From: Mariniflexile gromovii
Lineage (GTDB): Bacteria; Bacteroidota; Bacteroidia; Flavobacteriales; Flavobacteriaceae
NCBI RefSeq assembly: GCF_017814435.1
Contig: NZ_JAGJCB010000010.1
Location: forward strand, 1-64,000
DNA length: 64,000 nucleotides
Direction: 5' to 3'
A program made the position numbers and the translations under genes. The notes under the pieces were generated by a model, which saw nothing but the letters and a program-made list of their open reading frames with translations, was not told where the DNA came from and did no database searches. Shown here piece after piece: positions 1 to 64,000 of this stretch (positions are counted from its first letter, which is position 1; every line of letters starts with the position of its first letter).

Positions 1-336
1 ATCCTCAACGGAATGGTTTTGCTCATCTTCTCCAAGGTATCTTGCCTTAACCGCTTGGGAGGTAATGAGCCTTTGTTCCAGTTTTAAATCTTGGTAGCAT
101 TTAAAAAGGCTACTGTTGACTTCCTCTAAATAATTGTTGAGGGTTCTTGTGTTTTTGTTGGTACCTCGAGACCTGCCTTTATGGGCATCCCAATCGGATA
201 TCGGTACTTTTCGCTTTAAACTGATGGTAGCCCGTTTGCCATTGACGGTAATTCTTGCGTAAATGGAGGCTTGATTGTTTTTTGCTCTGGAAAAATCTGC
301 CCAGAATAGAATACTGAAAGTTGCTGTTGTTTTCAT
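1..336 (-). CDS. Tyrosine-type site-specific recombinase (integrase), N-terminal part
   Basis: The reading frame begins at the ATG at 336-334 and stays open to the left edge, so only about 112 N-terminal residues are visible. It starts MKTTATFSILFWADFSRAK, followed by a stretch ending ITVNGKRATISLKRKV and then WDAHKGR. This is the pattern of the arm-type DNA-binding domain at the start of Bacteroidota tyrosine recombinases, which integrate genomic islands and conjugative transposons. The catalytic domain (R..HxxR..Y) lies outside the window and cannot be checked. The gene lies 250 bases beyond the 3' end of tRNA-Pro on the same strand, the usual place for an integrase of a tRNA-targeted element. 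Family assignment is firm; whether the element is mobile is unknown. Confidence 0.85.
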   Translation of the reverse strand, partial: MKTTATFSILFWADFSRAKNNQASIYARITVNGKRATISLKRKVPISDWDAHKGRSRGTNKNTRTLNNYLEEVNSSLFKCYQDLKLEQRLITSQAVKARYLGEDEQNHSVED

Positions 337-529
337 GATTTCGTCTTTTTGTTAATATTAATTTTATTACCAGACGAAAGTCAAATCACTTTAAAGATAC
401 ATTTATTCTACCAACTAATTACTGAATTTTAACAATTCGGTCAACACTTTTCTTAAACTATATTTGTTATCCGATTTGTTGACTTTTTTAACAGTATTTT
501 TTACTTTACTATGATACTGTTAAAAATAC

Positions 530-563
530 AAAAACCTGTAAATCATACGATTAACAGGTTTTT
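530..563 (-). terminator. Intrinsic terminator downstream of tRNA-Pro
   Basis: A 10-bp perfect stem (AAAAACCTGT / ACAGGTTTTT) with a 14-base loop lies 25 bases past the 3' end of tRNA-Pro, with a T-rich side in the minus direction. A second, weaker inverted repeat (AACAGTAT / ATACTGTT) sits at about 490-522. The rest of 337-587 holds no gene that I can see. Confidence 0.6.
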
Positions 564-587
564 GATATTGATTGATATACTAATTTG

Positions 588-662
588 TCGGGGTGGCAGG
601 ATTCGAACCTGCGACCTCCTGCTCCCAAAGCAGGCGCGATAACCGGGCTACGCTACACCCCG
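588..662 (-). tRNA. tRNA-Pro (anticodon TGG)
   Basis: The minus strand folds as a complete cloverleaf. The 7-bp acceptor stem is CGGGGTG/CACCCCG and the anticodon arm is CCTGC-TTTGGGA-GCAGG, giving anticodon TGG, which reads proline CCN codons. The T arm carries GGTTCGAATCC. The discriminator is A and CCA is not encoded (the genomic bases after it are CAA). The 3' end faces the integrase gene at 1-336, which suggests this tRNA is the attachment site of that element. Confidence 0.97.
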
Positions 663-687
663 AAGTTAGTTTTATTCTAACGGGATG

Positions 688-695
688 CAAATATA
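688..695 (-). promoter_or_regulatory. Promoter -7 element for tRNA-Pro
   Basis: TATATTTG on the minus strand matches the Bacteroidota housekeeping -7 consensus TAnnTTTG exactly and lies 26 bases upstream of the mature tRNA 5' end. A TTG lies about 22 bases further upstream as a possible -33 element. Confidence 0.5.
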
Positions 696-794
696 CTTTT
701 TTATATAATATAGAAACCAATTATTTAATTTAATTTTAAAAAATATATTTTTACCTATTAAACACAAAGCAACCTAACCTATTTTTATCAAAAA

Positions 795-3092
795 ATGACG
801 CAGCCAAATTTCCTTATCTTAAAAAAGATGTTCTTTTTGGGTGTTTTTTTTATTTGTCTAATGGATGCCTATTCACAAGCACTTCTAACAGGTAAAATTA
901 TTGATAGCGAAACCAAGACTCCTATTGCCAACGCAACAATTAAAAACACGCAAAACAATAACATAGTAATTTCAAACAATTTAGGTGAATTTGAATTGAA
1001 AGAAGCCGGTAATTATCAATTTTCAAAAACAAGTTATCAAACAAAAAACGAACATTTAAATTCTGGTTATACTATTATTCAATTGGAAATAAATCCTTCA
1101 AATCTAAATGAAGTTATTGTAAACGCAAGTCATATCCCCCAAAACCTACAAAGAGCCAATACAACCATAGACATTATCACTTCAAAAGATATAGAACGTG
1201 GCAACACAACAAATGTTCTTGATATTTTAAACAGGGTTCCCAGTGTTTTTATGCAATCGGGGGCATTAAACACCAATAAAATTTCTATTAGAGGTATTGG
1301 ATCGAGAAATCTATATGGCACTTCAAAAATCAGAGCTTACTTTCAAGATATTCCTTTGACTTCCGGAAACGGAGAAACAACCATTGAAGATTTTGAACTA
1401 GGTTCTATTTCGCGTTTGGAAATCATTAAAGGTGCTGGTTCTAGTATTTATGGTGCGGGACTTGGTGGCACCATACACTTAATACCTCAAAGCGCTTACT
1501 TAAACCAAACTACAGCGCAAAGCGATGTGTCTTTTGGATCTTTCGGACTTATGAAAAGTGTTTTTAACGTAAATCATGGTTCTAAAAAACATAGTTTTCG
1601 AGTGATACACAGTAACACCCATAGCGACGGCTATAGAGATAACAATAATTATGACCGACAAACTCTCACCATAAACACCAACCATTTTTTAAGTGACAAA
1701 GATGATATTACGCTTCTAGGTAGCTACGTAGATTTAAAAGGGTTCATACCCAGTTCCATAAATGAAAACGATTACCTTAACAATCCTAAAAAAGCCGCTT
1801 TCACTTGGGCACAAGCAAAGGGTTATGGAGATTCTAAACGTGCTATATTAGGGCTTTCTTGGAACCATCAATACAACAGCAACACAAAGCAAGTAACCAG
1901 TATTTTCACTTCTTTTAAAGATGCTTATGAACCCAGGCCTTTTGATATTCTTACTGAAAACATGGCTGCTATTGGCATTAGAAGTCATGTTTTAGGCACT
2001 TTTAAAAAACTAAATTGGACCCTTGGAGGCGAGCTATTTAAAGACACATACAAATCGAGAAACTACGAAAATCTATATCAAGATTTTCCCGCAGGCACCG
2101 GCAGTGTAGAAGGCGATAAGTTTTCAGATTTTAAAGAAAAACGCACCTATTACAACCTCTTTTTTGAAACCAATTACAGTCTTTCGGAAAAAACCACACT
2201 TTCCGTTGGATTGAATTTCAACAAAACTTCTTATGATTTATTAGATAAATTTACAACAAATGAATCCCCAGACCTATCTGGCACCTATAGTTTCAAAGGT
2301 ATGGTATCTCCAAAATATGGAATTTCACATGTTTTCAATGATAACATCAATGTATATTCAAACGTAAGTCATGGTTTTTCACCTCCTTCAACCGAAGAAA
2401 CTTTACTTCCAGACGGATTAATAAACACCTCCATAAAGCCGGAAACGGGTTGGAATTTTGAAGTTGGTACACGTTCGGCGTTCATCAACAATCGTTTACA
2501 ATTTAATATAGCTTTGTATAGATTAGATGTTCGCAATCTTTTAGTAGCTAGAAGAACGGGAGACGATCAATTTATTGGCGTAAATGCTGGAAGAACCATG
2601 CACAATGGGTTGGAAACCGTTTTGAAATATCAATGGATTCGATCTGAAGCAATTTCATTGAACCATTATCTTTCGTATACTCTTAATGATTTTAAATTTG
2701 AAGAATTTATTGATGATGGAAATAATTTCTCTGGAAACAAACTTACAGGCGTGCCGTCAGAAGTTTTAAATACTGGTATAGACTTTGACACTAAATTAGG
2801 CGTGTACATAAGCATTAATTATCAATATGTTGGACGTATTCCTATTACAGATAGTAACACGCTTTTTACAAATAGTTACAATTTAACCAACATCAAATTA
2901 GGCTACAAACACCAAATAAACAAAAACCTTAAATGGAATGCTTATTTTGGGCTGGATAATATTTTTGACACCCATTATGCATCGCAAATACTAATTAATG
3001 CCACAGGTTTTGGTGGTGCCGCCCCTAGATATTATTATCCAGGGAATCCTGTTAATTATTACACCGGAATAAACATAAGTTATATGTTTTAA
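795..3092 (+). CDS. TonB-dependent outer membrane receptor
   Basis: 765 residues. A signal peptide (to about residue 28) is followed by a carboxypeptidase-regulatory-like beta domain (about 30-105), a plug domain (about 115-235, with NVLDILNRVPSVF, ISIRGIGSR and LEIIKGAGSSIYG), and a 22-strand-type barrel ending with an aromatic residue (INISYMF). It imports a ligand across the outer membrane using TonB energy. There is no SusD partner, so it is not a typical polysaccharide-locus SusC; its shape resembles siderophore or cofactor receptors. The next two genes, on the same strand with a 24-base gap, encode a PQQ-type dehydrogenase and a cytochrome c, so the ligand may be the cofactor or the sugar substrate (inference). 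Confidence 0.9.
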   Translation: MTQPNFLILKKMFFLGVFFICLMDAYSQALLTGKIIDSETKTPIANATIKNTQNNNIVISNNLGEFELKEAGNYQFSKTSYQTKNEHLNSGYTIIQLEINPSNLNEVIVNASHIPQNLQRANTTIDIITSKDIERGNTTNVLDILNRVPSVFMQSGALNTNKISIRGIGSRNLYGTSKIRAYFQDIPLTSGNGETTIEDFELGSISRLEIIKGAGSSIYGAGLGGTIHLIPQSAYLNQTTAQSDVSFGSFGLMKSVFNVNHGSKKHSFRVIHSNTHSDGYRDNNNYDRQTLTINTNHFLSDKDDITLLGSYVDLKGFIPSSINENDYLNNPKKAAFTWAQAKGYGDSKRAILGLSWNHQYNSNTKQVTSIFTSFKDAYEPRPFDILTENMAAIGIRSHVLGTFKKLNWTLGGELFKDTYKSRNYENLYQDFPAGTGSVEGDKFSDFKEKRTYYNLFFETNYSLSEKTTLSVGLNFNKTSYDLLDKFTTNESPDLSGTYSFKGMVSPKYGISHVFNDNINVYSNVSHGFSPPSTEETLLPDGLINTSIKPETGWNFEVGTRSAFINNRLQFNIALYRLDVRNLLVARRTGDDQFIGVNAGRTMHNGLETVLKYQWIRSEAISLNHYLSYTLNDFKFEEFIDDGNNFSGNKLTGVPSEVLNTGIDFDTKLGVYISINYQYVGRIPITDSNTLFTNSYNLTNIKLGYKHQINKNLKWNAYFGLDNIFDTHYASQILINATGFGGAAPRYYYPGNPVNYYTGINISYMF

Positions 3093-3116
3093 CTAAATTT
3101 ATAGCAAAAAAAGAAC

Positions 3117-4241
3117 ATGAAACAGTTTCAATTAATACTCACTATAGCCCTAATATCCTTAATGGCATGCGCGCAACAAACGGAATCTTCAGTAAAAGCG
3201 CAAGACCCTGAATCCCTAAACTATACAACAGAATTGGTGGTTGGAGATATAAACATCCCTTGGGGTATGGCTTTTTTACCCGATGGCAGTATGCTAATTA
3301 CCGAAAAAGCCGGTGAACTTATCCATTTTAAAAACGGACAAAAGCAATTGATAGCTGGTGTTCCCGATATTTATGTGCGTGGTCAAGGTGGTTTTATGGG
3401 TATCAAATTACACCCAAACTACGAAACAAATGGTTGGATTTATTTCTCTTACGCTTCCGCGGAAGGTGAAGGCGATGGGGGCAATACGGCCATTATGCGA
3501 GCAAAAATCAACAACAACACTTTAGTTGAAAAAGAAGTGCTCTATAAAGCAGAACCTAACACAAAAAAGGGGCAGCATTTTGGTTCGCGAATTGAATTTG
3601 ACAATGATGGCTACTTATATTTCTCTATTGGTGAACGTGGAGAACGTGATATAAATCCGCAAGACCTTACTTTAGATTGTGGTAAAATTTACAGATTGCA
3701 TGATGATGGACGCATCCCTGAAGACAATCCTTTTGTAAACGTACCTAATGCTAAAAAAGCTATTTATAGCTACGGGCACAGAAATCCACAGGGCCTTATA
3801 AAACATCCTGAAATAGGAGACATTTGGGAGCACGAACATGGTCCACAAGGCGGCGATGAAATTAACATCATCCAAAAAGGGAAAAACTTTGGTTGGCCTG
3901 TTATTTCCTATGGCATTAATTATAGTGGCACTTCTTTTACCGATCTTACCGAAAAAGAAGGCATGGAACAACCTGTTTTTTATTGGGTTCCATCCATAGC
4001 ACCAAGTGGTATGGCGTTTGCTACATCAAACAAATACCCCGATTGGAAAGGAAATATCTTAGTCGGTTCACTTAAATTCGAATATTTAGAACGTTTGGTT
4101 TTAGAAAATGGCAAGGTTATAAAGCGTGAAAAGTTATTTGAAAAAATTGGTCGCGTTAGAGATGTTATTCAAGCGCCTGACGGTTACATTTACATAGCCG
4201 TGGAAGGCAAAGGCATCTTTAAAATTGTCCCTAAAAATTAA
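3117..4241 (+). CDS. PQQ-dependent sugar dehydrogenase (glucose/sorbosone dehydrogenase family), lipoprotein
   Basis: 374 residues. A lipoprotein signal with lipobox LMAC (Cys at about residue 18) predicts membrane anchoring outside the cytoplasm. The rest is the six-bladed beta-propeller of soluble aldose sugar dehydrogenases: IPWGMAFLPDGSMLITEKAG, then KGQHFGSRIEF (His at the place of the catalytic base), YGHRNPQGL (Arg/Asn that contact PQQ) and HEHGPQGGDEIN. Family members oxidise aldoses to lactones with PQQ and pass electrons to a carrier. The cytochrome c gene 10 bases downstream is a likely acceptor. No PQQ synthesis genes are in the window, so the cofactor may come from outside. Family is secure; substrate is not known. 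Confidence 0.88.
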   Translation: MKQFQLILTIALISLMACAQQTESSVKAQDPESLNYTTELVVGDINIPWGMAFLPDGSMLITEKAGELIHFKNGQKQLIAGVPDIYVRGQGGFMGIKLHPNYETNGWIYFSYASAEGEGDGGNTAIMRAKINNNTLVEKEVLYKAEPNTKKGQHFGSRIEFDNDGYLYFSIGERGERDINPQDLTLDCGKIYRLHDDGRIPEDNPFVNVPNAKKAIYSYGHRNPQGLIKHPEIGDIWEHEHGPQGGDEINIIQKGKNFGWPVISYGINYSGTSFTDLTEKEGMEQPVFYWVPSIAPSGMAFATSNKYPDWKGNILVGSLKFEYLERLVLENGKVIKREKLFEKIGRVRDVIQAPDGYIYIAVEGKGIFKIVPKN

Positions 4242-4251
4242 TTATAAAACT

Positions 4252-4653
4252 ATGAAATCAACCCTATTAACCTTATTTGTTACGCTTTCAATCATATTTA
4301 CAAGTAATTCTCAAAACAGCGCTTTAAAATCGAGCATGGAACGTGGCGAAGAAATCTATACCGATTTTTGTGTAACCTGCCATTTACCTAACGGAAAGGG
4401 TGTAGAAAAGGTGTATCCGCCGTTGGCAAATTCAGATTATCTTCTAAAAAACAGAGAAGCAAGCATTAAAGCCATTAAATTTGGAATGCAAGGTGAAATT
4501 ACCGTAAACGGAAAAAAATACAACACGGTTATGGCGCCTTTGGGTTTAAGTGATGATGAAGTAGCCGATGTTATGAACTACATTAACAATAGTTGGGGCA
4601 ATAAAAACGACAAAATGGTAACCGAAGCCGAAGTTTCAAAAGTCAAAAAATAA
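4252..4653 (+). CDS. Periplasmic class I cytochrome c
   Basis: 133 residues from the ATG at 4252, which gives a clean signal peptide (MKSTLLTLFVTLSIIFTSNS). An earlier in-frame ATG at 4225 lies inside the dehydrogenase gene and would add nine residues before the signal peptide. One haem site CVTCH (about residue 40) and a probable axial Met in VMAPLGLSDDEVADVMNYI are visible. It is a small electron carrier, and its position directly after the PQQ-type dehydrogenase suggests it takes electrons from that enzyme. Confidence 0.88.
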   Translation: MKSTLLTLFVTLSIIFTSNSQNSALKSSMERGEEIYTDFCVTCHLPNGKGVEKVYPPLANSDYLLKNREASIKAIKFGMQGEITVNGKKYNTVMAPLGLSDDEVADVMNYINNSWGNKNDKMVTEAEVSKVKK

Positions 4654-4687
4654 AATAAGAGCCTCATTAATTGACTTTCATTTTAAC

Positions 4688-4695
4688 TAACTTTG
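4688..4695 (+). promoter_or_regulatory. Promoter -7 element for the udk operon
   Basis: TAACTTTG matches TAnnTTTG and ends 27 bases before the udk start codon. A TTG at 4671-4673 is closer than the usual -33 spacing. Confidence 0.45.
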
Positions 4696-4722
4696 TAACG
4701 GGTTAATTAAACAAAATTACAC

Positions 4723-5328
4723 ATGCTTATTATAGGAATTGCTGGAGGAACAGGTTGCGGCAAAACAACTGTTGTAAATCAAATACTTAACGAACTTCCA
4801 GAAGGTGAAGTTGGCGTTATTTCGCAAGATTCTTATTATAAAGACACCACACACTTAAGTTACGATGAACGCATAAAAATAAATTTTGATCACCCAAGGT
4901 CTATAGATTTTGAACTTTTGGAAAGTCATCTTAAAGATTTAAAAAACGGCCTTCCTGTACACCAACCTGTCTATTCTTTCGTTAAACATAATAGAACCAG
5001 CGACACTATTTTAACGCACCCTAGAAAAGTAATGATTGTGGAAGGTATTTTAATTTTAACACATCCCGAATTACGCGATATGTTCGATATTAAAATTTTT
5101 GTGCATGCCGATACCGATGAACGTTTAATAAGAAGATTAAAACGCGATATTTCAGAACGTGGCAGAGATTTAGATGAAGTGTTAACCCGTTACCAAACCA
5201 CATTAAAACCCATGCACGACCAGTTTATAGAACCTATGAAAGAGTACGCAGACATCATTATACCAAACAACAAACACAACACAGTAGCCGTAGATATTGT
5301 TAGAACTATTATAAACAACAAGTTGTAA
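4723..5328 (+). CDS. udk: Uridine kinase
   Basis: 201 residues, the normal length. The P-loop GGTGCGKTT lies at residues 8-16, followed by ISQDSYYKD (substrate-binding Asp/Tyr region), NFDHPRSIDF and the lid region RLIRRLKRDISERGRD. The enzyme phosphorylates uridine and cytidine to UMP and CMP in pyrimidine salvage. It is the first gene of a tight run udk, divIC-like, mutA, lipoprotein, mutB, in which genes abut or overlap. A TAnnTTTG promoter lies directly upstream. Confidence 0.95.
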   Translation: MLIIGIAGGTGCGKTTVVNQILNELPEGEVGVISQDSYYKDTTHLSYDERIKINFDHPRSIDFELLESHLKDLKNGLPVHQPVYSFVKHNRTSDTILTHPRKVMIVEGILILTHPELRDMFDIKIFVHADTDERLIRRLKRDISERGRDLDEVLTRYQTTLKPMHDQFIEPMKEYADIIIPNNKHNTVAVDIVRTIINNKL

Positions 5329-5329
5329 A

Positions 5330-5653
5330 ATGACGTTTTTTAAGCACAAAATATTCAAACCGTTTAAAAATATATTCATACTTATATTGGCCGTATTTAT
5401 TGTTTGGATGCTTTTTTTCGATGCCAATTCATGGTTAATCCATCATGAATTAAATACTGAAATTGATGCCTTGGAAAATGAAAAAGAATACTATAAAAAA
5501 GAAATTGAAAAAGATAACAAAGCTGTTAAAACCTTAAATACAAAAGACGGTTTAGAGAAGTTTGCTCGTGAAGAATATTATATGAAACGAGAAAATGAGG
5601 AAATTTATATTATTGAATATGAAGACAGCTTAAAAACTAAAGATGATGACTAA
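5330..5653 (+). CDS. DivIC/FtsB-type septum formation initiator protein
   Basis: 107 residues. A short cytoplasmic N-terminus, one membrane segment (about residues 14-31, IFILILAVFIVWMLFF), then a coiled coil rich in Glu and Lys (about 40-72) and the FtsB-like tail LEKFAREEYYMKRENEEIYII. FtsB/DivIC proteins link FtsL and FtsQ in the divisome at the inner membrane. It starts one base after udk ends and overlaps mutA by 11 bases, so it is probably translated from the same message. Confidence 0.88.
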   Translation: MTFFKHKIFKPFKNIFILILAVFIVWMLFFDANSWLIHHELNTEIDALENEKEYYKKEIEKDNKAVKTLNTKDGLEKFAREEYYMKRENEEIYIIEYEDSLKTKDDD

Positions 5654-7034
5654 TGGTTTGTTTGATGAATTCAATGGGGTTTCAGCAAAACAGTGGAAAC
5701 AAAAAATTCAGTTCGATTTAAAAGGGGCTGATTATAATGAAACACTTGTTTGGAAAAGCAACGAAGATATTTCAGTAAAACCTTTTTACAATGCTGAAGA
5801 TTTTAAAGAACTCCCTGAAGTTTCAAACACCAAAGCAACCCAATGGAGCATTTGCCAAACCATTTTTGTTGCCAATGTTGAAAAATCCAATAAAAAAGCC
5901 ATAAAGTCTATTGAACGAGGTGCAGAAAGCATCAAATTCATCATTCCAAATCCAGATATTTCGGTTTTAGATTTACTCAAAAACCTTGATAACATTCCTG
6001 TTTTTTTTGAACTTCAATTTCTTTCAGAAGCATTCATAAACAAACTAAACGAATGTCACCTTGAACTCAGTAAAAAAATCGCTTCTGAAAACAAAATAAG
6101 TATTCAAACCGACATTATAGGAAACCTAGCTAGAACGGGCAATTGGTTCCAAAATTTGAATGATGATTTCTCAAAATTCAAATCAATAGTACAAAAAACC
6201 AAATCTTTTAATGTAGACACCACGTTATACCAAAATGCTGGTGCCAATATGGTGCAACAATTGGCTTATGCCCTAGCCCATGCCAATGAATACCTAAATA
6301 CTTTTGACAATAGTCTTAATACTGAAACCAAACAAAATTTAAAAATAACCTTTGAGGTTTCTGTTGGTTCCAATTACTTTTTTGAAATCGCCAAATTACG
6401 TGCTTTAAGGCTACTTTGGAACACATTAGCTTTGGAATATGAAGTAAACCCCAATTGCAACATTTTTGCCATTCCTACAAAACGCAATAAAACCATTTAC
6501 GATTATAACACCAATATGCTTCGCACTACCACCGAATGCATGAGTGCTGTACTTGGTGGTGCCAATACCATTTGCAATTTACCATACGATGTTATGTACA
6601 AAAAAGCCAATGCGTTTAGCGAACGAATGGCTCGAAATCAGCTTTTAATCTTGAAACATGAAAGTTATTTTGATAAGGTAAACAACCCATCGGACGGCAC
6701 ATATTATATCGAATCTTTAACGCAGCAACTTGCTGAAAAGTCCTTAACACTATTTAAAGATATAGAATCGAATGGCGGTTTTTTAGTGCAACTTAAAGAA
6801 GGCACCATTCAGCGAAAAATAAAAGAAAGTGCCGCGAAAGAACAACAACAGTTTAATGATACTGAAATTATTTTATTAGGAACAAACAAACTTCCAAACC
6901 CTAATGATGCAATGAAAAACGAATTAGAAATTTATCCTTTTGTAAAAACGCATCAAAGGAAGACGTTAATTGAACCTATTATTGAAAAACGTTTAGCAGA
7001 AACTTTAGAACAAAAACGTTTAAAAAATGAATAA
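5643..7034 (+). CDS. mutA: Methylmalonyl-CoA mutase small subunit
   Basis: 463 residues. It has the mutase TIM-barrel fold (KQKIQFDLKGADYNETLVWKS, then LRALRLLWNTLALEYE, and the NPSDGTYYIESLTQQLAEK signature also present in the large subunit). It lacks the C-terminal cobalamin-binding domain and so cannot bind B12; it is the structural, inactive partner of MutB. Members are usually about 450-640 residues. The start overlaps the end of the preceding gene, and its own end overlaps the next gene by 8 bases. Confidence 0.93.
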   Translation: MMTNGLFDEFNGVSAKQWKQKIQFDLKGADYNETLVWKSNEDISVKPFYNAEDFKELPEVSNTKATQWSICQTIFVANVEKSNKKAIKSIERGAESIKFIIPNPDISVLDLLKNLDNIPVFFELQFLSEAFINKLNECHLELSKKIASENKISIQTDIIGNLARTGNWFQNLNDDFSKFKSIVQKTKSFNVDTTLYQNAGANMVQQLAYALAHANEYLNTFDNSLNTETKQNLKITFEVSVGSNYFFEIAKLRALRLLWNTLALEYEVNPNCNIFAIPTKRNKTIYDYNTNMLRTTTECMSAVLGGANTICNLPYDVMYKKANAFSERMARNQLLILKHESYFDKVNNPSDGTYYIESLTQQLAEKSLTLFKDIESNGGFLVQLKEGTIQRKIKESAAKEQQQFNDTEIILLGTNKLPNPNDAMKNELEIYPFVKTHQRKTLIEPIIEKRLAETLEQKRLKNE

Positions 7035-7671
7035 AAACCCCTTCATATTAGTTATCCTTTTTAGCTTTTTAATGCTAAGCAGTACATCATGCTTAACGAT
7101 TGCGAAAGATGTTAAAAATTGGATTGAAATCAACGATATTGAAGACGTTCAAGGTAAATATCATTTTTTAACCCAAGACCAAATAAAAATTTATTTACCA
7201 GATACCTTTAAAAAATATTCAAGAGCTGGATATGAAAAACTTTTAGATTCTTTAGCCAACAAAAAAGATTTTGAACTAGAACTAAAACGTTTGGAGTCTT
7301 TACGTGAAATGGAAGGTAATTTTTACATCTTTTTTGATGAAGAAACACGTTCTACTTTTACCATAAACACCATGACTTACATGCCCATACATAAAGGTGA
7401 TGCACAATTTATTTTAGGGATGATTAGTTTAAACAACAAGAAAATAGCTAAAGAATCGAACCTAGAAATAACTAAAATAACTGCAAAATATAGTGCTACC
7501 GACAAGATGCAACTGTTTAAAGCTATTCACAAAATAGACCACAAAAAGAAACAGCTTACTAACTACAATGCTTCATACATCCTCTCTGCCAATAAGAAAA
7601 CCATTTATATCCAATTGCTTACTGGTTTTGATGTGAATTTCGACCCTTTTTTACAAAAAATGATTTTATAA
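7027..7671 (+). CDS. Putative lipoprotein of unknown function between mutA and mutB
   Basis: 214 residues. The N-terminus has a hydrophobic segment followed by STSC, which looks like a lipobox (Cys at about residue 22). The body is a mixed alpha/beta protein with many Lys and no motif I recognise. It overlaps mutA by 8 bases and mutB by 1 base (TAATG), so it is surely co-translated with both mutase subunits, although an exported lipoprotein has no obvious part in a cytoplasmic B12 enzyme. Function unknown. Confidence 0.75.
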
Positions 7672-9794
7672 TGTCCAGAAAAAATCTTCAACATATTATT
7701 TTAAAGACGGAAGACGGAAGACAAAAGAAACCTACTTTTGAAACTTTTACAACCTCTGAAGGCATTGATGTAAAATCAACCTATTCAAAACAAGACATTG
7801 AAGGTTTAGAACACCTCAATTTTGCCGCTGGTATATCGCCGTACCTACGTGGACCCTACAGTACCATGTACCTTCAAAAACCATGGACTATTAGGCAATA
7901 TGCTGGTTTTTCTACCGCAAAAGAAAGTAATGCTTTTTACAAACGTAATTTGGAAGCTGGACAAAAAGGACTCTCTGTTGCCTTCGATTTAGCAACGCAC
8001 CGCGGGTACGATAGCGACCACGAACGTGTACAGGGTGATGTTGGAAAAGCGGGTGTAGCCATCGATTCGGTGGAAGACATGAAAATTCTTTTCAACCAAA
8101 TTCCGCTCGATAAAATGAGTGTTTCCATGACCATGAATGGTGCTGTTTTGCCCATTATGGCATTCTACATTGTTGCGGCTGAAGAACAAGGTGTAAAATT
8201 AGAACAGCTTTCAGGAACTATCCAAAATGATATTTTAAAGGAATTCATGGTACGCAATACGTACATTTACCCACCTACGGCTTCCATGAAAATCATTGCT
8301 GATATTTTTGAATATACCAGCAAACATATGCCAAAGTTCAACAGCATCAGCATTTCGGGATATCACATGCAGGAAGCTGGCGCTACTTGCGATATTGAAC
8401 TTGCTTACACCCTAGCTAACGGTTTAGAGTATATTAGAAAAGGACTGGATGCAGGCATGGATATTGACACCTTTGCTCCTCGCCTATCCTTCTTTTGGGC
8501 CATTGGCATGAACCATTTTATGGAAATTGCAAAAATGCGCGCTGCACGCATGCTTTGGGCTAAATTGGTGAAACAATTCCACCCAAAAAATGAAAAATCT
8601 CTTATTTTAAGAACACATTGCCAAACCTCTGGATGGAGTTTAACAGAACAAGATCCTTTTAACAACATTGCACGAACTACCATTGAAGCTGCTGCTGCCG
8701 TTTTTGGAGGCACCCAAAGCTTACACACCAATGCTTTAGATGAAGCTATGGCGTTACCAACCGATTTTTCGGCTCGAATTGCCCGAAATACACAACTTTT
8801 TTTACAGAAAGAAACTCAAATAACGAAAACAGTAGATCCATGGGCGGGTAGTTTTTATGTAGAAAAACTAACGCACGACCTAGCTGAAAAGGCATGGGGA
8901 TTAATTGAAGAAATTGAAGCACTTGGTGGCATGACCAAAGCTATTGAAGCTGGCATACCAAAAATGCGTATTGAACAGGCAGCCGCAAAAAAACAAGCCC
9001 GAATCGATTCCAATCAAGATATTATTGTAGGCGTTAATAAATTCAAACTTACAAAAGAAGATACCATCGTTACGCTTGAAGTTGATAACGAAACCGTTCG
9101 TAAACAACAAATGGAACGTTTAAACGCCATTAAAGCTGAAAGAAATGCTGAAAAAGTTAAAGAAGCTTTATCAAAATTAACCGAAGCAGCACGTACAGGC
9201 CAAGAAAATTTACTAGCTTTAGCTATTGAAGCAGCTCGCCAACGTGCAACACTGGGAGAAATTAGTGATGCCCTTGAAGAAGTTTTTGGACGTTATAAAG
9301 CTGAAATAAAATCGTTTTCTGGTGTGTATAGTAAAGAAATAAAAAATGATGCTTCCTTTAAAAAAGCTCAAGAATTAGCAGATACGTTTGCAAAACAAGA
9401 AGGCAGAAGACCTCGTATCATGATTGCAAAAATGGGACAAGATGGTCATGACCGAGGTGCTAAAATAGTAGCGACAGGTTATGCCGATGTTGGTTTTGAT
9501 GTTGATATTGGCCCACTATTTCAAACACCAAAAGAAGTAGCGAAACAAGCCATTGAAAATGATGTACATATTTTAGGTATTTCATCGCAAGCAGCTGGTC
9601 ATAAAACCTTGGTTCCGCAAGTTATTGCTGAACTTAAAAACTACGGTCGCCATGATATTATGGTTATTGTTGGTGGCGTTATTCCAAAACAAGATTATCC
9701 GTTTTTATTAGAAGCTGGCGCTACAGCAGTTTTTGGCCCTGGCACAAAAATTAGTGATGCTGCCATACAGATTTTAGAAATTTTGATTGGTTAA
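7671..9794 (+). CDS. mutB: Methylmalonyl-CoA mutase large (catalytic) subunit
   Basis: 707 residues. The N-terminal barrel carries the family motifs [27 protein letters not shown] and [17 protein letters not shown]. The C-terminal cobalamin domain has DGHDRG at about residues 591-596 (His 593 is the lower axial ligand) and GLSSQ/GG-type contacts ([18 protein letters not shown]). It interconverts methylmalonyl-CoA and succinyl-CoA. The first 25 residues include a segment (KTEDGRQK) encoded by a tandem DNA repeat, see 7703-7727. It overlaps the preceding lipoprotein gene by one base. Confidence 0.97.
7703..7727 (+). repeat. Short tandem repeat GACGGAA inside the 5' end of mutB
   Basis: The word GACGGAA(G) occurs twice in tandem with a third partial copy, in frame, and encodes TEDGRQ. 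The same word recurs in the linker of the gatB-aspS fusion near 60939 and 60960. It resembles the tandem words found between genes in this window. Confidence 0.5.
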
Positions 9795-9816
9795 TAAGCA
9801 AAGGATTACAACTTTC

Positions 9817-10128
9817 CTATTTCTGGAAATTTTCAGAACCCCATGTATCTAAACTTCTTAAAATAGTTTCAAGAGATTGTCCTTTATCACTTAGTTTGTA
9901 TTCAACTCTAGGAGGTACAACTGGGAAAATTTTTCTAACAATAAGACCATCTTGCTCTAACTCCCTCACACTTTGTGTAAACATTTTGTTTGAAATTCCT
10001 GGTACTTTTTTTTGCAACACTCCCGAACGTAAAGAGCCTTCAAGTAAATGAAACAATATTAAAGGTTTCCATTTTGTCCCAATTAAATTCATGGTATAAT
10101 GAAGTGTGCACTCATTATTTTCATTCAT
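9817..10128 (-). CDS. HxlR-family transcriptional regulator
   Basis: 103 residues, typical for the family. The winged helix reads CTLHYTMNLIGTKWKPLILFHLLEGSLRSGVLQKKVPGISNKMFTQSVRELEQDGLIVRK, then PPRVEYKLSDKGQSLETIL, the usual HxlR wing and dimer helix. Family members are small, often redox- or aldehyde-responsive DNA-binding proteins that control a divergent neighbour. It is divergent from the glyoxalase-fold gene at 10249 with a 120-base shared promoter region, so that gene is the likely target. Confidence 0.92.
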   Translation of the reverse strand: MNENNECTLHYTMNLIGTKWKPLILFHLLEGSLRSGVLQKKVPGISNKMFTQSVRELEQDGLIVRKIFPVVPPRVEYKLSDKGQSLETILRSLDTWGSENFQK

Positions 10129-10248
10129 TTAAACATTATAATTAATTGATAATCCACATTTTACCCTTTTTAGTAAGTATATTACTTTTAAGTAAGTTAT
10201 TGCTTATAAAGCAAATATATACGTATTTTGCATAATAAATTCAAAATT

Positions 10249-10761
10249 ATGAAATTAAATAAAGATTATCCGAAATCATTTTCACACATTGGCATTACCG
10301 TTCCAAATATCAATGAAGCCGTTACATTCTATTCTGAAGTTATGGGATGGTATGTAATTATGGAACCTTCCAAAGTAAAAAAAGAAAACGACACCGCCAT
10401 TGGACAGATGTGTATAGACGTTTTTGGTGAAGATTGGGAATATTTCGAAATTGCGCATTTAGCAACATCCGATGGCATTGGAATCGAATTATTTTCCTTT
10501 CCAAACGGTGTAAAAAAAGCTCCCGATTTTAACCCTTTCAATACCGGTTTATTTCATTTTTGCGTTCAAGATCCAAATATTGAAGGATTAATTGAAAAAA
10601 TTGTGGCTCATGGCGGTAAACAAAGAATGCCTATTAGGGCTTATTATCCTGGCGATAAGCCATACAGAATGTGCTATGTTGAAGATCCCTTCGGAATTGT
10701 TTTTGAAGTTTACACACACAGTTATGAATTAACATATTCATCTGGGGCTTATGCCAATTAA
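10249..10761 (+). CDS. VOC-superfamily (glyoxalase/dioxygenase fold) protein
   Basis: 170 residues from the ATG at 10249; an upstream in-frame TTG at 10228 would sit in the promoter-like ACGTATTTTG stretch and is unlikely. The two VOC modules are visible: SHIGITVPNINEAVTFYSEVMGW at the start, then GLFHFCVQDPNIEGLIEKI and YVEDPFGIVFEVYTHS with metal-ligand His/Glu candidates. Members include glyoxalases, ring-cleaving dioxygenases and resistance proteins; the substrate here is unknown. Pairing with a divergent HxlR regulator suggests detoxification induced by a reactive compound (inference). Confidence 0.85.
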   Translation: MKLNKDYPKSFSHIGITVPNINEAVTFYSEVMGWYVIMEPSKVKKENDTAIGQMCIDVFGEDWEYFEIAHLATSDGIGIELFSFPNGVKKAPDFNPFNTGLFHFCVQDPNIEGLIEKIVAHGGKQRMPIRAYYPGDKPYRMCYVEDPFGIVFEVYTHSYELTYSSGAYAN

Positions 10762-10789
10762 AATGGGTGGTAAAACATCTAAATTGATA

Positions 10790-10829
10790 AAAAAAGCCAA
10801 TCTTCTAAATTTAGGAGATTGGCTTTTTC
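10790..10829. terminator. Intrinsic terminator after the VOC gene
   Basis: A long nearly perfect inverted repeat (AAAAAGCCAATCTTCTAAA / TTTAGGAGATTGGCTTTTT) with an A-run on one side and a T-run on the other. The stretch from here to parA at 11029 shows no gene. Confidence 0.8.
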
Positions 10830-11028
10830 ATAAATTATAAATAGAATAATTTATTATTTTTCAAATTATGCCTTAAAAACCGACAACAAACTATCGAAAT
10901 CTCGTTGAAACACCTACAAATTTAAAATAAATTGAGTTTAATTATGGCTTTATTAATCTGTTAACAATTTGGGTTTTTATTCCTCATAAATAATTGTATT
11001 TTTACCGTTCATAAAACCAAATCAATTA

Positions 11029-11793
11029 ATGGGTAAAATCATTGCAATTGCAAATCAAAAAGGAGGCGTTGGAAAAACAACAACATCCATAAATCTAGCT
11101 GCTTCACTAGGTGTTCTAGAAAAAAAAGTCTTACTTATCGATGCTGACCCTCAAGCAAATGCAACTTCCGGAATAGGAATTGACGTAGACTCAATAGAAA
11201 TAGGTACGTACCAACTTTTAGAACATTCAAGTTCTGTAAAGGATGCTATTTTAAAAACAGAAACGCCAAATCTAGATATTATTCCAGCGCATATAGACTT
11301 AGTAGCTATTGAAATAGAATTAGTTGACAAAGAGTCTAGAGAGTATATGCTGAAAAAAGCTTTGGCAGAAATTAAAGACGATTACGATTATATTTTAATT
11401 GATTGTGCACCGTCTTTAGGCTTATTAACACTAAATGCCCTAACAGCTGCCGATGCCGTTATAATACCTATACAGTGCGAATATTTTGCGCTTGAAGGGT
11501 TAGGAAAACTTTTAAACACCATCAAAAGTGTTCAAAAAATACACAATCCAGAATTGGACATAGAAGGTTTATTGCTAACCATGTACGATTCTCGCTTAAG
11601 ATTGTCTAACCAAGTAGTTGAAGAAGTTCAAAAACATTTTAACGATATGGTATTCCAAACCATTATACAACGAAATGTAAAATTAAGTGAAGCACCAAGT
11701 TTTGGAGAAAGCATCATCAATTACGATGCGGCCAGTAAAGGCGCTTCAAACTACTTAAGTTTGGCAAAAGAAATTATAAACAAAAACGCTTAA
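11029..11793 (+). CDS. parA: Chromosome partitioning ATPase ParA/Soj
   Basis: 254 residues. Deviant Walker A KGGVGKTT at residues 11-18 with the signature first Lys, DADPQANAT (A' box) and YILIDCAPSLGLLTLNAL (Walker B). The ATPase drives segregation of ParB-bound origin regions. parB follows after 2 bases, and this is the start of the parA-parB-DUF5683-dapB-lepB cluster. No parS consensus site (TGTTNCACGTGNAACA) was found in the window by eye. Confidence 0.97.
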   Translation: MGKIIAIANQKGGVGKTTTSINLAASLGVLEKKVLLIDADPQANATSGIGIDVDSIEIGTYQLLEHSSSVKDAILKTETPNLDIIPAHIDLVAIEIELVDKESREYMLKKALAEIKDDYDYILIDCAPSLGLLTLNALTAADAVIIPIQCEYFALEGLGKLLNTIKSVQKIHNPELDIEGLLLTMYDSRLRLSNQVVEEVQKHFNDMVFQTIIQRNVKLSEAPSFGESIINYDAASKGASNYLSLAKEIINKNA

Positions 11794-11795
11794 TT

Positions 11796-12707
11796 ATGGC
11801 TAAGGCAATTAAAAAACAAGCTTTAGGAAGAGGTTTATCGGCACTTTTAAAAGACCCAAGCAACGACATACAAACTGCACAAGATAAAAATGCAGATAAA
11901 GTTGTTGGGAATATTATTGAATTAGATATTGAATTTATTGAAGTTAACCCATTTCAACCGCGTACCAATTTCAGTGAAGAATCACTACGCGAATTAGCTT
12001 CATCTATAAAAGAATTGGGCATTATTCAGCCTATAACTGTTAGAAAATTAGGCTTTAACCAGTACCAATTGGTATCGGGTGAACGTCGTTTTAGAGCTTC
12101 AAAATTAATTGGGTTAGAAACCATTCCTGCATACATTCGTATAGCAAACGATCAAGAATCGTTGGAAATGGCTTTGGTTGAAAACATTCAACGTCAAGAT
12201 TTAGACCCTATTGAAATTGCCTTATCATACCAACGTTTAATTGACGAAATCAATTTAACACAAGAACAAATGAGCGAACGTGTTGGTAAAAAACGTTCAA
12301 CCATTACCAACTATTTGCGTTTATTAAAATTAGACCCTATCATTCAAACAGGAATGCGTGATGGATTTATTTCCATGGGGCATGGCCGTGCTTTAATTAC
12401 CGTTGAAGATACTAGTATTCAATTGGATATTTACGAAAAAGTGCTTTCAAACGAATTATCGGTTAGAGATACTGAAAACCTAGTTCGCAACTACAATACA
12501 ACGCAAGAAGTAAAAGTTGCTCCTAAAAAAGAGGAGGGAGAAATTACTCCAAACCACATAAAAGAGGGCATTAAAGCTTTTTCGGAATACTTTGGGCATA
12601 AAATAGACGTTAAAGTCTCTAAGAATGGAAAAGGAAAAATTACCATTCCGTTTCATTCTGAAGAAGATTTTAATCGTATTAAAAAATTAGTTGAAGGTGC
12701 CAAATAA
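11796..12707 (+). CDS. parB: Chromosome partitioning protein ParB/Spo0J
   Basis: 303 residues. The ParB/Srx nuclease-fold domain (CTP-binding in this family) contains FQPRTNF, LVSGERRFRA (about residues 92-101) and AYIRIANDQESLEMALVENIQRQDL. The central helix-turn-helix reads LTQEQMSERVGKKRSTITNYLRLLKL, followed by the C-terminal dimerisation region. It binds parS and loads the segregation complex. Its last codons overlap the likely start of the next gene. Confidence 0.96.
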   Translation: MAKAIKKQALGRGLSALLKDPSNDIQTAQDKNADKVVGNIIELDIEFIEVNPFQPRTNFSEESLRELASSIKELGIIQPITVRKLGFNQYQLVSGERRFRASKLIGLETIPAYIRIANDQESLEMALVENIQRQDLDPIEIALSYQRLIDEINLTQEQMSERVGKKRSTITNYLRLLKLDPIIQTGMRDGFISMGHGRALITVEDTSIQLDIYEKVLSNELSVRDTENLVRNYNTTQEVKVAPKKEEGEITPNHIKEGIKAFSEYFGHKIDVKVSKNGKGKITIPFHSEEDFNRIKKLVEGAK

Positions 12708-13311
12708 ACTCTTTATAGCTACTCTATTTTCACTATTAATTTGCTGCTTAGTAACAGCACAAGAAAAAAACAACAAAGAAGAAGAGATTACCAATGCTAT
12801 TGTTGCCGATTCCATTATAGAAATTAAAAACTCCTACAATCCGCTTTCGCCTGCAAAAGCCGCTTTTTACTCGGCTGTGTTACCTGGTTTGGGGCAAGCT
12901 TACAACAAAAGATATTGGAAAATTCCTTTAGTTTATGGTGGATTGGCTACAGGTATCTATTTCTACTCAACCAACAACAAAGAATACAACCGCTATAGAG
13001 ATGCTTATAAAAGTAGACTTGCAGGTTTAACTACCGATGAATTTTACTATGATGCCGAAGGTGTCCAACTAACGACACCTCGTGTGTCTACAGATGGTTT
13101 ACAACGCGGACAAAAATTCTATAAAAAAAACAAAGAAATTTCGCTTTTGGTAACACTTGGCATTTATGCCCTTAATATTATAGACGCCAATGTTGATGCG
13201 CATTTAATGCAATTTAATGTGGATGAAAACCTATCTTTGGCACCACATTATAGAATCAATGAGATTGATGCAACAAGCAATCTCGGGTTAACTTTAAATT
13301 TTAAATTTTAG
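12691..13311 (+). CDS. DUF5683 family protein, exported or membrane
   Basis: 206 residues. A signal peptide (NKLFIATLFSLLICCLVTAQ) is followed by NPLSPAKAAFYSAVLPGLGQAYNKRYWKIPLVYGG, the conserved core of DUF5683, and predicted membrane segments. No ATG lies before the signal peptide. The start must be TTG at 12691 or GTG at 12697, both inside the end of parB, which implies translational coupling. The function of the family is unknown. It is regularly found between parB and dapB in flavobacteria. Confidence 0.85.
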   Translation: MKVPNKLFIATLFSLLICCLVTAQEKNNKEEEITNAIVADSIIEIKNSYNPLSPAKAAFYSAVLPGLGQAYNKRYWKIPLVYGGLATGIYFYSTNNKEYNRYRDAYKSRLAGLTTDEFYYDAEGVQLTTPRVSTDGLQRGQKFYKKNKEISLLVTLGIYALNIIDANVDAHLMQFNVDENLSLAPHYRINEIDATSNLGLTLNFKF

Positions 13312-13349
13312 CCCATTATGGGCATTTTGCAAATTAAAACTATAAATAA

Positions 13350-14054
13350 ATGAAAATAGCGCTACTTGGATACGGAAAAATGGGAAAAACCATTGAGCAA
13401 ATAGCTATTAAACGCGGGCATACCATTGTTTTGACCGTTGATAAAGATGATGAAGAGTATGATATTACCAAAGCTGATGTTGCTATCGATTTCAGTATTC
13501 CAACGGTGGCTTTTGATAATATTTCAAACTGCATCAACCATAATGTTCCCGTAATTTCTGGAACTACGGGTTGGTTAGAAAATTACGATAATGCGGTTGC
13601 TTTGTGCAAAGAAAAGAAAGGGGCGTTTATTTACGCTTCAAATTACAGTTTAGGTGTTAACATTTTTTTCGAGCTTAATAAAACCTTGGCAAAAATGATG
13701 ACCACTTTAAAACAGTACAACGTTTCTATGGAAGAAATCCATCATACACAAAAACTGGACGCTCCAAGTGGAACCGCTATTTCTTTAGCGAATGATATTA
13801 TTGCAAATAATGCCAACTACGATGCTTGGAAATTGGACGAAGCCGCTGAAAAAACCATTCCTATTGTAGCAAAACGTATTGAAGATGTTCCAGGAACACA
13901 CACCGTTAATTATGAAAGCGAAGTAGATACTATTACTATAGAACACGTAGCTCATACACGCCAAGGTTTTGCTTTAGGTGCTGTTATAGCTGCTGAATGG
14001 ATTGCAGGAAAAACAGGTGTTTTCACTATGAACGATGTGTTAAATATTGGTTAA
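13350..14054 (+). CDS. dapB: 4-hydroxy-tetrahydrodipicolinate reductase
   Basis: 234 residues, a little shorter than the E. coli enzyme but usual in this phylum. The N-terminal Rossmann fold has LGYGKMGKTIE. The catalytic segment EEIHHTQKLDAPSGTA (about residues 127-142) carries the two His and the Lys of the active site. It reduces hydroxy-tetrahydrodipicolinate with NAD(P)H in lysine and diaminopimelate synthesis. Confidence 0.96.
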   Translation: MKIALLGYGKMGKTIEQIAIKRGHTIVLTVDKDDEEYDITKADVAIDFSIPTVAFDNISNCINHNVPVISGTTGWLENYDNAVALCKEKKGAFIYASNYSLGVNIFFELNKTLAKMMTTLKQYNVSMEEIHHTQKLDAPSGTAISLANDIIANNANYDAWKLDEAAEKTIPIVAKRIEDVPGTHTVNYESEVDTITIEHVAHTRQGFALGAVIAAEWIAGKTGVFTMNDVLNIG

Positions 14055-14115
14055 TCCTTACAAAACAAGTAACAGCTTGATTAAGTTTAACTACTAAAAA
14101 TAAAAAAATACGATT

Positions 14116-15687
14116 ATGACTTTGATGCAATGGTTTATTTTCATCTTAATTATTCAAGTAATACATGGTTTAGGCACTTGGAAATTATACATTAAAGCAG
14201 GAAGACAAGCATGGGAAGCCTTTGTACCTGTGTATAATGGTGTTGTTTTAATGAAAATCATTAATCGTCCGTGGTGGTGGGTCATTCTTTTATTTTTACC
14301 CATAGTTAACCTCATTATGTTAGCTGTTGTTTGGGTAGAAACCGCTAGAAGTTTTGGCAAAAACGCAACTTTAGACACGTTTTTAGCTGTTATAACTTTA
14401 GGATTTTATAATTACTACTTAAACTATGTCACCGATGTTACATACATTGAAAACAGAAGCTTACAACCAAAGTCTGATGTGGGAGACTGGGTAAGCTCTA
14501 TTCTTTTTGCTATTGTAGCCGCCACTATAGTTCACACCTATTTCATTCAACCGTTTACCATTCCATCATCATCTTTAGAAAAATCGTTGTTGGTTGGCGA
14601 TTTTCTATTTGTTAGCAAGTTTCATTATGGTGCCAGAGTACCTATGACAACCGTTGCTGCTCCTATGGTACACGATACCATTCCGGGGTTAAAAAAGAAA
14701 TCCTATTTGTTTGATGACCATAAAGAAAGTAGTTCTTGGAAAAATAAATTACAACTACCTTACCTTAGAATTCCAGGGTTTGAAGACATAGAAAGAAACG
14801 ATATTGTAGTTTTCAACCAACCAGCCGATACACTGTTGGATATGAATGATTTTCATCCAGACAGAAACTATTACAAGCCTATTGACAAAAAAACAAATTT
14901 AGTAAAACGTTGTGTGGGTATTGCTGGTGATTCTTTAGAAGTCCGTGAAGGTTTTGTTTACATCAACGGAAAGAAAAACGAATTACCAGATAGAGCACAT
15001 TTGCAATTTAGCTACTTTGTACAGCCAAAAACATCGCAATTCAATCCGCTTTTCCTAAAGGAACGTTATGATATTACAGATGGTTTCGGCATTATAAACG
15101 ACCAAAACACCTATTATTTCTCTGCGATTTCAGATGAAGCTTTAGCTAAATTTAAGGACAATCCTAACGTAGTAAGCATCACACCAAATATTCAAGAAAA
15201 AGGTGTTAGGGATGCTAATATTTTTCCTCACGACCCAAATTATAATTGGAACGTAGACTTTTTTGGTCCGTTATATATACCAGAAAAAGGAAAAACCATC
15301 GATATTGATTTAAAAGTTTTACCACTTTACAAACGTGTTATTACCGAATACGAAGGCAATACATTACAGGTAAAAGGCAATCAAATTTTAATCAATGGTG
15401 AAGTAGCCACTACCTATACCTTTAAACAAAATTACTATTGGATGATGGGTGATAACCGCCACAATTCCATAGATGCCAGAGCTTGGGGCTTTGTACCTTT
15501 CGACCACGTAGTGGGGAAACCTGTATTTATTTGGATGAGTTGGGATGGAAAAAAACCACGTTGGGATCGTTTCTTTACAACCGTTAGTGGTGAAGGCAAA
15601 GCAACTTCATACCTTATTCCTTTTCTTGTATTATTGTTAGGATGGATTGGTTTTAACAAATGGAGAGCTAGGAGGATGAATAGTTGA
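14116..15687 (+). CDS. lepB: Signal peptidase I with N-terminal DUF5684-type membrane domain
   Basis: 523 residues, much longer than a typical LepB. Residues 1 to about 110 form a multi-span membrane domain (WFIFILIIQVIHGLGTWKLY, FVPVYNGVVLMKIINRPWWW) of the DUF5684 type. The S26 peptidase part follows. The nucleophile Ser153 is in IPSSSLEKSL, the general-base Lys264 in VKRCVGIAGDS, and the box GDNRHNSIDARAWGFVP is near the end. A membrane segment closes the C-terminus. It cleaves signal peptides at the outer face of the inner membrane. A long insert between the Lys box and the GDN box is usual in Bacteroidota. Confidence 0.95.
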   Translation: MTLMQWFIFILIIQVIHGLGTWKLYIKAGRQAWEAFVPVYNGVVLMKIINRPWWWVILLFLPIVNLIMLAVVWVETARSFGKNATLDTFLAVITLGFYNYYLNYVTDVTYIENRSLQPKSDVGDWVSSILFAIVAATIVHTYFIQPFTIPSSSLEKSLLVGDFLFVSKFHYGARVPMTTVAAPMVHDTIPGLKKKSYLFDDHKESSSWKNKLQLPYLRIPGFEDIERNDIVVFNQPADTLLDMNDFHPDRNYYKPIDKKTNLVKRCVGIAGDSLEVREGFVYINGKKNELPDRAHLQFSYFVQPKTSQFNPLFLKERYDITDGFGIINDQNTYYFSAISDEALAKFKDNPNVVSITPNIQEKGVRDANIFPHDPNYNWNVDFFGPLYIPEKGKTIDIDLKVLPLYKRVITEYEGNTLQVKGNQILINGEVATTYTFKQNYYWMMGDNRHNSIDARAWGFVPFDHVVGKPVFIWMSWDGKKPRWDRFFTTVSGEGKATSYLIPFLVLLLGWIGFNKWRARRMNS

Positions 15688-15698
15688 TACGTTTATTC

Positions 15699-15730
15699 GT
15701 TGATTTGTTGATTTGTTGATTTGTTGAAAT
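15699..15730. repeat. 8-base tandem repeat GTTGATTT flanking the S23-type gene (left side)
   Basis: Three perfect tandem copies of GTTGATTT (15699-15722) plus a degenerate fourth fill the 41 bases between the lepB stop and the next start codon. A complementary array (AAATAAAC twice, then a CATCAACAAATG-like stretch) lies at the 3' end of the next gene, about 16078-16107. The gene is therefore bordered by inverted arrays of one word. Confidence 0.7.
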
Positions 15731-16091
15731 GTATACTTATAGTTTTGAAAAATTGGAAGTTTGGATTGAAGCGAAAAAGCTATCCAAAGATATTTACACA
15801 ATTACCAGTAAATTTTCACCCGACGAAAAATTTGGGTTAACTTCTCAATTGAGAAGAGCTTCTATTTCTATTTGTTCAAATATTGCTGAAGGGTCTGCAA
15901 GAAAAACCAATAAAGACAAAGCACATTTCACAATAATGGCTTTCAGTTCTGCTGTTGAAGTATTAAATCAAATTATAATTTCTTATGAACTAGATTTTAT
16001 TGATTTAGATGCATATACTGCTTTGAGAGAACAAATTGAAAGTATAACTAATAAGTTGAATGCGTTACGAAACTATCAAATAAACAAATAA
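15729..16091 (+). CDS. Four-helix bundle protein of the S23 / 23S rRNA-intervening-sequence family
   Basis: 120 residues. Typical family motifs: FEKLEVWIEAKKLSKDIYTIT, EKFGLTSQLRRASISICSNIAEG (about residues 38-60) and FSSAVEVLNQIIISYELDFI. Members form pentameric four-helix bundles. Relatives sit in 23S rRNA intervening sequences, and the Avd accessory protein of diversity-generating retroelements has the same fold. Function in free-standing genes is not known. The gene sits between lepB and wbqC, with short repeats on both sides and its stop codon inside the right-hand array, which looks like an insertion. Confidence 0.88.
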   Translation: MYTYSFEKLEVWIEAKKLSKDIYTITSKFSPDEKFGLTSQLRRASISICSNIAEGSARKTNKDKAHFTIMAFSSAVEVLNQIIISYELDFIDLDAYTALREQIESITNKLNALRNYQINK

Positions 16092-16103
16092 ACGCATCAA
16101 CAA

Positions 16104-16727
16104 ATGAACATCATACTCCACCCCACATACTTCCCAAACATAGCGCATTTTGTTGCCATAGCAAATGCCGACCATGTAGTGTTTGAGGTTGATGATAATT
16201 TTTTAAAGCAAACCTACCGAAACCGTAGCTATATTTACGGTGCCAATGGTAAACTCGCTTTAAACATTCCTGTTGTTCATACACAAAAGAACAGGCAAAA
16301 GTATCGGGATGTTAAAATTTTTAATGAAGAAAACTGGCAAAGCAATCATTGGAAATCGTTACTTTCAGCCTACAGAACTTCGCCCTTTTTTGAATATTAT
16401 GAAGATGAGCTTCAACCGTTATTCAACGTAAAAGCCGATTATATTTTAAACTATAATTTAAAGTGTTACGAGGTTATTTGCGAATGCTTGCAATTGGATA
16501 TACAGACTTCAAAATCTGAAATTTATCAAAAGGAGATTTCTAATACAACAGATTTTAGACCCTTAGTGAACGCTAAGAAAGAGCAACCGCAACAATTTGA
16601 TGCCTACACCCAAGTTTTTAGTGATAAACACGGATTTATCCCTAATTTAAGTATTTTAGACTTGCTATTTAACGAAGGTCCAAACGCACTTAATTACTTA
16701 GAATCTCAAACCATAACCCTTCAATAA
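16104..16727 (+). CDS. WbqC-like family protein
   Basis: 207 residues. The start HPTYFPNIAHFVAIANADHVVFEVDDNF and the following YRNRSYIYGANGKLALNIPV match the WbqC-like family, with KSLLSAYRTSPFFEYYEDEL further on. WbqC proteins are linked to surface sugar or glycolipid transfer in some bacteria, but biochemical evidence is thin. The ATG lies within the repeat tract that ends the preceding gene. The stop overlaps the next start by one base. Confidence 0.85.
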   Translation: MNIILHPTYFPNIAHFVAIANADHVVFEVDDNFLKQTYRNRSYIYGANGKLALNIPVVHTQKNRQKYRDVKIFNEENWQSNHWKSLLSAYRTSPFFEYYEDELQPLFNVKADYILNYNLKCYEVICECLQLDIQTSKSEIYQKEISNTTDFRPLVNAKKEQPQQFDAYTQVFSDKHGFIPNLSILDLLFNEGPNALNYLESQTITLQ

Positions 16728-17035
16728 TGTTACAAACTGTAGCACATTACGGTTGCCATTTTTTATTACCGCTAGCGGTTGCTTTGGTTTTTTATAAACA
16801 GAATTGGAAATACGCCTACCTCATCATGGTTTTAGGTATGCTGATTGATTTGGACCACCTATTGGCAAACCCTATTTTCGACCCAAACCGGTGTAGTATT
16901 GGGTTTCATCCTTTACACTCTAGTTTTGCGATTTTGTTTTATATATTTTTATGCTTCCCCAAGAAATCACGCTTGGTGGGTTTGGGTTTGGTAATCCATA
17001 TTATTGCTGATATGGTAGATTGTGCTTTGATGTAA
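16727..17035 (+). CDS. DUF6122 family membrane protein
   Basis: 102 residues with three or four membrane segments. It contains HYGCHFLLPL, DLDHLLANPIFDPNRCSIGFHPLHS and HIIADMVDC. The His and Asp pattern resembles YdjM-type membrane-bound metal-dependent hydrolases. It starts within the wbqC-like stop codon (TAATG), so the two are coupled. Function unknown. Confidence 0.82.
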   Translation: MLQTVAHYGCHFLLPLAVALVFYKQNWKYAYLIMVLGMLIDLDHLLANPIFDPNRCSIGFHPLHSSFAILFYIFLCFPKKSRLVGLGLVIHIIADMVDCALM

Positions 17036-17040
17036 TTTCA

Positions 17041-17169
17041 AGTGGCAAAGTTGCAAAGTTTCAAAGCTTCAAAGTTGCAAAGAATCAAAGTGCTTTCGTT
17101 AAAAAGTTTAACGGGGAAGGATTTTTGATTTCAGAATAAAAAAACTGAGACTGAATACTGAGACTGTAA
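17041..17169. repeat. Degenerate tandem repeats (CAAAGTTGC and ACTGAGACTG words)
   Basis: At 17045-17092 about six copies of a 9-base word (CAAAGTTGC, CAAAGTTTC, CAAAGCTTC and similar) stand in tandem. At about 17146-17165 the word ACTGAGACTG appears twice. They fill the gap between two convergent genes. Confidence 0.6.
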
Positions 17170-17170
17170 A

Positions 17171-18199
17171 CTATTCCTTATCCAAACTTAAAGTTGCCAT
17201 AAGCGGATAATGATCGGAGAAATGTTGATTGTAAGACTTGAAACCATTTACTGCAAAAGCCTTATCGGAAAAAATATAGTCAATCCTTACAGGGAAAAAT
17301 TTAAACTCATACGTGCGTCCAAAACCATTGCCTGCTTCTTTAAATGTGTCATTTAAATCGCCTTTAATTTTTCTATACACATACGAATAAGCGGTATTGT
17401 TGAAGTCGCCGCAAACAATCATCTTATAATGACACTGTTTTTTATGCTGTAAAAATATTTCAGATTGGAACTGCTGTCTTTTAAAAGTATTTTCAATTTT
17501 TTTAAAAATACGCGAGGTACTTTCCTGTTTAAGCTTTTCTACATCGGTATCAATTTTCAACGATTGCAGATGCAGGTTGTAAACCCTAATCGTGTCTTTT
17601 CCTTTTACAACATCGGCAAAAATGGCATTGTTGTATGTATTTGGAAATTCCAAAGAACCAGAATTGATAATAGGAAATTTAGAAAAAATGGCTTGACCCG
17701 TGAGTATTTTTTTTCCTGATACTTTTTCAAACTTGTACTTGTAAAAAGAAAAATCAGTATCTGGATTCGGGCGGTAATCTTGAATACACAAGATATCTGG
17801 GGCCTCGGTTTTAACGAAATCGACTATTTTGGTTTCTATATTTTTTTCGGGAATCCAATCGTACAGATTAAACAATCGTACATTGAAATTCATCACCTTT
17901 ATATTATTCGGATTGTCAACTTTTTTTGATTCTGAAAACTTGTAAAGAGAGCCAAAAACCATTTGCCCTATAAGAAGCACTATCAACGATATGAAGAGTT
18001 GCTTTCTTATGCCAATTAACCAATACAAGAAAAACAATACATTCAATAAAATTAAAAAAGGCACGCCCAAACTAAGAACCGATAACACGGAAAATGCGCG
18101 TGGCGACAAAAATGGCAACGCATAAGCTAGCAATAGAACAATAGCAACCAAAATATTGATGACGTAGATGATTTTATTTATGGTGCTTAATTGTTTCAT
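17171..18199 (-). CDS. Endonuclease/exonuclease/phosphatase family protein, membrane-anchored
   Basis: 342 residues. Three N-terminal membrane segments (about residues 8-28, 35-60 and 66-86) precede an EEP catalytic domain. This has KVMNFNVRLFNLYDW, ILCIQDYRP, YNLHLQSLK, CGDFNNTAYSYVYR, RIDYIFSD and FSDHYPLMA, which include the metal Asp/Asn/His residues. The fold covers nucleases, sphingomyelinases and lipid phosphatases; the substrate here is not clear. It follows the rhomboid gene by one base, in one minus-strand unit. Confidence 0.9.
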   Translation of the reverse strand: MKQLSTINKIIYVINILVAIVLLLAYALPFLSPRAFSVLSVLSLGVPFLILLNVLFFLYWLIGIRKQLFISLIVLLIGQMVFGSLYKFSESKKVDNPNNIKVMNFNVRLFNLYDWIPEKNIETKIVDFVKTEAPDILCIQDYRPNPDTDFSFYKYKFEKVSGKKILTGQAIFSKFPIINSGSLEFPNTYNNAIFADVVKGKDTIRVYNLHLQSLKIDTDVEKLKQESTSRIFKKIENTFKRQQFQSEIFLQHKKQCHYKMIVCGDFNNTAYSYVYRKIKGDLNDTFKEAGNGFGRTYEFKFFPVRIDYIFSDKAFAVNGFKSYNQHFSDHYPLMATLSLDKE

Positions 18200-18200
18200 G

Positions 18201-19061
18201 CTACTTCCCTGCCCTGAATAAAAATTCTTTTTCTTCTGCCGTTAAACTATCGTAACCGCTTTTGCTTATTTTATCTAAAATGACGTCTATTTTCTTTTGA
18301 TTATTAAACTCGTTAAAATCGGCTTTAGTATAACCACCAACCTTACTTTTATTTTTATGAACGGTTTTTAAAGGTCCTTTTTTTGATGGTTTAAACATAT
18401 TGGCAAATAAATCCATAAAACGTTCAAAACCTTTACCAATATCATCACCTTTCAATAGTTGCTTTGCGTAAAAATATCCTAATAACGCTCCGCCCAAGTG
18501 TGCTAAATTTCCACCGGCATTACCTGTTGCTGGATTACTTATTCCTGCAAAAACACCAAAAGCATCCAACACTACAATTGCTAAACCAATGTACCAAAGT
18601 TTTATGTTAAACATAAAGAAACGCACTTCTTGGTTTGGCATATAAGCACAAAGAAAAATTAATAACGCTCTTACTGCTGCTGAAGCTCCTACCAAATTGG
18701 AATTGGCACCAAATATACTTGGAAACAAGGTGTAGCATAACATAAATAATAACCCTCCAGACATGGCCCCGAGAAAGTAAATGTTCAAAGCCATTTTAGC
18801 ACTGAATAAATTTAAAAACATACGCCCGATAACATACAACCAAAGCATATTAAATAGGATATGTAAAAAATCATAATGCACAAAAGCATAGGTAATTATG
18901 GCCCATGGTTTTGTTATAAAATTGCTTAAGTTGCTTGGTAATTCAAACCAATTCAAATTTAAAAATAACCCCAGTATATAAACTACTAGATTAACAGCTA
19001 TAAGTTTTTCTAAAACATTTAGGTTAGCTAATTTGAATTTTATGTCGTTTGTTAAACTCAT
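18201..19061 (-). CDS. Rhomboid family intramembrane serine protease (second copy)
   Basis: 286 residues from the ATG at 19061, which overlaps the stop of the upstream rhomboid by one base (TAATG); an in-frame TTG at 19070 is a less likely start. Multi-span core with FVHYDFLHILFNMLWLYVIGRMF, the catalytic Ser in VGASAAVRALL and the catalytic His in AHLGGALLGY. The usual GxSG is GASA here. The C-terminal tail of about 80 residues is cytoplasmic and basic. It probably cleaves membrane proteins within the lipid bilayer; the substrate is unknown. Confidence 0.9.
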   Translation of the reverse strand: MSLTNDIKFKLANLNVLEKLIAVNLVVYILGLFLNLNWFELPSNLSNFITKPWAIITYAFVHYDFLHILFNMLWLYVIGRMFLNLFSAKMALNIYFLGAMSGGLLFMLCYTLFPSIFGANSNLVGASAAVRALLIFLCAYMPNQEVRFFMFNIKLWYIGLAIVVLDAFGVFAGISNPATGNAGGNLAHLGGALLGYFYAKQLLKGDDIGKGFERFMDLFANMFKPSKKGPLKTVHKNKSKVGGYTKADFNEFNNQKKIDVILDKISKSGYDSLTAEEKEFLFRAGK

Positions 19062-19828
19062 TAATTCCAACGGTTACTATTAAACTGATTTTTTTTCCAA
19101 TACCACATTATAAAAAATCCGGTAAGTGCTCCACCAACGTGTGCCATATAAGCGGTATTACTAGGGCTAAAGAAAGACTGACCAGTGATACCTGAAATTA
19201 AATCTAATATAATAATACCCGGTATAAAATATTTGGCCTTAATAGGAATAGGTAAAAATATAAGCATCAGTTCCGCATTGGGGTTCATCATACCAAATGC
19301 AGCCAAAACACCCATTATACAACCGGAAGCTCCAACCATTGATGCATTATACACTGGAAAAATATTTTGTAATTCTAAAAGTTGCGATTGAGTAACTCCT
19401 GATAATACTTTATTGGTTGACAACATTAAATGGATATCGTTTGGACTTAACCCCGAAGCTAATAACGAATTAAAATTAGGGATGTATTGAAAATAGTAAT
19501 ACCCTAATTGCAACGCAGCTGCTCCTAAACCCGCAGAAAAATAAATAAACAGAAAACGTTTAGAACCTAATACTTGTTCTACAGGTGTTCCAAACATCCA
19601 TAATGCGAACATATTAAACAATAAATGTGTAATGCTTAAATTATTTAAATCACCTCCACCATGCATGAACATATGCGTTATAATTTGCCAAGGTTTAAAC
19701 AAGTCGTTTTTTGGAAAATACATAGCAAACCATTCATAAAAAGCACCATTTGCAATAAATAACGTTCCGATAAACATCAAAACGTTAATAATAATTAAAT
19801 GCTTAACGGTATCAGAAATTCGCATCAT
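19061..19828 (-). CDS. Rhomboid family intramembrane serine protease (first copy)
   Basis: 255 residues with about six membrane segments. HMFMHGGGDLNNLSITHLLFNM holds the loop His/Asn region, MVGASGCIMGVLAAFG carries the catalytic GASG Ser, and YMAHVGGALTGF the catalytic His. It is coupled to a paralogue just downstream. Such paired rhomboids between mutL and an EEP-domain gene look like an old tandem duplication. Confidence 0.93.
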   Translation of the reverse strand: MMRISDTVKHLIIINVLMFIGTLFIANGAFYEWFAMYFPKNDLFKPWQIITHMFMHGGGDLNNLSITHLLFNMFALWMFGTPVEQVLGSKRFLFIYFSAGLGAAALQLGYYYFQYIPNFNSLLASGLSPNDIHLMLSTNKVLSGVTQSQLLELQNIFPVYNASMVGASGCIMGVLAAFGMMNPNAELMLIFLPIPIKAKYFIPGIIILDLISGITGQSFFSPSNTAYMAHVGGALTGFFIMWYWKKNQFNSNRWN

Positions 19829-19831
19829 AAT

Positions 19832-21682
19832 CTATATAAATTTTTTATCTAATTCATCAACACTCATGGTTATAAATGTTGTTCGATTAGTAGGTGAAAC
19901 ATTGGGTTCTTTACATGCAAATAGTTTATTTACCAAATGCTCTTGTTCATCTTTTAATAGTGATTGTCCTTTTTTAATGGCTAAACTTTTAGCCATCGAT
20001 TTTGCCAACAAATCGGTAGCGCTAAAATGTGTATCGGGCACTTCATTCTCAACATCACTAATTAATTGTTCTAAAATAATGGATACTTCACTTTCTGGAA
20101 CCGATATAGGAACACCAGTGATTTCAATAGTTTCGCTATTAACGTTTGAAAATACAAAACCGGTATGCTCTAAATCTTCTTTTAATTGATGGATAATTTG
20201 AATTTCCTGTGAAGAAAAATGCAGTTCCAAAGGAAACAACAATTGTTGGCTCACCCCTTCCTTAATGGTTAAACTCTTAAGAAAATCTTCATACAAAATA
20301 CGTTGGTGCGCCCGATGCTGGTCTATAACCAACATACCCGATTTTATAGTACTTACAATGTATTTATTATGAAGTTGATAGGTGGTTTTAGATTGTTCAA
20401 TTTTATTAGCATCACTAAAAGCAGAAATGGTAGTTTCTTCAGTTTCAAAATGAACTTCGCTAAAATCGTGTTCGGTTTTGGTTCCTTTTGATTCTAAACC
20501 TACATACAAACTATCCCAATTAGTTGGGGTTTGTTTTTTAAATGCCGTTGTTTGCTTTCCGGACGTATAACTTTCTTTAAATGGATTGAAACTCCTGTCT
20601 ACCTCTATAACTGGCGAACTCGTTTCTTTATTGTTGAAATTATAAGGCGTATCCAAACTAGCATCACGTTCAAAATCTAATACAGGTGCTATATTAAATT
20701 GCCCCAAACTGTGCTTTACTGCCGAACGCAGTAAGGCATAAATGGTATGCTCATCATCAAACTTAATCTCCGTTTTAGTAGGATGGATATTAATATCTAT
20801 GGTTTCGGGGTTTACCGTTAAATTTAAAAAATAACTTGGATGGTTTCCGCTTTTAAGCAAGCCTTCAAACGCTGAAGATATAGCATGATTTAAATAAGGG
20901 CTTTTAATAAACCGATTGTTCACAAAAAAGTATTGTTCTCCTCTGGTTTTTTTTGCATACTCCGGTTTTCCGACAAATCCTGCTATTTTTAAAACCTCCG
21001 TATCCTCTTCAACAGGCACTAACTTTTCGTTTGTTTTGTTTCCGAAGATATTAACGATGCGTTGCCTGTAATTGCTTATTGGAAGATTGAATGACTCACT
21101 TCCATTATTATACATGGCAAAACTAATGGTGGGATGTGCCAGCGCTACACGGTGGAATTCATCAAAAACATGGCGCAGTTCTACCGTATTCGATTTTAAA
21201 AAATTACGACGCGCAGGGATATTAAAAAATAGATTTTTTACAGAAACAGACGTTCCTTTTGGTGTTACCACCACTTCTTGAGACACAATGGTGCTACCTT
21301 CTATCACAATACTATTGCCAACCTCATCATTTTCTTGTTTCGTTTTTAACTCCACATGAGCAATTGCCGCAATACTTGCTAAGGCTTCACCACGAAATCC
21401 TTTAGTGTTTAAATGAAATAAATCATCGGCAGTACGAATCTTAGATGTAGCATGGCGTTCAAAACTTAATCGGGCATCTGTGGTACTCATTCCCTTACCA
21501 TTATCAATAACTTGAACGAGTGTTTTGCCAGCGTCTTTTATAATGAGCTTTATAACTGTTGCATTGGCATCAATAGCATTTTCTAATAATTCTTTAACTA
21601 CAGAAGCAGGACGTTGTACAACTTCTCCAGCAGCTATTTGGTTTGCTACATGATCTGGTAATAGCTGTATAATGTCTGCCAT
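19832..21682 (-). CDS. mutL: DNA mismatch repair protein MutL
   Basis: 616 residues, normal length. The GHKL ATPase motifs are VVKELLENAIDANA, DNGKGM and KGFRGEALASIAAI near the N-terminus, and the C-terminal dimerisation domain ends with CKEPNVSPTNRTTFITM. MutL couples MutS mismatch recognition to strand incision. The start codon follows the stop of a small membrane protein gene by 3 bases. Confidence 0.96.
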   Translation of the reverse strand: MADIIQLLPDHVANQIAAGEVVQRPASVVKELLENAIDANATVIKLIIKDAGKTLVQVIDNGKGMSTTDARLSFERHATSKIRTADDLFHLNTKGFRGEALASIAAIAHVELKTKQENDEVGNSIVIEGSTIVSQEVVVTPKGTSVSVKNLFFNIPARRNFLKSNTVELRHVFDEFHRVALAHPTISFAMYNNGSESFNLPISNYRQRIVNIFGNKTNEKLVPVEEDTEVLKIAGFVGKPEYAKKTRGEQYFFVNNRFIKSPYLNHAISSAFEGLLKSGNHPSYFLNLTVNPETIDINIHPTKTEIKFDDEHTIYALLRSAVKHSLGQFNIAPVLDFERDASLDTPYNFNNKETSSPVIEVDRSFNPFKESYTSGKQTTAFKKQTPTNWDSLYVGLESKGTKTEHDFSEVHFETEETTISAFSDANKIEQSKTTYQLHNKYIVSTIKSGMLVIDQHRAHQRILYEDFLKSLTIKEGVSQQLLFPLELHFSSQEIQIIHQLKEDLEHTGFVFSNVNSETIEITGVPISVPESEVSIILEQLISDVENEVPDTHFSATDLLAKSMAKSLAIKKGQSLLKDEQEHLVNKLFACKEPNVSPTNRTTFITMSVDELDKKFI

Positions 21683-21685
21683 GTA

Positions 21686-21973
21686 TTATTTAGAAAAGAA
21701 AATAGACAAATCGAATTCAATAATGGCTAAAAAAATAAAAACTAGCACTGCTATAATGATTAGAATACGTCTGTCTGCTTGTTTATCAGGGTTACTTTTT
21801 AGCTCGTTGAAAGCATTTACAATTTTAGTTTTTAAACCTGTATTGCCTCCTACGGTTTTTCTATATTCGTCAAATTTATGTTTAATTTCAAAAGGGTTAC
21901 CTTCACCTTTATCGTCAAAATAACGTGGTGTATAGCTGAATTTTTTATTTTTTCGTTGTTTTAAAATTGCCAT
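21686..21973 (-). CDS. Small C-terminally membrane-anchored protein (1 of a pair)
   Basis: 95 residues. Basic, polar N-terminus (MAILKQRKNKKFSYTPRYF), then one hydrophobic segment at the C-terminus (ILIIIAVLVFIFLAIIEF, about residues 70-87), as in a tail-anchored protein. The N-terminal pattern KQxKNKxFxY is shared with the next small protein, so the two are related. Relatives are common next to mutL and ribH in flavobacteria and are sometimes mislabelled as riboflavin synthase; nothing here supports such an activity. Confidence 0.75.
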   Translation of the reverse strand: MAILKQRKNKKFSYTPRYFDDKGEGNPFEIKHKFDEYRKTVGGNTGLKTKIVNAFNELKSNPDKQADRRILIIIAVLVFIFLAIIEFDLSIFFSK

Positions 21974-21990
21974 AATTTCTAAGTTTTTGT

Positions 21991-22221
21991 TTACATGAAT
22001 TTCTTATCTAACAAATACATGCAAATCAATAATAATACCAAAACTATAATGAGTGTTCGTATTGGCATAGCACCTTTTACTTTTCGGCTTCTTTCGCTAC
22101 GACGCTTCCACTGAGAAACAAAGTCTTTGTTCTTAGAGTCTTCTAAGTTATTATCCGATCCTTTTTCTTTTGAAAAAGCAGATTGATAATTAAAGGTTTT
22201 ATTTTTTTGTTGTTTTAACAA
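21991..22221 (-). CDS. Small C-terminally membrane-anchored protein (2 of a pair)
   Basis: 76 residues. It starts MLKQQKNKTFNYQ, matching the N-terminal pattern of the gene 17 bases downstream, and ends with one membrane segment (TLIIVLVLLLICMYLL). The middle is strongly charged. Probably a diverged tandem duplicate. Function unknown. Confidence 0.7.
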   Translation of the reverse strand: MLKQQKNKTFNYQSAFSKEKGSDNNLEDSKNKDFVSQWKRRSERSRKVKGAMPIRTLIIVLVLLLICMYLLDKKFM

Positions 22222-22286
22222 AGTGAATGCATTCTTAATCCCTCAAAAATACTTAAAAATAGGCAGAAACCGAAGATTGAAATGCT

Positions 22287-22363
22287 AAAAAATTCCAAAA
22301 AATAAATTCCAAATCCCATAAGCATATAATCGTATAGCTCTGGAATTTGGAATTTTAAAATTG
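22287..22363. repeat. Inverted AAATTCCAA-type repeat element
   Basis: The left arm holds two AATTCCAA words and the right arm GGAATTTGGAATTTT, giving a large imperfect hairpin just 3' of ribH, where it could end transcription. An element of the same kind, with the same words and an AAGCATA centre, lies at 46131-46195. Confidence 0.6.
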
Positions 22364-22371
22364 TTTATTTT

Positions 22372-22857
22372 TCAACTATTTTTCCGCAATTCAGCCATTT
22401 TGATAGCAGCAATGGCAGCTTCTGTTCCTTTGTTACCATGTTTTCCACCAGAACGATCGATGGATTGCTGCATGGTATTGTCGGTAAGCACACAAAAGAT
22501 TACAGGTGTTTCATGTAATACATTAAGGTCTTTTATCCCTTGTGTGACACCTTCACACACAAAATCGAAATGTTTGGTTTCTCCCTGAATAACGCAACCA
22601 ATGGCAATAACAGCGTTTAACATTTGCTGTTGCATTTTTTTACTTCCGTAGATAAGCTCAAAACTTCCAGGAACATTCCAACGGATGATGTTGTTAGGCA
22701 ATGCCCCATTTTCTATAAGCGCATCATAAGCACCTTGGTATAAACCTTCGGTTATGGTATCGTTCCATTCTGAAACAACAATCCCAAACCGAAACTTGCT
22801 CGCATTTGGGATTGTTGTTTTATCGTAATCGGATAAATTTTTGTTTGCCGTAGCCAT
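22372..22857 (-). CDS. ribH: 6,7-dimethyl-8-ribityllumazine synthase
   Basis: 161 residues from the ATG at 22857; an upstream GTG would overlap the TPR gene and add residues not found in the family. Motifs: FGIVVSEWNDTITEGLYQGAYDAL, VPGSFELIYGSKKM, AVIAIGCVIQGETKHFDFVC and GRSGGKHGNKGTEAA-like RSGGKHGNKG. It condenses 5-amino-6-ribitylamino-uracil with dihydroxybutanone phosphate in riboflavin synthesis. It starts directly after the stop of the TPR gene. Confidence 0.96.
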   Translation of the reverse strand: MATANKNLSDYDKTTIPNASKFRFGIVVSEWNDTITEGLYQGAYDALIENGALPNNIIRWNVPGSFELIYGSKKMQQQMLNAVIAIGCVIQGETKHFDFVCEGVTQGIKDLNVLHETPVIFCVLTDNTMQQSIDRSGGKHGNKGTEAAIAAIKMAELRKNS

Positions 22858-22858
22858 A

Positions 22859-23629
22859 TTATTTGTTTGCCAATACCTGAGCCTTACCAATAAATACTTC
22901 TATGGTTCCTGCTTCAGATGAATTTGGATATTCTTCTTTAATTCTGTTAAAATAGGTAAGCGCTTTGTCTGCCTTCCCTAAATCTAATGCCGTAATACCT
23001 GCTTTATATAAATACATTGGGGTTGTGTATTCATTGTTGCGCAATTCAGCAGCTTGCTCATAATAGTCTAAAGCGTCTTCAGGCTGGTTCAATTGTGCAA
23101 ACGCATCACCAATATTACCCTTTGCTAAAGGTGCTAATATTTCATCATCACTTTTAAAATTACTCAAATGTTCAATCGCATTTTTATAATCTTTTAAATG
23201 TAAATAAGCAGTACCCGCATAGTAATTAGCTAAGTTTGCAGATGGGGTTCCGCTATGTTCTTTAATAATGTCCAACATACCAAATTTACCTTCACCACCT
23301 TTTAAGGCCAACGTGTAAAGTGAATCTTTAGCAGTACCGTTTACAGCATCGTTAAAGTATTTTTGAGCTTGAAACATATCGTTCATAGCTGTAACCTCTT
23401 TAGGTTTTGCAACAAACTCTTTATAACCTAAATAACCTAATACAACGGCAGCAACCACACCAATAATAATAAAAATGTATTTTTGGTTTTTTGCAACGAA
23501 GTCTTCAGTTTTTGATGCAGTTTCATCAAGTGTATTAAAAACCTCGGCGGTAGCAGAATGTTGTTCTACCTCTTCTACCTTTTCTTCTTTTGTTTTTGGT
23601 TTGTATCCTCTTTTATTATAAGTTGCCAT
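22859..23629 (-). CDS. Membrane-anchored tetratricopeptide repeat protein
   Basis: 256 residues. A charged N-terminus and one membrane segment (YIFIIIGVVAAVVLGYLGY, about residues 50-68) precede TPR-like repeats (LANYYAGTAYLHLKDYKNAIEHL, KGNIGDAFAQLNQPEDALDYYEQA, LYKAGITALDLGKADKALTYF). The layout resembles YfgM-type proteins that assist export from the periplasmic side. It heads the unit with ribH. A TATTTTTG -7 box lies upstream at 23656-23663. Confidence 0.85.
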   Translation of the reverse strand: MATYNKRGYKPKTKEEKVEEVEQHSATAEVFNTLDETASKTEDFVAKNQKYIFIIIGVVAAVVLGYLGYKEFVAKPKEVTAMNDMFQAQKYFNDAVNGTAKDSLYTLALKGGEGKFGMLDIIKEHSGTPSANLANYYAGTAYLHLKDYKNAIEHLSNFKSDDEILAPLAKGNIGDAFAQLNQPEDALDYYEQAAELRNNEYTTPMYLYKAGITALDLGKADKALTYFNRIKEEYPNSSEAGTIEVFIGKAQVLANK

Positions 23630-23655
23630 GTATTTAGTCTAAAATTAATGCGCCG

Positions 23656-23663
23656 CAAAAATA
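23656..23663 (-). promoter_or_regulatory. Promoter -7 element for the TPR-ribH unit
   Basis: TATTTTTG on the minus strand fits TAnnTTTG and is 27 bases upstream of the TPR gene start. Confidence 0.4.
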
Positions 23664-23769
23664 TAATTTTTCTTCATAACTAAAAGCCTATTTATTTGAT
23701 ATTTTTCAATAATTTGCACATCCTTTTAAAGAGTTCCATATTCTTTATACCGTTTAAGTTAGCTTTTTT

Positions 23770-24849
23770 ATGATTTTAAAATCACTTTCATTATTAAATT
23801 ACAAGAATTTCGATAGTAAAACCTTCGCTTTCAACGATAAAATAAATTGTATTGTTGGCTACAACGGTATTGGAAAAACCAATGTTTTGGATGCCATTTA
23901 CCATTTATCCTTTGGAAAAAGTTATTTTAATCCCGTTGCAACCCAAAATATTAAGCACGACGAAGACTTTTTTGTGATTCATGGTGATTATGAAAAGGAA
24001 AATAAACTTGAAAAAGTGGTGATAAGTTTAAAACGCGGACAAACCAAAGTGATTAAGCGCAATGGAAAGGCTTATGAAAAATTTAGTGAACACATTGGCT
24101 TTTTACCGCTTGTTATTATTTCGCCAGCCGATAGGGATTTAATTATTGAAGGCAGCGATACCCGACGGAAATTTATTGACAGTGTCATTTCGCAAAGCGA
24201 TAAAAACTATTTAAGCAACTTAATAAATTACAACAAAATATTGGCGCAACGCAATGCACTTTTAAAATATTTCGCTTTAAACCATACCTTTAATAAAGAC
24301 ACATTAGAGGTTTACAATAACCAGTTAAACGAATTTGGCACAGTTATTTTTGAAAAACGCCATGCTTTTTTACAAACATTCATCCCCATTTTTAAAGCAC
24401 GTTATGAAGCCATAAGCAATGGCAACGAAGTTGTTGAGCTAAACTACCACAGCGATTTGTATGAAGACAATTTGAACACGTTGCTTCAAAAAAACATCAA
24501 TAAAGACAAAACCTTACAATATACCAGTGTAGGCATCCATAAAGACGATTTACATTTTAATATTGAAAATCATCCTATTAAAAAATTTGGAAGTCAAGGG
24601 CAGCAAAAATCGTTTTTAATAGCTTTAAAGTTGGCGCAATTCGATTTTATAAAAGCACAAAGCAACGTAAACCCTATTTTATTACTTGACGATATTTTTG
24701 ATAAATTAGATGAAAATCGTGTGGCACAAATTATTAAATTAGTTGATAATGAAAATTTCGGGCAACTATTTATAAGTGACACCCATGCTGAACGTACTGA
24801 AAATGCCGTAAAGCAAGTACACCAAAGTTATGAGATTTTTAAATTATAA
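23770..24849 (+). CDS. recF: DNA replication and repair protein RecF
   Basis: 359 residues. Walker [10 protein letters not shown] (about residues 29-37) in [25 protein letters not shown], signature [18 protein letters not shown] and Walker [17 protein letters not shown]. RecF is an SMC-like ATPase that loads RecA at gaps with RecO and RecR. It is divergent from the TPR gene. Confidence 0.96.
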
Positions 24850-24860
24850 CGGGAAGACCG

Positions 24861-24894
24861 AACACCAACACCTAGCATCTAGCACCTAAAACCC
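24861..24894. repeat. Short CCTAGCA/CTAGCACC repeat
   Basis: The tract between recF and the DUF721 gene is made of related words (ACACCAACACC, CCTAGCATCTAGCACCTAA), a low-complexity tandem pattern like the others in the window. Confidence 0.45.
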
Positions 24895-24910
24895 ATTAAC
24901 CAAACCAAAA

Positions 24911-25207
24911 ATGGCAAAACGCAACAACGAACATATAAGCATATCGGACGCATTAAAGGAATTTGTGGAGACCAATAAACTGGAAAAAGGCCTAAATAAA
25001 GTAAACGTAGCCGATGCTTGGGCAAATTTAATGGGCAATGGTGTTAATAATTACACCACTGCTGTAAATTTAGAGCGCGACACACTTTATATACAACTTA
25101 ATTCGAGTGTTTTACGAGAAGAATTAAGTTACGGAAAGGAAAAAATAATAAAGATGCTTAATGAAGAATTAGGAAAAGAAATTATTAAAAAATTGATCCT
25201 AAGATAA
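24911..25207 (+). CDS. DUF721 (DciA-like) family protein
   Basis: 98 residues. ISDALKEFVETNKLEKGLNKVNVADAWANLMGNGVNNYTTAV followed by LYIQLNSSVLREELSYGKEKIIKMLNEELG matches DUF721. The family includes DciA, which recruits the replicative helicase in bacteria without DnaC or DnaI. Linkage to recF is consistent with a replication role. Confidence 0.88.
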   Translation: MAKRNNEHISISDALKEFVETNKLEKGLNKVNVADAWANLMGNGVNNYTTAVNLERDTLYIQLNSSVLREELSYGKEKIIKMLNEELGKEIIKKLILR

Positions 25208-25269
25208 TTAGGTAAAACTATTTGAAATAAAAAAAACAATAAAAAGCACCGATGTCTGAAAAATTATAC

Positions 25270-25277
25270 TACCTTTG
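25270..25277 (+). promoter_or_regulatory. Promoter -7 element for cold-shock gene 1
   Basis: TACCTTTG matches TAnnTTTG and is 28 bases before the start codon, so the leader would be short, unlike the long cold-shock leaders of enterobacteria. Confidence 0.5.
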
Positions 25278-25305
25278 TCCCTTAAATTTTTATAAATAAA
25301 TTACA

Positions 25306-25497
25306 ATGAGTAAAGGTACCGTAAAATTCTTCAATGATTCAAAAGGTTTTGGATTCATCACTGAAGATGACAACAACAAAGAACATTTCGTACACATTTC
25401 AGGACTTATCGATGAAATTCGTGAAGGTGATGCAGTTGAATTCGATCTACAAGAAGGTAGAAAAGGATTAAACGCCGTAAACGTAAAAGTAATCTAA
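25306..25497 (+). CDS. Cold-shock domain protein 1
   Basis: 63 residues. Single cold-shock domain with RNP1 (KGFGFI) and RNP2 (HFVHIS) on a five-stranded OB fold. These proteins bind single-stranded RNA and DNA and act as RNA chaperones. It differs from copy 2 by only three residues, and the coding DNA and downstream terminator are almost identical, which means a recent duplication or gene conversion. Confidence 0.95.
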   Translation: MSKGTVKFFNDSKGFGFITEDDNNKEHFVHISGLIDEIREGDAVEFDLQEGRKGLNAVNVKVI

Positions 25498-25521
25498 TAC
25501 ATATACTTTAACAATTACATT

Positions 25522-25554
25522 AAAAGTCTATCAATCAATTTGATAGACTTTTTT
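25522..25554 (+). terminator. Intrinsic terminator of cold-shock gene 1
   Basis: Stem AAGTCTATCAA/TTGATAGACTT with a short TCAA loop and a T-run. The same hairpin follows copy 2. Confidence 0.88.
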
Positions 25555-25617
25555 GTTGAATTTAACTTCAAAATCAAATTAACTGTAAAATACATGACTT
25601 GCTATGATATTTAGCGG

Positions 25618-25625
25618 TACTTTTG
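25618..25625 (+). promoter_or_regulatory. Promoter -7 element for cold-shock gene 2
   Basis: TACTTTTG fits TAnnTTTG, 30 bases before the start codon. The promoter region is not copied from gene 1, although the coding region is. Confidence 0.45.
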
Positions 25626-25655
25626 AAACAATAATTAATATTTAATATTTATAAC

Positions 25656-25847
25656 ATGAATAAAGGTACCGTAAAATTCTTCAATGATTCTAAAGGTTTT
25701 GGATTCATCACTGAAGATGACAACAACAAAGAACATTTCGTACACATTTCAGGACTTGTTGATGAAATTCGCGAAGGTGATGCCGTTGAATTCGATTTAC
25801 AAGAAGGTAAAAAGGGTTTAAACGCAGTAAACGTGAAAGTAATCTAA
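25656..25847 (+). CDS. Cold-shock domain protein 2
   Basis: 63 residues, nearly identical to copy 1 (Asn for Ser at position 2, Val for Ile at about 35, Lys for Arg at about 52). RNP1 and RNP2 are intact. It has its own promoter and terminator, so regulation may differ even though the product does not. Confidence 0.95.
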   Translation: MNKGTVKFFNDSKGFGFITEDDNNKEHFVHISGLVDEIREGDAVEFDLQEGKKGLNAVNVKVI

Positions 25848-25872
25848 CACATACACTTTAACAATTACAATT

Positions 25873-25906
25873 AAAAGTCTATCAATCAATTTGATAGACT
25901 TTTTTG
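25873..25906 (+). terminator. Intrinsic terminator of cold-shock gene 2
   Basis: Same stem and loop as the terminator after copy 1, followed by T6. Confidence 0.88.
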
Positions 25907-25989
25907 TTTTTTAAACTTTCTTAAAAAAACATTTTTTTTTTCATGTTTTTTTATAGTACATTTATAATATTAATTTAATAATTTAAAGT

Positions 25990-26181
25990 ATGAGTAAAGG
26001 GACAGTTAAATTCTTCAATGATGCCAAAGGATTTGGTTTTATAGTAGAAGAAGGTTCAAAAAAAGAACATTTTGTTCACATTTCAGGTTTAATTGACGAA
26101 GTTCGTGAGGGCGACGAAGTTGAATTTGAACTTAAAGAAGGTAAAAAAGGATTAAACGCAGTAAATGTAAAAGTAATTTAA
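25990..26181 (+). CDS. Cold-shock domain protein 3
   Basis: 63 residues, a more diverged tandem copy (IVEEGSKKEHFVHIS in place of ITEDDNNKEHFVHIS). RNP motifs are intact. Its DNA differs at many silent sites from copies 1 and 2, so this duplication is older. No clear TAnnTTTG box was seen in front of it. Confidence 0.94.
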   Translation: MSKGTVKFFNDAKGFGFIVEEGSKKEHFVHISGLIDEVREGDEVEFELKEGKKGLNAVNVKVI

Positions 26182-26210
26182 TATATACTATTTAATTTTT
26201 TTAAGACACA

Positions 26211-26236
26211 AAAAATCCCGCAATAGCGGGATTTTT
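26211..26236. terminator. Bidirectional terminator between cold-shock gene 3 and ndk
   Basis: AAAAATCCCGC / GCGGGATTTTT with an AATA loop between two convergent genes. Confidence 0.88.
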
Positions 26237-26258
26237 AATTTATAAACTTTATTAAGTT

Positions 26259-26678
26259 TTAAAACATTTCTCTTCCTGAAAAATGAAAAGCACTTTCAAT
26301 AAAAGCATTTTCATCACTATCGCTTCCGTGTACTGCATTTTCACTTATAGAATCTGCAAACATTTTTCTAATAGTACCTTCAGCAGCATCGGCAGGGTTT
26401 GTAGCACCAATTAAGGTTCTAAAATCTTCAACAGCGTTATCTTTTTCTAAAATTGCAGCCACAATAGGTCCGCGGGTCATATATTCAACCAAATCTGCAA
26501 AAAATGGACGCTCACTATGTACAGCATAAAAATTTTGAGCATCTTTGGTGGTCATTTGTGTTAATTTCATTGCTACAATTCTAAATCCTGAAGCTGAAAT
26601 TTTTTCTAATATTGCGCCAATATGCCCTTTTTCTACTGCATCCGGCTTAAGCATTGTAAATGTTCTGTTTTTTGCCAT
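26259..26678 (-). CDS. ndk: Nucleoside diphosphate kinase
   Basis: 139 residues. [18 protein letters not shown] holds the nucleotide-binding Lys, and [12 protein letters not shown] the phosphohistidine. It balances NTP pools by transferring the gamma phosphate between nucleotides. Normal length. Confidence 0.96.
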
Positions 26679-26900
26679 TTTGTTATATTAAATTTTGTGC
26701 AAAAATACTATTTTATATTTATTAGGCAGCATTAATACTGCTGTAATAATTTCTATTGCAAAACATTTCCCTTTCCTCGCATTTCCATTAATAAAGTATT
26801 GGTTTTAAAGTTAAATTTTTAAAATTTCACGTTAATTTTTCTATAAAAGTAACACAATCCATATTAAAGCATATATTATTAAATTGTATCTTCGCCCTCT

Positions 26901-27920
26901 ATGAACAAACAAGATATTTCCAATATAAAACTGTTATTATCAACCCCAAAAAAGATAGTAATTGTACCCCATAAAAACCCAGATGGCGATGCCATTGGTT
27001 CTACGTTAGGACTGTATCATTTCCTTATTAAAAGCAATCACAACGTACAAGTTATTACGCCTAACGATTACCCAGGTTTTTTAAAATGGATTCCAGGTGA
27101 AGAAAGCATTTTAAAACACGACTCGCAAACAAAAATTTGCGATACCTTAATTAATGATGCTGATATTATTTTTACCCTCGATTTTAATGCTTTGCACAGA
27201 ACCGGTAACATGGAAACCATTCTTACTAAAAGCAAAGCCATTAAAATAATGATTGATCACCACCAGGCTCCAGACGATTATGCCAAATATGTATTTAGCG
27301 ATGTAAGTATGAGTTCTACTTGTGAAATGGTATATCATTTTATTGACATGTTGGGGGATTTGGATATAATAGATGCCAATATTGCAACCTGTTTATATGT
27401 AGGTATTATGACTGATACCGGTTCGTTCAGGTTTTCTTCAACCAGTAGTAAAACGCATCAAATTATTGCGCATCTTATAGACAAAGGGGCTAATAACTCG
27501 CATATCCACAACAATGTTTATGATGCCAACAGTTATGAAAGTTTACAATTATTGGGCTGTGCGTTAACCAATTTAAAAGTTATTCCAGAATATAAAACCG
27601 CATATATAACACTTTCTCAAGAAGAATTAAACCGATACGATTACAAAAAAGGTGATACTGAAGGTATTGTAAATTATGGCTTATCTATTGAAAATATAGT
27701 TTTAGCTGCAATTTTTATTGAGGATAAGCAAGAAGGTATTGTTAAAATTTCATTACGATCTAAAGGCAATTTTTCTGTAAATGAGATGTCTCGCTCTCAT
27801 TTTGAAGGTGGCGGACATATAAATGCAGCAGGTGGAAAAAGCTATTTATCACTAAAAGATACGGTTGAAAAATTTATTAGTATATTGCCTAGTTATAATA
27901 AAGCCCTAAACAATGAATAA
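26901..27920 (+). CDS. DHH/DHHA1 family phosphoesterase (NrnA-type oligoribonuclease / pAp phosphatase)
   Basis: 339 residues. Metal motifs PHKNPDGDAIGST (motif I), DFNALHRTG (motif II), MIDHHQAP (DHH) and DTGSFRFSST, with a C-terminal DHHA1 domain containing GGGHINAAGG. NrnA-type enzymes degrade short RNA fragments or dephosphorylate pAp; which applies here is not decided by sequence. It overlaps gldI by 8 bases. Confidence 0.93.
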   Translation: MNKQDISNIKLLLSTPKKIVIVPHKNPDGDAIGSTLGLYHFLIKSNHNVQVITPNDYPGFLKWIPGEESILKHDSQTKICDTLINDADIIFTLDFNALHRTGNMETILTKSKAIKIMIDHHQAPDDYAKYVFSDVSMSSTCEMVYHFIDMLGDLDIIDANIATCLYVGIMTDTGSFRFSSTSSKTHQIIAHLIDKGANNSHIHNNVYDANSYESLQLLGCALTNLKVIPEYKTAYITLSQEELNRYDYKKGDTEGIVNYGLSIENIVLAAIFIEDKQEGIVKISLRSKGNFSVNEMSRSHFEGGGHINAAGGKSYLSLKDTVEKFISILPSYNKALNNE

Positions 27921-28464
27921 ATTAGTTCTACTTATCTTAATTTTTTTAGCAGTTATTAGCTGCAAACAACCAGAGGCCAGACGTCCGGTTTCGGTGAGTT
28001 CCGGTTCATTTATAAATGCTTCGGTTGAGCGAAATAAAAAATTATATGCTCATGAACAATCTCAAATAGAGAAAATCATGAAAAAAAATAAAGATTCTAC
28101 CAACTTTATAGCCTCAGAAAGTGGTTTTTGGTATTACTACAATACAAAAGTTGAAGTTGATTCTTTAGAAACTCCAAAATTTGGAGACATTGTAAACTTC
28201 AATTATAATGTAAAAACACTTAATGGTAAATTAATTTACTCTAAGGAAGCACTTAAAACGCAAAACTACGCCATGGATAGAGAAGAGCTATTTACCGGAC
28301 TTCGTGAAGGTTTAAAACTTTTAAAAACCGGTGAAACAGCAACTTTTTTGTTCCCCTCACAAAAAGCTTATGGTTATTATGGCGACGAGCATAAAATAGG
28401 AAGCAATACGCCTATAATTTGTGAAGTTACCGTAAACTCAATTACCCAAAATCAAACCAATTAA
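27913..28464 (+). CDS. gldI: Gliding motility-associated peptidyl-prolyl isomerase lipoprotein
   Basis: 183 residues. Lipobox VISC at about residues 14-17 and a C-terminal FKBP domain ([53 protein letters not shown]). This is the GldI layout. GldI is a lipoprotein needed for gliding in flavobacteria, probably by helping periplasmic folding of the motility and type IX secretion machinery. It is followed 2 bases later by a second isomerase. Confidence 0.9.
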
Positions 28465-28466
28465 TA

Positions 28467-29594
28467 ATGACCCCTGTACAATTTCCTTTTAAAGCCATAT
28501 TAATTGCATTATTAATAGTAGCTACATCCTGCAAAGCACAATATCCTGACCTAGAGGATGGTATGTATGCCGAATTTGTAACCACAAAAGGCACCATGCT
28601 CGCTAAATTAACGTTTGACAAAACCCCTATTACTGTCGCCAATTTTGTATCACTTGCAGAAGGCACCAACACCATGGTAGACAGTGCGTACAAAGGGAAA
28701 AAGTTTTACAATGGTACTATTTTCCATCGTGTGATTGATAGATTTATGATCCAAGGTGGCGACCCATTAGGCAATGGCACTGGCAACCCTGGTTATAAGT
28801 TTTTAGATGAATTTAGCCCCGATTTAAAGCACGATAAGCCTGGTATTTTATCCATGGCAAATTCAGGCCCTAAAACAAATGGCAGTCAATTTTTCATTAC
28901 CGAAGTCCCTAAACCTAATTTAGATAATAAACATTCCGTTTTTGGTGAACTGGTATTGGGGTTGGATGTACAAGATAGCATTTCGAATGTAAAAACCGAT
29001 TCTGGCAACAAACCACTTGAAGATGTGATAATTAAAGAATTGAACATCATAAGAAAAGGAAAAGCCGCTAAAGATTTTGATGCTCCTAAAATTTTCATTA
29101 ATCATTTTGCAAAAGCTGAAAAACTAGAAAAAGAAAAAATAGCTAAAGCCGAGGCTCTTTTAAAAGCAACAAAAGAAAAATTCATCAAACAGAAAGAACA
29201 AGCAACCAAGTTAGCTTCTGGTTTAGAATACACCATCACAGAAAAAGGCACTGGTGAAAATTTGAAAGAAAGTAGCAAGGTTTTAACCAACTACAGTTTG
29301 TTTTTTGAAGACGGAAAAATTCTAGACACCAACAAATTAGATGTCGCCGAAACGTATCTGATAGTAAATGAATACAGAAAACAAGCAAACCAATACCAAC
29401 CCATTGTTGCCGATTTAAGCCCAAATGCACAAATGATAGCAGGATTTAAAGAAGGCTTGCAGCAACTGCGCATTGGCGATAAAGCTACTTTATTTATACC
29501 ATACCATTTAGCATATGGTGAAACAGGAAACAGAGGCATTCCTCCAAAAGCAAACTTAATTTTTGAAGTTGAAGTTTTAGAACTTCAGAAATAA
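28467..29594 (+). CDS. Two-domain peptidyl-prolyl isomerase (cyclophilin plus FKBP), lipoprotein
   Basis: 375 residues. Lipobox ATSC near residue 20. A cyclophilin domain (about 32-195) has [47 protein letters not shown] and [13 protein letters not shown] with the catalytic Arg and Phe. A charged helical linker (about 205-245) leads to an FKBP domain ending [24 protein letters not shown]. It probably folds proteins in the periplasm together with GldI. Two unrelated isomerase folds in one chain is notable but is known in this phylum. Confidence 0.92.
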
Positions 29595-29644
29595 TTTAAA
29601 AACATAAAGCAAATCCATAAAAACGCTGAAAAAATTATAACGCT

Positions 29645-30574
29645 ATGTACCTATTAAAATTCGACTGGAACCCCCTAACAGGTATCGACATTATTGGAAA
29701 TTTCAAACTGCACTTTTACAGCCTTATGTGGGTGGTTGCCTTTGTTTTGGGCTGGTACATTATGAAACGAATTTTCACAAAAGAAAAAGTATCGTTAGAG
29801 TATTTAGACCCCTTATTTATATACACCGTTTTAGCGACTATGATAGGTGCGCGTTTGGGACATGTCCTTTTCTATCAATCAGAATTAATTTCTGAAGATT
29901 TTTTCAGCATCTTTCTCCCTTTTAAATTTAAAGGAGGTTTTGAGTTTACAGGTTTTCAAGGGCTTGCAAGCCATGGTGCTGCCATTGGTATTATTATTGG
30001 AATGTATTTATACCGAAAAAAATACAATTACAAATCCCTGCTTTGGATTTTAGACCGCGTGGTAATTTCAGTAGCTTCAGGTGCTATTTTTATTAGAATA
30101 GGAAACTTTATAAATTCTGAAATTATTGGAAAAATAACCGATTCATCGTTTGGAGTTCGTTTTATTCAAGATGAATATTATAAGAGTCAAATTGTACAAT
30201 TAACAGGCATCAATGATGTTCAAAAAGCCTACAATGCAGTGACTGATAACCCTCAGTTTGCTGAACTACTAAATGCCGTTCCTTACCGCCATCCAGCACA
30301 ATTATATGAATCGTTTTGCTATATTTTTGTGTTTTTAATTTTATGGTATTTCTACTCTAAAACAACAAAAAGAGATCAAGAAGGATTTCTTTTTGGCCTA
30401 TTTTTAATTCTATTATGGACGGTACGTTTCTTTGTTGAATTTGTAAAAGAACCACAAGGTGAAGAGTACATTAATTGGTTTGGTTTAAATACCGGACAAT
30501 GGTTGAGTGTTCCTTTTATTCTTATTGGACTTTATTTTATGTTTGTTTACAAACCAAAAACGGCAACAAAATAA
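29645..30574 (+). CDS. lgt: Prolipoprotein diacylglyceryl transferase
   Basis: 309 residues, multi-span. The Lgt signature RIGNFINSEIIGK is present, as are GLASHGAAIGIIIGMYLY (catalytic His region) and YRHPAQLYES. It adds the diacylglyceryl group to the Cys of lipoproteins. The C-terminus ends two bases before the DUF192 gene. Confidence 0.95.
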   Translation: MYLLKFDWNPLTGIDIIGNFKLHFYSLMWVVAFVLGWYIMKRIFTKEKVSLEYLDPLFIYTVLATMIGARLGHVLFYQSELISEDFFSIFLPFKFKGGFEFTGFQGLASHGAAIGIIIGMYLYRKKYNYKSLLWILDRVVISVASGAIFIRIGNFINSEIIGKITDSSFGVRFIQDEYYKSQIVQLTGINDVQKAYNAVTDNPQFAELLNAVPYRHPAQLYESFCYIFVFLILWYFYSKTTKRDQEGFLFGLFLILLWTVRFFVEFVKEPQGEEYINWFGLNTGQWLSVPFILIGLYFMFVYKPKTATK

Positions 30575-30575
30575 G

Positions 30576-31064
30576 ATGTTTATTAAGCGCATTATATGTA
30601 TTTCCATTATATCTTTAAGCGTGTTTGCTTGTAAAGAAGATAAAAAAACAATTAAGCAAACAGAAATTTCATTTAAAAAAGAAGGCACCCTTTCCGTTTT
30701 TAAACTGAAGGATTCCACTAAAATAAATTTAGATATTGAAATAGCAGATACCGATTTTGATATACAAACAGGCTTAATGTATCGCAATTCCATGAAGGAT
30801 AACCAAGCCATGTTATTTGTTTTTGATGATGTTACCGAGCGCTATTTCTATATGAAGAACACTAAAATACCGTTAGATATCATTTATATAGACGAAGCAA
30901 AAAACATAGTAAGCTTTCAAAAAAATGCCAAACCTATGGATGAAACGTCGCTACCATCAAACGTACCTGCGAAATATGTTTTAGAAGTAAATGCAGGCTT
31001 GGTTGATGCGTGGTCGCTTGCTGTTGGAGATAGTATTAGTTACACTGAAAATAAAATAAATTAA
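30576..31064 (+). CDS. DUF192 family lipoprotein
   Basis: 162 residues from the ATG at 30576, directly after the lgt stop; a longer frame reaching back into lgt is unlikely because the lipoprotein signal (ISIISLSVFAC) would become internal. The DUF192 core reads DTDFDIQTGLMYRNSMKDNQAMLFVFDDVTERYFYMKNTKIPLDIIYID. Function unknown. The stop overlaps the end of the convergent gene. Confidence 0.88.
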   Translation: MFIKRIICISIISLSVFACKEDKKTIKQTEISFKKEGTLSVFKLKDSTKINLDIEIADTDFDIQTGLMYRNSMKDNQAMLFVFDDVTERYFYMKNTKIPLDIIYIDEAKNIVSFQKNAKPMDETSLPSNVPAKYVLEVNAGLVDAWSLAVGDSISYTENKIN

Positions 31065-31690
31065 AAAAATTCGCTATACTGCATCACCCTAAAATCGAAG
31101 GTGTTAAAAGCAGGATTTTTAGCTTTTAAATGTTTATATAAAGGCAATTTACTTATAGAAATATTGGCAGCACCCGATCCTGATGTTAAGGAAACCGTTT
31201 TTATAATTCGGTTTGATTGGGCAGATTGCTTCGTCTCATTCGGAATGTGAGGTAATTCAAATTGATGTATTCTAGGTACTTCTGAAGAAATGACTTCCAA
31301 CTTTAAACCAAAGTCTTTAAGGTGTTTTCTAAAGAAATATTCTGGTCCGTTTTTGCTATTACCACCCGTAAACAACAGTGTATTTATGTTTGGGTAGGTT
31401 TTTAAATAGCCTATTAAGTTTCTAAGTTTAATGTTTTTCATTCCTAAATCGGAAGCATCCATTTTATCGCGTTCGCAACTTTCAACAATATCGCAAACCC
31501 CAATTTTATTTGCTATCAAAAAGGCTTTACGTTCATCAATTGCATCTTGAGAGTTATCAAACCGTAAATTTAGATTATGGATTTTATCTATATACAACCA
31601 TAAAGAATTGTAATAACTACCGTAGCAAAAATCGACGTCTTTCTCTAAAAGTTCACTGGTTGAAAAACGTGGTGGTGGCAGCGTACCCAC
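31061..31690 (-). CDS. Uracil-DNA glycosylase-like family protein
   Basis: The visible frame from the GTG at 31690 gives 209 residues. GTLPPPRFS and VDFCYGSYYNSLWLYID resemble motif I of uracil/thymine mismatch glycosylases, and LLFTGGNSKNGPEYFF and TSGSGAAN are later motifs. The frame stays open upstream for at least 20 codons (about FIHSHPYQPFIQTDTTKLIV), which look like genuine family sequence, but no ATG is present. A CTG at 31750 stands where a Met would be expected. The true start is therefore non-ATG. DNA repair activity is inferred from fold only. Confidence 0.75.
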   Translation of the reverse strand: MGTLPPPRFSTSELLEKDVDFCYGSYYNSLWLYIDKIHNLNLRFDNSQDAIDERKAFLIANKIGVCDIVESCERDKMDASDLGMKNIKLRNLIGYLKTYPNINTLLFTGGNSKNGPEYFFRKHLKDFGLKLEVISSEVPRIHQFELPHIPNETKQSAQSNRIIKTVSLTSGSGAANISISKLPLYKHLKAKNPAFNTFDFRVMQYSEFF

Positions 31691-31810
31691 AATTAATTTG
31701 GTAGTATCTGTTTGAATGAAGGGTTGATATGGATGACTATGTATAAACAGCTTTCTTTTGTTTTTAAAATGAAATTTTGTATTTTATGCTTATTAAAATT
31801 AAGTAAAATT

Positions 31811-31948
31811 ATGGGAAAAGGAGATAAAAAAACAAAAAGAGGCAAAATAAACAGAGGTACTTTCGGCACTAGACGCCCTAGAATAAAAAAGAAACCTTCA
31901 GTTGAGACTAAAATTAATATTGATAAAAAAAACATTGTAACACAATAG
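31811..31948 (+). CDS. Small ribosomal subunit protein THX
   Basis: 45 residues starting MGKGDKKTKRGKINRGTFG and continuing TRRPRIKKK, the pattern of the THX protein of the 30S subunit, which fills a cavity in the 30S head of thermophiles and occurs widely in Bacteroidota. An upstream in-frame ATG would add an unlikely hydrophobic leader. Very basic. It is easily missed because of its size. Confidence 0.85.
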   Translation: MGKGDKKTKRGKINRGTFGTRRPRIKKKPSVETKINIDKKNIVTQ

Positions 31949-31951
31949 TTT

Positions 31952-32677
31952 TTATTTTAGTTCAGCCAAAAGTTTTCCAACTTCTTGAATGGTATTTCTG
32001 TACTTACGTCTATTGGTACTAGTCATGTTATGAGATTCGCTTTTAATTTCTTCCAATATCTCTATGGCATCAGTTACTTTATTTCTGGTAACTAAAAATT
32101 TTGCGAGCGCTAAACGTTCACTATAAAAGGAATACCTAATATCAATTTTTCTTAAATTTAACTCTGCTTCTTCAAAATTGTCTAACTTTTCTAAAGCTAA
32201 TCCATATAAAAACTGTGCTCTCGATTTTTTAAACTCTAATTGGTCTTGAATTTTTTCTGCATAAAAAACCACCTTATCATAATCTTCAATTCCGAAATAT
32301 GCTGTTACTAATTTTTCAGTAACATAAAAATCGTTTTGAGAGCCATCTTTTAAAGCTTCTAAATAATGTGGTATGGCATTTTTATAATCCTTAATTTCCA
32401 ATAACGCATCGGCTAAATCAACCCTATTTTGATAGGTTTCAGAAAACTGAAGCCGTTTTTCTAAATCTTTAATTTTTTTAGTTGGATGGATTACAGATAC
32501 GATGTCTTCTTGAATTTTTTCTGCATCTTGTTTGTTATAAACTTGGGTAATTAAGTAAATAACACAGCCTATAACAGGTAAAAACATGATTAAAAAGTAC
32601 CAATAATAGGCACTTCCGTGTTTGTAAGCGTGATAAATACAGTAACCCTGAAGTATAAGAATAAAATAATATGGCAT
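31952..32677 (-). CDS. Membrane protein with tetratricopeptide-like repeats
   Basis: 241 residues. Two N-terminal membrane segments of phospholipase D N-terminal type (HGSAYYWYFLIMFLPVIGCVIYLITQVY) are followed by TPR-like helices (RVDLADALLEIKDYKNAIPHYLEAL, LVTAYFGIEDYDKVVFYAEKI, LYGLALEKLDNFEEAELNLRKI). Function unknown. It is 3 bases downstream of yaaA. Confidence 0.8.
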   Translation of the reverse strand: MPYYFILILQGYCIYHAYKHGSAYYWYFLIMFLPVIGCVIYLITQVYNKQDAEKIQEDIVSVIHPTKKIKDLEKRLQFSETYQNRVDLADALLEIKDYKNAIPHYLEALKDGSQNDFYVTEKLVTAYFGIEDYDKVVFYAEKIQDQLEFKKSRAQFLYGLALEKLDNFEEAELNLRKIDIRYSFYSERLALAKFLVTRNKVTDAIEILEEIKSESHNMTSTNRRKYRNTIQEVGKLLAELK

Positions 32678-32680
32678 AAA

Positions 32681-33439
32681 CTACCTGATAAAAGTCAATT
32701 CGGTTTCGGTAGACATTGGTTCACTATAATTATATCCTTCGTAATTAAAAGCTTTAACATCGTCTATGGTTTTTGCATTGGTATCTATAACATAGCGTGC
32801 CATTAAACCTCTGGCTTGTTTAGCAAAGGTCATAATCATTTTATATTCGCCATTTTTAAAATCTTTAAAATTTGCGGTAATAACAGGCACTTTTAAGGCT
32901 TTTACATCTATGGCCTTAAAATATTCTTTACTGGCTAAGTTTAAAAACAGTTCACCGTCTTCCAATTCTTCATTTAAAGTTTTAGCTATAGTTTTTTGCC
33001 AGAATGCGTATAAGTTTTTGTTTTTTCCAACAGGAAATTTGGTTCCCATTTCCAAACGATAGGGCTGCATTAAATCCAATGGTTTTAATAGCCCATATAA
33101 CCCAGAAAGAATACGTACCGTATTTTGTACCGTTTCTATTTTTTCTGGCGGAATTGTGTATGCGTCTAATCCTCTGTACACTTCGCCACTAAAGGCATAC
33201 ATAGCAGGTCTTGCATTATCTTGAGTGAATGGTAATTGCCACTCTTGATTACGTTCATAATTTAACTGCCCCAACGCATCGGAAATGCTCATAAGTTTTG
33301 ATAAACTTTTGGCGGATTTCTTTTTAAGTAATTTATTTAAACGCTCCGATTGGTCTAAAAACCGTGGTTCTGAATATTGAGTTGTTGGTAGTTTCGTTTC
33401 AAAATCGAGCGACTTTGCAGGTGACAATACTAATTTCAT
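32681..33439 (-). CDS. yaaA: Peroxide stress protein YaaA (DUF328)
   Basis: 252 residues. The start MKLVLSPAKSLDFETKLP and the motifs YNERNQEWQLPF-like NYERNQEWQLPF, AMYAFSGEVYRGLDAYT, RILSGLYGLLKPLDLMQPYRLEMGT and NLASKEYFKAID are characteristic. In E. coli YaaA lowers free iron during peroxide stress. Confidence 0.95.
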   Translation of the reverse strand: MKLVLSPAKSLDFETKLPTTQYSEPRFLDQSERLNKLLKKKSAKSLSKLMSISDALGQLNYERNQEWQLPFTQDNARPAMYAFSGEVYRGLDAYTIPPEKIETVQNTVRILSGLYGLLKPLDLMQPYRLEMGTKFPVGKNKNLYAFWQKTIAKTLNEELEDGELFLNLASKEYFKAIDVKALKVPVITANFKDFKNGEYKMIMTFAKQARGLMARYVIDTNAKTIDDVKAFNYEGYNYSEPMSTETELTFIR

Positions 33440-33545
33440 TATCTTTTTTTTTACGAACTCAAAGTTACAACTCCTAAGTATTATTTGAAACTAAGACGCT
33501 AAGTATTTATTAATATAGGAATAAGATAAATTAATCATGCTTTTG

Positions 33546-34085
33546 TTATTGGTTATTTAACTTTGAATATATATCCAAACTGATACGTTGATCATTCTTA
33601 ATTTCACAATCTTTCATAGTGTCTTCTAAAGTGAAGTTTAATTTTGCCAATACCTTTTTGCAATTGGTGTTTTCACTTTCTACAAACGCCTCTAATCTAT
33701 TCAAACCAATACTATTGAATGCGTAATTACATATAAGTGGGATTATTTCTGTTATAAATCCTTTTCCCCAATTTTCTGGTAATAACCAAAAACCGATTTC
33801 AGCTTTTTTGTTTATTTTGCACAAGTCGTTTAATCCACCAGCTCCTAAAAATTCTCCAGTAGTTTTAGAACAAACAGCCCACCAAATTCCTTTTTCACTT
33901 TTTTCAAGGTTGAAAAACCATGCCATTTGTTGCTTGGATTCTTCTAAAGTCTTAAAACTTATGCCATAATATTTAATAACCTCTGGATGTGAAAGTCCTT
34001 TAAAAACATTTTCTAAATCGGATTCAATAAATTGTCTTAAAATTAATCTTTCTGATTCTAAAATTGGAAAATTATTTTTCATCAC
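33546..34085 (-). CDS. GNAT acetyltransferase, RimJ/RimL-type
   Basis: 179 residues. SERLILRQFIESDLENVFKGLSHPEVIKYYG, IGFWLLPENWGKGFITEIIPLICNYAF and LNRLEAFVESENTNCKKVLAKLNF are the RimJ/RimL pattern, the last including the acetyl-CoA loop region. It probably acetylates an N-terminal or small-molecule amine. Substrate unknown. Confidence 0.9.
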   Translation of the reverse strand: MMKNNFPILESERLILRQFIESDLENVFKGLSHPEVIKYYGISFKTLEESKQQMAWFFNLEKSEKGIWWAVCSKTTGEFLGAGGLNDLCKINKKAEIGFWLLPENWGKGFITEIIPLICNYAFNSIGLNRLEAFVESENTNCKKVLAKLNFTLEDTMKDCEIKNDQRISLDIYSKLNNQ

Positions 34086-34161
34086 AGTTTTTAAATTTAT
34101 TCTTGAAGCTCTAAAAGTTAAGAAAAGTTCATTTAAAAAATAACAAGTTATAATTCACAAT

Positions 34162-34614
34162 TTAACCTCCTATATTTTTGTAAACATAAAGACCTTCTTC
34201 TACCCCGTCATGATATAAAGACTTTATGTAATTAAACCCGTTTTTAACATAAAAAGCGTTTAAGTTTAAATCTTCAATGGTTAGCCAAAAGTTTTGTTTG
34301 GGATGCATTGTTTTTAATTCATTCAACCAAAGCGAGCCTAAATTTCGCCCTCTTTTTTCTTCTAAAACATATATAAAACCTAGATACAGATAGCCTTTTT
34401 GGAGCCATGAGTTTGCTTCTTCTTCAGCATATAGCATATCTGGAGGGCATGTTGAAAACACTAAACCGCCCGCCATAATTTGATTGTTTTCTAAAAGCAC
34501 ATAGCACTTTGTTGTTGTTTTGTATGTTCCCCAAAAAGGCATGATGCTTTCTTGCCAATCTTTGGGCAGGATTTTAAAAAAATCTGGAACCTCTGTAAAA
34601 AGTTTAAAAGTCAT
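34162..34614 (-). CDS. GNAT family acetyltransferase
   Basis: 150 residues. A GNAT core with LYLGFIYVLEEKRGRNLGSLWLNELKTM, in which RGRNLGS is the acetyl-CoA binding loop, and AFYVKNGFNYIKSLYHDG at the end. Substrate unknown. Not closely similar to the neighbouring RimL-type gene, so not a recent duplicate. Confidence 0.85.
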   Translation of the reverse strand: MTFKLFTEVPDFFKILPKDWQESIMPFWGTYKTTTKCYVLLENNQIMAGGLVFSTCPPDMLYAEEEANSWLQKGYLYLGFIYVLEEKRGRNLGSLWLNELKTMHPKQNFWLTIEDLNLNAFYVKNGFNYIKSLYHDGVEEGLYVYKNIGG

Positions 34615-34645
34615 TTATAAATGGATTGGATAAAAATCAAAAACC

Positions 34646-34671
34646 TTTTCGACTGCGCTCAAGGTGACAAA
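34646..34671. repeat. REP-like dispersed element (TCGACTGCGCTCA type)
   Basis: The core TTTCGACTGCGCTCA is repeated in reverse orientation at 49589-49616. The two copies match over about 22 of 26 bases. Both lie between genes. Confidence 0.6.
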
Positions 34672-34689
34672 GAATTAACTTTGAATTTT

Positions 34690-35985
34690 TTACAATAAAC
34701 CCCAAGACCAAAGTTTATCGGAATCTTCTGTCCATCGGTCGCCAATATCGGTTCTGTAATAGCCATTGTTAATAATAACATTGCTAATCCTATTATACAT
34801 CATTTTTTGGGCATCTTTCATGGTATTTCCAACACCAGTAACCAAAACGGCAATACCTGTATTGCCTGTTATTAACCATTCATCACTTACTTTTTTTAAA
34901 TGCATGGGGTGCACGCCTTCTTTTCCATTTTTTTTGAAAACTACCACGGCATCTTTTGAAAACAGGTTGAACGTTTTTTTGTCTTCATACGGAAATGGAG
35001 GTACCACAATAAAAGCACCTACTTGAAACCCTTTTTTTACATTGATTTTGAATTGTTTTTTCTGTGCCAGTTTTAAAAACAATTCGCCCATAGGCTCATT
35101 AATACCAGCACGTTGGATATGGATTTGTGGATACCCAAAACGCGATGTAAACTCCAACGGATATATACCATGACCATTTACAATACAGTTAATATCAATA
35201 TGCCCTATAAAATTGTGTTTTGCCAATGTGTTTTGAAATTTCAACAAAGTTGCTTCAAAAATGGGTGAATCTTTGGTCCAGAACATGCTGGTACCCATTT
35301 CGCCAGTGGAAACACCTAATTCTTTTGGGAATAGTTTTTTATGTTCGAAGGTGATGTTGATGGGGTAAATAAATTCGTTGCCATTAAAAAAAGCAGCAAT
35401 AGAAACCTCTACGCCTTTTACTTTTCGTTGCAGTTGAAAATTCCCGAAATCGTTTCCCCAGGATTTCTCATAGGCTTTTAAAACGCGGATGGCATCCAAA
35501 CCTTCATCATCGCTTCCCACAAAAAGGAGTTGTTTAAGCTCTTGGGTTTCACCACATGGCTTAATAACATAGGTATTGGGATAGGCTTCAATATACTTGA
35601 TAGCCTCGCCAAATGATATAAATTCTTTAGATGGAATGACCTTTATTTTATGTTTTTGCAGTTCTGATTGTCCAAAATTTCGATCTAATTCTAATCTATC
35701 GGTGTATTCGGCGCCACCAATGACCAATTTTCCAGCGGCTCTTAATTCGCTTGCTACTTTACCATAACCGGTATAATCAAACACTATAATATCTGCCCAA
35801 TCTATATGCTTTTCCCACTGGGTTACTTTGCTAACAAAGCCATAGCCAATTTCTTTGGAGGCTTTGTCTTCAATATACATTTTCACCTCATGTCCTTCTT
35901 GCTTAATGGCATTTATAACATCTAAAGTTTCGCCCCAGCGGGATACAAAAAGAAACTTTTTGCTAATGGGTTGTTGTGTTTTCAC
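34690..35985 (-). CDS. ATP-grasp protein, PurD-like (phosphoribosylamine-glycine ligase homologue)
   Basis: 431 residues. After a Rossmann-like N-terminal domain (FLFVSRWGETLDVINAIKQEG) come ATP-grasp features: NTYVIKPCGETQELKQLL, GVEVSIAAFFNGNEF and LEFTSRFGYPQIHIQR. The N-terminus lacks the GGREHA motif of true PurD, so this is a homologue whose reaction may differ. No other purine genes are nearby. It stands alone, with intergenic spaces on both sides. Confidence 0.8.
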   Translation of the reverse strand: MKTQQPISKKFLFVSRWGETLDVINAIKQEGHEVKMYIEDKASKEIGYGFVSKVTQWEKHIDWADIIVFDYTGYGKVASELRAAGKLVIGGAEYTDRLELDRNFGQSELQKHKIKVIPSKEFISFGEAIKYIEAYPNTYVIKPCGETQELKQLLFVGSDDEGLDAIRVLKAYEKSWGNDFGNFQLQRKVKGVEVSIAAFFNGNEFIYPINITFEHKKLFPKELGVSTGEMGTSMFWTKDSPIFEATLLKFQNTLAKHNFIGHIDINCIVNGHGIYPLEFTSRFGYPQIHIQRAGINEPMGELFLKLAQKKQFKINVKKGFQVGAFIVVPPFPYEDKKTFNLFSKDAVVVFKKNGKEGVHPMHLKKVSDEWLITGNTGIAVLVTGVGNTMKDAQKMMYNRISNVIINNGYYRTDIGDRWTEDSDKLWSWGLL

Positions 35986-36230
35986 TGATAATGACTAGGG
36001 TTTTAAATGGTTGATTTGAAAGGCTAAAATGTACATCAAAAGTATATAAATAATTAGCTTGTTGTATATACGTTCAAAAGTAAATTCATGGTTATTTATT
36101 AACTGTTTTGCGTTAGGGATTACTTATGCATATTATTTTAAATCAAGGAAATCGTGAATGCTAGGCATTTGCAGCGGCATCCTTTTTAAAACTTTGGCAA
36201 AACAAACTTTGGTAAGAACTAAAATTAGGC

Positions 36231-36262
36231 AGATTGCTTTGTCGTGCCTCCGCGCAATGACG
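36231..36262. repeat. REP-like element of the GATTGCTTTGTCGTGCC type
   Basis: The sequence from AGATTGCTTTGTCGTGCC to CGCGCAATGACG can fold partly on itself (ATTGC / GCAAT). I recall similar words as widely dispersed short repeats in flavobacterial genomes. Confidence 0.5.
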
Positions 36263-36328
36263 TTTTAAAAAGATATAGCGAAAAGCCCGACCCTTGTGGT
36301 AACGCCCAAAAGATTATTTTAGAAAAAG

Positions 36329-36366
36329 CTAAAAGCCTATCAACAAACTGTTAATAGGCTTTTTAA
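36329..36366. terminator. Terminator of secDF
   Basis: AAAAGCCTAT / ATAGGCTTTT stem with a 10-base loop, 20 bases past the secDF stop. Confidence 0.8.
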
Positions 36367-36386
36367 GAAATTGAATTTGAGTTATT

Positions 36387-39383
36387 TTAAGCTTCTAATT
36401 TCTTTTTCTTTTTTTCTTGTTTATCGATAGTATCGTACATGATTGGTGTTGCAATAAACAATGAAGAATATGTACCAACTACGATACCTACTATTAAGGC
36501 AAACATAAAGCCTCTAATAGATTCTCCTCCAAAAATGAAGATTGATAATAATACTACCAATGTGGTTGACGATGTATTTAAGGTTCTACCTAATGTACTG
36601 CTTAACGAAACGTCTACTACCTTATCGAATGCCCAGTTAGTATGTTCGTTTACATACTCCCTAACTCTATCGAATACAATTACGGTGTCGTTTAACGAGT
36701 AACCAATTACCGTTAAAATAGCGGCTATAAATGCTTGGTCTATTTCCATACTGAATGGCATGAACCTGTATGTTAATGAGAATACACCCAATACAATTAA
36801 CACATCGTGGAATACTGCACCAACGGCACCTAATGAATATTGCCATTTTTTGAAACGGAACAAGATATAAAGGAACACGACGATTAACGAACCTAAGATA
36901 GACCAGAATGATGCTTGTTTGATATCATCAGCAATGGTTGGACTTACCTTATAATATTTCATTAAACCAACAGATTTTGCATCTGATTCGTTGATGAAGT
37001 CTTCATAAGAAAGACCGCCTAAATGTGGTTGCAATGTTTTGTAAAGTGTTTCTCTAATAGCTTCATCTACCTCAGTACCAGACTCATTTACTTTGTACTT
37101 TGTAGTGATTTTTAATTGATTGGCATCACCAAATGTTTTAGCGTCTGCACTACCAAAAGCACCTACTAACGTAGCAGTAATTTCTGAAGCATTAACGTCT
37201 TGTGGAAAACGTACTTGGTAGGTTCTACCTCCTACGAAATCGACCCCTTGATCTAAACTATTCGTAAATAAAGAGCCTAAACTTATTAAAATGAATACAC
37301 CAGAAATGATATAGGCAATTTTGCGTTTCTTTAAGAATTCGATGCTTAAGTTTCTGAATAAGTTTTTTGTAAGTGGTGTAGAGAACTCCAATTTACCTCC
37401 TTTGTTTATATACCAATCTACTAACAATCTGGTAATAAAAATAGCCGTAAATAAAGATGTACCAATACCAATTAATAAGGTAGTAGCAAATCCTTTAATA
37501 GGACCTGTACCGAAAATAAATAATATTAAAGCGGTTAAACCTGTAGTAATGTTGGCATCTAAAATTGATGATAATGCATTACTGAAACCGTCTTGAATAG
37601 CTTCTTTTTTACCCTTACCTTTTGCGATTTCCTCGCGAATACGCTCGAAAATAATTACGTTCGCATCAACCGACATACCGATTGTTAATACGATACCCGC
37701 AATACCAGGCAATGTTAATACGGCACCTAAGCCAGATAAAATACCGAAAATCAATAAGATGTTCAATGCCATGGCAACATCGGCAAAACCACCAGCTTTT
37801 CCGTAGTAAAGAACCATCCAAACTAACACCAATGCTAAAGCAATCATGAAAGACATGGTACCACTATCAATAGCTTCTTGACCTAATGATGGCCCTACAA
37901 CTTCACTTTGAATAATATCTGCCGATGCTGGTAATTTACCTGCACGCAATACGTTTGCTAAATCGACTGCTTCGTTTAATGTAAAGTTTCCTGAAATTTG
38001 AGAATTTCCACCAGAAATAGCACCAGTAGTTACACCAGGAGCCGAATACACCACGTTATCTAAAACAATGGCTATTTGAGTGCCTTGGGTATATGCTTTA
38101 CCAGTCATTTCTTCCCAAATTTTAGCTCCTTTAGCATTCATTTGCATAGAAACAGTTGGCTTGTTGGTTTGACCAAAATCGTTACGTGCATCCGTTACAA
38201 CAGCACCGCTTAATTGTGGAATATTATCTCTATTACCAACTAAACCATATAAATCTACTATTTCGCTATCTTTCTCTGGTTTACCAAAAGCAAACTTTGT
38301 ATAACGCATCTCCGCAGGAAGCAATGCTCTAACTCTTGGCGAATTCAAATAGTTAAGAACTTTCTCTTTGTCTTTAATTTCGAATTGTGCAATAACTGGT
38401 CCACCTTGGTAACCTTGTCCGCGAATTAAATCGAAAATAGGGTTTACAGTTTTTACAGCTGTAGAATCGGTAGCTGCTTCACCCAAAAGATCATCAATAG
38501 TTGAATCTGTTGCATTTTCTTCATCCTGATTTTCTGCTACTTGAAGGGTGTCTTTTTTAACTTCAGCAGTTTCTTTTAAAACTTCGTTGGCTTGTGCTAA
38601 AAAGTTAAAGAATTGTTCGCCTTTATAAGCATCCCAAAATTCTAATTGCGCTGTACTTTGCAGTAAACTTGTAGCACGTTCCACATCTTTAACACCTGGT
38701 AATTCTACTAAAATACGACCAGAAGTTCCTAAACGTTGGATGTTTGGAGACGTTACACCAAACTCGTCAATACGCTTACGCAACACTTCGAAAGCAGAAA
38801 CGATAGACTCATCAATTTTTGTTCTGATGATGGCTTTAACTTCATCATCAGACATGTTTCCTTCAATTTCACCATCTAAAGCTTTTGTATAGAATATATC
38901 TGGAGAAGCTAATTTTGTATCGCCTTTAATTTTATCAAATGCGATGAAAAAATCTTCTAAATAAGTGTTTTGACTGTTTTTTTGAAGCTCTTCAGCATCA
39001 TTTAACGCCTTATTGAACACTGGGTTTTTAGTGTTATTAGCTAATCCTTTTAAAATGTCTTTTACAGACACTTGAAGAATAACGTTGATACCACCTTTTA
39101 GGTCCAAACCTAAGTTCATTGCTTTTTCTTTCACATCGTTATATGTGAATTTTGCAATACCCAATAAGTTAAATACCGTATCTGTAGCTACAGATTGTAA
39201 ATAGTTTGCTTCTTCAGCGCTTCGTTTTGCACGATAATCTGGATCCGATTCCGGAATTTTGTTAATAGCTACTTCTTCTGCAGCTTTTTCAATTTGATTT
39301 GCTTTGAATGTGAATGATAATTGGTAAATACTTACCAAACCAAACAAAATAGCAAATAACTTTACAAGTCCTTTGTTTTGCAT
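36387..39383 (-). CDS. secDF: Fused protein translocase subunits SecD and SecF
   Basis: 998 residues. The SecD half (to about residue 650) has GLDLKGGINVILQV, the P1 region with LRKRIDEFGVTSPNIQRLGTSGRILVELPG and six membrane spans around VDANVIIFERIREEI. The SecF half follows (GVDFVGGRTYQVRF, YSLNDTVIVFDRVREY). SecDF uses the proton gradient to pull preproteins across after SecA/SecYEG. Fusion is usual in Bacteroidota. A good promoter lies upstream. Confidence 0.97.
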   Translation of the reverse strand: MQNKGLVKLFAILFGLVSIYQLSFTFKANQIEKAAEEVAINKIPESDPDYRAKRSAEEANYLQSVATDTVFNLLGIAKFTYNDVKEKAMNLGLDLKGGINVILQVSVKDILKGLANNTKNPVFNKALNDAEELQKNSQNTYLEDFFIAFDKIKGDTKLASPDIFYTKALDGEIEGNMSDDEVKAIIRTKIDESIVSAFEVLRKRIDEFGVTSPNIQRLGTSGRILVELPGVKDVERATSLLQSTAQLEFWDAYKGEQFFNFLAQANEVLKETAEVKKDTLQVAENQDEENATDSTIDDLLGEAATDSTAVKTVNPIFDLIRGQGYQGGPVIAQFEIKDKEKVLNYLNSPRVRALLPAEMRYTKFAFGKPEKDSEIVDLYGLVGNRDNIPQLSGAVVTDARNDFGQTNKPTVSMQMNAKGAKIWEEMTGKAYTQGTQIAIVLDNVVYSAPGVTTGAISGGNSQISGNFTLNEAVDLANVLRAGKLPASADIIQSEVVGPSLGQEAIDSGTMSFMIALALVLVWMVLYYGKAGGFADVAMALNILLIFGILSGLGAVLTLPGIAGIVLTIGMSVDANVIIFERIREEIAKGKGKKEAIQDGFSNALSSILDANITTGLTALILFIFGTGPIKGFATTLLIGIGTSLFTAIFITRLLVDWYINKGGKLEFSTPLTKNLFRNLSIEFLKKRKIAYIISGVFILISLGSLFTNSLDQGVDFVGGRTYQVRFPQDVNASEITATLVGAFGSADAKTFGDANQLKITTKYKVNESGTEVDEAIRETLYKTLQPHLGGLSYEDFINESDAKSVGLMKYYKVSPTIADDIKQASFWSILGSLIVVFLYILFRFKKWQYSLGAVGAVFHDVLIVLGVFSLTYRFMPFSMEIDQAFIAAILTVIGYSLNDTVIVFDRVREYVNEHTNWAFDKVVDVSLSSTLGRTLNTSSTTLVVLLSIFIFGGESIRGFMFALIVGIVVGTYSSLFIATPIMYDTIDKQEKKKKKLEA

Positions 39384-39420
39384 TATTAAATTATTTTGGT
39401 CAAATTTTTTTTAAAACGGG

Positions 39421-39450
39421 CAAATATAGAATTTACCACCGATTTGACAA
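39421..39450 (-). promoter_or_regulatory. Promoter of secDF
   Basis: TATATTTG (-7) at 39428-39421 with TTG at 39450-39448 and a 19-base spacer is a perfect Bacteroidota housekeeping promoter. It ends 37 bases from the start codon. Confidence 0.65.
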
Positions 39451-39509
39451 TTATTTTTTATGATTATATATGTGAATGATTATAGCTCTAAATACTATAA
39501 TTTCTTTTG

Positions 39510-39543
39510 AGACCTGAGAGGTTTTAAAAACCTTTAAGGTCTT
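39510..39543. repeat. Palindromic repeat GACCTGAGAGGTTTT type, probably also a terminator
   Basis: Imperfect palindrome (AGACCTgagAGGTTTT / AAAACCTttaAGGTCT) downstream of the 39568-40185 gene in its direction. I recall palindromes of this kind as common in flavobacterial genomes. Confidence 0.55.
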
Positions 39544-39567
39544 ATTATTTTATGGAAAGTATTATCC

Positions 39568-40185
39568 CTAACAGTTAGGTCCTGCCCTAACTTCGGGTAT
39601 TTTATGAGATGTATTATCTATGGCAAGCGCACAATTTTTATGGAATTTGTATGCTTCTTTTTGAAGTTGTTCAATATTTTTAACAACAACATCATTGGTT
39701 GGAACGGATGCTACAGGAATAAAAAACCGGTTGTAATCAGATTTTAGTTCTAAAGCACATGAACCACCAAAACCAGTTCCTGCATCTTGTTTATGAATTT
39801 CAAAAACATCTAAATTATAAGCAGATGTCTTTTTATTTGAAGGTAATTCTGAAGGGTTTTCATCTGTATTGGAAGATGAATTTTCTAAAGCTAAAACAGT
39901 ATCCTCTAATAGTAGTTTTTTTACACTAACAGCGTCTGTATCGCTATAATAAGTGATTTTTAAACCACCTGTTGATTTTTTTACAACTTTAATATTATCA
40001 ACACCAATGGCTTGCAATTGGTTTTTTACAATCGCAATGGCAGTTTCAGCTTCGTTAGCAGATACTTTAAGATGCGTGAACTGCAATACAATTTCCTGAT
40101 TTGGCTCTGGAATTTGATTGTGGTTAACAACACCTAATAAGGTAAAAATAAAAATGAATGTACCAATGTACCATTTTGCCTTCAT
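39568..40185 (-). CDS. Exported protein of unknown function with a SecD-P1-like segment
   Basis: 205 residues. An N-terminal membrane or signal segment (WYIGTFIFIFTLLGVV) precedes EIVLQFTHLKVSANEAETAIAIVKNQLQAIGVDNIKVVKKSTGGLKITYYSD. This has the spacing of the ferredoxin-like repeat of SecD P1 (repeat helix, then LGV, then a strand after GG). The rest has scattered Cys residues. It is directly upstream of secDF on the same strand, about 185 bases away. A role beside SecDF is a guess. Otherwise unrecognised. Confidence 0.7.
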   Translation of the reverse strand: MKAKWYIGTFIFIFTLLGVVNHNQIPEPNQEIVLQFTHLKVSANEAETAIAIVKNQLQAIGVDNIKVVKKSTGGLKITYYSDTDAVSVKKLLLEDTVLALENSSSNTDENPSELPSNKKTSAYNLDVFEIHKQDAGTGFGGSCALELKSDYNRFFIPVASVPTNDVVVKNIEQLQKEAYKFHKNCALAIDNTSHKIPEVRAGPNC

Positions 40186-40202
40186 GCGCCAAATATATCA
40201 TT

Positions 40203-40234
40203 TAAAAGTTGAAAGTTGAAAGTTAAAAGTTAAA
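40203..40234. repeat. Tandem AAAGTTGA repeat
   Basis: About four degenerate copies of AAAGTTGA/AAAGTTAA between mdh and its neighbour. Related ACTTTATA words follow on the other side of the terminator (40277-40320). Confidence 0.55.
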
Positions 40235-40276
40235 AAGTGCCTAAGATTGTAGTTTGCATACAACTCTAGGCACTTT
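40234..40276 (-). terminator. Terminator of mdh
   Basis: AAAGTGCCTA / TAGGCACTTT outer stem with a second TTGTAG/CAAC-type inner pairing, downstream of mdh. Confidence 0.7.
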
Positions 40277-40322
40277 AAGTGTTTATAACTTTAAAAACTT
40301 TATAACTTTTTAACTTTATAAA

Positions 40323-41243
40323 CTATAGTAAATCGTTAACAGCTTTAACACCTTTGGCACTTTCTACCATAGTTGCTTTTTCAGCATCATTTAAATTGAT
40401 TTTTACAATCTCTTCAATACCGTTTTTACCTAAAACTACAGGCACACCAAGGCAAATATCATTAAAACCATATTCACCTTCTAATAAAACTGAACAAGGG
40501 AATACTTTTTTAGTATCGCAAGCAATAGCTTGAACCATAGCAGATACCGCAGCTCCTGGAGCATACCAAGCCGAAGTTCCTAACAATTTAGTAAGTGTAG
40601 CACCACCTACTTTAGTAGCTTCTAAAACTTCACTTAATTTTTCTTCACTTAAAAATTCTGAAACCGGCACCCCGTTTCTAGTAGCTAAACGCGTTAAAGG
40701 AATCATACCTGTATCGCTATGTCCGCCAATTACCATACCATCTACATCGCTAATAGGGCCTTGCAAAGCTTCTGCTAATCTATATTTAAAACGTGCAGAA
40801 TCTAAAGCACCACCCATACCTATAATTTTGTTTTTAGGTAATGATGTCGATTTGTGTACTAAATATGCCATGGTGTCCATTGGGTTACTTACCACAATGA
40901 TGATTGTTTTTGGAGAAAATTCAATTAAGCTAGATGAAACAGCCTTTACAATTCCTGCGTTAATTCCAATTAGTTCTTCGCGAGTCATTCCTGGTTTACG
41001 TGGAATTCCTGAAGTAATTACACATACATCGCTATTAGCCGTTTTGCTATAATCATTTGTGATACCTGTTATTTTGGTATCAAAACCATTTAATGAAGCT
41101 GTTTGCATCAAATCCATAGCTTTACCTTCGGCATAGCCTTCTTTAATGTCTAATAAAACAACTTCTGAAGCGAAATTTTTAATGGCAATATACTCCGCAC
41201 AACTTGCGCCTACTGCTCCTGCACCTACTACTGTTACTTTCAT
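40323..41243 (-). CDS. mdh: Malate dehydrogenase
   Basis: 306 residues, the LDH-like MDH type. NAD fold VVGAGAVGASCAEYIA, substrate loop ITSGIPRKPGMTREELIGIN (Arg residues), VVSNPMDTMAYL and the catalytic His in VIGGHSDTGMIPL. It oxidises malate to oxaloacetate in the TCA cycle. Confidence 0.96.
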   Translation of the reverse strand: MKVTVVGAGAVGASCAEYIAIKNFASEVVLLDIKEGYAEGKAMDLMQTASLNGFDTKITGITNDYSKTANSDVCVITSGIPRKPGMTREELIGINAGIVKAVSSSLIEFSPKTIIIVVSNPMDTMAYLVHKSTSLPKNKIIGMGGALDSARFKYRLAEALQGPISDVDGMVIGGHSDTGMIPLTRLATRNGVPVSEFLSEEKLSEVLEATKVGGATLTKLLGTSAWYAPGAAVSAMVQAIACDTKKVFPCSVLLEGEYGFNDICLGVPVVLGKNGIEEIVKINLNDAEKATMVESAKGVKAVNDLL

Positions 41244-41379
41244 TTTTTAGTTTTTAATAATTTTAGTTGTTTGATATATTTTCCTTTTAAAGATACAAAT
41301 TTGCTTTCACAAACTTCAAAAGGTTAATTTATATGCTTTTAAGCACGCTAAATTACAAATTAAAATACACTAAATAAAA

Positions 41380-41406
41380 AAAGTGCAAGATTTAATCTTG
41401 CACTTT
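41380..41406 (-). terminator. Terminator of the DUF6588 gene
   Basis: Perfect stem AAAGTGCAAGATT / AATCTTGCACTTT followed by T-run in the minus direction. The rest of 41244-41492 holds no gene. Confidence 0.85.
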
Positions 41407-41492
41407 AAAACTAACTAATCATTATTAAAACTAACTAAAACTAAACAATTATATTTTCAGAATTCATTAAATATTTTTCAAATAGCTAAGAA

Positions 41493-42527
41493 TTATCTAA
41501 AACCAAAATTCAAACCAACTGAAAAGGCATCAAATTCGGACAAATGATATTCAGCATTTAATCTGAAAAAGCCTAATTTCAACTTGGTTCCTATGGTACC
41601 TCTAACGGAAGCTACTTCACTTGAAACAGAGAACGGATCTTCAATGGTTTGAGAAAAGAACGGGCCATCTGATACTATATAGGTTCCCAATAAATTGGAT
41701 TCCGATTTTCCTTTGATATAACCAATACCGCCATAAAAATTAATAACAGGTAATTTTGTTGATGCTATAAGTTGAAACAACCATGTATTCGTATCATTTT
41801 CAAGTCTTTGGTTATCGCCATTTATACCCGAAGAGTCGGTTAAATCATAACTTCCATCCAAATGGGTGTAAGCAACCAAACCAGAAACGGCAACCGGTAA
41901 TATTTTATCAGCGGGCAACCATTTTGTAAATTCAACCTGTAAACCAGCTCCATACATACTAAAATCGATTTCATCTGTATCAATTTTTGGGACAAAACGC
42001 GCCTTTAATTCTATACCTTTGCTTAATCCTAAAGCACCTTGTATAAAAGCTGTTGGCAATAAATTAGCCGTTTGCGACCCTATACCACTAGGCAAGGTTA
42101 TTGTTTCTTCTTGTTCGCCTAAAATAGGATCTTCATACCTCACAAGTATATTGATATCTGGATCATTTTCACCCAATGCTGAAGCTACCTTTTTTGAAGC
42201 TGCGCCATCCGCAAATTCCACGGTAAAATCTTGTTCCGGATCGCTGTTATAATCGGCTATATTCATTAAAAATGTTTTATGTTCATCCTTTATGGATGCG
42301 GCATTGGCAATGATAGAAATTTCAAAACCTCCTAAAGGTTTTGCATCGGCCGTATTAAACCAATTGGCATTCATACTGTACATTAAACCATTGGTACCGG
42401 GCGCTAAATAATCGTTTGCAAAACGTTCAGCATTTTTTACGCCTGCAGTTAAAAGTGCGTCAATATCTTGAGCGTTTGAGGAAATTGTTGCTAAACAGAA
42501 CAACATAAGTAGGCTAAATTTTTTCAT
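41493..42527 (-). CDS. DUF6588 family outer membrane protein
   Basis: 344 residues. Signal peptide MKKFSLLMLFCLATISSNAQ, then a beta-rich sequence with alternating hydrophobic residues (LKARFVPKIDTDEIDFSMYGAGLQVEFTKWL) ending in an aromatic/Arg strand (FDAFSVGLNFGFR), as in outer membrane barrels. Matches the DUF6588 pattern. Function unknown. A TATATTTG -7 box lies at 42548-42555. Confidence 0.82.
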   Translation of the reverse strand: MKKFSLLMLFCLATISSNAQDIDALLTAGVKNAERFANDYLAPGTNGLMYSMNANWFNTADAKPLGGFEISIIANAASIKDEHKTFLMNIADYNSDPEQDFTVEFADGAASKKVASALGENDPDINILVRYEDPILGEQEETITLPSGIGSQTANLLPTAFIQGALGLSKGIELKARFVPKIDTDEIDFSMYGAGLQVEFTKWLPADKILPVAVSGLVAYTHLDGSYDLTDSSGINGDNQRLENDTNTWLFQLIASTKLPVINFYGGIGYIKGKSESNLLGTYIVSDGPFFSQTIEDPFSVSSEVASVRGTIGTKLKLGFFRLNAEYHLSEFDAFSVGLNFGFR

Positions 42528-42547
42528 TCTTTTAATTTTGGGTTAAA

Positions 42548-42555
42548 CAAATATA
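42548..42555 (-). promoter_or_regulatory. Promoter -7 element for the DUF6588 gene
   Basis: TATATTTG on the minus strand, 21 bases before the start codon; the -33 region is not convincing. Confidence 0.4.
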
Positions 42556-42627
42556 TATAAAAAACTACATATAAAAACATTTTGTCGAAAAAAATTGCTT
42601 TTAAACGATGTTTATTTTCAAAATCAC

Positions 42628-45171
42628 TTAAAAATCTACTCTAAAACTCATATTTGGAGTTAGGCTAAGGGACGTATTGTTAATTTGGATAGTAGATTCT
42701 GAATCGTTTGGGTTTACTTCATAATAACGATTTATTATATTTTTAGTATTCATGAGGTTTAACACACCAACCTTCAAAGAGGCGTTAATGGATTGATAAA
42801 CATTAAACTTATAACTTAACGAGGCATCCAATCGTTTAAATTCATCTAGGTTTTTACTATTAGGTGCCCCATAGTTTACATAGGTTACATTTCCTGATTG
42901 CACAGTCTCATTACCTTCTACAGGTGATGTATAAGGCTGACCAGAACGCCACATTCCACCCACTGATATTTTTAAATTTTCTAAAATATCATAATTAAAA
43001 CCAACAGAAATAGAATGTCTAATATCTACATTATTTGGAAATACTGATGGTGTAAAGGTTTCAAACTTATAATCGTTAATAGAATATGTGTAGCTTACCC
43101 AAGTACTGTATTTATGGCTCGTTTTGTTAGCTAAAAACTCAAGACCTTTTACCGAATAATCTCCAATAGCGTTTATGTATTGAAAATTATTATAAAACCC
43201 TTGATTGCTTGCCGTAATGCCTTCAACTATTTTATAAAATCCAGTGACATCAATATTCAAATTATTTTGATTATAAGCAATTCCAAAAGAAGCTTGTTTA
43301 CTTGTTGAAATAGGAATTGTTTGCTCGTTTGCTAATATCCAACGGCGGTTTTCAACCCCTAAAAAATCATCTTGAAAATCTACAATTTGGGTTGCAGATT
43401 GGTTTTTAAACTCACCTTCTAATTTCGCCGCAAATTGGTTTGATAATTTTTGCCTAATATTCAATCTAGGCTCCACTATGAGCTTTTGAAATTTTTGAAA
43501 ATAATTAGCTCGAACCCCAATTCTAAAAAAGGTTTTATCTTTATTATATTCTGCTTGTGTGTAAAAAGCATGGTTAAGCAACACGTCTTTTTTGGTTCTA
43601 TCATATTCAGGTTTTGTTACAGCAGTTTCATTTAAAATACCCGATTCGTTGAACTGATAGCCATTTAAAAGTGTTAAAAAATCATTGAGTTTATAATAGG
43701 TATTAAACTTGAAACCCGTTTCCAGCACTTCATTGGTTTGGGTTAATAGCTGGTCGGTTTCTATTCTATAATCATTGGCATCTACAGTATATTTTGAATA
43801 GTAAGCAGTAAAATGAGAACTTAATTTTGAATTCCAATCAGCCATCCAATGCCCTCCAAAACCCAGATTTTTTTGAGCCAAATTGCTTGATTTAGATTCC
43901 GTTTCATCATTTTGAGTGATACTTTCTTGATAGTCTAAATTATTATTGATACCAATAACATTAGCTCTAAATTTATGATGTTCATTTAAATCGAACAACA
44001 CTTTTGCCGTGTAATCATAAAAAACAAAATCGGATGTTGTGGATTGGTTTTCTATATTTTCGCTATTGGTTTTTATATCACTATCCTGAAAACTTCTATT
44101 AAAATAATTGTCGTATGTGGGTGTATTAAAAGCATCTGTTATTGATCTTCTACCAGAAATATGTAACTCTAATTTTTTGCTTATGGGAATTTCAAAAAAA
44201 GCATCGGCACTTATCAAATTCATACCTGCGGCACCCGCAAATTTGCCTGACAATTCATTTTTAGTAAACATGTTTATGGTGCTGGAAACCCCATTACTAA
44301 ACTCACTGCTTGTACCGTTTTTAGTTACAACAACCTTATTGGTCAGGTTAGGATTATAAGCTGAAATCAACCCAAAAAAATGACCGGAATGATACATTTT
44401 GATGCCATCCCAAAGCATGAGGTTTTGATCGTTAGTACCACCGCGCACATTAATATTTGCAATACTTTCATTGGTACTTTCAACCCCCGGGAGTATTTGT
44501 ATGGATTGTAAAATGTCCGGTTCAGTTAAACCTGGTAATATCCCGAAATTTTTTGTGTTTAAAACCGTACTACCATCCATTAACTTTTGAAAACCTGTGG
44601 TTAAAAACTTCGTTATTAATACTTGGTTCAAAACTTCCTTATTTTCAATTAAAACAATTTGGTTGCAATGGGCTGTTTCTGAAAAGAATTGTTTTGCTAT
44701 GAATTGCTGACTTTTATACCCTAGATACGAAATAGAAATTACGGCATTTAAAGAAACATCATGTAACTGAAACCTTCCTGTTTCGCTTGTAATGATTCCT
44801 TTTTTTGTATCATTTACAACTACCGAAGCTCCAAATAAGGGATCTTTATTTTCCAAAGCATATACAAATCCGCAAATTGAAATTGTTTTTTCTATAACAG
44901 ATACCGTAATATACCTATCATCCAAAATTTTAAAATTCAGTAACGTTTTAGAATTAAGATAGGCAATGGTTTGTTGTAGGTTAAACTCGGGGTTTGGCTG
45001 CTCTAAAAAAACATTGGAAACATCATCAAACGCATACGAAAACTTGACATCAAACTTTTGCTCTACAGCTGTTATTATTTCCGTAAGAGGCTTTTTAGTG
45101 ACGCTATTTTGAGCAAAACAAACATTAACAACAAATAAAAGTATGTAAATAATGTGTTTCTTAATTTTCAT
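42628..45171 (-). CDS. TonB-dependent receptor with N-terminal signalling domain (transducer type)
   Basis: 847 residues. A signal peptide, then a secretin/TonB short N-terminal (STN-like) domain (about 22-95, VTKKPLTEIITAVEQKFDVKFSYAF), a carboxypeptidase-regulatory-like domain (about 110-190), a plug (about 200-310, with NINVRGGTNDQNLMLWDGIKMYHSGHFFG) and a barrel ending LTPNMSFRVDF. Receptors with this front domain pass a ligand signal to an inner-membrane FecR protein. fecR is immediately upstream and overlaps by 11 bases. There is no SusD partner. Ligand unknown. Confidence 0.92.
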   Translation of the reverse strand: MKIKKHIIYILLFVVNVCFAQNSVTKKPLTEIITAVEQKFDVKFSYAFDDVSNVFLEQPNPEFNLQQTIAYLNSKTLLNFKILDDRYITVSVIEKTISICGFVYALENKDPLFGASVVVNDTKKGIITSETGRFQLHDVSLNAVISISYLGYKSQQFIAKQFFSETAHCNQIVLIENKEVLNQVLITKFLTTGFQKLMDGSTVLNTKNFGILPGLTEPDILQSIQILPGVESTNESIANINVRGGTNDQNLMLWDGIKMYHSGHFFGLISAYNPNLTNKVVVTKNGTSSEFSNGVSSTINMFTKNELSGKFAGAAGMNLISADAFFEIPISKKLELHISGRRSITDAFNTPTYDNYFNRSFQDSDIKTNSENIENQSTTSDFVFYDYTAKVLFDLNEHHKFRANVIGINNNLDYQESITQNDETESKSSNLAQKNLGFGGHWMADWNSKLSSHFTAYYSKYTVDANDYRIETDQLLTQTNEVLETGFKFNTYYKLNDFLTLLNGYQFNESGILNETAVTKPEYDRTKKDVLLNHAFYTQAEYNKDKTFFRIGVRANYFQKFQKLIVEPRLNIRQKLSNQFAAKLEGEFKNQSATQIVDFQDDFLGVENRRWILANEQTIPISTSKQASFGIAYNQNNLNIDVTGFYKIVEGITASNQGFYNNFQYINAIGDYSVKGLEFLANKTSHKYSTWVSYTYSINDYKFETFTPSVFPNNVDIRHSISVGFNYDILENLKISVGGMWRSGQPYTSPVEGNETVQSGNVTYVNYGAPNSKNLDEFKRLDASLSYKFNVYQSINASLKVGVLNLMNTKNIINRYYEVNPNDSESTIQINNTSLSLTPNMSFRVDF

Positions 45172-46072
45172 ATTTATACAACGTAACTTGATTCCCTTCT
45201 ATTCTATAACTTAATTTTAAAGGTATAGTGATTGATTGCAAAGCTATGTTTTTATCTTTATGTGTAAAAGTTCCTGTGAATAGTTGTGATGTATCAACGG
45301 AATCAAAAGACACTTTTAAATCATACTGTCTTTCAAGTTCGTTTACGACTTGGCTTAAAGGAATTTTATCAAAACTTGTTTCATCCTGTAACCACGATGG
45401 ATTTTGGGCATTAAAATCGGCAACAGTTTCAATAGTACCATTTACCACTCTAAATGTTTTTCCCTTAGGAAGTTTAACCGTTTCGTTATTAAAAGTAACG
45501 CTTACCAAACCTTCATAACATTGTACTTCAAAATAATTATCGCGTTCTTTTACATTAAATTGAGTCCCTAAAACCTGAACGGTTCCCGCAGTTGTTGTAA
45601 CAGTAAACTTTTTACCTTTGCTCACCTTAAAAAAGGCTTCACCATCTAATTCTAGGTTTCGCTTATTTTTCCACGTTTTTTTGTTGTAATTCAATTTTGA
45701 TGAAGCGTTTAAAATAACTTCAGAATTATCCGGCAAGGTCAAGGTTTCGTTCTGTGCTATTTGGGTTTCAAAAGCCATGTTGTTATTAAAAAACAAGAAA
45801 TATGAAGAGGTAAGCATCACTACCAAAACAGCAGCTACTTTCATAAAAGTTTTAAAATTAAGCGGAATCACTTTAGGTTCGTTTTTAGTAAGCTTTCTTT
45901 CTTTAAAAGCTGCTAATGCTTTTTGCGCATCTACTTGAGGCGCTTGCATTTGTTTGGCATAAAAAGCTATTTTCTCTAGAGTATTATTATCTTCAGATTG
46001 TTTTAATTCTTTAATATCTTGCTCCGAAAGCTCGTTATCAAACCACTTTAATATGTTGTTTTCGTTTTTCAT
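45161..46072 (-). CDS. FecR family anti-sigma / sigma regulator
   Basis: 303 residues. A short cytoplasmic N-terminal anti-sigma segment (KWFDNELSEQDIKEL), one membrane span (about residues 75-93, FMKVAAVLVVMLTSSYFLFF), then the FecR periplasmic domain (TLTLPDNSEVILNASSKLNYN, ELDGEAFFKVSKGKKFTVTTTAGTVQVLGTQFNVK) and a C-terminal DUF4974-like part. It carries the outer membrane signal to the ECF sigma factor. It has its own copy of the regulon promoter 21 bases upstream. Confidence 0.93.
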   Translation of the reverse strand: MKNENNILKWFDNELSEQDIKELKQSEDNNTLEKIAFYAKQMQAPQVDAQKALAAFKERKLTKNEPKVIPLNFKTFMKVAAVLVVMLTSSYFLFFNNNMAFETQIAQNETLTLPDNSEVILNASSKLNYNKKTWKNKRNLELDGEAFFKVSKGKKFTVTTTAGTVQVLGTQFNVKERDNYFEVQCYEGLVSVTFNNETVKLPKGKTFRVVNGTIETVADFNAQNPSWLQDETSFDKIPLSQVVNELERQYDLKVSFDSVDTSQLFTGTFTHKDKNIALQSITIPLKLSYRIEGNQVTLYKYEN

Positions 46073-46092
46073 TTTATTAACCTTTTCAACTT

Positions 46093-46120
46093 TAAGACAA
46101 CTTCAAATATTTTTACCCTA
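46093..46120 (-). promoter_or_regulatory. ECF promoter copy D, for fecR and the TonB receptor
   Basis: TAGGGTAAAAA, 8 bases, GTTGTCTTA on the minus strand. Identical in both blocks and in spacing to copies A, B and C. It lies between the sigma factor and fecR genes. Confidence 0.8.
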
Positions 46121-46130
46121 CCCTTTATTA

Positions 46131-46195
46131 AAAAATTCCAATAAACAAAATTCCAAATTCCAATAAAAAACAAGCATAGGCTTTGGAATTAAACC
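46131..46195. repeat. Inverted AATTCCAA-type repeat element (second copy)
   Basis: AATTCCAA words in the left arm and TTTGGAATT in the right arm around an AAGCATA centre, as at 22287-22363. Located just 3' of the sigma factor gene. Confidence 0.6.
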
Positions 46196-46203
46196 AAAAA
46201 AAA

Positions 46204-46713
46204 TTAAATATTTTCTATATGTTCCCGTAAAATTTGTAATGCTCCAGACATTCTTTTTTCTACAGCCTTTTGAGAAATATCCAATAATTCGGCTATTTCT
46301 CTATACTTCTTACCTTCTATTCTATTTAATAAAAATACTTCCCGTTGTGCATCAGACAATAGAGAAATGGCTTGTTGAAGTTTCTTTTTAAATTCTTCTT
46401 CTTCTAAAATATAATCAGGGCTTTCATTTGTTTTATCCAAATAAGGAGTTGCCTTCGCATACTCCATAACAACCTTATTATGTTTAATAGTATTAAGAAA
46501 CAAATTATTTATTGTAGTAAACAAATAAGTTTTGGCTTTTGTAAAATCTATTTTGGAGCAGTTCACCCAGATTTTAGAAAAGGCATCCTGTACAAAATCC
46601 AAAGCACCATCTTTGTCACCACATTTATAAAAAGCAAAATTACTTGCGGATTGTACGTGCTCTAGGTAAAAATTATTGAAGTAGGTTTCTTCGCAAAGTT
46701 TATTCTCATTCAT
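46204..46713 (-). CDS. ECF RNA polymerase sigma factor (FecI-like)
   Basis: 169 residues. Region 2 with DGALDFVQDAFSKIWVNCSKI and AKTYLFTTINNLFLNTIKHNK, then region 4 with LSDAQREVFLLNRIEGKKYREIAELLDISQKAVEKRMSGALQILREHI. It directs RNA polymerase to target promoters when released by FecR. The likely target sequence occurs four times around it (see 46093, 46762, 46926, 49701). No copy faces this gene itself. Confidence 0.94.
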   Translation of the reverse strand: MNENKLCEETYFNNFYLEHVQSASNFAFYKCGDKDGALDFVQDAFSKIWVNCSKIDFTKAKTYLFTTINNLFLNTIKHNKVVMEYAKATPYLDKTNESPDYILEEEEFKKKLQQAISLLSDAQREVFLLNRIEGKKYREIAELLDISQKAVEKRMSGALQILREHIENI

Positions 46714-46761
46714 TTATATGGTTTTTTTTGAGGCTGTAATATAAAAAGACTTTCACAAAAG

Positions 46762-46789
46762 TAGGGTAAAAATATTTTAAGTTGTCTTA
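46762..46789 (+). promoter_or_regulatory. ECF promoter copy A, for the 35-residue ORF
   Basis: TAGGGTAAAAA, 8 bases, GTTGTCTTA. It points away from the sigma factor gene and ends 27 bases before the ATG at 46817. Confidence 0.8.
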
Positions 46790-46816
46790 ACCATAAGATA
46801 ACTTTAGTAGTTAAAC

Positions 46817-46924
46817 ATGAACAACTCTATTTATAAAATTGTTAAAAATATTACTATAATACTTTTAACTTCATCTATTTTAGCCGTTGTTTTGTTAAAC
46901 ATAGAAATAATTTTTAAAAATTAG
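46817..46924 (+). CDS. Small single-span membrane peptide (35 residues)
   Basis: The frame reads MNNSIYKIVKNITIILLTSS, then a further hydrophobic stretch (ILAVVLLNIEIIF) and ends KN. It has a basic front and one long membrane helix, with no motif I recognise. It lies between two copies of the ECF promoter motif. Copy A is correctly placed to drive it, and copy B begins one base after its stop codon. The position argues for a real gene, perhaps a regulator of the sigma/FecR/receptor system, but there is no direct proof of translation. Confidence 0.55.
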   Translation: MNNSIYKIVKNITIILLTSSILAVVLLNIEIIFKN

Positions 46925-46925
46925 G

Positions 46926-46953
46926 TAGGGTAAAAATAAATAGGGTTGTCTTA
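46926..46953 (+). promoter_or_regulatory. ECF promoter copy B, for the lipoprotein gene
   Basis: TAGGGTAAAAA, 8 bases, GTTGTCTTA, ending 60 bases before the ATG at 47014. Confidence 0.8.
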
Positions 46954-47013
46954 CTTACACAAAGGCGAAAAGAATCGCTATGAAAAAGAAAATTTAAACA
47001 AAAAATTATTATC

Positions 47014-48057
47014 ATGAAAAATTTAAAATTTATTACAAGTTTATTTTTAACAGCATTGTTAACATTAACATCTTGTCAGGATGAAATAGATTCAGAAAAT
47101 GGGCAAAACCCAAATACAAATAACTCCGAATCTCAAACCGCAAGTAACTTAGAGCGCACTTCTATGTACGATGGAAGTTTTGACGACTTTTTAGACGGCA
47201 CTTCTTGTTCCTCTATATTATTACCTGTTGTAGCAACAGTAAATGGACAACAAGTAAGCATTATATCGCAATCGGACTACCAACTTGTTTTAAACATTTT
47301 GGGTCAGTTTACAAATGATAACGATACTGTTACACTACAATTCCCATTAAGTGTTAGATTAAGTAATTACACCGAAGTTATAGTTGCAAACCAAGGAGAA
47401 TATGACGCTATTATTGACGCCTGCGAAACTGCTGAAAATACTGGAAAAGATGCTATTTCTTGTTTAGATATAGATTTCCCAATTACAATTTTAACCTACA
47501 GTCTAAACTTAGAACAAACAGGTAGTTTAGTTATTCAATCAGAGCAACAATTGTATGCGTATATGAACAATATGGGCAATACAGAATTATTCTCTGTAAA
47601 ATACCCTATAACAGCTACATTATCAAACAACTCAACAGTAACGCTTACTAGCGATTTGGATTTACAAGCAAGTATTGAAGATTGTTTAGATACTGAAGAT
47701 GCTGAAGAAGAAGCTGAAGAAGAAGCTAAAAATCTGGAAACTATTTTAGTGAATGGTGCTTTCAAAGTACAAACTTTTATAAATGCAGGAGTAAACAAAG
47801 CTTCAGATTATGCTAATTATACTATAGATTTTGCAAACGATAAAACTTGTACCGCAATACATTCAACTTTAAGTGCCGTACAAGGAACATACAATGTTAC
47901 CTCAGAAACAGAAGTATATTTAAACCTAACTTTTGCAGGGAACGCTACTTTTAACTTATTAAATAACAAATGGGAAGTAACTAGCTTTAGTAACACATCC
48001 ATTTCATTAAAAAGTACTGCAAACGCTGCAATAACATTAGTTTTGACCCAAATTTAG
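47014..48057 (+). CDS. Lipoprotein with a duplicated Cys-bounded domain
   Basis: 347 residues. Lipobox LTSC at about residues 18-21. Two similar modules of about 75 residues follow: the first from CSSILLPVVATVNGQQVSII to IIDAC, the second from CLDIDFPITILTYSLNLEQ to IEDC. Each starts and ends with Cys, and each has a PLSVRLSNYTEV / PITATLSNNSTV strand. Then come an acidic stretch (about 225-240) and a C-terminal beta domain with one Cys. Family not recognised by name. It is preceded by an ECF promoter, so it is probably made when the neighbouring sigma factor is active. Confidence 0.8.
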   Translation: MKNLKFITSLFLTALLTLTSCQDEIDSENGQNPNTNNSESQTASNLERTSMYDGSFDDFLDGTSCSSILLPVVATVNGQQVSIISQSDYQLVLNILGQFTNDNDTVTLQFPLSVRLSNYTEVIVANQGEYDAIIDACETAENTGKDAISCLDIDFPITILTYSLNLEQTGSLVIQSEQQLYAYMNNMGNTELFSVKYPITATLSNNSTVTLTSDLDLQASIEDCLDTEDAEEEAEEEAKNLETILVNGAFKVQTFINAGVNKASDYANYTIDFANDKTCTAIHSTLSAVQGTYNVTSETEVYLNLTFAGNATFNLLNNKWEVTSFSNTSISLKSTANAAITLVLTQI

Positions 48058-48101
48058 TATCTACATAATTGTTGGTTGGTTACCAATTATGTTTATGGTG
48101 A

Positions 48102-48134
48102 AACGGCTGTTGGTTTGTCCAACAGTCGTTTTTA
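48102..48134 (+). terminator. Terminator between lipoprotein and metalloprotease genes
   Basis: AACGGCTGTTGG / CCAACAGTCGTT stem (one G-T pair) with T5. A second hairpin (ATAATTG / CAATTAT) precedes it at 48065-48090. The metalloprotease gene has no visible promoter of its own, so some read-through is likely. Confidence 0.7.
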
Positions 48135-48147
48135 AAAAAAATAAAAG

Positions 48148-48915
48148 ATGAAAAAAATAATAACAATGCTATTGGTTCTTGGTTTTTTAGTTTCTTGTTC
48201 AAAAGAAGATCCTACCGAAACCAAAAATGAAAACACAAAATCAGCAAACCAAAAAGGGACTGGAAGTTCTTCAAACGATTTACTTTCAGACAACATCTTT
48301 AAAAGTATGATAATTGAATTGGTTTACGTTGAAGGTTTTGAGCCTAGTCAAAATAGCATCAATAATTTTTTAAATTTTTTAAATGCCAGAACTTTTAAAC
48401 CAAACGGTATTACCGTTGAAAAAAGAGCCATTGCTTCTCCGGGAAACGCCCCTTATTCCAACCAAGAAATAATTGACATAGAAGACGCAAACAGAACTAA
48501 ATACAACACAAACAATCAAATAGCTGTGTGGGCATTTTTTGCCGATGGTGAATCTGCCAGCAATACCGATACCAATATTGTATTAGGAACAGCATATAGA
48601 AATACATCGTTTGTAATTTACGAAGCTACCATTCAAGATTTAAGTAACAGCCCATTTGAACCAAACCGAAATGTTTTAGAAACTACGGTAATAACCCATG
48701 AATTTGGGCATATTTTAGGGCTTACAAATTTAGGGGCAGCTATGGTTGATAATCATGAAGATACCGAACATGCTAAACATTGTAATGTTGAAAGTTGCCT
48801 TATGTATTGGGCTGCCGAAAGTGGCTCTGGATTAAGCAACTTAATGGGATCGAATTCAGCACCTCAACTAGACGCCCAATGTATTGCCGATTTACAGGCA
48901 AATGGCGGCAAATAA
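48148..48915 (+). CDS. Metzincin-like zinc metalloprotease lipoprotein
   Basis: 255 residues. Lipobox LVSC at about residues 14-17. The zinc site ITHEFGHILGLTNLG gives HExxHxxGL, with a further His/Glu in VDNHED and a possible Met-turn in CNVESCLMYW. This makes an exported, membrane-anchored protease. Substrate unknown. It lies between two genes of the ECF locus and is followed 31 bases later by an outer membrane barrel gene. Confidence 0.85.
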   Translation: MKKIITMLLVLGFLVSCSKEDPTETKNENTKSANQKGTGSSSNDLLSDNIFKSMIIELVYVEGFEPSQNSINNFLNFLNARTFKPNGITVEKRAIASPGNAPYSNQEIIDIEDANRTKYNTNNQIAVWAFFADGESASNTDTNIVLGTAYRNTSFVIYEATIQDLSNSPFEPNRNVLETTVITHEFGHILGLTNLGAAMVDNHEDTEHAKHCNVESCLMYWAAESGSGLSNLMGSNSAPQLDAQCIADLQANGGK

Positions 48916-48945
48916 CTAATGTATAACCAAAACAAATTATCAAAA

Positions 48946-49524
48946 ATGAAAACAATTTTTAAAATCTTATTCATTGCAACTATTGCATTCTCTTCCAATG
49001 CGCAAACCCTTAAATCGAATACAGGACTTAAAGGCGGTTACAATTTGGCTGCTGTAAGTTTTGATGGTGAAACCGAAACCGGACAAAGACATTCCTTTCA
49101 TATTGGTTTTTATGGCGAATCATTTTTATCAGAAAGTGTGGTACTACAAGTAGAATTGCTTTACTCGCAACAAGGGTATGAGTTAAAGGATAACAGCGGA
49201 ACATTCACCCAAAAGCTAGATTACATCAACCTTCCTTTGATGCTAAAAATATATCCAGATGAAGCCTTCTTTTTAGAAGCAGGCCCACAAGTTGGTTTAG
49301 CAGTCTCTCACAAGGAAGAGTTTGATAGTAATTTTGGTTTATTTGACACCTCACAAGAATTCGATCCTGAAAGTTTTGATTGGGGTATAAACTTTGGTGC
49401 TGGTTTTAAAACCGAATCTGGTATTACATTAGGTGCTCGATACCATTTAGGAAAAGGAAGCATTTATGATGAAGGAAATCCTAAAAACCGTGTTTGGCAA
49501 TTTTATATTGGGTTTGATTTTTAG
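48946..49524 (+). CDS. Outer membrane beta-barrel protein (porin-like, PorT/OmpX type)
   Basis: 192 residues from the ATG at 48946, which places the signal peptide (MKTIFKILFIATIAFSSNAQ) at the N-terminus; an earlier ATG at 48919 would add nine residues. Alternating strands such as TGLKGGYNLAAVSF, SVVLQVELLYSQQGYEL, YINLPLMLKIYP and a final WQFYIGFDF show an eight-stranded barrel. Function unknown. Confidence 0.85.
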   Translation: MKTIFKILFIATIAFSSNAQTLKSNTGLKGGYNLAAVSFDGETETGQRHSFHIGFYGESFLSESVVLQVELLYSQQGYELKDNSGTFTQKLDYINLPLMLKIYPDEAFFLEAGPQVGLAVSHKEEFDSNFGLFDTSQEFDPESFDWGINFGAGFKTESGITLGARYHLGKGSIYDEGNPKNRVWQFYIGFDF

Positions 49525-49588
49525 TTGTTAAAAAGAAAATCATCTTTAACAATTCCTATTGATTGTCTTAAAAGTCAATAATGAATTA

Positions 49589-49616
49589 TTTTGTCGCATT
49601 GAGCGCAGTCGAAATG
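49589..49616. repeat. REP-like dispersed element (TGAGCGCAGTCGAAA type), second copy
   Basis: Reverse complement of the element at 34646-34671, with the shared core TTGAGCGCAGTCGAAA. Confidence 0.6.
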
Positions 49617-49700
49617 CATAGAAAATCAAATTATGAACGTTTTCGTATGCGCTAAAACTGACAGTATTCAAGAATTTTTTACAGAAGATTTAAAATTAAG

Positions 49701-49728
49701 TAGGGTAAAAAGTATTTGAGTTGTCTTA
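49701..49728 (+). promoter_or_regulatory. ECF promoter copy C, for the His-rich protein gene
   Basis: TAGGGTAAAAA, 8 bases, GTTGTCTTA, ending 39 bases before the ATG at 49768. It is about 3 kb from the sigma factor gene. Confidence 0.8.
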
Positions 49729-49767
49729 TTAATGAAAACGAGTTAATAAAACATTAAAATAAAAATT

Positions 49768-50226
49768 ATGAAATCGATAAAACCAATAGTATTTCTTATA
49801 GTATTAAATATTTCATATTTAGCGAACGCACAGGATACTGAAATATCAAATAAGACCTCCATTGATAAAGAATCATATTATCAAAAAAGAGCTGAAGAAG
49901 ATGCTAAATTTGAACAACAATTTAGTGCAAAAACCAAGGCTGAAGAAGAAAGTTTTTGGGAAGATCAAAAAAGCTACGAAGAGAACTTGAAAAAAAATGA
50001 TAAAAAAGCCTACAAAGCCTACATGAAAGGTAAAAAAGACGCCTACGCCAATCATTATGAAGACTGCAACCACCATTGCCACCATAGTGATTATTACTAT
50101 CATCATGCATCATTTTATTATTACAGATATGATGGATACCATTATGAAAGATACCCTAGAAACAGAAGCTCTATGAGTACAAATGTTAGAGTTAGCACAC
50201 CAAGTGTAAGATTAGGGTTGTTCTAA
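49768..50226 (+). CDS. Exported His- and Tyr-rich protein of unknown function
   Basis: 152 residues. A signal peptide to about residue 21, then a charged helical part (about 30-90, rich in Lys and Glu), then a cluster HYEDCNHHCHHSDYYYHH and more Tyr/His residues (about 91-130), and a short Ser/Val/Arg tail. The His/Cys cluster could bind metal ions (inference). No family recognised. Its promoter is a copy of the ECF motif, so it belongs to the regulon of the nearby FecI-like factor. Confidence 0.78.
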   Translation: MKSIKPIVFLIVLNISYLANAQDTEISNKTSIDKESYYQKRAEEDAKFEQQFSAKTKAEEESFWEDQKSYEENLKKNDKKAYKAYMKGKKDAYANHYEDCNHHCHHSDYYYHHASFYYYRYDGYHYERYPRNRSSMSTNVRVSTPSVRLGLF

Positions 50227-50272
50227 TTACCTCATCTTAAATTATACCTTTTTTGCCCCAATTATTTCCCAA

Positions 50273-50310
50273 AAAAAATAGGCTGTCTAAAATTTAGACA
50301 GCCTATTTTT
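50273..50310. terminator. Bidirectional terminator between the His-rich gene and gyrB
   Basis: A long perfect stem AATAGGCTGTCTAAA / TTTAGACAGCCTATT with A and T runs, between convergent genes. Confidence 0.88.
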
Positions 50311-50326
50311 GTTAACCGAAACTTTT

Positions 50327-52294
<1,968 letters not shown>

Positions 52295-52324
52295 TTAATT
52301 TCTAAGTTTTACCGCATAAAAAAA

Positions 52325-52340
52325 GATGCCTTTTTGCATC
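52325..52340 (-). promoter_or_regulatory. Small hairpin with T-run in the gyrB leader
   Basis: GATGC / GCATC with a 6-base loop, followed in the gyrB direction by seven T residues. It would sit within the first bases of the gyrB transcript. It may be a weak pause or attenuation site, or have no role. Confidence 0.35.
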
Positions 52341-52354
52341 CTTCTGAATACAAA

Positions 52355-52362
52355 CAAATATA
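52355..52362 (-). promoter_or_regulatory. Promoter -7 element of gyrB
   Basis: TATATTTG on the minus strand, giving a leader of about 70 bases. Confidence 0.5.
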
Positions 52363-52700
52363 CAAAAATATCAGCCTTTTAAAAAGCATTTCATCGACTC
52401 ATTTATATAATTATCAACATTTGTTAATTACTCAAAAGTGTCTTAAATTGCCTAAAAAGCGCCTTAAAATTGATTTTGGATTGGTTTTTTCGCTTTTAAA
52501 ATCCACAAAAACACAAAGTGCCTTAAAACTTAAATTTTTGGGTTTTTAATGATTTGATAAATAGAATATTTCACCTACAAAACACTTTAAAAGTAAATTT
52601 ATTAGGGTTTTCCCTAAGCTTTAATTTCTATGTTTTTCCCTTAAAAAAAACGTATTCTCGAAAAGTAATTTAGCATTATAACTTTTAAACGCTATTAATC

Positions 52701-53789
52701 ATGAAAACAATTATTTTAAACTTTACTTTTTTACTATGTAGTGCAACTTTAATTGCACAAACCACTTGGACTGTTGATAACCGCCCAGGAACCACCGCAC
52801 AATTCAGTTCTGTGCAAGCAGCGCATGATGCGGCTCAATCTGGAGATTTCATCTATGTTCACCCTTCACCAAATTCGTACGGAGTATTATCAATTAAAAA
52901 AACAATACACTTGAGAGGTATTGGGCACAGTCCTGAACTTGCCAATGGTGATCATGCATCTATGCAGTCTATAACCCTATCTAGAAATACCACAGAAGCC
53001 ACCAGCTCTTCAAATTCAACCATTTCAGGTTTGGAAATTGGTGTCATTCAAGATGGCAATGAAGCAGCCTTTAGCAACATACTTATACAGAATAATAGAA
53101 TCAATAATTTAAATTTTTACCAAGTCTATAACTTTATTATACAGGGAAATGTTTTCAATACGACTTCTGCGTATTCCATCATTTTCAACACGCCATCACA
53201 TGCCAATAACATTATTTCCCACAACATTTTCAACACTATATCCAATACAAGTCCAACACTCGCTGTTTTGAATAGCTTAGTAGCCTCTGACACTGTTTCG
53301 AACAATTTGTTTATTATGAATTTTAATGGTGCCACCAATACTTTCTTCAACAACTGCAACAACCCAACGGTTAACAACAATATGTTTGTTTTAGGAGCTG
53401 CTGCTGTGATATCATCCATCAACACGAACAACAGCACTATTAACTTTCAAAATTGCTTAACTTTTGATTATGGCGGACAATCCATTTCAGCTTTAAACGG
53501 CACCACTAATTTAAACAATACCAATCCGCAGTTTGTTAATATTGGCACTCCTACCAATCCTGATTTTGCATACACCAAAAGTTATAAATTACAGGTAGGT
53601 TCTCCAGCCATTGCCTCAGGAAGTGACGGGTCTGATTTGGGTATTTACGGACAAGGATTTTTATTTCAAATGAAAGGCTACCCTTTTGATTTGCCTTACC
53701 CAACCAGCATAAACATCAACAATGCCGTTGTTGAAGCCGGTGGAAACCTAGAAGTTGTTTTTAAAGCGAATGCCAATGTTGAAAATTAA
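52701..53789 (+). CDS. Exported right-handed beta-helix-like protein
   Basis: 362 residues. Signal peptide MKTIILNFTFLLCSATLIAQ. The body starts TTWTVDNRPGTTAQFSSVQAAHDAAQSGDFIYVHPS, the usual entry of a pectate-lyase-like beta-helix, and continues with short Asn-rich rungs (NILIQNNRINNLNF, FNNCNNPTVNNNMFVLG). It ends with YKLQVGSPAIASGSDGSDLGIYGQG, often seen at the end of such helices. No catalytic residues are evident. It is 12 bases upstream of a type IX cargo gene and has no sorting domain of its own. Confidence 0.75.
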   Translation: MKTIILNFTFLLCSATLIAQTTWTVDNRPGTTAQFSSVQAAHDAAQSGDFIYVHPSPNSYGVLSIKKTIHLRGIGHSPELANGDHASMQSITLSRNTTEATSSSNSTISGLEIGVIQDGNEAAFSNILIQNNRINNLNFYQVYNFIIQGNVFNTTSAYSIIFNTPSHANNIISHNIFNTISNTSPTLAVLNSLVASDTVSNNLFIMNFNGATNTFFNNCNNPTVNNNMFVLGAAAVISSINTNNSTINFQNCLTFDYGGQSISALNGTTNLNNTNPQFVNIGTPTNPDFAYTKSYKLQVGSPAIASGSDGSDLGIYGQGFLFQMKGYPFDLPYPTSININNAVVEAGGNLEVVFKANANVEN

Positions 53790-53801
53790 AAACATACGGA
53801 T

Positions 53802-55010
53802 ATGAAATCTAAACTTATAGGCTGTGTTTTGCTTTTTATTAGCTTCATTGTTAATTCGCAAAATACAATTACCGATATAGAATACTTTTTTGATACCGAC
53901 CCAGGTATTGGAAATGCCACAGTGGTTGATGTTTCAAATTCAGCTAATTTAAATGAGACTGTTTCAATGCCAATCAATAGTTTACCTTCTGGCATTCACA
54001 TTTTACACATGCGAACCAAAAACAATTTAAACAAATGGAGTTTTTATGCACGCCAAACTTTTTATATTGCAAATTTTTCATCTGTTTTAGATAATACCGT
54101 AACCGCAGTCGAATATTTTTTTGATACCGACCCGGGAATTGGCAATGCAGAACCTTTAAGCATCTCCAACGGTACAAGTTTAAACAACACGTTTGCAATT
54201 CCTTTAAATTCTGTTAGTTCTGGCATTCATTTATTACATATCAGAACTAAAAACAATGCAAACCAATGGAGTTTGTATGCACGCCAAACGTTTTACATCG
54301 CCAACTTTTCATCGGTTTTAAACAATACCATCACAGAAGCTGAATATTTTTTTGACACAGACCCTGGAGTTGGCAACGCAGAACCTTTAAGCATCTCCAA
54401 CGGTATAAGCTTAAACAACACATTTACAATTCCTTTGAATTCGGTAAGCACTGGTATTCATATCTTGCACATTCGGGTTAAAAACAATTTTAACCAATGG
54501 AGCTTATACGGAAGACAAGTGTTTTATAAATCGGCCCAAATTAGCAATAATACTATTGTTGCCGCTGAGTTTTTTATTGATACCGACCCAGGTGTTGGAA
54601 ACGCAACTGCCATAGCCTTAACTGAAGGTGCCACGGTTGATGAAACGTTAAACATCCCTATTCCTAATAATTTATCAGAGGGCGACCATATTTTACACAT
54701 TCGTGTTCAAAATAGTAATGGCACGTGGAGTTTATATGGAAAACCAGAATTTAGCACTACGCTTTCAAACGAGGAAACGGCATTTAAAGACTTTAAAATA
54801 TATCCAAACCCCGTTGAAAATATTTTGCATCTATCAATTCAAAACAACACGATTGAACACATACAATTGGTTGATATGAGTGGTCGGGTAATTCTAGAAA
54901 CTTCAAAAAATATGGAGCAACTCAACCTTTCTAAATTACCAACAGGACTATACTTACTTCAAATTAAAACACATGGCGGCAGCATTTCAAAAAAAATAAT
55001 AAAGAAGTAA
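53802..55010 (+). CDS. Type IX secretion cargo with four tandem repeats
   Basis: 402 residues. A signal peptide, then four repeats of about 76 residues beginning at roughly residues 24, 101, 179 and 255. Each has xIEYFFDTDPGIGNA and GIHILHMRTKNN..WSFYARQTFY variants. The C-terminal sorting domain (about 330-402) starts FKIYPNPVENILHLSI and ends LPTGLYLLQIKTHGG, which marks export by the type IX system and surface attachment. The repeats are very similar at DNA level, so they arose by recent tandem duplication. Function unknown; a binding or adhesive surface role is possible. Confidence 0.85.
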   Translation: MKSKLIGCVLLFISFIVNSQNTITDIEYFFDTDPGIGNATVVDVSNSANLNETVSMPINSLPSGIHILHMRTKNNLNKWSFYARQTFYIANFSSVLDNTVTAVEYFFDTDPGIGNAEPLSISNGTSLNNTFAIPLNSVSSGIHLLHIRTKNNANQWSLYARQTFYIANFSSVLNNTITEAEYFFDTDPGVGNAEPLSISNGISLNNTFTIPLNSVSTGIHILHIRVKNNFNQWSLYGRQVFYKSAQISNNTIVAAEFFIDTDPGVGNATAIALTEGATVDETLNIPIPNNLSEGDHILHIRVQNSNGTWSLYGKPEFSTTLSNEETAFKDFKIYPNPVENILHLSIQNNTIEHIQLVDMSGRVILETSKNMEQLNLSKLPTGLYLLQIKTHGGSISKKIIKK

Positions 55011-55051
55011 ATAAATTAATTACATTTAAATAACCATTCATATTATTTAGA

Positions 55052-56899
55052 ATGAAATATTTTACATTCATAGGCTTTTTGTTATGCTATCAAATAAGCA
55101 TTTCGCAACATGACAGCATAAACGCCACCTTGCTTTCAAATAAAGTCTATGAAAATGAAAAACGCTTTGAAAATTGCACAAACAAAGCATGCCAGATAAA
55201 AGAATCATTTCTGAATGCGGAATATTTTTTAGAAGAGGATGATATTTTTTCTTCTCAAAACTGGCTAGATAAAACCAAAAACTTGATTTCTTTAAAAGAA
55301 GTTGATACAACAACGGTATTTGTTCACAGCTTACAATCTGAACTTTTCTATTACAACGGGTTGCATCAATTTGCTATAAATGAAGCTGACAAAGCACTTA
55401 TAACCGCCCATAAATTAAAGGACAGCTTACTCATTTCTAATGGCTATTTTTTTAAAGGAATCAATTTAATGGAATTGAACAAGCTAAATGAAGCTGAAAA
55501 GTTCTTGTGGAAATCTAGAAACTTTCAACCAAAAAACGTTCAAAAAACATATTTAAGAAGTTCCATTTTAAACGAACACATTTACAACAACATAGCACAA
55601 TTAAAACAACACCTTAAGCAAACCGACTCTGCAATTTTTTACAACACAAAAGCGTATTGGTATGCCAAAAAAAGCCATAGCAAAAGAGGCATTCCTAATA
55701 CTGAACAAACGTTTGCTCAGATATATTTGGAGCAAAACGACACCGAAAATGCATTGCTCTACTTAAACAAAAGCATACTTTCTGCCCAAAAAAGTAACTA
55801 TTTTGATGTTGTGTTGGTCAACTACGGTCTTATGCTGCATTGTTACCTTAATAATGAGGAAAAAACAAATTTATGGTTTCAAAAAGCACTTGATTTAATA
55901 AACGAAAAGAAGATAAATATAACCTATCAAACGTATTTTTATGAAATAGCTATAAAAGCCTTCAAAAAAAGCAACCAAGTAAAAAACTTAACCTTTGCAC
56001 AAGACAAATTAATTAGAATCAACGAAGATATTTCCTTAATAAACAATAGCTACATTCAAAATATCACCAAGAAATATTTTGAAAATGAAAACAAACTGCT
56101 TAAGCAAGAATTGGATTTAATTAAAAACCAAAGGGAAAAACAGATTTACTTCATTGCCAGTGTTGGTTTAATTATATTTTCTTTGGGCATTTGGTTTTTC
56201 TTTATACAGAAACAAAAAATCAAGAACAAAGAAATCATTACACTACAACAACAAAAAGAAATTGCCAAATTAGAAGCCTTAATGGATGGCGAAGAAAAAG
56301 AACGCATGCGTTTAGCGCAGGATTTGCACGATGGCATCAATGGCGATTTATCATACATAAAATACCATCTATCAAGCATTGAATACGAATCATTATCAAA
56401 TGAAAACAAAACCCTTTTCGACAAGTCGATTGATATGATTGACTATTCATGTGACCAAGTTCGAAACATATCACACAACCTTTCACCAACCACCATTAAT
56501 GATTTTGGACTTATAACTTCCCTGAAAAATTACTGCAATAAACTTGAGGGCTTTCATCCTATAAAAATAAATTTTCAACACTTTGGAAATGACATCAAAC
56601 TATCAAAAAACATAGAAACTGTTATTTATAGGATTATACAAGAACTGGTTAACAACATCATAAAACACGCCGATGCTTCTGAAGCTGTCGTTCAAATAAA
56701 TTCATATGATGACAACCTATTTATCACTGTTGAAGATAACGGAAAGGGATTTGAAAGTTCTCAAAAAAACGCTGGTATTGGATTGAAAAACATTGCATCA
56801 CGTATTGCTTTTTTAAACGCAACACTTGAAGAAGAACACAACGCAAATGGCACTACCTTTACCATTAACATAGATTTAAACAACATTCCAAAAACATGA
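55052..56899 (+). CDS. Sensor histidine kinase, NarL/DegS-type, with TPR sensor
   Basis: 615 residues. A signal-like N-terminus, a helical TPR-type periplasmic region (about 25-350), one membrane segment (about 366-386, FIASVGLIIFSLGIWFFFI), then a HisKA_3 dimerisation helix with His426 in LAQDLHDGINGDLSYIK and a HATPase domain (ELVNNIIKHADASEAVV, VEDNGKGF, GIGLKNIASR). It autophosphorylates and passes phosphate to the regulator encoded next, which it overlaps by 4 bases. The signal is unknown. Confidence 0.92.
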   Translation: MKYFTFIGFLLCYQISISQHDSINATLLSNKVYENEKRFENCTNKACQIKESFLNAEYFLEEDDIFSSQNWLDKTKNLISLKEVDTTTVFVHSLQSELFYYNGLHQFAINEADKALITAHKLKDSLLISNGYFFKGINLMELNKLNEAEKFLWKSRNFQPKNVQKTYLRSSILNEHIYNNIAQLKQHLKQTDSAIFYNTKAYWYAKKSHSKRGIPNTEQTFAQIYLEQNDTENALLYLNKSILSAQKSNYFDVVLVNYGLMLHCYLNNEEKTNLWFQKALDLINEKKINITYQTYFYEIAIKAFKKSNQVKNLTFAQDKLIRINEDISLINNSYIQNITKKYFENENKLLKQELDLIKNQREKQIYFIASVGLIIFSLGIWFFFIQKQKIKNKEIITLQQQKEIAKLEALMDGEEKERMRLAQDLHDGINGDLSYIKYHLSSIEYESLSNENKTLFDKSIDMIDYSCDQVRNISHNLSPTTINDFGLITSLKNYCNKLEGFHPIKINFQHFGNDIKLSKNIETVIYRIIQELVNNIIKHADASEAVVQINSYDDNLFITVEDNGKGFESSQKNAGIGLKNIASRIAFLNATLEEEHNANGTTFTINIDLNNIPKT

Positions 56900-57531
56900 T
56901 AACTGCAGCTATAACAGACGACCATATTATGGTAGTTGAGGGTTTAAAAACCATGTTAAAACAAGTTGAAGACATTCAAATTATCAACACGTACCATTGT
57001 GTAAATGATACCGTTGATGGCCTACAAACCACACTACCAGAAGTTTTGTTATTAGATATAAACCTACCCGATGGCAACGGCATTCATTTATGCAAACAAC
57101 TTAAAGACACGTATAAGGAGCTAAAAATTATTGCCTTGTCCAATTACGAAGACATTTCATTCATCAAACAAATTATTAAAAATGGCGCCTCTGGATATTT
57201 GCTAAAAAACACCAATAAAACAGAGTTGATCAACGCTATAAAAGCCGTAAAAAATAACCAATTATTTCTACCGGAAAAACTTCAACGCATGCTTCTTAAC
57301 GATTCATTAGGAAAACCAACCAACAGCTCGTTTTTCATTCCAACATTAACCAGACGTGAAAAAGAAGTTTTAGAATTAATCATTAAAGAACACACTACCG
57401 AAGAAATTGCAACCCTATTATTCATCACTTCAAAAACCGTAGAAGCGCACCGTAGCAATCTTATTCAAAAATTAGAAGTAAAAAATGTTGCAGGATTGGT
57501 TAGAGTTGCTATTGAAAAAGGATTGATTTAA
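56896..57531 (+). CDS. LuxR/NarL-type response regulator
   Basis: 211 residues. Receiver domain with acidic DD at residues 8-9, phospho-acceptor Asp54 in LLLDINLPDGNG and a Lys in YLLKNTNK. The C-terminal LuxR helix-turn-helix reads LTRREKEVLELIIKEHTTEEIATLL followed by FITSKTVEAHRSNLIQKL. It overlaps the kinase gene (ATGA). Targets are unknown; the two exported protein genes upstream on the same strand are candidates. Confidence 0.94.
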   Translation: MITAAITDDHIMVVEGLKTMLKQVEDIQIINTYHCVNDTVDGLQTTLPEVLLLDINLPDGNGIHLCKQLKDTYKELKIIALSNYEDISFIKQIIKNGASGYLLKNTNKTELINAIKAVKNNQLFLPEKLQRMLLNDSLGKPTNSSFFIPTLTRREKEVLELIIKEHTTEEIATLLFITSKTVEAHRSNLIQKLEVKNVAGLVRVAIEKGLI

Positions 57532-57657
57532 TGAATTTCCCAAAACACACAAACCTAAATTTTCAATACTCTCCCGTATTTTATAAAAACCAACCAATTA
57601 TATCTAAATTTTCTATTAATTTGATAATACCGCGTAGGATATAAGAAAAAATAGTGC

Positions 57658-57684
57658 TTGATATGTTATTTCTGTATATATTTG
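57658..57684 (+). promoter_or_regulatory. Promoter of the gat operon
   Basis: TATATTTG (-7) at 57677-57684 with TTG at 57658-57660. The start of transcription would be near 57690, so the leader ORF at 57703 is only about 13 bases into the transcript. Confidence 0.6.
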
Positions 57685-57702
57685 GCATGTAAAAAAACAA
57701 CC

Positions 57703-57747
57703 ATGTTAAATAACAACAATAATAATTTCAATAATCCTAATTTTTAG
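57703..57747 (+). CDS. Asn-rich leader peptide of the gat operon
   Basis: A 14-codon frame, MLNNNNNNFNNPNF then TAG. Nine of its 14 codons specify Asn (six in a row). The ATG follows an A-rich stretch (AAAAAAACAACC), usual for ribosome binding in this phylum, and a perfect -7 box lies upstream. The stop codon is 3 bases before the first arm of the antiterminator at 57751. This is the design of amino-acid attenuator leaders, where stalling on hungry codons lets the operon be read. Here the sensed species would be Asn-tRNA(Asn). Confidence 0.75.
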   Translation: MLNNNNNNFNNPNF

Positions 57748-57750
57748 GGT

Positions 57751-57807
57751 TCGGAAGGTTATTGTTTAAAAATATATAAAGCCTTCCGATTGTGGAAGGC
57801 TTTTTTT
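57751..57807 (+). promoter_or_regulatory. Transcription attenuator of the gat operon (antiterminator/terminator pair)
   Basis: Arm 1 (57751-57760, TCGGAAGGTT) can pair with arm 2 (57780-57789, AGCCTTCCGA): eight Watson-Crick pairs, one G-T and one T-A. Arm 2 can instead pair with arm 3 (AAAGCCTTCC with GGAAGGCTTT, 57778-57787 and 57794-57803), a 10-bp stem with a GATTGT loop that is followed by T residues to 57807 and is a strong intrinsic terminator. The two structures share arm 2 and exclude each other. A ribosome at the leader stop codon would cover arm 1 and favour termination. A ribosome stalled on the Asn codons would leave arm 1 free and favour read-through into gatC. Confidence 0.8.
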
Positions 57808-57825
57808 AATTTAAAACTATTAGAA

Positions 57826-58095
57826 ATGAGTAAAATTATGACAGTCGACGTATTGTCGAGTATTAAAGGAGCACAACCCAGTGAGGCGGTGAACAAGTTA
57901 TTTGAGGTTATTAAAAATGCACAACCTACAAATAATAATTCTTTTAATATTAATCATAATAATAACGTGTCTTTAAACGATTTAAGAGACGACGTAGTGA
58001 TTGAAAGTTCTGCATTGGAAAAGCAAATCATTATTGAAAATTTTCCGAAAGAGAAAAAAGGCTATTTAGTGGTTTCTAAAGTTATAGAAGAATAA
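57826..58095 (+). CDS. gatC: Divergent GatC-like subunit of the aminoacyl-tRNA amidotransferase
   Basis: 89 residues from the ATG at 57826. Its C-terminal half (LNDLRDDVVIESSALEKQ then GYLVVSKVIEE) follows the pattern of the GatC tail (LRED, a helix, then GxxxVPKVI). The N-terminal half lacks the usual IAKLARLEL helix motif. It is instead a short helix region and an Asn-rich stretch (NNNSFNINHNNN, about residues 44-55). In GatCAB, GatC wraps between GatA and GatB. It lies 2 bases before gatA and behind the attenuator, which supports the assignment. An earlier in-frame ATG at 57790 lies inside the terminator hairpin and is unlikely. Confidence 0.65.
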   Translation: MSKIMTVDVLSSIKGAQPSEAVNKLFEVIKNAQPTNNNSFNINHNNNVSLNDLRDDVVIESSALEKQIIIENFPKEKKGYLVVSKVIEE

Positions 58096-58097
58096 TT

Positions 58098-59498
58098 ATG
58101 GAATCTCAGATACACAAAATACACCAACAACTGGTGAACAAAGAAATTACTTGTACAAGCTTGGTACAAGAAAAACTGAACTTATTAAAAGCCAATACCA
58201 ACAACACCGTAAACACTTTATTAGATACCTTGGCGTTAGATTTAGCCGCCAAAGTAGATGCTAAAATTGCAAATGGCGAAACCATTGGTTTATTAGAAGG
58301 CATCCCGTTTGGTATTAAAGATGTGTACATGGTACAGGGTACTTACACTACGGCGAGTTCAGATTTGCTTAAAAATTATAAATCGGCCTACACCGCCACG
58401 GCCATTCAAAAATTATTGGATGCAGGTGCTATTCCGTTAGTAAAAGAAAATTGTGATAGTTTTGGTCATGGTTCTTCTAGTGAAAACACCATTTTTGGCG
58501 CTGTTAAAAACGCCATTAACCCCGATTTAGTGGGTGGTGGTTCCAGTGGTGGTTCCGCGGTCAATGTGGCCAAAGATTACACCGTTTTTTCTATTGGAGG
58601 CGATACCGGTGGTTCCGTGCGCCAACCTGCGGGTTACAACCATGTATATGGATTAAAACCAACTTACGGGCGTATTTCCCGCTACGGATTGATGGCCTAC
58701 GCATCTTCTACCGATTGTGTGGGACCTATCGCTAAATCCATTGAAGATATTCGTATTGTGTTGAATGTGATGAGCGGTAAAGACGCGAAAGATCAAACTA
58801 CATACGCTTCCGCCGAAATTAAAGAAGCAAGTATCTCAAATTCAAACGGTATTAAAACCATCGGATATTTTAAAAATTTCGTTGAAAGCGATGCGATCGA
58901 CCCAAAAATTAAAGCTGATTTTTTAGCAACTATTGAAAAAATAAAAGCCAAAGGCATTGAAGTAAAAGAGTTGGATTTCTTTAAATCGGATATTTTAGTT
59001 TCAACCTATTACACCTTGGCAATGGCTGAAACGGCTTCTAACCTATCACGATTGGATGGTAGCAACTACGGAAACCGCATTGAAGATAAAAACCTTAAAG
59101 AATCTTACGCTGTAACGCGTTCAGAGAATTTTTCAGAAGAAACCAAACGACGTATTGTGGGTGGTAACCAAGTATTATCTCAAGGGTTTTCAGATGAAAT
59201 TTATTTAAAAGGTTTAGCGCTTCGTGATGCTATTTCAGAAAATTTTGAAAACGATTTTAAAGAGGTTGATATAATTTTATCTCCGGTTACACCAAGTACA
59301 CCTCCAAAAATTGGAGATAGTTTAAAAGACCCACACGCTATGTATTTAAGCGATGCTTATACGGTTGGGTTTAGCTTAGGGCAACTGCCAACGCTTACCG
59401 CTCCACAAGGCACCGAAACAGGCGTACAAATTACAGCCGCTAAAAATAACGACGAACTTGTTTTGAAGTTTGCTAACTTCTTAAAAGACACGATATAA
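58098..59498 (+). CDS. gatA: Asp-tRNA(Asn)/Glu-tRNA(Gln) amidotransferase subunit A
   Basis: 466 residues, slightly short for GatA. The amidase catalytic triad is present: Lys74 in GIPFGIKD, the cis-Ser at about 149 in GGGSSGGSAVN and the nucleophile Ser173 in GGDTGGSVRQPAG. GatA releases ammonia from glutamine for transfer to the misacylated tRNA on GatB. The stop codon overlaps the gatB start (TAATG), so the two are translationally coupled. Confidence 0.95.
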   Translation: MESQIHKIHQQLVNKEITCTSLVQEKLNLLKANTNNTVNTLLDTLALDLAAKVDAKIANGETIGLLEGIPFGIKDVYMVQGTYTTASSDLLKNYKSAYTATAIQKLLDAGAIPLVKENCDSFGHGSSSENTIFGAVKNAINPDLVGGGSSGGSAVNVAKDYTVFSIGGDTGGSVRQPAGYNHVYGLKPTYGRISRYGLMAYASSTDCVGPIAKSIEDIRIVLNVMSGKDAKDQTTYASAEIKEASISNSNGIKTIGYFKNFVESDAIDPKIKADFLATIEKIKAKGIEVKELDFFKSDILVSTYYTLAMAETASNLSRLDGSNYGNRIEDKNLKESYAVTRSENFSEETKRRIVGGNQVLSQGFSDEIYLKGLALRDAISENFENDFKEVDIILSPVTPSTPPKIGDSLKDPHAMYLSDAYTVGFSLGQLPTLTAPQGTETGVQITAAKNNDELVLKFANFLKDTI

Positions 59499-62400
59499 TG
59501 GAATTAGAGCAATTAGACGCAGCACTTAAAGCACACGATTTAGAGTTAGTAATCGGACTGGAAACACACGTTCGATTAAATACCAAAACCAAATTATTTT
59601 GTTCTTGCCCAAACCAAGAGATTGAAACCCCAAACCAAAACATTTGTTCGGTTTGTACCGGGCAAATGGGCGTTTTACCTGCCATTAATAAAGAAGCCAT
59701 TACCAAGGCTATTTATTTTGGGAAAGCGGTAAAATCATCGTTTGAAAATGAAGTAATTTCTTGGGACAGAAAGCATTACGAATACCCCGATAACCCGAAA
59801 AATATTCAAATTACGCAGTTTCACAACCCTGTGATTCCTGATGGTCAAGTGTCTTGTTTCCGTAACGATGGAAGTCAGTTTACGGTAAATTTAACCCAAG
59901 TTCATATTGAAGAAGATGCCGCTAAATTGATGCACGAAAAAACGGTTTCGTTGGTCGATTTCAACAAAGCCGGTGTACCATTAATTGAAATTGTAACCGA
60001 ACCATGCATTCGCCATATTGAAGATGCTTCTATTTACGCACAATACATTCAACGTATTGTTCAAAATTTAAAAATATCGGAGGCTAATCTTGAAAAAGGT
60101 GAGTTTAAATCGGATGTTTCGGTATCGCTTCGTAAAAAACACAGTTACACGTTAAACCCACGTACGGAGATCAAAAACTTAAACTCGTTTAAGTTTATGG
60201 TGGACGCTTTAAAGGAAGAAGTTGAAAAACAACTTAACTATTTCTTAGAGCATAAAGAATTTAGACCCGACCAAACCACGGTTTTATGGGATGCCGATTT
60301 AAAGCAAACCAAAACCATGCGTAAAAAGGAATTTGAGGCCGATTACCGTTTTATTTCGGAACCCGATTTACCCTTTGTAAACATTAAAGAAGCTGTTGAA
60401 GCCATTAAAGTAGATACCAGAACACTTCCTTTTGCGGTAGAATCTATTTTGATAAACGGTGGCGTATTACCACAAGATGCCAAATTCTTTACCGCCGATT
60501 CGTTACGCTCGGAAACCTTCGTTGCGATTCATAATGAATTGAACGATGCCTCGTTTGTTGCAAAAACTTTATCAAACAATATAAAACCAGAGGAATACGC
60601 CCAAATTCAAAATATTCAAGATTTTATTGAGATTTTCAAAAGTTTCAAAGAAGAAAAAGTAACGGTTGTATTGGTTCAAAATGCCATTAAATCATTGTTG
60701 GCCGATGCTACGTTTGATTATAAAAGCTATTTTGAAGCCAACACCATTTCCGAAGAAAAAATCTACGATGCCATCGCCAAAGTTATTTCAGAAAATGAAG
60801 CGATTGCCAACGACATTAAAGCTGGAAACCAAGGAAAAGCAGGTATTTTAGTTGGAAAAATTATTGCGATTATTGGAAAAGGTGCGTCGGGGAAAGTAAT
60901 TCGTGAGGGAATTTTGAGTCAGTTAGCGGGGGGAAATGACGGAAGTACGAAGACTGAAGACGGAAGCGATGAAAAGCCAAAAGCCAAAAGTCAAAAGCAA
61001 GAAGCTAAAGATGAAGAAGTATTACCTCAAATTCCCATCATTGTAAAAGAAGAATACAGAACGCATTTAATTTCGGGTATTTCTGAAGCTAACATTTCAG
61101 AAAAAGTAACCTTTGCAGGTTGGGTATCTAGTGTACGCGACCATGGTGAATTGATTTTTATAGATTTACGCGATTCGAGTACTGAAGTATTCCAAGTGCG
61201 TTTAAGTAGAGAATCGTTCCCTAATTTGGACGAATTGGTGAAGTTAAAACCAGAGTCTGTAATAACAGTTTCAGGCACCATCGTACAACGTAAAGAAGAC
61301 GATTATAACACGGCGTTACGTACTGGAAAAATAGAATTGGAAGCGAACGAACTGGATATTTTAAACCTATCTAGAACCTTACCTTTTGAAATAAAACGTG
61401 CGACCAAAACCAACGAAAACACCCGTTTTCAATACAAGTATTTAGACCATAGAAATGACGATGTACGTCGTGTGATTGTTAACCGTCATAAAGTGATCAA
61501 ACTTCTGCGCGATATTTTAGATGAAGAACATTTCTTGGAAATTGAAACACCTATTTTAAGTGCGGGAACTGATGAAGGTGCACGCGAATTTATAGTACCT
61601 ACCCGTAAACAACCGGGTGCATTTTACACCTTGCCGCAAGCACCTCAACAATTCAAACAAATGTTGATGGTAAGTGGTTATGAAAAGTATTTCCAAATTG
61701 CACGTTGTTTTAGAGATGAAGATTCTCGTGGTGATCGCCAACCGGAATTTACGCAGTTGGATATCGAAATGGCTTATGCCAGCATGCAACAAATCATCGA
61801 TTTGAACACCAAAATGTTTAATGAGGTGGTAACAAAAATATATGGTAACAAATGGATATTACGTCCGTTTGAAGTGATTACTTACCAAGATGCCATGGAT
61901 TTTTACGGTTGTGATAGACCCGATTTACGTTTCGGTTTAAAACTTCAAGACATTACCAACATTGTAAAAGATACCACGTTCCAAGTGTTTAGTAAACCTA
62001 TTGAAGAAGGTGGTATTGTAAAATGTATTAAGGTTTCGGCTGAAGAACAAGGCAACAAACGTTTATCTAAAGGGCAAATTGAAAAACTTACAGGTATTGC
62101 CCAACAACATGGTTTAGGTGGTTTGGCTTATATTATTGTAAATGAAAACGATTTACAATCGCCTATCATTAAGTTTTTAGGTGAAGATATCGCTGCGGGC
62201 ATTATTAAAGCCACCAATGCGCAAGTAGGCGATATTGTGTTTTTCTCGGCGGCCGATTATACCACTGCCAATAAAGCATTGGATGCAGTACGTCAAGAAC
62301 TTGGTAAAATGTTGCATTTAATCAATCCGAAGGAATTACGCCCTGCGTGGGTAATTGATTTCCCGATGTTTGAAAAAACCGATGAAGGACGCTGGACCTT

Positions 62401-62836
62401 TACCCACAACCCATTCTCAATGCCTGCGGTGTATGATATTGAAAAACACATGAACGGTAAAGAGGAAGAAATAGGAAGCATCATTGCCCAACAATATGAT
62501 TTAATTTTAAACGGTTACGAAATTGGAGGTGGCTCGGTGCGTGCACACAAACCCGAAATTTTAGAAGCTACCTACAAAAACATGGGCTACAACAAAGAAG
62601 AAATGCTAAAAAGTGTTGGCACGATGTATAAAGCCTTCCATTATGGCGCGCCACCACACGGTGGTATTGCATGGGGTGTAGACCGTTTGATGATGATTTT
62701 AGAGAAAAAAGCATCCATACGTGAAGTAATGGCATTCCCAAAAACAGGAACCAGCGAAGATTTATTATTTGGCGCCCCTTCCCTACTTTCTGACAAGAAA
62801 ATTGAAGAAATGAATGTACGTGTTATGAAGAAATAA
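59498..62836 (+). CDS. gatB-aspS: Fusion protein: GatB amidotransferase subunit and aspartyl-tRNA synthetase
   Basis: 1112 residues in one open frame. Residues 1 to about 480 are a full GatB: IGLETHVRLNTKTKLFC, the zinc-type Cys set CSCPNQ...CSVCTG, and a YqeY-like tail (NQGKAGILVGKIIAIIGKGA). A low-complexity linker (about 481-516) follows. Residues 517-1112 are a complete bacterial AspRS: OB-fold anticodon domain (AGWVSSVRDHGELIFIDLRD), class II motifs FLEIETPIL, RCFRDEDSRGDRQPEFTQLD and GGIAWGVDRLMMIL, and a GAD insert. A His in RDHG is at the place that marks non-discriminating AspRS, which also charges tRNA(Asn) with Asp. GatB would then amidate that product, so both steps to Asn-tRNA(Asn) sit on one chain. 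Confidence 0.93.
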   Translation: MELEQLDAALKAHDLELVIGLETHVRLNTKTKLFCSCPNQEIETPNQNICSVCTGQMGVLPAINKEAITKAIYFGKAVKSSFENEVISWDRKHYEYPDNPKNIQITQFHNPVIPDGQVSCFRNDGSQFTVNLTQVHIEEDAAKLMHEKTVSLVDFNKAGVPLIEIVTEPCIRHIEDASIYAQYIQRIVQNLKISEANLEKGEFKSDVSVSLRKKHSYTLNPRTEIKNLNSFKFMVDALKEEVEKQLNYFLEHKEFRPDQTTVLWDADLKQTKTMRKKEFEADYRFISEPDLPFVNIKEAVEAIKVDTRTLPFAVESILINGGVLPQDAKFFTADSLRSETFVAIHNELNDASFVAKTLSNNIKPEEYAQIQNIQDFIEIFKSFKEEKVTVVLVQNAIKSLLADATFDYKSYFEANTISEEKIYDAIAKVISENEAIANDIKAGNQGKAGILVGKIIAIIGKGASGKVIREGILSQLAGGNDGSTKTEDGSDEKPKAKSQKQEAKDEEVLPQIPIIVKEEYRTHLISGISEANISEKVTFAGWVSSVRDHGELIFIDLRDSSTEVFQVRLSRESFPNLDELVKLKPESVITVSGTIVQRKEDDYNTALRTGKIELEANELDILNLSRTLPFEIKRATKTNENTRFQYKYLDHRNDDVRRVIVNRHKVIKLLRDILDEEHFLEIETPILSAGTDEGAREFIVPTRKQPGAFYTLPQAPQQFKQMLMVSGYEKYFQIARCFRDEDSRGDRQPEFTQLDIEMAYASMQQIIDLNTKMFNEVVTKIYGNKWILRPFEVITYQDAMDFYGCDRPDLRFGLKLQDITNIVKDTTFQVFSKPIEEGGIVKCIKVSAEEQGNKRLSKGQIEKLTGIAQQHGLGGLAYIIVNENDLQSPIIKFLGEDIAAGIIKATNAQVGDIVFFSAADYTTANKALDAVRQELGKMLHLINPKELRPAWVIDFPMFEKTDEGRWTFTHNPFSMPAVYDIEKHMNGKEEEIGSIIAQQYDLILNGYEIGGGSVRAHKPEILEATYKNMGYNKEEMLKSVGTMYKAFHYGAPPHGGIAWGVDRLMMILEKKASIREVMAFPKTGTSEDLLFGAPSLLSDKKIEEMNVRVMKK
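60939..61010 (+). repeat. Repeat-like tract encoding the GatB-AspRS linker
   Basis: The DNA reads as GACGGAAG twice with degenerate copies between, then AAAAGCCA, AAAGCCAA and AAAGTCAA words. It has the look of the intergenic tandem repeats in this window and encodes a hydrophilic Lys/Glu/Ser linker. Confidence 0.5.
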
Positions 62837-62919
62837 GGTGTATTTGAGTTAATCTTTATTGCTTTTAAAGCAAAGGTCCATGTCCATAATATTTAATTTT
62901 AATAAAAAATATATGGAAC

Positions 62920-63474
62920 ATGGACACAAACAGATTATCAAAAAAAATAGAAGACATTTTAAATGCTCAGGTTACTAAAGAGGCAGAAGCAGCACAAATA
63001 TATTTATCTTATGGCTGTTGGGCAGATAGCAAAGGCTACGGAGGTATTGCCAATTATTTCTTTAGACATTCTGGTGAAGAACGCAACCACATGATGAAAG
63101 TGATGCAATACATTATGGAACGTGGTGGCGAGGTAAAAATTTCGGCTATAAAAGCACCACCAAAAAGTCCAAAAAATTTACAGGATTGTTTTGAAAAAAC
63201 ATTTCAACATGAGGTAGATAATACCACGGCTATTTATGAGATTGTAAATTTGGCACATGATGAAAAAGATTGGGCAACCTATAATTTCGCCCAGTGGTTT
63301 GTAAAAGAACAAATTGAAGAAGAGAAATTGGTTATGGATTTATTGGATAAATTAAAAATTGCTGGTGGCCCTAAAGCAAGCGATGAATCCTTATTCAACC
63401 TTGACAAATATTTAGGAGAAGCTCCAGACGAAGTTCCTTTAGCCCGTGAAGCTTCGGTAGATAAACCAGAATAG
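62920..63474 (+). CDS. Ferritin
   Basis: 184 residues. Four-helix ferritin fold with ferroxidase ligands Glu21, Glu54 and His57 (KEAEAAQIYLSYGCWAD, SGEERNHMMK) and later Glu in FQHEVDNTTAIYEIV and EQIEEEKLV. It oxidises and stores iron in a 24-subunit shell. The C-terminal tail (about residues 165-184) is acidic and polar. It has its own terminator. Confidence 0.93.
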   Translation: MDTNRLSKKIEDILNAQVTKEAEAAQIYLSYGCWADSKGYGGIANYFFRHSGEERNHMMKVMQYIMERGGEVKISAIKAPPKSPKNLQDCFEKTFQHEVDNTTAIYEIVNLAHDEKDWATYNFAQWFVKEQIEEEKLVMDLLDKLKIAGGPKASDESLFNLDKYLGEAPDEVPLAREASVDKPE

Positions 63475-63498
63475 GTTTTTTACGATTAAAATAAATTA

Positions 63499-63533
63499 AA
63501 AAATCCCGATGGTTTCCTATCGGGATTTTTTTG
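63499..63533 (+). terminator. Terminator of the ferritin gene
   Basis: AAAAATCCCGAT / ATCGGGATTTTT stem with an 8-base loop and T-run. Confidence 0.88.
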
Positions 63534-63665
63534 TTTTATTGTAGGAAATATTATTTATATTTACATGATAGCAGTAACAAGAAACTTACTATATCCTGAA
63601 ATATTTACGGGATATTATTAATAAAGGTTTCTATATAAAATGTTGGCAAACATTTAAAATAAAAT

Positions 63666-64000
63666 ATGGGAATAAGAGAAAACCACCGAATTTTAAAAGA
63701 CGCTTTAAAGTATCTTAATTATAAAAGTGAATACATATCTGGCGAGAGCGGTGGCAAACCATATTTAGTTGATGATATACATAATTTAAAAAAAGGAATA
63801 GAATTACTTTCCGACATAGATTTTCTAGAATATTATATCAAAGATTTAAAAGAAAATTCTGGATTATTTAATACATTCAAAGACAAAGATAATTTTAATT
63901 CATCCCAAGATACTGTAATAAAAAATAACATTAATTACCTTAAAACGGGAATTCAATTTTTATTAAATTATTTTGACAAACAAACGGTTAATGAAAAGGA
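63666..64000 (+). CDS. Unrecognised protein, N-terminal part (runs off the window)
   Basis: An open frame from the ATG at 63666 to the window end, 111 codons visible, starting MGIRENHRILKDALKYLNY and continuing with helical, charged sequence (KKGIELLSDIDFLEYYIKDL, INYLKTGIQFLLNYF). No family recognised. It is very AT-rich. The 130 bases before it show nothing clear. It may be accessory, but only the front part is visible. Confidence 0.6.
   Translation, partial: MGIRENHRILKDALKYLNYKSEYISGESGGKPYLVDDIHNLKKGIELLSDIDFLEYYIKDLKENSGLFNTFKDKDNFNSSQDTVIKNNINYLKTGIQFLLNYFDKQTVNEK

Follow-up and report, generated by a model that had tools for sequence, protein, structure and literature searches.

Why does a short reading frame made up largely of asparagine codons, followed by a terminator-like hairpin, precede a transamidation operon of Mariniflexile gromovii (Flavobacteriaceae), and is asparagine the signal that it reads? 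Leader-peptide attenuators of the trp, his and phe operons in Proteobacteria are a textbook mechanism, and the first-pass annotation of the window (the whole stretch of 64,000 nucleotides analysed here) had proposed the same logic for this locus. From the analysis described below, the element is considered very likely to be a ribosome-mediated transcription attenuator specific for asparagine, placed on an asparagine biosynthesis operon. This reading is based on the anatomy of the locus, its conservation, the alternative folds of the RNA, the enzyme content of the genomes and the mutual exclusion of the operon with AsnA and AsnB, while we infer the start site, leader translation, the stalling and termination steps and which tRNAs the fused AspRS accepts.

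Leader, promoter and genes of the locus

The perfect -7 box and the leader with nine Asn in 14 codons that had been proposed in front of the gat operon were confirmed by reading the sequence directly (Table 1). The leader is a short ORF rich in the codons of the operon's amino acid (nine Asn codons among 14 residues), and the box upstream of it follows the TAnnTTTG consensus reported for the -7 box (PMC7366714), with a possible TTG further upstream at 57658-57660. On both strands of the window, it is the sole ATG-initiated ORF of at most 25 amino acids with at least six Asn and at least 40% Asn. In 200 first-order Markov windows, three ORFs matched these limits, none of them followed by a strong terminator, and an ORF with nine Asn did not occur at all; a chance ORF in AT-rich DNA was therefore rejected as an explanation. 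Rejected as well was a T-box or other catalogued RNA at the leader: scanning the window against Rfam at gathering thresholds returned only a tRNA at 588-662 and no T-box.

Table 1 Features of the leader region and the operon, in window positions
Feature	Position	Strand	Description	Basis
Promoter -7 box TATATTTG	57677-57684	+	consensus TAnnTTTG	sequence
Leader peptide ORF MLNNNNNNFNNPNF	57703-57747	+	ATG at 57703, stop UAG 57745-57747	sequence
Arm 1	57715-57729	+	Asn codons 57715-57723 (and 57726-57729)	folding; position-specific synonymous codons
Protector hairpin	57715-57723 with 57758-57766, plus 57726-57729 with 57753-57756	+		folding
Small hairpin across stop codon	57733-57751	+	57733-57740 with 57744-57751	folding
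Arm 2	57751-57766	+	antiterminator 5' side 57751-57760; protector 3' side 57753-57756, 57758-57766	folding, pairing counts
Arm 3	57780-57789	+	antiterminator 3' side; overlaps terminator 5' side 57778-57787	folding, pairing counts
Intrinsic terminator	57778-57807	+	57778-57787 with 57794-57803; U-run 57801-57807	folding
gatC	57826-58095	+	89 aa, divergent	operon position and weak similarity
gatA, amidotransferase subunit A	58098-59498	+		Amidase PF01425, 378 bits (cut-off 27)
gatB-aspS fusion	59498-62836	+	1112 aa, single ORF	GatB joined to bacterial-type AspRS

Regarding the operon itself, the annotated gene order gatC-gatA-gatB/aspS stood, except that gatB and aspS are one fused ORF. The first gene encodes a GatC-like protein that, scored from its second codon, remains below the cut-offs of both family models (21.4 vs 23 bits for PF02686, 20.7 vs 47.1 bits for TIGR00135); it also contains an Asn-rich stretch (NNNSFNINHNNN), which varies among relatives. 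GatA reaches 427.6 bits with TIGR00132, which is under the cut-off of 481.1 yet its best NCBIfam match. Of the fusion, the GatB part scores 387.4 bits with NF004012 (cut-off 338) and the AspRS part 643 bits with TIGR00459 (cut-off 373.85). The complete fused ORF of 1109-1121 amino acids was found in 74 of 80 titled loci, the other six not being seen complete. The fused AspRS displays an RDHG loop, with His in all 75 loci where the RDxG loop was reached, whereas the stand-alone AspRS of the same genome has RDKG. A His in this anticodon-binding loop is, as we take it from work on the Pseudomonas AspRS, the mark of a non-discriminating enzyme; judged by this residue, the fused AspRS is probably non-discriminating as well. 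Together with GatA and GatC, the fusion would then form a self-contained set for tRNA-dependent asparagine synthesis, producing Asn on tRNA(Asn) from Asp.

Occurrence of the leader among Flavobacteriaceae

As a check on the attenuator, the first-pass annotation had suggested aligning the region upstream of gatC in related genomes, where conserved Asn runs and compensatory changes in the arms would support it. Searching genome contigs that carry titles for GatC yielded 204 relatives, and the best 80 of them were retained; nearly all titles name Flavobacteriaceae or its genera, two a broader group only. Of the 397 genomes sampled within the family, 58 contain a GatA of the operon type (E <= 1e-60, at most four candidates scored per genome). 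With three genomes added (G001, G004, G005), 61 were available, and a leader precedes the operon in 37 of their 60 upstream regions, that of G197 being cut by a contig end. Overall, 140 loci gave 114 distinct gatC upstream regions (differing in the last 150 bases before gatC), 70 of which carry the leader, each with a -7 box that ends 10-23 bases before the leader start. Hence, the conserved Asn run was indeed found. As the leaders were detected by the ORF criterion, their frame and Asn richness hold partly by construction; besides, the 70 sequences are related and some nearly identical.

The leader occurs in loci of Confluentibacter, Aestuariibaculum, Aestuariivivens, Tamlana, Seonamhaeicola and Flavivirga as well as in most, though not all, of those from Mariniflexile and Polaribacter. 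A quickly built GatA tree covers 100 of the 114 and has many weak branches. On it, all seven Flavobacterium-titled and six Lutibacter-titled loci are leaderless, and the history of the leader requires at least 16 changes compared to a mean of 28.9 in 500 shuffles, none of which was as low. The operon can evidently live without its leader, since 44 of the 114 regions are leaderless, and in 42 of the 44 a different promoter-like motif lies near gatC. No match to a loose terminator or arm 2 pattern was obtained in these 44 regions; the Asn-Phe stretch was matched in five of them at up to four edits, as AT-rich DNA may do. A covariance model recovered the leader at gatC in 26 of the 52 genomes given, with at least 97 bits, while the other matches listed reached at most 48.6 bits and one of them, at 36.3 bits, led to asnA. 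The best of the listed matches away from gatC (in G012) was dismissed as a further copy of the leader, being a terminator between other genes.

This distribution also bears on an alternative in which the hairpin does no more than end transcription of the upstream response-regulator gene, the ORF having arisen by chance. Such a gene does lie on the same strand (56896-57531), and AAT and AAC codons arise easily in AT-rich DNA. Recurrence of box, ORF and arms in 70 upstream regions, together with the Markov control and the 20 asnB regions described below, nevertheless makes this explanation barely credible, and a chance origin of the leader is already excluded by its conservation.

Alternative hairpins and the order of folding

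Downstream of the leader codons, an antiterminator (57751-57760 with 57780-57789) and a terminator with T-run (57778-57807) had been described as alternatives, and folding of the window reproduced both. The antiterminator, a helix of 10 bp, forms in the stretch 57730-57790 (-19.9 kcal/mol, z -4.4) and the terminator in 57759-57812 (-15.4 kcal/mol, z -3.9), with neither value equalled in 200 shuffles. The two hairpins are mutually exclusive, and arm 2 lies just behind the stop codon. A further pairing, missing from the first-pass annotation, joins arm 1 and arm 2, i.e., the Asn codons themselves (57715-57723) with 57758-57766; with the hairpin across the stop codon, it constitutes the classical 1:2 'protector' by folding. 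Folded as a whole, the leader adopts protector plus terminator.

In the proposed mechanism, transcription would start a few bases past 57684 and the leader would then be translated. A shortage of charged Asn-tRNA would make the ribosome stall on the Asn run and so block the protector, whereupon arms 2 and 3 could pair as the polymerase advances and gatC-gatA-gatBaspS would be transcribed. With plentiful Asn-tRNA, a ribosome at the UAG would cover arm 2, leaving arms 3 and 4 to terminate transcription.

Using ribosome footprints that are assumptions, the behaviour predicted for this switch is obtained in all 70 leaders: with the Asn codons occupied, the antiterminator is the optimal structure as long as arm 4 has yet to be made, and with the ribosome moved to the stop, the downstream stretch folds into the terminator. 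With nothing bound and the leader present up to arm 3, the antiterminator is favoured in 66 of 70, so that dominance of the protector is not clear. For the complete leader, the more stable fold is the terminator in 67 of 70, a stalled ribosome notwithstanding, and the attenuation model thus depends on the order and timing of folding.

As arm 4 is out of place in those rows of a MAFFT alignment whose loops are longer, a script was used to count pairs in the unaligned sequences. With the best register chosen per sequence, which favours pairing, each of nine terminator stem positions is paired in 68-70 of the 70 leaders, and the eight antiterminator pairs persist in 65-70. In 68 of 70 leaders, the distance between the initial base of the stop codon and the antiterminator base counted first is 6-8 bases. 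Of the compensatory changes looked for in the arms, two-sided ones were found at two terminator pairs (G-C to A-U in five leaders, A-U to G-C in one), both positions being free of mismatches; covariation is sparse overall, and arm 3 is constrained by two partners. In the hairpin across the stop codon, the CCUA:UAGG pairs are kept in 69-70 of 70, with C-G replaced by U-A in two closely related sequences. Here, the leader UAG and its next base pair with the CCUA at the Pro codon; this stop is UAG in 69 of 70 leaders, compared to UAA in 55 of 70 gatC genes of the same loci.

Asparagine codons as the probable signal

If the RNA hairpins are conserved, the Asn codons could be kept solely for their pairing with arm 2, the terminator being constitutive or controlled otherwise. 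The choice of codons does point to such pairing. Counted from the Phe that served as anchor for lining up the leaders (found in 70 of 70), the Asn codon is AAC at position -4 in 61 of 70 leaders and AAT at -1 and +2 in all 70, compared to 30% AAC among the Asn codons of gatC at these loci (221 of 736); in addition, Phe is encoded by TTC in 69 and Pro by CCT in 67 of 70. The codons of the protector stem are thus fixed by pairing. Outside the paired stretch, however, Asn persists at -5 in 67 leaders (38 AAT and 29 AAC) and at -6 in 59, again with AAT and AAC both used. Since both codons are in use at -5, Asn appears to be selected there as an amino acid. Moreover, unrelated Asn-rich leaders also precede asnA, as outlined below. 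Conservation for pairing alone is hence regarded as improbable. Stalling on Asn codons, the logic originally suggested for the switch, agrees with the folding in 70 of 70 leaders, with the retention of Asn by means of either codon and with the two-sided changes in the terminator.

Of the 70 leaders, 11, mostly from Polaribacter, have CGT (Arg) in place of the Asn codon at the second position before Phe (L067, L096, L107, L128, L135, L138, L144, L156, L159, L162, L163). Ten of these 11 have a G in arm 2 where most leaders have A, and the replacement may reflect shared descent or pairing.

The nearly invariant residues of the leader raise another option, namely that the FNNPN peptide acts by nascent-chain arrest and senses free asparagine instead of a lack of Asn-tRNA. 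Phe (70 of 70, as anchor) and Pro (67 of 70) would fit this. On the RNA level, though, the Pro codon (CCU) is paired to the UAGG at the stop, two closely related sequences show Ser instead of Pro with a matching G-to-A, and the FxNP motif is missing from all asnA leaders. Arrest by the peptide itself is therefore judged very improbable, and stalling for want of charged Asn-tRNA is retained as the preferred reading.

Asn-rich leaders before asnA

Upstream regions of the two ordinary asparagine synthetase genes were inspected in hand-chosen sets, comprising 19 of the 28 genomes with AsnA and 20 of the 297 with AsnB. An Asn-rich leader with a terminator precedes asnA in eight of the 19 regions (L198, L200, L202, L206, L207, L208, L209, L211) and is absent from the other 11. 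None of the 20 asnB regions has a leader with terminator; one contains a loose short ORF with three or four scattered Asn and no terminator. The asnA leaders are, by eye, unrelated in sequence to the gatC leader, and FxNP occurs in none of them. Six of the eight regions read as tandem arrangements of two leaders, both followed by a separate terminator (for the first leader of L206, the assignment was made by eye). Folding of 14 asnA leaders yielded the antiterminator in 12 with the ribosome stalled and the terminator in 13 with the ribosome at the stop; the second leaders of L198, L209 and L211 extend beyond arm 3 and fit the model poorly. From their sequences, the asnA leaders are most likely an independently built counterpart of the gatC attenuator, and they would lend independent support to asparagine as the signal.

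Probable asparagine route of the operon-bearing genomes

The operon had been annotated as the maker of Asn-tRNA(Asn). Its transamidation genes are present, but it is not the sole source, as the genome of M. gromovii also encodes AsnRS, next to GlnRS and the second, stand-alone AspRS. A need of the operon for Gln-tRNA was discarded, too: GlnRS exceeds its cut-off in all 80 genomes given, so Gln-tRNA does not need GatCAB. Given AsnRS and GlnRS in the same cell, the operon is better seen as asparagine biosynthesis than as tRNA charging. The tRNA(Asn) of this genome (anticodon GUU) has U1-A72, which proved uninformative as an operon marker; it was read by eye in 27 of 28 genomes, the remaining sequence not being recovered, and occurs also where the operon is missing.

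Neither AsnA nor an AsnB over the equivalog cut-off was found in the genome of M. gromovii, which does encode one AsnB-like protein of another kind (316 vs 499 bits), neighboured by glycosyltransferases as judged by eye. Across the 397 genomes of the family, true AsnB occurs in 297 (at most three candidates scored per genome), AsnA in 28 (27 over cut-off) and the operon in 58. AsnB or AsnA accompanies the operon in 0 of 58 genomes, compared to 310 of the 339 others (p = 3.5e-48, ignoring phylogeny and based on hand-copied lists). All three are missing in 29 of the 397 genomes, which may be incomplete, auxotrophic or equipped with another route. Gene content and this exclusion are in line with an operon that would provide the amino acid being sensed or the corresponding aminoacyl-tRNA. 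With no AsnA or AsnB proper beside it, the operon is most likely the asparagine biosynthesis route of these genomes, in which case the attenuator would exert end-product control.

A different division of labour is conceivable, with genuine Asn attenuation of an operon that mainly serves tRNA charging or repair, while asparagine stems from uptake or from AsnB-like paralogs. Proteins of the AsnB family pass the general TIGR01536 cut-off in 23 of the 58 operon-bearing genomes, M. gromovii included, and in 21 of 22 other genomes given. None of the 58 passes the cut-off for true AsnB, though, the operon never coincides with true AsnB or AsnA, and 35 of the 58 are devoid of an AsnB-family protein even at the general cut-off. 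Hence, this division of labour is deemed unlikely, and asparagine biosynthesis remains the preferred role of the operon.

AsnRS is over its cut-off in 385 of the 397 genomes. In four genomes of at least 99% completeness (G207, G255, G264 and G409, with loci L080, L078, L068 and L079), no match to the AsnRS model better than about 1e-28 was obtained. The operon is present in each of them and so would appear able to stand in for AsnRS; the leader is absent from each of them. In G065 (99% complete, about 320 contigs, no operon), the best AsnRS match is 2.7e-54, and in G298 (76% complete) the leader is present without a real match to AsnRS. For a possible link between loss of the leader and loss of AsnRS, Fisher's test gave p 0.020 without G298 and p 0.067 with it (G001, G004 and G005 left aside, relatedness uncorrected and two of the four AsnRS-less genomes sharing a genus).

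Taken together, a broader picture for the Flavobacteriaceae is held to be rather likely, if less firmly than the attenuator itself. Asn-codon attenuators would switch whichever asparagine route a genome owns, as a conserved element at the GatCAB-AspRS fusion and as independent, often tandem elements at AsnA. The fusion pathway would have taken the place of AsnB and, where AsnRS was lost, become the only source of Asn-tRNA, the attenuator being gone from such genomes.

Implications

If the reading is correct, asparagine joins the amino acids sensed by ribosome-mediated attenuation, in a phylum for which little has been found on such control, and attenuation becomes tied to an enzyme system that builds an amino acid on its tRNA. 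The exclusion of AsnA and AsnB suggests that a fused AspRS-amidotransferase displaced the usual asparagine synthetase across part of a large and often marine family; for testing this displacement, the attenuator offers a possible readout of Asn-tRNA. With the leader present, absent or, at asnA, in tandem among relatives that include many named isolates, the evolution of an attenuator should become observable.

Comparison with known systems

To our knowledge, asparagine has not been recognized before as a specificity of leader attenuation. In limited searches of open-licence literature, control by an Asn-codon leader was not the subject of any title or abstract listed, and no paper on a GatB-AspRS fusion in Bacteroidetes was retrieved. 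The claim that such an attenuator is undescribed thus holds for the Asn leader, while parallels are known from a clostridial T-box and from clues in Flavobacterium.

The Asn/Glu T-box of Clostridium acetobutylicum was reportedly worked on by Saad et al. in 2012 and 2013. Sensing tRNA(Asn) and tRNA(Glu), it precedes a transamidation operon (PMC4052509), and as in the present case tRNA(Asn) decides on termination in front of the genes, but by direct tRNA binding and without a leader peptide. A survey of 2008 lists no T-box in seven Bacteroidetes/Chlorobi genomes (PMC2494555).

On the enzyme side, Deinococcus radiodurans and Thermus thermophilus possess a second AspRS and GatCAB beside AsnRS (PMC4206432). 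They share AsnRS, GlnRS, GatCAB, a second AspRS and the lack of AsnA and AsnB with the genomes discussed here; their second AspRS is of archaeal type with no fusion described, however, in contrast to the bacterial-type, GatB-fused enzyme. The same 2014 survey counts Bacteroidetes among the genera with AsnRS, GlnRS and GatCAB but without Asn synthetase; in the parts consulted it places a second AspRS within that group only in Deinococcus-Thermus and does not mention a GatB-AspRS fusion, and the word 'leader' is absent from its main text.

Within the family, clues to leader-peptide attenuation have been reported for Flavobacterium psychrophilum (PMC9723704), where leader peptides likewise precede amino-acid biosynthesis operons; the section on 5' regulatory RNAs in that 2021 paper names no Asn, gat or asn gene. 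According to a survey of 2010, attenuation is known from Proteobacteria and Actinobacteria and reported in Firmicutes (PMC2965389), and a model of the process has been presented by Elf and Ehrenberg (PMC1183508).

What is found here appears to be this known mechanism, leader-peptide attenuation, applied to an amino acid for which no such switch was found described. With the trp, his and phe attenuators, it has in common a leader peptide in which the regulated amino acid abounds, a choice between antiterminator and terminator hairpins and matching biosynthesis genes. It differs from them in its Asn codons, in its operon for tRNA-dependent amidation and in its occurrence in Bacteroidota, the likeness being one of design with no relation in sequence claimed.
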